IMG/VR virus record: IMGVR_UViG_3300044729_000553
Location: 1-21,287 of that record
Length of the DNA stretch: 21,287 nt
Reading direction: 5' to 3' (one strand)
Source of the DNA: a virus
A program made the position numbers and the translations under genes. Shown here piece by piece: positions 1 through 21,287 of this stretch (positions within the stretch are counted from its first letter, which is position 1; every line of letters starts with the position of its first letter). Under the pieces are notes generated by a model. It was not told the DNA's origin. It did no database searches and saw only the letters and a list, made by a program, of their open reading frames with translations.

Positions 1-776
1 TCTCCTTTTGCTAATTGATTTGCTCTTTGTTTTCCAACAGGAGTTCCACAACTACCCCAACCATTCTTATTTGCATACTCTAATGCTCTTTTAGCATTAT
101 TCTTTACACCATCTGGATAGTCCGAATAACTTTCCATTTCAATTCTCTTTCCTACTTTATATCTACTATCTTTTTTAACTAATGCTTTTATCATTGAAAG
201 AAACATAGTAGCTTCATCTTCGGTTAAATCTTCAATGTCTTTATCCAACATATCTTCCGAAGATGCTTTAATCAATTTATTACTGAAAATACCTTCGATT
301 GAGAATCCTTTGACTTTACCAGTCTTTACATAATCATTCCAAATATTATCATCTGTAATTTTAAAAATACCCATCCAAGTTCCTTCAGGTACATTTAAAC
401 CAAAATTATTACTTTTGTCTAATTTACCTGTCTTAACCCATGATTCCACCAAATCGACTCCTTTGATGGTTTTATCATGTTCTAATGTTGCTTTATCAGT
501 ATATTTTTTTCTTAAATAATTCTGTGCAATTTTAGCCACAGTATCTTTTGTAAAGAATACATGATAGGGTTGTCCTTCACCATCAATCCTTAATATATTT
601 TTATCAGGTATTAAGATTGGCCCTATAAGCATTTTCTTTTCAGTATCAACTGCTGCGAATTGAGTTTTCTCCTTATCAAAATAAATAAAGTCAGATTCAA
701 TTGCTGGCGATTCCACTAATGATATCGCAAACACTTCATCTTCGTTATCTTCTATTTGTAATTCGTATAGTTTCAT
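1..776 (-). CDS. Prohead maturation protease, XkdF-like, C-terminus cut by window edge
   Basis: Read from the ATG at 776; the frame stays open for 258 codons to the window edge, so the C-terminus is missing. It resembles the XkdF-type phage serine proteases that cleave scaffold and capsid proteins during head maturation. Visible marks are an N-terminal ESPAIESDF segment (residues 22-30), an LEHD motif with the likely catalytic His100, the following LVESW (109-113), and KGFSIEG (156-162) with the likely nucleophile Ser159. Residues 175-200 are an acidic, probably helical linker. From about residue 216 a second segment begins (YPDGVKNNAKRALEY, then GWGSCGTPVGKQRANQLA); I recall similar segments in Bacteroidota phage proteins but know no function for it. 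The gene follows the tape measure gene after 31 bases and is far from the capsid gene, an unusual place for a head protease. Family assignment rests on motif recognition. Confidence 0.82.
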   Translation of the reverse strand, partial: MKLYELQIEDNEDEVFAISLVESPAIESDFIYFDKEKTQFAAVDTEKKMLIGPILIPDKNILRIDGEGQPYHVFFTKDTVAKIAQNYLRKKYTDKATLEHDKTIKGVDLVESWVKTGKLDKSNNFGLNVPEGTWMGIFKITDDNIWNDYVKTGKVKGFSIEGIFSNKLIKASSEDMLDKDIEDLTEDEATMFLSMIKALVKKDSRYKVGKRIEMESYSDYPDGVKNNAKRALEYANKNGWGSCGTPVGKQRANQLAKG

Positions 777-779
777 AAT

Positions 780-812
780 GTAATAACATTAAAGTATTTA
801 AAAATTGTTATC
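780..812 (-). promoter_or_regulatory. 33-base dyad element, copy B, upstream of protease gene
   Basis: On the plus strand this reads TAATAACAT, 11 bases, then AAAAATTGTTAT, flanked by G and C. It matches the copy at 20957-20989 at 29 of 33 positions. The right arm contains the stop codon of the tape measure gene, and the protease ATG lies 3 bases beyond the left end. Conserved spacing and dyad symmetry suggest a promoter or operator; function is inferred. Confidence 0.5.
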
Positions 813-3036
813 CCCCACTAAATGTTGCTGCTCTACTTGTTCTGCGGTCTAATGCCTGTTGAGAACTAACATCACCACTTACAACATATGCTTTAATAGG
901 AGCAGATGCTCTACCTAATGTTTCTGCTAATTGAGTATTTGGATTTTGTCCACCTGTTGTTTGTATTTCAGGTGCTGCTGCTCCTGCAACTCTCGGTGCT
1001 GGTATGTTAGGTGCACTACCAACTGAACCTCCACTACCTCCTCCACCAGTTACACCGGCTTGTGATGCTGCTTGATTTATTTGTGAAATTGATTTAACTG
1101 CTGATGCAATTGTTGATGCAATACTTAAACCTGCTGATATAGTATTAATTGTAACCCATGGTTGTCCAAAGGTTACGGGTGATGCTGCAACTGCTTTTGC
1201 ATTTGCTATACCTGTGTTTGCAATAATTTGTCCGATAGATGCAGCTTGTGATATTACAATACCTGCAATTGCTAATGCTTTATTCTTTCCTGCAACTTGA
1301 CTTAATACATTACCGAATTGTTCAAATAATCCCAAGTAAGCCATATTAATATCATGCTTCGCTTGTGCTGCAGCTTTCTCAGTTGCAATCTCTTGGTCAC
1401 TTACATTCTTTCTAGCATCTGCATATTTCTTTCTGATTTCTGTTTTTTGAAATTCAGTTAATTCAGTATCAGCTAAATCATTTATTTCTTGTTCTTTTAA
1501 TAACTCTCTCTTTTCAGCTAATCTTTCTAAATCTTGTTGGAAGTCTCCATCTATTCTTGCATTCTCTGCATCTAATGCTTCTATTTGAGATTGTAATCTA
1601 ACTGCAAGTATACCTCTCTCTTCTTCTGCAAGGTCTTTTTTCTTTTGTGTTTTAAACTTCTCTAAATCAATTTCAGCTTTAACTAAATCGTCATTATCTA
1701 CTGCGTATTGTTTACGAATATCGTATAAAGCTTTTTGATACTGACCCTCAGTAATTTCACCTTTGGCAACTCTTAAATCTAATGCCAAAGTTTCTGCAGC
1801 TAACTTATCTTGTAATACTTTATCTGCGTTCTCTTTATCTTCTTTTGCGTATTTATCTGTAATTTCAGTATTTGCTTTTTGTCTAGCTTGCTCAATTATT
1901 TTTGTATCTTCTCCGTATTTAACTGCTTGAGCCTTTAACGCATCATACTTTATTCTTACTTCTTCTAATTCCTTATCTTTTGCACCTAATGTAGAAAGTC
2001 TAGCTTCTTCTAAACCTTTTTTAAGTTCTTCAATTTCTCTCTTTCTTTCTGCAATTCTTGCATCACTTCCAGCTTTTGCTTTACCTGATAATTGTTTATT
2101 CTTATCTTGTTCAATTTTAAGTTCTTCGGCTTTATTATTTAATCCTACTTCTTGTGCAGTTGCATATGCATCTTTTGTTGCTTGTTGTCTTTTATTTAAA
2201 TTTTCAGTTAATTTCTTTAATCCTTCTGCATCTGCTTTACCTAAATTATCATTATATAATTTAACAGCATCTTGCTCATCTTTATAGGCCTGTTCGTATG
2301 TTTCTTTGGCTTGTCTGAATTGTGTTTCTCTAATCTTTTGAGCAGATGCACCATTTGCTTTTAATTGAGCCAATTCAACTCGGTTTCTTCTATTTGCAGC
2401 TGCCTGATTTAAGTCTAATAATTGGTTTTGAGTTTCTAATGCTCTATTAAGTGAATTCGTTGCAGCTTCAGCTTCTTTCGTACCGGTTGCCATTTCATAT
2501 AATGCAGATACCGCAAGACCTATTACAACTACTAATGCACCAATACCTGTTGCAATTAATGCAGCAGATAATGCTTTTGCACCTGCTGCAGCAGCAGCTT
2601 GTGATGCACCTAATGCAACAAATGATTTAGATAATGCAGTATTTACAACTGTGTATACTTTTGTAATACCTGTTAAATCAAAGAATCCCTTTGCAATGTC
2701 AGTTATATCTTTACCTAACTCTACAAATGATGCCTGAATATTTGTTAATTTAAGTGCAGAGAATTGTTTTAATGTAGTTAAAGTTCCACCAAGTTGTCCA
2801 CCTATTTGTCCAATAGGTCCTGGTAATGCACCTAATACATCAACAAAATTACCAGCTCCTGCTCTTGCAGCAACTAATGAATCTTGCACATCATCTATTT
2901 GTTGTTGTAAACGAATAAACTCTTCCGAACCTGCGGCAGTTTCTCTCAATTGCTTTTTAAGTGCTTTAAGTTGGGCAATAGATGGTTCTACATCTGTCTC
3001 TACATCAACTTTGACTTTTATCGTTTTGTCTGCCAT
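808..3036 (-). CDS. Tail tape measure protein
   Basis: A 742-residue protein expected to fill the tail tube, set its length and leave with the DNA. The N-terminus (residues 15-60) is a charged helical segment; 146-183 is a strongly hydrophobic, alanine-rich stretch (SAALIATGIGALVVVIGLAV) able to span a membrane; about 195-590 is a long Lys/Glu/Gln-rich coiled coil; 595-670 is a second hydrophobic Ala/Ile/Ser region; the C-terminus is Gly/Pro-rich and ends near AYVVSGDVSSQQALDRR. This is the usual tape measure layout. At about 0.15 nm per residue it predicts a tail near 110 nm, an estimate only. The gene overlaps the preceding 50-residue ORF by 19 bases. The chosen start (MADKTIK) is the first ATG of the frame. 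No lysozyme or peptidase motif was seen. Confidence 0.88.
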   Translation of the reverse strand: MADKTIKVKVDVETDVEPSIAQLKALKKQLRETAAGSEEFIRLQQQIDDVQDSLVAARAGAGNFVDVLGALPGPIGQIGGQLGGTLTTLKQFSALKLTNIQASFVELGKDITDIAKGFFDLTGITKVYTVVNTALSKSFVALGASQAAAAAGAKALSAALIATGIGALVVVIGLAVSALYEMATGTKEAEAATNSLNRALETQNQLLDLNQAAANRRNRVELAQLKANGASAQKIRETQFRQAKETYEQAYKDEQDAVKLYNDNLGKADAEGLKKLTENLNKRQQATKDAYATAQEVGLNNKAEELKIEQDKNKQLSGKAKAGSDARIAERKREIEELKKGLEEARLSTLGAKDKELEEVRIKYDALKAQAVKYGEDTKIIEQARQKANTEITDKYAKEDKENADKVLQDKLAAETLALDLRVAKGEITEGQYQKALYDIRKQYAVDNDDLVKAEIDLEKFKTQKKKDLAEEERGILAVRLQSQIEALDAENARIDGDFQQDLERLAEKRELLKEQEINDLADTELTEFQKTEIRKKYADARKNVSDQEIATEKAAAQAKHDINMAYLGLFEQFGNVLSQVAGKNKALAIAGIVISQAASIGQIIANTGIANAKAVAASPVTFGQPWVTINTISAGLSIASTIASAVKSISQINQAASQAGVTGGGGSGGSVGSAPNIPAPRVAGAAAPEIQTTGGQNPNTQLAETLGRASAPIKAYVVSGDVSSQQALDRRTSRAATFSGG

Positions 3037-3170
3037 GCGTGTCGTTTTATTTTATACCAAACATCTTTCCATGTATTAGGTAATTGATATTTACCTTTAG
3101 CTATTTCAATTCTTTCAGTACCATTTTTGTATTCGTCTAGCTTTAAAAGCTCTAATATATTATCTAACAT
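3018..3170 (-). CDS. Small ORF overlapping the tape measure start, unknown function
   Basis: A 50-codon frame from the ATG at 3170 (MLDNILELLKLDEYKNGTER, ending IKRHAWQTKR). It fills the gap between the hub/lectin gene and the tape measure gene and runs 19 bases into the latter. The gap before it carries the motif TTGTTATTA on the coding strand, shared with other gene starts in this window. The protein is Lys-rich and basic, with a short amphipathic N-terminal helix likely. Tail assembly chaperones usually sit just before a tape measure gene, but this product is far shorter than those, and I see no slippery site that would extend it. I cannot name it. The coding call rests on position, overlap style and plausible composition. 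Confidence 0.5.
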   Translation of the reverse strand: MLDNILELLKLDEYKNGTERIEIAKGKYQLPNTWKDVWYKIKRHAWQTKR

Positions 3171-3209
3171 ATCTTAATAACAATTTAATTATTTTCTATT
3201 ATTGAATGA

Positions 3210-4811
3210 TTATACATTTCTACCCAATGTTGTTACGAATGTTGTCACAGAAGTATTTAAATCTGCAACTTGAGTTGAATTAAGTCCTGCACCAATTGTA
3301 AATAAACCATATTGTCTATCACTAAAACTGCCAGGGCCTGCACTTGTTCTCTCTGCTAATAATCCAATAGGTAAACTATCTAATGATAACGTTTTAGAAG
3401 CACTTATTAAAGAACTACCATTTAACCAAATACTACCTGTGTTTAATAAATTATTAGTTAAAAAATATCCAATTTTAGTAGTATCTGTTACTTCAATTCT
3501 ACCAGTAGAAAGTGTGTTTAAAGATGCATATCTTGTATTACCATCTCTACCTAAATTGTCCAATGCAAAGAAAGTAAATGGAGGGAATGATGTAACACCC
3601 ATATCAGATGCTGCAGTTAAACTACCTGAATTTATAGTATATGCCGATAAGTGCATACTTCCAGTTAATGTAAGCACTGGGTTTGGAGATAGATTTGTAT
3701 TACCCCAACCTGTTGTACCATTACCTTGAACATAATTTGTATTAAATGTAACACTACCTGTCCAACCTATTTGATAAGACCCAGTATCTATTAAGTTATA
3801 ACTTGTAGATGAAGAAGTGCCTCCAACTAATGGATATACTGCTTTCATTTTTTCCCATAAGTTATAAGATTTTAAATCTAATACTAATTCATTTACTGCA
3901 TTTGCATTAGAACCTGAGATACCAGTAGCCGCAATAAATTTAGCTGCATCAGGGTCAGTTGCTGGAATATTATAAATTATACTACTTGTAATTGTATAAT
4001 TTTCACTACTACCAACTAAAAACGATGCACTTATTGTTGTATTTGTACTTCCTGTTACTGCAAGTGTAGTTGCACCATTTACATTGATACTCATTGTTAC
4101 ACCATTTCCTGGATAACTTACAGGTGCTAATGATGCGGTAATAGTATTAAATGGTTTTATTAAAGAACTACCACTACCATTTGCAGTTAACGTTGCAATC
4201 GTAGTTCCATTATCATAAATTTTAAATTCACCATCTTGTCCATCTTCTGTATAAGACCAACTAACTGATGAAGATTGTGGTACTGCTGGAATTGTATCAA
4301 ATACATCAGGAATAACTGGCCCTAATAATTGTAAATTACATGTACCATCTTTAAGTGAGTAATCATTTATTGCTCTTAAATGCCAATAGTTTCCTCTGAA
4401 ATTTACTATGTCATTCAATTCCATTTTAAAATAATCAGCAAGAGGTATAATTGCAGAACAATTTAATATTCTTGTTTTTGGATTATAAAGAAATTCAATA
4501 TACTTTTCCCAATATTTTGTATAAAGTGAATTATCTGGTATCTCACCATAAGATGCAGCTTCATTATTAAAAAGTAATGAATCACTATCTGTTGTAGGAA
4601 AATTACCACTTACTACATTATAATTGTCAAAATAAGGGAATGCATTTTGTTGAAATGTTACACCACCAAAAGCTGCTGAACCACTTTCAATCCAATAAGT
4701 TTGACAATCAAGTAAACCATTATAAAATAATAAACGAGGTAATACTCTTGCAGGTGTGTAATCTGCATTGTTTATGTAAGTTGGTATGTATATTGGTATA
4801 ATTTGACTCAT
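3210..4811 (-). CDS. Tail hub C-terminal part fused to lectin-like receptor-binding domain
   Basis: A 533-residue chimera. Residues 1-170 (PRLLFYNGLL, SLLFNNE, YWEKYIEFLYNPKTRIL, LNDIVNFRGNYWHLRAINDY, LQLLGP) match a segment I recall from tail hub proteins of marine phages, where it normally follows the kind of sequence seen in the neighbouring 671-residue protein. Residues about 180-285 look like a small beta-sandwich linker. Residues 288-533 resemble a concanavalin-like module common at phage fibre ends: an entry segment with LWEKMKAVYPLVGG (318-331) and a terminal FSDRQYGLFTIGAGL followed by a helix and TTLGRNV. The inferred role is tail tip structure plus binding of a cell-surface glycan. 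It starts 11 bases after the 671-residue gene. Hub and lectin-like assignments are from memory of sequence patterns. Confidence 0.7.
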   Translation of the reverse strand: MSQIIPIYIPTYINNADYTPARVLPRLLFYNGLLDCQTYWIESGSAAFGGVTFQQNAFPYFDNYNVVSGNFPTTDSDSLLFNNEAASYGEIPDNSLYTKYWEKYIEFLYNPKTRILNCSAIIPLADYFKMELNDIVNFRGNYWHLRAINDYSLKDGTCNLQLLGPVIPDVFDTIPAVPQSSSVSWSYTEDGQDGEFKIYDNGTTIATLTANGSGSSLIKPFNTITASLAPVSYPGNGVTMSINVNGATTLAVTGSTNTTISASFLVGSSENYTITSSIIYNIPATDPDAAKFIAATGISGSNANAVNELVLDLKSYNLWEKMKAVYPLVGGTSSSTSYNLIDTGSYQIGWTGSVTFNTNYVQGNGTTGWGNTNLSPNPVLTLTGSMHLSAYTINSGSLTAASDMGVTSFPPFTFFALDNLGRDGNTRYASLNTLSTGRIEVTDTTKIGYFLTNNLLNTGSIWLNGSSLISASKTLSLDSLPIGLLAERTSAGPGSFSDRQYGLFTIGAGLNSTQVADLNTSVTTFVTTLGRNV

Positions 4812-4822
4812 AATAATTTATT

Positions 4823-6838
4823 TTAACAGAAGAATCCACTTCCGTATCCTATTGTTCCGTTTATTCTATTAATTTCAATTATTTCTGCACCACTATATGT
4901 TTCAACAAAATAATAAAATCCAGTAACAGGAGATGAAGAATATCTATCATAATATAAAATCTCACCTTGTGCTAATGTTCCTGAAACAGTATATACATCA
5001 TATGTAATTGGTGAAGTACATGCATAAGTAGGACTAGATGATGGTGTAAGTGTTACTTGACCTGCATAAAACGTAGTAGGTGTAGGATTGATACCGCCAA
5101 TACTACCTGATAAACCAGTACCTGCAATTCTAACCAATGGGTCAGATGCAAATGTAGTTTTAACTTCAAATGTACCTTGTGAATAAAAGTTTGTTGTATC
5201 TGTATAATAAATCTTTCCGTATTCTCTATTAGCTCCTTTTGCAAATTGTTGTGAGATATAATCTTGGTCTAATGTATCTCCAAAGTTTAATTTATTTACA
5301 GCAAAGTTATTTGCAGGTATTACTTCTATCTTATCATCTAAATTAATATATTTATTGAAATCTTTTCTTTCTCCTTTATTATACCAATTGTTAAATGTTT
5401 CAACAATAAATTCATTTGGTTTAGTATTGTTTGGATAAATTACTAAATTAAACTTCTTTTGCATTCCTGAAATGAAATCTACCAATTTGATACCAGATGT
5501 ACCAAATGGCATATTAGAAGGAATGTCCATCACTCTACCATCAGCAGCCTGATTAACTTCTTTAATTTCTATAAAAGATTTAGTTGTTCCAGATGGGTCT
5601 AATGTCACAAGTGGTAAAGGTGGAGTTGCTGAATCAGGTGATTGTCTTATTTGAAAATAATAATTACCAGCAGGTATACTATTGAATTTAAACTGACTTC
5701 CTAACTCATATGTTGTATTAATACCACCTGTTCTACTTTGTTGTAGTTGGTCAAAAAAATTGATATATGATGATACTGCTTGTGTTGAATAGGGTGTTGA
5801 ACTACCTGTTTCTAACATTCTGATTTGCCATGTTCCATTTGCAGAAAGTGTACCTGGCATATTATTTACAGAGCAACTTACATTGATATTTATATTTAAT
5901 ACACCTTTCAAGTTAGTTGTTTTCTCAACTCTATATGCACCATTACTATAAAAGTTCTGCGGGTCAGATAATTCATTATACCAAGGTAGTGTATTCCAAT
6001 TACCAGATGTAAGCGTTATGTCTGTCATGCCACTTCCTGATATTGCACCTACTTTTATTTTACCATATGTTTCTAAATCAACACCTGCATATTCTGGATA
6101 TTTTAATGAATTATTACAAATCATATAAACATCATCTAAAAATGCAGAGTTCATAAACGAAGATGAATATGTATATCCTGCATATTCAAATATTGCATCC
6201 CATACAGGTTTAACTCTAATTGCAGGTTTGAAGTTTTGAACTGTCAATGCACCATCCTGGTCATCGATACCAAATAAATTTAATGAACCTTGTGTAAACT
6301 CATATCCACTACCATAATCTGCTAGGGGATAAACAATATCACCATTAAAAAGATTACCTTGCCAACTTGCTGAAATATTATCAAGTGAAGATGTGTGGTT
6401 ATATTGTGAAAGTGTATTTAAATCAGTTAAGTATGCTCTATTGATATCTCTACCAAAACTGGATAATGCACCATAGATAGTTACTTCGTATGAGTCAATA
6501 AACTTATTTGCAATTACATTTACTTTATTAAGTTGTAAATATCCATTTGATAAATAAAATCCACCAAAGTCAAAATAGCAAGGAACTTTAATATTCGTTG
6601 CAAAAAGAAATGGTGAGTCAATACTGATATCATATACATGTTCAAAAAATGCATTATTTACTTTTGTTCCTGGTAAAGTAATTTGACGACTAAAATCAGC
6701 CGGCAAAACACCAATGTCAAATATACCTGTTACGTTATTAGATAATTTAATATCCTCATCTTTAAATAGGTCTAATTGTTGTGATGGTGTTCCTGCTAAT
6801 AATCTAAACTGAAAACCTTGTGTGCTTATTACTCCCAT
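4823..6838 (-). CDS. Putative tail hub / distal tail protein
   Basis: A 671-residue beta-rich protein. Residues 1-135 contain an N-terminal tail-type domain (LFKDEDIKLSNNV, FSRQITLPGTKVN, FEHVYDI). Residues about 300-425 look like an inserted beta-sandwich. Residues 449-530 (IKLVDFISGMQKKFNLVIYP, EFIVETFNNWYNKG, DFNKYINLDDK, VNKLNFGD) match a hub-like segment I recall from marine phage tail proteins. The last 65 residues form a small Tyr/Gly/Ser-rich module (YDVYTVSGTLAQGEILYYD) of a type often appended to phage tail proteins. With the next gene it seems to make one hub in two polypeptides. Its start overlaps the stop of the 388-residue gene (TAATG), which suggests coupled translation. I see no enzymatic motif. 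Confidence 0.6.
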   Translation of the reverse strand: MGVISTQGFQFRLLAGTPSQQLDLFKDEDIKLSNNVTGIFDIGVLPADFSRQITLPGTKVNNAFFEHVYDISIDSPFLFATNIKVPCYFDFGGFYLSNGYLQLNKVNVIANKFIDSYEVTIYGALSSFGRDINRAYLTDLNTLSQYNHTSSLDNISASWQGNLFNGDIVYPLADYGSGYEFTQGSLNLFGIDDQDGALTVQNFKPAIRVKPVWDAIFEYAGYTYSSSFMNSAFLDDVYMICNNSLKYPEYAGVDLETYGKIKVGAISGSGMTDITLTSGNWNTLPWYNELSDPQNFYSNGAYRVEKTTNLKGVLNININVSCSVNNMPGTLSANGTWQIRMLETGSSTPYSTQAVSSYINFFDQLQQSRTGGINTTYELGSQFKFNSIPAGNYYFQIRQSPDSATPPLPLVTLDPSGTTKSFIEIKEVNQAADGRVMDIPSNMPFGTSGIKLVDFISGMQKKFNLVIYPNNTKPNEFIVETFNNWYNKGERKDFNKYINLDDKIEVIPANNFAVNKLNFGDTLDQDYISQQFAKGANREYGKIYYTDTTNFYSQGTFEVKTTFASDPLVRIAGTGLSGSIGGINPTPTTFYAGQVTLTPSSSPTYACTSPITYDVYTVSGTLAQGEILYYDRYSSSPVTGFYYFVETYSGAEIIEINRINGTIGYGSGFFC

Positions 6839-8004
6839 TAGATAATTAATTTATAAGCTTGACCGAAATCGAAATCAAATTGATATTGAATCAAATGGTC
6901 ATTAACGCCTGTTTTAAATACTATATTTTGAGTTGTAATTGTGATTGGTCTTACTTTATTGTTTGGTTCGTCATAAACCCAATATGCTTCATCAGTTACT
7001 AATAATTCTTTTAATACATCATTATAACTTTCAGGAATCCAAAATGAGTTTACTGAAATAGATTGTTTAGAATCAACGATATAATTTAATATACCACTAT
7101 CATAATCGTTGTAAGAAAGCGTTGAACTTTCCCATGAACCCAGTTGAGGTTGATAAGTTCTCTTTTCAGTTTCAAATGATTGTCTATTAACCATGTAGAA
7201 ATTGAAATAATCGAACTGGCCATACCTATTTTTCCACTTTATTCTTATGTTAGGGTATTTCTGTATACAATCAATTGTGTACGTTATTGGACTTCCTAAC
7301 GGTGTAGAATCGTTATACGCTTGAGTTGTGAAATATGTAAAACTTCCAGATAAAGGAAATCCTGCAGCAGATGGGCCAATTGGATATTGTGCTGTTTGTG
7401 CAGATGATGATGTATTACCACTAATAGTTAAATTAGCAGTTCCTAAATCAGAAGTATAAACTATTTTATTTGGTTGCAAAGTTCCACCAGCAGTTCCAAC
7501 ATACACACTTGCACTTCCGTAATTATCTATGAATGCAGATTGTGTCACAGGCCCATCAGTCATTAAAGGCCAGAAAGCAGATGCTGATGTAATGTTTTGT
7601 CCTATTGGTTCTTGGAATATACCATAACCATCTAATGCTTTATATGTTTGAGAACGAACATGAGAGCCTGTTACAAATGTACTACCATTATAATATTGTG
7701 TATAAAATTCAACTGCATAGTATTGTACGTTAGAAGTATTTGCTATTGCTAAATCAGTAAGAGTTGAATTGATAATTCTATTTAAGTCAAAAATACCAAC
7801 ACCCGAATTATTAGGATATTTGTTGATAATATATTCAGCCGTTGAGCCAGAAGCATTTAATCCACCTTGCCAATAATATAGATTACCTATATATTGAAAT
7901 GAAGATGAAGTTAATAGATTAGCATCAGATTCAGCAACCGTAAATATAATCGGTGATTGTGCTAAACTTACTAACGCTGGAGTTTGAGTTATTGATAGAG
8001 ACAT
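6838..8004 (-). CDS. Tail structural protein, Bacteroidota-phage type, role unassigned
   Basis: A 388-residue protein dominated by beta strands. It carries a segment near residues 250-285 (KYPNIRIKWKNRYGQFDYFN, then FETEKRTYQP) that I recognise from proteins next to tail hub genes in Bacteroidota and marine phages, where an aromatic N-R-Y/L-G-x-F-D motif is typical. The N-terminal 150 residues are Ser/Thr/Ala-rich with tyrosine-rich strands; the C-terminus ends FDFGQAYKLII. It lies between the neck-type gene (53-base gap) and the hub gene (TAATG overlap), so a distal-tail or baseplate-like role is the best guess. The gap upstream contains the GTTATTA half-site also seen near other gene starts. 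No signal peptide or catalytic motif was seen. Confidence 0.55.
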   Translation of the reverse strand: MSLSITQTPALVSLAQSPIIFTVAESDANLLTSSSFQYIGNLYYWQGGLNASGSTAEYIINKYPNNSGVGIFDLNRIINSTLTDLAIANTSNVQYYAVEFYTQYYNGSTFVTGSHVRSQTYKALDGYGIFQEPIGQNITSASAFWPLMTDGPVTQSAFIDNYGSASVYVGTAGGTLQPNKIVYTSDLGTANLTISGNTSSSAQTAQYPIGPSAAGFPLSGSFTYFTTQAYNDSTPLGSPITYTIDCIQKYPNIRIKWKNRYGQFDYFNFYMVNRQSFETEKRTYQPQLGSWESSTLSYNDYDSGILNYIVDSKQSISVNSFWIPESYNDVLKELLVTDEAYWVYDEPNNKVRPITITTQNIVFKTGVNDHLIQYQFDFDFGQAYKLII

Positions 8005-8056
8005 TTATAAATCGTTTATATAATAACCTAAATTATTTTAAAAGTATTTGATACTA

Positions 8057-8455
8057 CTATAAATCATCAACTGCCTTACTGATTTGTTCAACAACCATTT
8101 TACCAATTTCATCCATATAATCGTTAATCATAGAGTCTACTATTGGAGAATAGATTGCTTGTTCAGCAAAATTAATTGAGTCAGTATTTCCTGTACCTTG
8201 ATTTTCAACTGTATTAGATACCGTCGGGTCATTCCACCATTGTCCATACTCTGCTCCAGGAGGTGCATAGTTAATTTCAAAAGAGAATGATTTAGTTTTA
8301 TCATTCACCTTTAAAATCTTATCAGGAGTATTTGCTTTTGCTAAAGCACGTTTAAGATTACCAGGTCGTCTACGTTTAGTACCTTTTAAACTTTGTGGTG
8401 CTTTAGCAACTGTTAATCCTCCAATCTGTTTTGCTATGTCTCTTAAAGTAGGCAT
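8057..8455 (-). CDS. Neck / tail-completion protein, HK97 gp10-like (tentative)
   Basis: A 132-residue protein with a very basic N-terminal third (KGTKRRRPGNLKRALAKAN, residues 24-42), a central beta segment (KTKSFSFEINYAPPGAEYGQWWNDP) and a C-terminal helical region. The order of a basic stretch leading into GNLKRAL, then strands and a YG-x-W turn, is like HK97 gp10-type proteins that join head and tail. Its length is also about right for that group. It starts one base after the stop of the large fibre gene. The assignment rests on pattern resemblance; a tail assembly role is likely from context. Confidence 0.5.
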   Translation of the reverse strand: MPTLRDIAKQIGGLTVAKAPQSLKGTKRRRPGNLKRALAKANTPDKILKVNDKTKSFSFEINYAPPGAEYGQWWNDPTVSNTVENQGTGNTDSINFAEQAIYSPIVDSMINDYMDEIGKMVVEQISKAVDDL

Positions 8456-8456
8456 T

Positions 8457-11400
8457 TTATCTTACTTGTGTGACCGTTAGGATTATTGATGGTATTGAAG
8501 GTATGTTACCCGTTGCATTTTCTGCTAATAGTATAGCATCTCCATTTGTATTTTGCCATGCTAATTCAAAGTAATCACTTGCAACTGCATCAACAACATA
8601 ATTCCATGCTGCAATCAATTCTTCATTATTTGCTAATACAACATGTCCTGCTGATGCACTTACATTAGTTCCGTTTTTCTTTAACCAAATGTATACATCA
8701 TCTGCTCCTGTATCTGCTAGTATTTGTGCTGAGAATTGTATGTTATATGTTCCACTATTTGCTAATGTAATTCTGCTATTAGATGCAATTGATACACCTT
8801 GTGATATATCAGTTTGTTCAAAATTCATTGATTGAGATACGTTTGCACTACCTGATTGATTTATATTACTTTGGAATGCACCTACATTGAATTGTCTGTT
8901 ACCATTTGCAAAGAATGTGCTACCTGATTGAACAGTTAAACTACCTGATACATTTACAGTTCCTTCAAAGTATGAGTTAGACCCACTATCTATTAAGAAG
9001 CCTGTTTTTCTTGTGTCAGCAGAACTTGATACACCTGTTCCTACTGCAAATACAATATCAGAAGTTTTATTTCTAATTCCGTCATCTGCATTATTTCTAC
9101 CAACGAATACAGAACCGAATGAACGAGCATCGTTTGTATTGGAACTAGCACTTACAATCAATCTTTGTCCTAATAGACCAGTAGCAACTGTTGCGGTATA
9201 ATTATTGGAACCACTTACTCTAGCATTACTTGCATTTGAAAATAATGTATTACCATTTCCAAATACAAAGTTTTGATTGAATGACATACCAAAATTCAAA
9301 CTACTTGTTAATTGACTACCTGTCATTAAGAATGTGTTGTTTGCTCCAGCTATTGTATTTGCATTTGCAGTTGGAAGACCTAATCCTACACTTGATGATG
9401 AAAATTGATTTGTTAATATAAATCCAGTATCATTGATTGTATTACCAGTAAATGTTAAAGCAGATGAACTTAAATTTAATGTTACAGTACCATTTATATT
9501 ATTGTTTGTCAATGTTGTAGTAGACCCCGTTAATGCACTTTGATTTGCTATAATGGTAACTGTTCCTTGAATACCATTATTTATCATATTTAATCCAGCA
9601 GTTAATTTCTCTGCATTTAATGCTGCACTACTTCCTATGTTTATAGTTCCTAATACACTATTGCCATTTATATTCCATGCAGAAGAACTTACCGGCCCTC
9701 TCATAGTTAATGTAGTTCCAGCAGCACCAAAGTAGTTATTATTCATTGTTGGACTAAATGCCATTGATGAACTTATTAGTGGGATGTTACTACCGTTTAA
9801 TGCTATATTTCCTAAACCTAAATATCTTTTGAAACCTGTAACTGGTGCTGCTGGGTTAAAGAATATGTTTCCACTACCTGATATTATTGTATCTGCAGTA
9901 TTGGTATTTGTTTTGAATATTAAGTTAATGTTTGTTGCTGCAGAGGAGCTTAAATGTACTAATGCTGCGTATGTTGGAGTAAAAGTACTTGCACCTAATA
10001 CTAAACTACCTGACCTTCCTAATAAATAAACCTCACCTACTCCTGTTCCTGGAATACTATTTATCGTTTGAACACCAACAAAGTTATTCGAACCTGTTGT
10101 TGCAAAACTACCTGTGTTAATTGATGCTCCACTACCTGTTGCAACTGTTAAACTAAATGTAGTTGCATCACCTTTTGTGAATGTCAATACATTACCACTA
10201 ACACTACCAGTTCTCATTAAACTACCTGTGTCCGTGCTTCCTCCACCAGGTATTGTTATTGATGCAGTACCTGCACTTAACGTTGCGGTTACACCTGCAC
10301 CATTAAAATTAAATGAGGTTGCGTTTCCTAATATACTTCCTTCGTCTTGTACTGATATTGTTCCACCACTACTTGTGATTGCATTTATTCTGCTATCAAC
10401 TGATGCTGAATAGTCAACAAAGTTTGTTACCGATGATGATAATAAACCAGAAGGTAATGCACCTGCTCCTGTGAATGAAGATGTTGGTATTAATGTAGTT
10501 TTATTACTAGCATTTCCAACCCATACATATCCTTGTTGTAAAGATGCAGTAAATGTTTGATTTACATTTAAGTTTGAATCAACATACATTCTACCAAAGA
10601 AAGCATTACCCCATACACCACCTTGATTTTCAATTAACCATAATTGTTGTTGTGATACTCCACTACCAGTAATTCTAAAATCAAAGTTTTGTCCATTTTC
10701 AGAACTACCTAATCTTAATTTTGTTGGAGTACCATTTGAATAATAAAATCCAGCCGATGCAGTTATTATTTGGTCAGCTACGAATATATTACTACCGGTT
10801 GTTGCAAAACTACCTGTGTTGATTGTTGCAGCACTACCTGTATCAACTGTAATATTAAATGTTGTTGCATCTCCTTTGGTAAATGTAATTGTATTTAAAT
10901 TCACACTTGCAGTTACTAATGAACTTGCAGTAATTGCAGATGTTACATAACTTCCAGTTTGTCCACCTAATGTATTCCATTTAGCATCATTAGATTGAGT
11001 ATATTCATTTAATGAAGTTAATGGAACCGATGAAGTTAAATATGAGCCAGTTGCAGCTATTAAATTATCTATTTGTAATTGTTGACCAGCATCTACCAAT
11101 GCAACACTTGCTGAATTAGCATATGATGCAGTTGCGTTAATTAAAGAATTTACTTTACTATCGTTAGATTCAGTATAAGCATTAAATGATGCAGTAGTTA
11201 CCAATCCACTAATATCAACCGATGAAGTTAATACAGGTGTTCCATTAACTGTCAAACTACCTTGTACCTTAACACTACCTGAAAGAGTTTGTATGTCTGT
11301 CAACTCATCTCCGAATATATTTGAACCACTAGAATAAATTACACTACTGGTTTCAAAAGTTGTTTGAACATATGTAAACGATGCAGATACTGCTGTAATG

Positions 11401-12410
11401 TTTGTGAATGTTTGATTTGCAGTAAAGTTATTATCTACATTAGTTCTTGCAAAAGAAGCGGTTTCACTTTCAGTAATCCAACTACCACTTACACTTTCAA
11501 TTGATGTTAATCTTTGATTTGCAGATGATGTAAATGTATTATATCCAGTATTGATATCTAATTGAGATGCAGTAAATTCATTCAATGATGTTAATGGAAC
11601 TGATGATGTTAAATAAGAACCACTAGCTGCAATTAAAGAATTAATTTGTGATTGCTGTGCTGCATCTACCACTGCAACCGATGCACTATTTGCGTATGAT
11701 GCAGTAGCAGCAGTTAAATTATTTATTGATGTTTCTGCACTTTGACTGAATGTGTTTAGATTACTTATAGAAATTGCCTGGCTTGCTGTGGTTGAGTTTA
11801 TATTTGCAATTGATATATTGACACTAGCCGAAGTAGATTCTAAGTTATTTAATCTATTATTTGCTGATGAAGTAAATTGATTTAATGATGAAGTTACACT
11901 TTCTAATGTAGTATTCTTAGTATTTTGAGATGCAGTAAATTCGTTTAATGAAGTTAATGGAATTGAACTTGTCAAATATGAACCACTTGCTGCAATTAAC
12001 GAATTAATTTGTGATTGTTGTGCTGCATCTACTGCTGCTACTGAACTACTAATTGCGTAAGATGCAGTTGCGTTAATTAATGAATTTACCTTACTATCAT
12101 TACTTTGTGTATAAGCATTGAATGAAGCAGTCGTAACTAATGATGATGTATTAACATTAGATACCAAAGATGAAGTTGGGAATGAATATGTTTTACCATT
12201 TGCACCACCTATTAACAAATATCCTTCTTGTAAACTTGCAGTTAAACTACCTGAAAGATATAAGTTTCCACCTGTGTTTACCGATACTCCAATTGAATTA
12301 CCTAAACCATCTTGCAAACCAATTAAAGTTGCAGATGCCGTATTGTTAGTCTCTAAGTGTATTAGTGATTGATACGATTGTGAGATATAAAGATTACTTA
12401 AACTACCCAT
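8457..12410 (-). CDS. Large tail fibre with TxS repeats and C-terminal TNF/C1q-like domain
   Basis: The largest protein here, 1317 residues, rich in Ser, Thr, Asn and Ala and nearly free of Cys. Residues 87-471 hold three copies of a repeat with SFNAYTQSNDSKVNSLI, QQSQINSLIAASGSYLTSS and LTSLNEFTASQ, probably a trimeric coiled or beta-stranded shaft. Residues about 507-539 and 741-773 carry a second repeat (KGDATTF, INTGSFATTGSN). Residues 885-995 have regular Asn/Gly/Thr/Ile spacing (NNNINGTVTLNLSSSALTF) suggesting a beta-helix. The last about 145 residues (FNVGAFQSNINQSG to LTVTQVR) look like a TNF/C1q-type jelly roll, with IASNSRITLANSGTYNIQFS as its clearest strand pair, and are the likely receptor-binding tip. 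It starts 18 bases after the tail-completion gene. It shares modules with the 445-residue fibre at 19313-20650. Confidence 0.8.
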   Translation of the reverse strand: MGSLSNLYISQSYQSLIHLETNNTASATLIGLQDGLGNSIGVSVNTGGNLYLSGSLTASLQEGYLLIGGANGKTYSFPTSSLVSNVNTSSLVTTASFNAYTQSNDSKVNSLINATASYAISSSVAAVDAAQQSQINSLIAASGSYLTSSIPLTSLNEFTASQNTKNTTLESVTSSLNQFTSSANNRLNNLESTSASVNISIANINSTTASQAISISNLNTFSQSAETSINNLTAATASYANSASVAVVDAAQQSQINSLIAASGSYLTSSVPLTSLNEFTASQLDINTGYNTFTSSANQRLTSIESVSGSWITESETASFARTNVDNNFTANQTFTNITAVSASFTYVQTTFETSSVIYSSGSNIFGDELTDIQTLSGSVKVQGSLTVNGTPVLTSSVDISGLVTTASFNAYTESNDSKVNSLINATASYANSASVALVDAGQQLQIDNLIAATGSYLTSSVPLTSLNEYTQSNDAKWNTLGGQTGSYVTSAITASSLVTASVNLNTITFTKGDATTFNITVDTGSAATINTGSFATTGSNIFVADQIITASAGFYYSNGTPTKLRLGSSENGQNFDFRITGSGVSQQQLWLIENQGGVWGNAFFGRMYVDSNLNVNQTFTASLQQGYVWVGNASNKTTLIPTSSFTGAGALPSGLLSSSVTNFVDYSASVDSRINAITSSGGTISVQDEGSILGNATSFNFNGAGVTATLSAGTASITIPGGGSTDTGSLMRTGSVSGNVLTFTKGDATTFSLTVATGSGASINTGSFATTGSNNFVGVQTINSIPGTGVGEVYLLGRSGSLVLGASTFTPTYAALVHLSSSAATNINLIFKTNTNTADTIISGSGNIFFNPAAPVTGFKRYLGLGNIALNGSNIPLISSSMAFSPTMNNNYFGAAGTTLTMRGPVSSSAWNINGNSVLGTINIGSSAALNAEKLTAGLNMINNGIQGTVTIIANQSALTGSTTTLTNNNINGTVTLNLSSSALTFTGNTINDTGFILTNQFSSSSVGLGLPTANANTIAGANNTFLMTGSQLTSSLNFGMSFNQNFVFGNGNTLFSNASNARVSGSNNYTATVATGLLGQRLIVSASSNTNDARSFGSVFVGRNNADDGIRNKTSDIVFAVGTGVSSSADTRKTGFLIDSGSNSYFEGTVNVSGSLTVQSGSTFFANGNRQFNVGAFQSNINQSGSANVSQSMNFEQTDISQGVSIASNSRITLANSGTYNIQFSAQILADTGADDVYIWLKKNGTNVSASAGHVVLANNEELIAAWNYVVDAVASDYFELAWQNTNGDAILLAENATGNIPSIPSIILTVTQVR
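10093..10190. repeat. Fibre repeat type 2, copy 1
   Basis: In-gene direct repeat of the segment at 10795-10892. Both encode INTGSFATTGSN preceded by FTKGDATTF, and at DNA level both open with CCTGTTGTTGC or CCGGTTGTTGC followed by AAAACTACCTGTGTT. Divergence is mainly at third codon positions. Confidence 0.7.
10795..10892. repeat. Fibre repeat type 2, copy 2
   Basis: Second copy of the repeat at 10093-10190, inside the 1317-residue fibre gene. A shortened form, ending ATTGSNTF, is also found in the separate fibre gene at 19313-20650. Confidence 0.7.
10999..11210. repeat. Fibre repeat type 1, copy C
   Basis: Coding repeat of about 70 residues in the fibre gene, with SFNAYTESNDSKVNSLI, then SYLTSSVPLTSLNEYTQSND. 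It is the most diverged of three copies; the others lie at 11572-11730 and 11935-12150. Confidence 0.7.
11572..11730. repeat. Fibre repeat type 1, copy B
   Basis: Middle copy of the fibre repeat, encoding ASYANSASVAVVDAAQQSQI and SYLTSSVPLTSLNEFTASQ. It lacks the SFNAYTQ segment found at the start of the other two copies. Confidence 0.7.
11935..12150. repeat. Fibre repeat type 1, copy A
   Basis: The copy nearest the N-terminus of the fibre, encoding SFNAYTQSNDSKVNSLI, AAQQSQINSLIAASGSYL and LTSLNEFTASQ. The copies are colinear in protein and DNA, as expected from internal duplication. Confidence 0.7.
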
Positions 12411-12428
12411 TATTTTTATTTTATATTT

Positions 12429-13286
12429 TTATACTGTCGACCATGTTCTAAATTCTGCATCAGCTCCACTCCATGCTGCCGGAGTTGTAGACCAAACTTT
12501 AGGATTAATCCATAAATTACACAATGCGCAAGTTTGAATTATTCCTGGTTGAAGTATTGGAAGATTTACAAAATCCCAATCATCAGCAGCAATTGGTTCT
12601 ACTATTGTATAACACACTAAGTTAGCATATGTATTTGATAGACCTGGTGATTTCAATGTAGAAAATACTCCACCAATAGTAGATGAATATTGTCCTGGGT
12701 CTAATATTGCTTTGTATCTTTGTCCAGTTAAACAATCTTCAATTATAAATCCTTGCTCACCTTCAACGGGTATTAAAAAAAAAAGACAACGATTTTTGTC
12801 ATTGTGAGTTGTAAGAGTAAACTCCGCAGTCCAACCCGCCAGACCATTGTCAAATCTATCCGCAAAAGGGGTGCATATAATGTCCTCATTGATTTCAAAA
12901 TTCTGGACACCTCTTTGTGTGTAAGAAGTTAAATCGTTCAGGATTGCAAGTGTATTTGCGAATATGTCTACTTTATCATTGACTTGATAATAAGGAATAG
13001 TTTGTTCGTTGTTTGTAGGGTCTGATTCGTTATTTTTATTCTTAACTTTATCAGCAACCATTAACTGACATCTGAAATTAGTAACAGATGTACCAAAGTC
13101 AGATTCTAATATTTGTAAATTACCAATTGGATATTCAGTAAATTCTTTATCATCAAATTCTGCAATGTCTCCCAATGTTACCGCTTGAATAGAAGGGTGA
13201 TTAGACATTATTGTTCTAAAATAATTAACTACATTATAATAAAGTGTGTAGTTAGTGCCTGTGTTAGATATTATTGGTGTTGCCAT
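12429..13286 (-). CDS. Tail-completion protein, long paralogue with C-terminal CxxC module
   Basis: Start set at the ATG at 13286 (MATPIISNTG), 1 base after the previous stop; an in-frame ATG 7 codons earlier would overlap the neighbour, and the later start aligns with the paralogue. The product is 285 residues. Residues 1-170 parallel the upstream 173-residue protein: TNYTLYYNVVNYF, NHPSI, DIAEFDDKEF, ADKVKNKNNESD, TIPYYQVND, QRGVQNFEIN, then RFDNGLAGWTAEFTLTTHND. After NKNRCLF the paralogue ends, whereas this protein continues for about 115 residues: FIIEDCLTGQRYKAILDPGQ, a CYTIVEP segment, and CALCN with a CxxC pair. I recall such Cys-containing modules appended to phage tail proteins. The joint lies on a run of ten T bases (12775-12784). 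The core is probably a tail terminator or gpU-like fold, an inference from position. Confidence 0.6.
   Translation of the reverse strand: MATPIISNTGTNYTLYYNVVNYFRTIMSNHPSIQAVTLGDIAEFDDKEFTEYPIGNLQILESDFGTSVTNFRCQLMVADKVKNKNNESDPTNNEQTIPYYQVNDKVDIFANTLAILNDLTSYTQRGVQNFEINEDIICTPFADRFDNGLAGWTAEFTLTTHNDKNRCLFFLIPVEGEQGFIIEDCLTGQRYKAILDPGQYSSTIGGVFSTLKSPGLSNTYANLVCYTIVEPIAADDWDFVNLPILQPGIIQTCALCNLWINPKVWSTTPAAWSGADAEFRTWSTV
12774..12780 (-). other. Candidate -1 ribosomal slippery heptamer T TTT TTA
   Basis: On the coding strand the in-frame codons are CTT TTT TTT TTA, so the heptamer T TTT TTA is in the right phase for a tandem -1 slip. After a shift, three codons (AAT ACC CGT) precede TGA at 12763-12765. 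The shifted product would end RCLFFLNTR at 174 residues, against 173 in the upstream paralogue, which ends RCLFELYPN. I see no obvious downstream stem-loop. Confidence 0.4.
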
Positions 13287-13287
13287 A

Positions 13288-13809
13288 TTAATTTGGATAT
13301 AATTCAAATAGACAACGATTCTTGTCGTTGTGTGTTGTTAAAGTAAATGTTACTACCCATCCTGCTAATCCGTTATCAAATCTTTCTTCAAATTGTTTAC
13401 AATTAATTGCACCATTGATATCAAAGTTAGTAACTCCTCTTTGAATAAAAGAAGTTATGTCATTTACGATTGCAAGTGTGTTTGACCAAATATCCATCAA
13501 ATCATCTACTCCATAATAAGGAATAGTTTGCTGATTAGTTCTAACATCACTTTCATTATTATTATCCTTAATCTTATCAGCAACTATTATTTGTATTTCA
13601 TAATTAGTTATACTATTTGCAAATCTAGTTGATGGTATTATAACATTAGCAACAGGGTATGCAGGAAACTCTCTCTTATCAAGCTCATCAATCTCTTCGG
13701 TTGATACTGAGTTAATAGATGGATGTTGTGCCATATACTCTGCAAAGAAATTAATCAAATTGTAATAATTTGTATAATTTACATTTGTATTTGTTACTAA
13801 TACACTCAT
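13288..13809 (-). CDS. Tail-completion protein, short paralogue
   Basis: A 173-residue protein parallel to residues 1-174 of the next gene, with shared landmarks NYTNYYNLINFF, QHPSI, EIDELDKREFPAYPVANV, ADKIKDNNNESD, QQTIPYYGVDDLMDIW, SFIQRGVTNFDINGAI, then RFDNGLAGWVVTFTLTTHND. Similar proteins occur between connector and tail genes of Bacteroidota phages; a tail terminator or gpU-like role closing the tube at the neck is likely but not proven from sequence. It starts 5 bases after the connector stop. The pair must come from tandem duplication, and each copy may occupy a different ring, or one may have drifted to a new role. Confidence 0.6.
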   Translation of the reverse strand: MSVLVTNTNVNYTNYYNLINFFAEYMAQHPSINSVSTEEIDELDKREFPAYPVANVIIPSTRFANSITNYEIQIIVADKIKDNNNESDVRTNQQTIPYYGVDDLMDIWSNTLAIVNDITSFIQRGVTNFDINGAINCKQFEERFDNGLAGWVVTFTLTTHNDKNRCLFELYPN

Positions 13810-13814
13810 TGTTA

Positions 13815-14333
13815 TTATAGTTGTATACCACCGAAGTACATATTACTTTGGTCAGGATATATTTGAGTTTGATTACCGATTGATTGTAAGTATTGAGGTA
13901 TGTTATTACTATATGCAATTAAATAGTTTTGTAATCTTAATGCATAATAATCAGCATTTTGTTGTGCCTGTGCTTTTAGATAATCTATTTCTGATTTAGA
14001 AGGTGCAGTACCTTGTTCACTTTGTTGTTTAATTGCTCCATTAGATTTAAATTGAACAGAACTAAATGGAATATATTCAACACATGCATACCATATCAAT
14101 GCATTCTTTACATAATCATCCAATAGGTCTTGATAATATATTGATAAGTTGTCAACATTATTTGCAATGATTTGTGCCTGTAAATAATCAAATAAGATTG
14201 TACCTAAAAGATTCTTTAAGTATTTATCTTGTGCAGTTCTTACAAATGGTAATAGAGCATCAGCATCTATCGCACCCTGTAATGGTGTGTTTTTAATTAT
14301 ATCGTTTCTATTAATAAAAAGTGCGTATGCCAT
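13815..14333 (-). CDS. Head-tail connector / adaptor protein
   Basis: A 172-residue, mostly helical protein. It resembles the connector family of Bacteroidota phages (DUF6712-like, from memory): YLKNLLGTILFDYLQAQI (38-55), YYQDLLDDYVKNALIWYACV (66-85), EYIPFSSVQFKSNGAIKQQ (86-104), then a Tyr/Gln-rich helix. The pattern of LLG, paired Y-x-x-L-L and I-W-x-A with PF is the recognisable core. It lies directly after the portal gene with a 3-base gap, the usual position for an adaptor that binds the portal ring. The start follows from that gap. Confidence 0.65.
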   Translation of the reverse strand: MAYALFINRNDIIKNTPLQGAIDADALLPFVRTAQDKYLKNLLGTILFDYLQAQIIANNVDNLSIYYQDLLDDYVKNALIWYACVEYIPFSSVQFKSNGAIKQQSEQGTAPSKSEIDYLKAQAQQNADYYALRLQNYLIAYSNNIPQYLQSIGNQTQIYPDQSNMYFGGIQL

Positions 14334-14336
14334 AAT

Positions 14337-15635
14337 TTATTTTTGTTTAAATGTTTCGTATTCTCTTTCAAAAAATGCACTACCAAAACTTACATTAGGT
14401 CTAGGTTCGGTTTCAAATTCACCATCTTGTGTTGTTTGGTCACCTGGGTTTTCTTGAGTTGCAGGATTTTCCATTGACTTATTTGTTTCATCTTCAACTT
14501 GCTCAATAGACTTACCTGTTTCTTCTGCGGTTTGTGATAAAAGAACTAACGGAGTTAATTGTTCAAAGTATAATTCCATTTCATCATATCCACCTTGTAC
14601 TAATGCCACATCTAAACTATTTAATAATAAGTTTTGGAATGGACTAATAGTCATTGTTTGTAAGATACTAAATGCAGTTTTCATTTCTTCTGATTGAGAA
14701 GAGAAACCATTATTTTCAGTTCTGATACCAAACAATAACGGACTGGTTACTCTATGTGCTACAAGTATTCTATCTTGTGTGTATTTTGCCACATAGTCAT
14801 ACTTCTCATGCAAATTAGGTATGTCAATTACGTCAAGCGTTGGTTTAGTTGCAGGGTCATCGTTAAATGATAACATAAATCTACCTGCGTTATCCGTACC
14901 TGTAAATTTAGCTTGTACTAAATCTTCGATTGTTTCTCTTTCTTCAGGAGCAGGTACACCATTATTAAAGTTTAACATTACAGCAGGTAAGAAACCATTT
15001 GTAATATTATTTAAATGTAAGTTAGATATTTCACCTTCACTTACTGCGAATTGCATTGCTGCAACCCAATCAGGTAGAGAATAGTAATATAAACCTGGTG
15101 AGTAATTTTTAATGTAAAGTATTTCACACTTCTCATTAGACATACCAAATGCAGGTATTCTTTTTTTATTTTTAATCTTTCTATGGTCGTTCCAATCTGT
15201 ACAATAGAAATAGTTTTGTATCTTTGGATGTGAGTCCAATTTCTCTGCTCTTAAATACTGAACAGGTACGTGATACATTTTAATTATCTTTGTATGAGAA
15301 TCATCCCAATATACTTGATATGCACCATTGCCATACAACTTCAAATCAAATGCTACTCTCTTTGTTTCTTCCTGTGGAATTAACTTTTGTAATATTTCAT
15401 TGAATGCTGGGTTTTTAGAGTATACACCCTTACCATATATTAAATCAGCAATACCTTCGATACATGCAGAGTTAGTTGTACTTACATTATAAGTCATAGT
15501 AACTGCATCAAAGAAATCATCGTGTCCATAAACACCGAATGGTATCCAATTATATCGTGTTTTAGTATCTTCCGTTATAAAAGGAAGCTGATTATTATTT
15601 ACATTAACGATTGAGAATTTTTGTTGTTGTTTCAT
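14337..15635 (-). CDS. Portal protein
   Basis: A 432-residue portal, forming the ring at the head vertex through which DNA passes. Landmarks: SACIEGIADLIYGKGVYSKN (56-75), the wing-type segment VAFDLKLYGNGAYQVYWDD (94-112), YHVPVQYLRAEKLD (121-134), NGFLPAVMLNFNNGVP (213-228), and the stem-and-clip region DRILVAHRVTSPLLFGIRTE followed by NGFSSQSEEM (288-318), which is characteristic of this portal type. Residues 365-432 form a Glu/Gln/Thr-rich tail that is probably disordered, ending FFEREYETFKQK. The size is normal for Bacteroidota phage portals. The start is one base after the stop of the preceding 127-residue gene. Confidence 0.85.
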   Translation of the reverse strand: MKQQQKFSIVNVNNNQLPFITEDTKTRYNWIPFGVYGHDDFFDAVTMTYNVSTTNSACIEGIADLIYGKGVYSKNPAFNEILQKLIPQEETKRVAFDLKLYGNGAYQVYWDDSHTKIIKMYHVPVQYLRAEKLDSHPKIQNYFYCTDWNDHRKIKNKKRIPAFGMSNEKCEILYIKNYSPGLYYYSLPDWVAAMQFAVSEGEISNLHLNNITNGFLPAVMLNFNNGVPAPEERETIEDLVQAKFTGTDNAGRFMLSFNDDPATKPTLDVIDIPNLHEKYDYVAKYTQDRILVAHRVTSPLLFGIRTENNGFSSQSEEMKTAFSILQTMTISPFQNLLLNSLDVALVQGGYDEMELYFEQLTPLVLLSQTAEETGKSIEQVEDETNKSMENPATQENPGDQTTQDGEFETEPRPNVSFGSAFFEREYETFKQK

Positions 15636-15636
15636 A

Positions 15637-16020
15637 TTAAGTCAAAATTATGTATCTGTTTTCACTAGCGTGTGAAATTACTGGTGGTATTTGGTTTTCG
15701 TATACTGATTTGTCAATTGATTGAGATGCATATACTTGTATTGAACCTTGCCATATTGCATTGCCTGTTGCATTAGAAGTTATGTTGTTTGCTCCTTGAT
15801 TATAAAGTGTTGCTCTATATTCAGCACCTTGATATGCACCACTAATACTTCCTGTAAATGCAACAAAGGATTCATATCCATTATAAGACATACTTGCCAT
15901 TGACATGGTTAAGTTTTGTAGAGTATACATATCTTGTAAAGACATTGTAAACTCATTGGAGCCAGTAGGTTGTGTTCTAAATGTATACTCATTTGATTGA
16001 GATATGTAATATGCTAGCAT
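15637..16020 (-). CDS. Small beta-rich virion protein, unknown role
   Basis: A 127-residue protein with alternating strands: YYISQSNEYTFRTQ, EFTMSLQDMYTLQNLTMSM, YRATLYNQG, IWQGSIQVYASQSIDKSVYE, NRYIILT. The YRATLYN and WQGSIQVYASQS segments match small proteins I recall from marine and Bacteroidota phages near portal genes; their function is not known to me. A head decoration or neck protein is possible. The gene is the first after the strong terminator at 16084-16113 and has its own upstream dyad element at 16049-16081, so it probably opens a new transcription unit with the portal and tail genes. It ends one base before the portal start. Confidence 0.65.
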   Translation of the reverse strand: MLAYYISQSNEYTFRTQPTGSNEFTMSLQDMYTLQNLTMSMASMSYNGYESFVAFTGSISGAYQGAEYRATLYNQGANNITSNATGNAIWQGSIQVYASQSIDKSVYENQIPPVISHASENRYIILT

Positions 16021-16048
16021 TATCTATTGTTTATCTTGTCTGTATCTA

Positions 16049-16081
16049 ATAATAACAAATAATTATCTAATAATAGTTAAA
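16049..16081 (-). promoter_or_regulatory. 33-base dyad element, copy F, candidate promoter after terminator
   Basis: Plus strand: TAATAACAA, 11 bases, AATAATAGTTAA. It has the same arm spacing as copies at 780-812, 18479-18511 and 20957-20989. It lies 2 bases past the terminator T-tract and 28 bases before the 127-residue gene. A position directly downstream of a terminator is what a re-initiating promoter would need. Confidence 0.5.
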
Positions 16082-16083
16082 AC

Positions 16084-16113
16084 AAAAAAACCCCACTCCG
16101 AAGAGTAGGGTTT
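16084..16113 (-). terminator. Rho-independent terminator with UUCG loop
   Basis: On the minus strand, AAACCCTACTC, loop TTCG, GAGTGGGGTTT, then a T-run (7 Ts). The stem is 11 base pairs with one T-G wobble, closed by the very stable C(UUCG)G loop. It lies 23 bases past the stop of the tail tube gene and is the only GC-rich hairpin with a T-tract that I found. Confidence 0.92.
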
Positions 16114-16136
16114 AATATTTTTAATGTTAATACTGA

Positions 16137-16682
16137 TTAAGCAGGTGTACCATAAACTACTGAGTAGTTTGCAGTTAAACCGCCTAATGCGTTAGATGTT
16201 GAACTTCCAGAAATGAATGCTGCTGGTAATTGTTCCATACCTGTGAACGTTACTGAATAACCATAAAGGTCACCCAATGCTGCTCCGGTTTGAATTGTAC
16301 CTGCGGTTACATCCGCTCCTAATTTTTCACCAACTAACAATGCATCACCGTTATTTGTCCAAACGATTATTTGAGGACGACCATAAGCCATAAGCTTTAA
16401 TTGAGTAGTCATCTCGTTTGTTAACTTCTTTAAGTTTAGAATTAATTCTTGTGAAAAGAATGTAGTTCCGTTATCTCTTGAAGTGGTAACAGTTTCAGTA
16501 TATGCACTTGAACCTTTAAGTTGGTAGAAGTATAATACACTACCTGATGGTACTGCAGTTACTTCACCGCTTCCGTTTTTAGTGAAAGACCCAGTTGTAT
16601 AGTTTACGAAGTATACTCCTTGTATACCACCGATACTTTCTTTACAAACTTCTTGTCTTCCTGCTGATAAATTACATGGCAT
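16137..16682 (-). CDS. Probable major tail tube protein
   Basis: A 181-residue protein of alternating strands. The start carries CNLSAGRQEVCKESIGGIQG, a Cys-x-Gly-Arg-x-x-Cys-Lys pattern I recall from abundant structural proteins of Bacteroidota phages. Further marks are SQELILNLKKLTNEMTTQLK (74-93), GRPQIIVWTNNGDALLVGE (100-118) and ALGDLYGYSVTFTGMEQLPA, the last resembling the end strands of tail tube proteins. It follows the capsid gene by 30 bases and is followed by the strong terminator, so capsid and this protein are probably made together in large amounts. A head decoration protein is the main alternative. The role is inferred. Confidence 0.55.
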   Translation of the reverse strand: MPCNLSAGRQEVCKESIGGIQGVYFVNYTTGSFTKNGSGEVTAVPSGSVLYFYQLKGSSAYTETVTTSRDNGTTFFSQELILNLKKLTNEMTTQLKLMAYGRPQIIVWTNNGDALLVGEKLGADVTAGTIQTGAALGDLYGYSVTFTGMEQLPAAFISGSSTSNALGGLTANYSVVYGTPA

Positions 16683-16712
16683 AATACTTTGATTTAGTTT
16701 TGTTAGTTAATA

Positions 16713-17699
16713 TTAGTAAGCTCCGTAGTAAACGATATCTTGTCCAACACCGAATTGTACACCAGAAGTAAATCTCATTACAATACGATAGTTTTGTGAA
16801 CCATCAATGTTAGCCATGTCGATTACTTTTGTTTCGTTGTAGTCAGAAAGTAAACCTGTACCGAAGAACAAGTTAGATTTTTGAGCTGCTACGATTCTGT
16901 TTGTACCCATACCTGGACACATTACCATTTCAATACCATTGAAGTTCATTGGTTTTTCACCTACGTTCAATTGGTTGTTGAAACCATTAGCACCTAAACC
17001 ACTTGCACCACCACCTGCTAATGCAGCTTGGTAATCTCTTGCTACGTCAGTTGATACATAAATCAATAAATCAGGCTTACCAAATACCGCTTTAGGGATA
17101 GTTAAGTAAACACCATTTAATTTAGAGATTACATTTGTAGAATCTACACTACCAGATAAGATGTCAGATGTACCACCAGTTGCTCTTGCAGGTAATACTG
17201 CTGTTGCTCCACCCGCTGCAATTGATGCAGAGAATAAAGTTTGGAATCCTGTGAAAGAACCATTAGTTGCAGTTCCAGCCCAAATGTTTTCCTCAGTTGC
17301 TTGTGCTACTGTTCCACCAACATAAGAGATTAAGAAGTCGTTAAAGTTCTTAGGGATTTCATCAAAAGCTGAGAAACCTAATTGTAAAGCCTCCCAAGAT
17401 GCTACAAACTCTTGCTTACATAATAGTAAGTTAACTTGTAATTCTTTTGGAGTTAAGATTTGTTCAGTAATAGCTACGCTACCTGAAGTTGTAAAATCGC
17501 AAGAAGCATCTTGTACGATACCACTTACTGCTAATTTTTGGATTACAGATTTGTACTTCACGTTTGGCATGATAGTAACAAGCTTCTTGTCCAATGTGTT
17601 TGCACTTAACAACGCTGCTGCGATGTATCCTGCTGCTGCCTCACCTGCGTAGGTAGAGTTAGTAATAGTAGGAAGTGCGAATTTTTGTAATTTGTTCAT
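16713..17699 (-). CDS. Major capsid protein, HK97-like fold
   Basis: Start set at the ATG at 17699 (MNKLQKFALPTITN), giving 328 residues. It is preceded by an AAGGA Shine-Dalgarno-like site 4 bases upstream; the frame is open 47 codons further up, but that stretch overlaps the scaffold gene and reads as Lys/Gln-rich shadow sequence. Landmarks: TYAGEAAAGYIAAALLSANT (17-36), an N-terminal beta region with CDFTTSG, KNFNDFLISYVGGTVAQATE, the P-domain-like KPDLLIYVSTDVARDYQAAL, then FNGIEMVMCPGMGTNRIVAA and KSNLFFGTGLLSDYNETKVI, ending RFTSGVQFGVGQDIVYYGAY. The last segments are typical of Bacteroidota phage capsid proteins. It assembles the procapsid on the scaffold encoded just upstream. Confidence 0.85.
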   Translation of the reverse strand: MNKLQKFALPTITNSTYAGEAAAGYIAAALLSANTLDKKLVTIMPNVKYKSVIQKLAVSGIVQDASCDFTTSGSVAITEQILTPKELQVNLLLCKQEFVASWEALQLGFSAFDEIPKNFNDFLISYVGGTVAQATEENIWAGTATNGSFTGFQTLFSASIAAGGATAVLPARATGGTSDILSGSVDSTNVISKLNGVYLTIPKAVFGKPDLLIYVSTDVARDYQAALAGGGASGLGANGFNNQLNVGEKPMNFNGIEMVMCPGMGTNRIVAAQKSNLFFGTGLLSDYNETKVIDMANIDGSQNYRIVMRFTSGVQFGVGQDIVYYGAY

Positions 17700-17703
17700 T
17701 GTT

Positions 17704-17708
17704 TCCTT
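17704..17708 (-). promoter_or_regulatory. Shine-Dalgarno-like site of the capsid gene
   Basis: AAGGA on the minus strand, 4 bases before the ATG at 17699. It decides the capsid start and is the only clear site of this kind I saw; the other starts have AT-rich leaders. Confidence 0.5.
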
Positions 17709-17727
17709 TTTTGGATTTTTAATAATT

Positions 17728-18459
17728 TTATTTATAAAGTTTTGATAAGAACGTAGATTGTGAATCTGTTGTTTTCTTACCATAGTTTTTTCTATTTGTT
17801 TCAGCTGCAAATCTTGTAGCTTCTTCTGTTGGAGCACCATCTAATTTTGGTAACTCTTCTTCTTCATCAGGCTCTGCTGACATTTTCATTCCTGCAACTT
17901 CTTGAGTTACTTCTGAATCTACTGGTGGCATCATTGCTTCCATTTTAGTTTCCATCTCTTGGATTCTATAAGACATGTCTTCGATTTTCTTAACCATATC
18001 AGCTAAGTTAATTTCTACTTCTGACTCATCTTCTTCCGTTGCATCTTCTGGGATTGGCATTACCTCTTCGGTTTCTTCTGCCATTAAAGTACCAGATTTG
18101 ATTTGGTTAGTTTGGTCAGGTACTAAATTTACATCTAATACATCTCCTGATGCAGAAGGTAAATCTTCAACCTTTACAGTTTCTAACTCTACGTTTTCTC
18201 TTTCTTCAATCTTACCATCTTTTGTGATAACTTTGATTAAGTTTTCTTCACCTGATTCATCTCTTAAAGATAACTCATGTGTTCCGTCTGGTGCAGGGGT
18301 TTTAGTACCATCTTCTGATACTACGAATAAATCTTCACCTACATCAAATGTTGCAGATTCAACGATTGTTCCGTCTTTCAATTTTGCGTAAGTTAATTCC
18401 ACTTCTTTATCCATAGATAAAAGTCCTAATATCTTACTTAATACAGTTTTTGAATTCAT
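17728..18459 (-). CDS. Capsid scaffold protein
   Basis: A 243-residue, strongly acidic protein directly before the capsid gene, the usual scaffold position. Residues 18-100 are a beta-type region (ELTYAKLKDGTIVESATFDV, EDLFVVSEDGTKTPAPDGTH) of a kind I recall from Bacteroidota phage scaffold and protease proteins. Residues 125-150 are very rich in Glu and Asp. Residues 153-176 (ADMVKKIEDMSYRIQEMETK) form a Met-rich coiled coil for self-association. The C-terminus turns basic (NRKNYGKKTTDSQSTFLSKL), as in scaffolds whose last helix binds the capsid protein. The maturation protease at 1-776 is a likely agent of its removal. The gap before the gene carries the dyad element at 18479-18511. The role is inferred from position, charge and layout. 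Confidence 0.72.
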   Translation of the reverse strand: MNSKTVLSKILGLLSMDKEVELTYAKLKDGTIVESATFDVGEDLFVVSEDGTKTPAPDGTHELSLRDESGEENLIKVITKDGKIEERENVELETVKVEDLPSASGDVLDVNLVPDQTNQIKSGTLMAEETEEVMPIPEDATEEDESEVEINLADMVKKIEDMSYRIQEMETKMEAMMPPVDSEVTQEVAGMKMSAEPDEEEELPKLDGAPTEEATRFAAETNRKNYGKKTTDSQSTFLSKLYK

Positions 18460-18478
18460 TGTTTAGTTGTTTATAATG

Positions 18479-18511
18479 TTAATAACAAATGTGTTAAAAA
18501 AAATAGTTATT
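18479..18511 (-). promoter_or_regulatory. 33-base dyad element, copy C, upstream of scaffold gene
   Basis: Plus strand: TAATAACAA, 11 bases, AAAAATAGTTAT. Same arm spacing as the other three copies. It fills most of the 53-base gap after the glycine-rich gene and lies 19 bases before the scaffold start, where a promoter for the scaffold, capsid and tube genes would be useful. Confidence 0.5.
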
Positions 18512-18512
18512 T

Positions 18513-19313
18513 TTAAGTTGTATATCTTATGATTATTACTCCATGTCCTCCACTACCAGCTCCGCCTGAATTAGATGATGCTTCACCACCTCCGCCTCCA
18601 CCAAATCCATTTATTGCACTTGTTGGGCCGAATGAATAACCACCACCATTACCTGCGTTGGTTCCTCCACCTCCGCCATTGGCACCTACACCTTCACCCC
18701 CACCGCCACCGCCGCCTGAACCATAAACCGATGGGGTTCCGTCAAAATTGTATGTTAATCCTTCACCACCTCCACCACCTTGTCCTCTATTTGCAGGGAA
18801 ACTACAAAATCCATTAGAACCACTTGCAGAAGCACCACCACCTCCACCATTTCCTTTGTCAGCACCACCACTACAAACTGGCCCATTTGAACCAGGAGGA
18901 TAATTATTTGGTGAACCTTGTTCACCTGTTCTAGAACCACCACCTGCTGCATAAGATAATCCGTATGCAGAAATATATGAACCACTCGCTGATGCATCAG
19001 GTACACTACCCCCACCAACTACTACGTTATATCTTCCTTTATATAATCTAGTTGTTGAAGTATATACACCACCACCGCCACCACCTTTACTACCGGCAGT
19101 TCCGTTTGCAATTCCAGCGGCACCACCACCTACAATTAATAAATCAACTTCAGCACCAGTAGTTACATTTAATGTATAACTACCTGATGTAAATTTAAGA
19201 TAACTATAATCTATTCCGCCTGATGAAAATGTACCCGTTGTACCTCCACTTGCTTCAAATCCAAATGTTCCTAATTGTTGTGAACCAACAAATGTAAATG
19301 GTGTAAATCTCAT
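18513..19313 (-). CDS. Glycine-rich adhesin-like protein
   Basis: A 266-residue protein. Residues 1-57 are a strand-rich cap (GGIDYSYLKFTSGSYTLNVT, then VDLLIVGGGAAG), and about 60-255 are dominated by Gly runs broken by Ser, Asn and Ala; the end is GGHGVIIIRYTT. This belongs with glycine-rich fibre-tip proteins; long polyglycine runs pack as polyglycine-II helices in adhesins such as Gp38 of T4-like phages, known for that family and only inferred here. Its start overlaps the stop of the TxS fibre (TAATG), so the two are probably made together and act together at the fibre tip. The DNA is GC-richer than its surroundings because of the GGN codons. Confidence 0.7.
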   Translation of the reverse strand: MRFTPFTFVGSQQLGTFGFEASGGTTGTFSSGGIDYSYLKFTSGSYTLNVTTGAEVDLLIVGGGAAGIANGTAGSKGGGGGGVYTSTTRLYKGRYNVVVGGGSVPDASASGSYISAYGLSYAAGGGSRTGEQGSPNNYPPGSNGPVCSGGADKGNGGGGGASASGSNGFCSFPANRGQGGGGGEGLTYNFDGTPSVYGSGGGGGGGEGVGANGGGGGTNAGNGGGYSFGPTSAINGFGGGGGGEASSNSGGAGSGGHGVIIIRYTT

Positions 19314-20650
19314 TATACTAAATTATTAATTGCTGATGCGTATATTGTAGAATTGTCAAATGTTATAAATGTAATAATATCTTTAGAAGCAGATGCTGCT
19401 GTTGCTATGTAATTGTTTCCTGCTGGGAATTTAAATATTGAGTTATAAGTCAAACTACCACTTGCAGGATTAGATTGTGTAATTAATAAGTTTATTGTTT
19501 GTCCTGGTGTTATGTTTGTTGCAGTTAATTCAGTTGAACTACCTGATACCAATGTCAATGTAAAGAAGTTACCTTTTGATAAATCCATACTTGCAGTATT
19601 AGAACTAATAGTTAATGTACTTATATTTCCTAATACACTACCTGTAATAGTTGTGCTACCTGTTATAGTTGTGTTACCTATTGTAGTTTGATTTCCAATA
19701 AATGTATTACTACCTGTTGTTGCGTATGAGCCAGTTAATAATCCTATTGTTGTCCATTTTGCATCATTACTTGCAGTGTATGTGTTTATACTTGCTGTAA
19801 ATAAATTTGTTGATGCAGTAAATTCATTTAATATTGCAGTAGATTCACCTTGTGATGATGTAAATGCATTAAATGATGAAGTAGTTGTTAAACCCGATAT
19901 TACAACACTAGTACTTTGTGTATACGAATTAAATGAAGATGTATTTAACTTTGTATTAATATTATTATCCAATGAAGTACTTACTGCTGCAAGTTGTACA
20001 TCTGTTGCGTATGTTGCATCCAATGAAGAACTAAATGATAATAATTGTACTATTGATGCAGTTGCTGAATTATTAAAAGGTATTTGTGATGCAGTAAATT
20101 GATTTAAATTAGATATAGATGAATTAGTAGATGCAGTATATGCATTAAAAGATGATGTACTAACTCTTGTGTTATCACTTACTAAACTAATGTCAGCAAT
20201 GTTACCATTCACATTTGCCACAAGACTTGCAGTCATTAAACCACTAAAATTAAATCTAGTTGCATTACCTAATGTAATACCTGCTGATTGTATTTGATTT
20301 ATCGAACCTGTGAAGGTAGATAATTGTGATGTTTGTGATTGTAATACTGAAACAGAATTATTCAGAGAAGAAGTTGATGCATTATATCCTGTATTGATTG
20401 TTAACTGACTTGCAGTAAATTGATTCAATGCAGTAAACGATGGTTGTTGTGAAGATGTGAAAGCATTCAATAAGTTAATTGAATTAGTTACTGATGCTGT
20501 AAATGATTGGTAAGGTATTTCGTTTACCAATGAGTCAATCATATTAACATTAAATGCCCTTAAATCCGATGGTGTAATTTCACCTGCGTTGTTTGTAGGG
20601 AATGATTGATTATTATCAACAATAAGTGCTTGCTTTGATATTTGAGACAT
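19313..20650 (-). CDS. TxS-repeat tail fibre or appendage protein
   Basis: A 445-residue protein, Ser/Thr/Asn-rich, with a shaft of short repeats (LNAFTSSQQ, LNQFTASQ, SFNAYTASTNSSISNLNQFT, SFNAFTSSQ). Residues about 290-320 (NDAKWTTIGLLTGSYATTGS) closely match a part of the 1317-residue fibre. Residues 355-445 form a C-terminal beta domain (MDLSKGNFFTLTL, NITPGQTINLLITQ, DIITFITFDNS) common at the ends of marine phage fibres. The N-terminus (SQISKQALIVDNNQSFPTNN, then ITPSDLRAF) is typical of small fibres attached to the virion. It starts 15 bases after the cysteine-rich gene and runs into the glycine-rich gene. Position before the head genes leaves open whether it is a tail or a head fibre. 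Confidence 0.72.
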   Translation of the reverse strand: MSQISKQALIVDNNQSFPTNNAGEITPSDLRAFNVNMIDSLVNEIPYQSFTASVTNSINLLNAFTSSQQPSFTALNQFTASQLTINTGYNASTSSLNNSVSVLQSQTSQLSTFTGSINQIQSAGITLGNATRFNFSGLMTASLVANVNGNIADISLVSDNTRVSTSSFNAYTASTNSSISNLNQFTASQIPFNNSATASIVQLLSFSSSLDATYATDVQLAAVSTSLDNNINTKLNTSSFNSYTQSTSVVISGLTTTSSFNAFTSSQGESTAILNEFTASTNLFTASINTYTASNDAKWTTIGLLTGSYATTGSNTFIGNQTTIGNTTITGSTTITGSVLGNISTLTISSNTASMDLSKGNFFTLTLVSGSSTELTATNITPGQTINLLITQSNPASGSLTYNSIFKFPAGNNYIATAASASKDIITFITFDNSTIYASAINNLV

Positions 20651-20665
20651 ATCTTTATTTTATTT

Positions 20666-20944
20666 TTACTGATTTACTTGTTCGAAACCTTCATCGTATC
20701 CATCACTAAATCCACCACCGCCTGTTCTATTAGGTGATTGTATGTTACCAATACCTTGCTGCATCAATGCTCCATTGCAACATTTAACATCATAGGTATC
20801 ACTATCTAAACATAAACAACCTCTTCTACTATTCTTTGGTGAACTTAATCCACGAGTAGGCCCCAGGAATATACCAGATTGATTCTGTCTATTGACTGAA
20901 TATCTTAAATTACCATTTCTGCTATTGCTCCAAATGCCTCCCAT
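20666..20944 (-). CDS. Small cysteine-rich phage protein, unknown function
   Basis: A 92-residue protein with a Gly/Asn/Arg-rich N-terminus (GGIWSNSRNGNLRYSVNRQN), a compact centre RRGCLCLDSDTYDVKCCNG (residues 40-58; Cys 43, 45, 55 and 56), MQQGIGNIQSP, and a Gly/Asp tail. I recall similar small proteins with CxC and CCxG in Bacteroidota phage structural regions but know no function. The four cysteines could bind a metal or form a small knot. It stands alone between the incomplete gene at the window edge and the fibre, with a dyad element in the gap before it. Confidence 0.65.
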   Translation of the reverse strand: MGGIWSNSRNGNLRYSVNRQNQSGIFLGPTRGLSSPKNSRRGCLCLDSDTYDVKCCNGALMQQGIGNIQSPNRTGGGGFSDGYDEGFEQVNQ

Positions 20945-20956
20945 AGTTTCGTTTTA

Positions 20957-20989
20957 GTAATAACAATAAAGATTTGAAAAATTGTTATC
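20957..20989 (-). promoter_or_regulatory. 33-base dyad element, copy A, upstream of cysteine-rich gene
   Basis: Plus strand: TAATAACAA, 11 bases, AAAAATTGTTAT. The arms ATAACAAT (20960-20967) and ATTGTTAT (20981-20988) are perfect inverted repeats of 8 bases with a 13-base spacer. The right arm contains the stop codon of the upstream gene (20985-20987), and the next ATG is 12 bases beyond the left end. Confidence 0.5.
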
Positions 20990-21287
20990 TCATCTTTTTC
21001 ATTGCTTCATTGTGTAATAAAGTTTCAGTTTTATTTCTATCCGATTTGTATGCAAGATATAATAAACACTTCTCTAATGGTTCTCTTGTAACTAAATCTA
21101 TTTTCGTAATATCTCCGCCGGCGAGGTCAATGAGTGTGGAATAAGCTGACCACTTCTTTCCAAAATTTGCTTGATGTTGGGATGTATATCCTTCGCCATC
21201 GTAGATTTCAGGATACCTTTCAGCAAGTCCATTAATAAATTGACAAAAAAAAACAATGCACCAAAGTGAACATCCATACCTACTTTT
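20985..21287 (-). CDS. C-terminal part of small phage protein, N-terminus outside window
   Basis: A 100-codon frame open to the window edge, ending MKKMR-stop. The readable part starts KSRYGCSLWCIVFFCQF and carries ANFGKKWSAYSTLIDLAGGD (40-59), ITKIDLVTREPLEKCLLYLA and NKTETLLHNEAMKKM. I recall small helical proteins with the pattern KKW-x-x-Y-x-x-x-x-x-LA-x-GD in structural regions of Bacteroidota phages; their role is unknown to me, and a tail assembly chaperone is one possibility. The competing frame (ATG-first reading from about 21276) lacks this pattern and stops earlier. The N-terminal residues after the edge include four Cys. Confidence 0.65.
   Translation of the reverse strand, partial: KSRYGCSLWCIVFFCQFINGLAERYPEIYDGEGYTSQHQANFGKKWSAYSTLIDLAGGDITKIDLVTREPLEKCLLYLAYKSDRNKTETLLHNEAMKKMR

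What the first reader, a model, noticed from the sequence alone, without database searches (positions are those of the whole stretch)
12763..12784. In-phase T TTT TTA slippery site at the exact end of a duplicated domain
The long tail-completion paralogue continues past the end of its short neighbour right at a run of ten T bases. In frame 0 the codons are CTT TTT TTT TTA, which places a classic -1 heptamer correctly. A -1 slip gives AAT ACC CGT TGA and a 174-residue product; the upstream paralogue is 173 residues, and both have five residues after RCLF. A long form with the Cys module and a short form without it would then come from one gene, as tail proteins of other phages do by programmed shifts. 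Seen: run, phase, stop, matched length. Inferred: use. Chance or an old fusion point are alternatives.
Basis: partly seen in the sequence, partly recalled or inferred. Interest (0 to 1): 0.62.

Follow-up and report, generated by a model that had tools for sequence, protein, structure and literature searches.

The report
Conserved ten-T slippage site, phage terminator
A run of exactly ten T bases inside a phage tail gene is kept in nearly every one of over a hundred relatives, apparently so that one gene yields both a short tail-capping protein and a longer form that probably carries the neck fibre; the only relatives that lost the run have a separate gene for the short form.

Summary
The minus-strand T10 (12775-12784; CTT TTT TTT TTA) lies at the end of a tail-terminator domain. 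In 129 of 134 distinct long relatives exactly ten T are kept; elsewhere in ~1.6 Mb of these loci T10 occurs three times. Leu168 is CTT in 86/86 (13% in the background) and even turns into ATT with T10 intact. Both other frames close at once. Four independent losses of T10 all lie in genomes with a separate short gene; all 62 non-redundant genomes without one keep T10. The extension co-occurs with a fibre gene next door, or carries its own appendage domains (up to 929 aa). So one gene most likely makes a short terminator and a long fibre-bearing terminator. RNA polymerase slippage is likelier than the proposed -1 ribosomal heptamer: the full run, not the heptamer, is conserved, a stem-loop abuts it upstream, and nothing folds downstream. 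The same phages keep a T9/T10 run, in all three codon phases, in their tail-assembly-chaperone gene. Caveats: no RNA or protein data; the stem-loop also occurs in short paralogues without a T run; the loss association is P about 0.02.

The parts
12775..12784 (-). T10 slippage run (codons CTT TTT TTT TTA at 12785-12774)
   Evidence: exact T10 in 129 of 134 distinct long genes
12763..12774 (-). -1 frame exit AAT ACC CGT TGA (one inserted U or a -1 ribosomal slip), 174-aa product
   Evidence: -1 stop within 4 codons of the run in 98% of non-redundant relatives, 54% elsewhere in the gene
12773..12775 (-). +1 frame stop TAA immediately after the run (one deleted U), 170-aa product
   Evidence: largely forced by the amino acids, so weak evidence by itself
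12786..12805 (-). stem-loop ACAATGA-caaaaa-TCGTTGT, one C before the T10
   Evidence: 7 bp, -5.2 kcal/mol; family mean -5.95 against -0.51 for synonymous recodings
12429..13286 (-). long gene (285 aa): tail terminator domain plus cysteine module
   Evidence: terminator fold
12774..13286 (-). tail terminator domain (residues 1-171), the short product after slippage
   Evidence: Foldseek matches to lambda gpU, T5 p142, T4 gp15, Mu, pyocin R2 collar
12432..12773 (-). C-terminal module (residues 172-285) with four invariant cysteines, present only in the long form
   Evidence: no convincing Pfam, PDB-sequence or fold match, and only one weak PHROG match in 1 of 81 members
13288..13809 (-). dedicated short terminator paralogue (173 aa), no T run
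   Evidence: (55% identity)
13312..13331 (-). same stem-loop in the short paralogue (ACAACGA-caagaa-TCGTTGT), not followed by a T run
8457..12410 (-). fibre gene directly downstream of the long gene; co-occurs with the cysteine module
   Evidence: fibre gene next in 169 of 172 complete long genes with enough downstream sequence; absent after short-only genes

Best explanation
The gene at 12429-13286 makes two proteins. Read without slippage it gives the long form: a tail terminator subunit fused to a cysteine module that most likely anchors the neck fibre made by the next gene. At the T10 run a fraction of transcripts gain or lose U (RNA polymerase slippage, probably helped by the nascent stem-loop just upstream), and because both other frames are closed these mRNAs give a plain terminator subunit of about 170-174 residues. 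The short:long ratio would set how many of the subunits of the terminator ring (hexameric in known phages) bear a fibre. Shown: conservation, closure of frames, fold of the domain, linkage with the fibre gene, and loss of the run only beside a dedicated short gene. Inferred: slippage in the cell, its level (RNA polymerase rather than ribosome), ring composition and the fibre-anchoring role.
For: Exact T10 in 129/134 distinct long genes; none keeps only the heptamer. Leu168 CTT 86/86 non-redundant (background 13%), Phe169/170 TTT 87/87 (background 79%): highest synonymous constraint in the gene, while Leu158 ten codons upstream is freely recoded. CTT to ATT (Leu to Ile) with T10 kept. The homologous Leu codon in short paralogues varies: CTA, TTA, CTT, TTG. 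T10 lost four times, independently on the tree, always with a dedicated short gene present; 62 of 62 non-redundant genomes without a short gene keep it; P=0.02 by branch length. Genes with 283-929 residues after the site, most of it extra appendage sequence, also keep T10. Stem-loop 5' of the run, mean z -6.9 against synonymous recodings; no structure downstream, z +0.36. The T9/T10 run in the same phages' tail-assembly-chaperone gene is kept in all three codon phases. Precedent: T9/A9 slippage with stops in both frames in Thermus dnaX; a stem-loop 5' adjacent to the slip site in a Roseiflexus IS (PMC5009743).
Against: No RNA, protein or virion data. Short paralogues keep the same stem-loop without any T run (31/35 with CGT, z -5.9), so the stem-loop has some function besides or instead of slippage. 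The window's lineage keeps T10 although it also has a short gene, so the two short forms would be partly redundant. The +1 stop is mostly forced by the amino-acid sequence. L246 fuses a terminator to another appendage with neither run nor short gene. The full-length model is of middling confidence (pLDDT 65). An in-phase heptamer exists in every T10 gene, so a ribosomal share cannot be excluded.
Confidence: 0.68

Rival explanations
1. Programmed -1 ribosomal frameshifting on U UUU UUA/G gives the short form, as in E. coli dnaX, with the T10 merely a rich slippery context.
For: An in-phase heptamer is present in all 129 T10 genes, the -1 stop lies within four codons of the run in 98% of non-redundant relatives against 54% elsewhere, and a truncating -1 shift is known for E. 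coli dnaX (own knowledge; dnaX section of PMC5009743).
Against: The heptamer does not need the third base of CTT, yet it is invariant and heptamer-only genes do not occur. TTA and TTG are interchangeable. No downstream structure. A stem-loop one base upstream would be melted by a ribosome on the site (inference). In the chaperone gene run length is kept but codon phase is not.
Confidence: 0.2
2. Stem-loop plus T10 is a weak intrinsic terminator or pause site that lowers expression of the fibre gene, and frame closure is incidental.
For: A stem-loop followed by a U run is terminator-shaped.
Against: The stem is weak (-5.2 kcal/mol, two G-C pairs plus one G-U) and the terminator scan does not list it; exact length ten is not needed by a terminator; genes that carry their own appendage and have no fibre gene after them keep T10 too; T10 loss goes with a dedicated short gene, which a terminator does not predict.
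Confidence: 0.06
3. The T10 is a contingency (phase-variable) tract that switches the long form on and off by replication slippage.
For: Rare T9 and T11 genomes exist (L217/L391, L414, L421).
Against: 113 T10 against three variants in a motif scan; contingency tracts vary far more between isolates (own knowledge). The variants could also be assembly errors.
Confidence: 0.03
4. Chance or amino-acid constraint (conserved RCLFFL in an AT-rich genome); an old fusion point without function.
For: RCLFFL is nearly invariant in the T10 genes and TTT is the common Phe codon.
Against: CTT is 13% of Leu codons in these genes but 86/86 here; the four T10-less genes include three that encode the same RCLFFL with TTA/TTG and TTC.
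Confidence: 0.02

Closest known systems
Thermus thermophilus dnaX (transcriptional slippage at a nine-base run giving tau and gamma)
   Same: Long A/T homopolymer in frame, stops close by in both other frames, full-length product without slippage and truncated product with it (PMC5009743).
   Different: Here it is a phage tail terminator gene; the run is ten T in the coding strand, preceded by a conserved stem-loop; the long form carries an appendage module; no RNA evidence yet.
Stem-loop-mediated slippage in a Roseiflexus insertion sequence
   Same: A nascent-RNA stem-loop lies directly 5' of the slip run (PMC5009743).
   Different: There the run is T5C5 and the stem is G+C-rich and required; here the run is T10, the stem is weak, and the stem also occurs in paralogues without a run.
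Yersinia pseudotuberculosis tssM3 and Shigella spa33/mxiA
   Same: Slippage on a homopolymer gives a truncated variant of a structural protein beside the full-length one (PMC4256274; PMC5009743).
   Different: Those are secretion-system genes; slippery tssM genes are rare, while here the site is kept across a large phage group.
Major tail protein length variants of SPP1 and 936 phages (TpeX)
   Same: A programmed shift after a tail structural domain decides whether subunits bear an extra, often adhesive, domain (PMC6669499).
   Different: There the shift makes the long form and acts on tube rings; here the unshifted frame is long and the gene is the terminator.

Membership tests
Programmed transcriptional slippage (Thermus dnaX type) | A/T homopolymer of nine or more in the coding sequence | tested here: met
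   T10 in 129 of 134 distinct genes
Programmed transcriptional slippage (Thermus dnaX type) | Stops near the run in both other frames | tested here: met
Programmed transcriptional slippage (Thermus dnaX type) | Transcripts with heterogeneous run length | not testable with these tools
   needs cDNA reads
Stem-loop-mediated transcriptional slippage | Stem-loop adjacent 5' to the run | tested here: met
   mean z -6.9 against synonymous recodings
Stem-loop-mediated transcriptional slippage | Stem-loop tied to the slip run | tested here: inconclusive
   weakened together with T10 loss in 4/4 long genes (4-5 of 7 pairs left), but kept in short paralogues that have no run
-1 programmed ribosomal frameshifting | In-phase X XXY YYZ heptamer | tested here: met
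   all 129 T10 genes
-1 programmed ribosomal frameshifting | Downstream structure as stimulator | tested here: not met
   60 nt downstream, z +0.36 against synonymous recodings, 40 sequences; more distant or pseudoknotted structure was not tested
-1 programmed ribosomal frameshifting | Upstream Shine-Dalgarno-like stimulator | not tested
   no systematic scan; none seen by eye in the window
Tail terminator proteins (lambda gpU fold) | Terminator fold | tested here: met
   Foldseek E 3.6e-5 to about 1e-2 to Mu, pyocin R2, R4C, T5, lambda terminators; model pLDDT 65
Tail terminator proteins (lambda gpU fold) | Hexameric ring at the head end of the tail | not testable with these tools
   gene lies right after portal and connector genes, which fits

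The most novel reading that the evidence does not exclude
A phage group sets the number of neck fibres per virion by RNA polymerase slippage: T10 in the terminator gene mixes plain and fibre-bearing subunits in one ring, a second T9/T10 run in the same genomes does the analogous job for the tail assembly chaperone, and gene duplication can take over the task and free the site to decay.
Probability: 0.45. Interest if true: 0.8.

Novelty: new variant of a known kind. Interest (0 to 1): 0.72.

Why it matters
The searches of open papers that I made showed no programmed shift in a tail terminator gene. It would be a new place for recoding in phages and would offer an answer to how a closed ring can carry fewer appendages than subunits. 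The duplicated-gene lineages are a natural experiment in which a recoding site is replaced by a gene. The conserved run also makes a search marker for other genes whose two-form expression annotation pipelines miss.

Tried and rejected
Chance and codon bias: rejected by the codon counts. Assembly artefact: rejected, since the same T10 recurs in over a hundred separately named contigs. Covariation of the stem: the pairs are fixed by codons, so only synonymous constraint and energy could be used; no double compensatory change was seen in the pattern list. Arg166 CGT as mere avoidance of an internal ATG (AGA TGT): rejected, because AGG would then dominate (82 AGG to 8 CGT in the background) but is 1 of 87. 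Gene conversion as the reason why short copies keep the stem: unlikely, because Lys and Asn codons differ between short and long copies. A cellular or cultured relative of the gene: none found. Identity of the cysteine module: none found.

Full report
Observation. The window is a linear 21,287-base virus record. On the minus strand the ORF 12429-13286 (285 aa from the ATG at 13286) contains CTT TTT TTT TTA, ten T at 12775-12784. The -1 frame ends at TGA 12763-12765 after LNTR (174 aa), the +1 frame at once (TAA). The upstream gene 13288-13809 encodes a 173-aa paralogue, 55% identical over the first 180 residues, ending RCLFELYPN.

What the protein is. Pfam and PHROG give nothing useful. An AlphaFold2 model from 36 relatives (pLDDT 65) matches tail terminators of Mu, pyocin R2, R4C, T5, T4 and lambda and many uncultured-phage proteins in which the same domain is fused to varied C-terminal parts. 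The gene follows portal and DUF6712 connector genes in the loci examined. The C-terminal 114 residues have four invariant cysteines and no convincing relative in Pfam or the PDB; one weak PHROG match in 1 of 81 members.

Conservation. Profile scans of IMG/VR gave over 300 loci, many overlapping. Of 134 distinct long genes 129 have exactly T10; none has the heptamer without T10. In 87 non-redundant genes Leu168 is CTT 86/86 (the 87th is Ile, ATT) and Phe169 and Phe170 are TTT 87/87, against 13% and 79% in the rest of the gene; this is the strongest synonymous constraint in the gene, whereas Leu158 uses at least four codons. TTA and TTG both follow the run. A motif scan, independent of protein similarity beyond NRCLFF, found 113 T10, 2 T9 and 1 T11 at the site.

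Natural experiment. In most of these phages the connector gene is followed directly by a single long gene; the window belongs to a branch with an extra short copy. Among 91 non-redundant long genes, 62 have no short copy and all keep T10; 29 have one, 25 with T10 and four without (L041, L042/L248, L183/L254, L198). Three of the four still encode RCLFFL, now with TTA or TTG and TTC. The four losses are separate events on the tree; branches with a short gene make up 37% of tree length, so four of four there has P about 0.02. The tree is a quick one, with modest support in places.

What the long form is for. After a long gene of the common length the next gene is the fibre in 169 of 172 cases with enough downstream sequence to judge; after short-only genes no fibre gene was found. 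Where the long protein itself runs on for 149-929 residues after the site, with Gly-rich or Lcl_C-like domains in some, no separate fibre gene follows where this could be seen, yet T10 is kept. Hence the module after the run most likely carries or anchors a neck fibre; this is inference from linkage.

Level of slippage. For RNA polymerase: the full run is conserved rather than the heptamer; both other frames are closed (-1 stop within four codons in 98%, against 54% elsewhere; the +1 stop is mostly forced by the amino acids); a 7-bp stem-loop lies one base upstream (mean -5.95 against -0.51 kcal/mol for synonymous recodings), while the region downstream is unstructured. A review describes both features: T9 slippage with closed frames in Thermus dnaX, and a 5' stem-loop that stimulates slippage in a Roseiflexus IS (PMC5009743). 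The same phages have a second run, T9 or T10, in the gene whose upstream part weakly matches tail assembly chaperones (Phage_TAC_7 E 0.004, phrog tail assembly chaperone E 0.009) and whose conserved second half is in the -1 frame; that run starts at all three codon positions in different relatives, as expected if its length and not its phase matters. Against a simple story: the stem-loop is also kept in short paralogues without a run, so it has a further, unknown role.

Verdict. Functional slippage of some kind: about 0.88. RNA polymerase as the main agent, with the short and long terminator as products: 0.68. The finding deserves an experiment. It is a new variant of a known kind, in a gene where my paper searches (open-licence papers only) showed no such case.

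Noticed in passing
window 21245-21253 (minus strand), gene 20985 to contig edge 21287: Second conserved T run (T9; T9/T10 in ten loci including the window). The upstream frame resembles tail assembly chaperones, and the conserved downstream part (QFINGLAERYPEIYDGEG...) is in the -1 frame: a G/GT-like frameshift on a T run whose codon phase differs among relatives.
   Followed up: partly
window 13312-13331 (minus strand) and the same place in most short paralogues: Short terminator genes keep the ACAAYGA-N6-TCGTTGY stem-loop, with the otherwise rare Arg codon CGT, although they have no T run; reason unknown.
   Followed up: partly
L217/L391, L414 (T9) and L421 (T11): Genomes in which the run differs by one base, so that the DNA frame gives the short form and slippage would give the long one; real variants or assembly errors.
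   Followed up: no
L327 6386-9664 (-), L399 3903-6077 (+), L322 1455-3290 (+), L402 1727-3070 (+): Terminator fusions of 447-1092 residues with Thr-rich linkers, Gly-rich (PF21722) or Lcl_C-like (PF07603, below cut-off) domains in some, all with T10.
   Followed up: partly
L246 3992-5413 (+): Terminator fused through a Thr-rich linker to another C-terminal domain, without T run and without a short gene: an exception to the rule.
   Followed up: partly
window 16088-16113 (minus strand): Strong intrinsic-terminator-like hairpin with T tail between genes 16137-16682 and 15637-16020.
   Followed up: no
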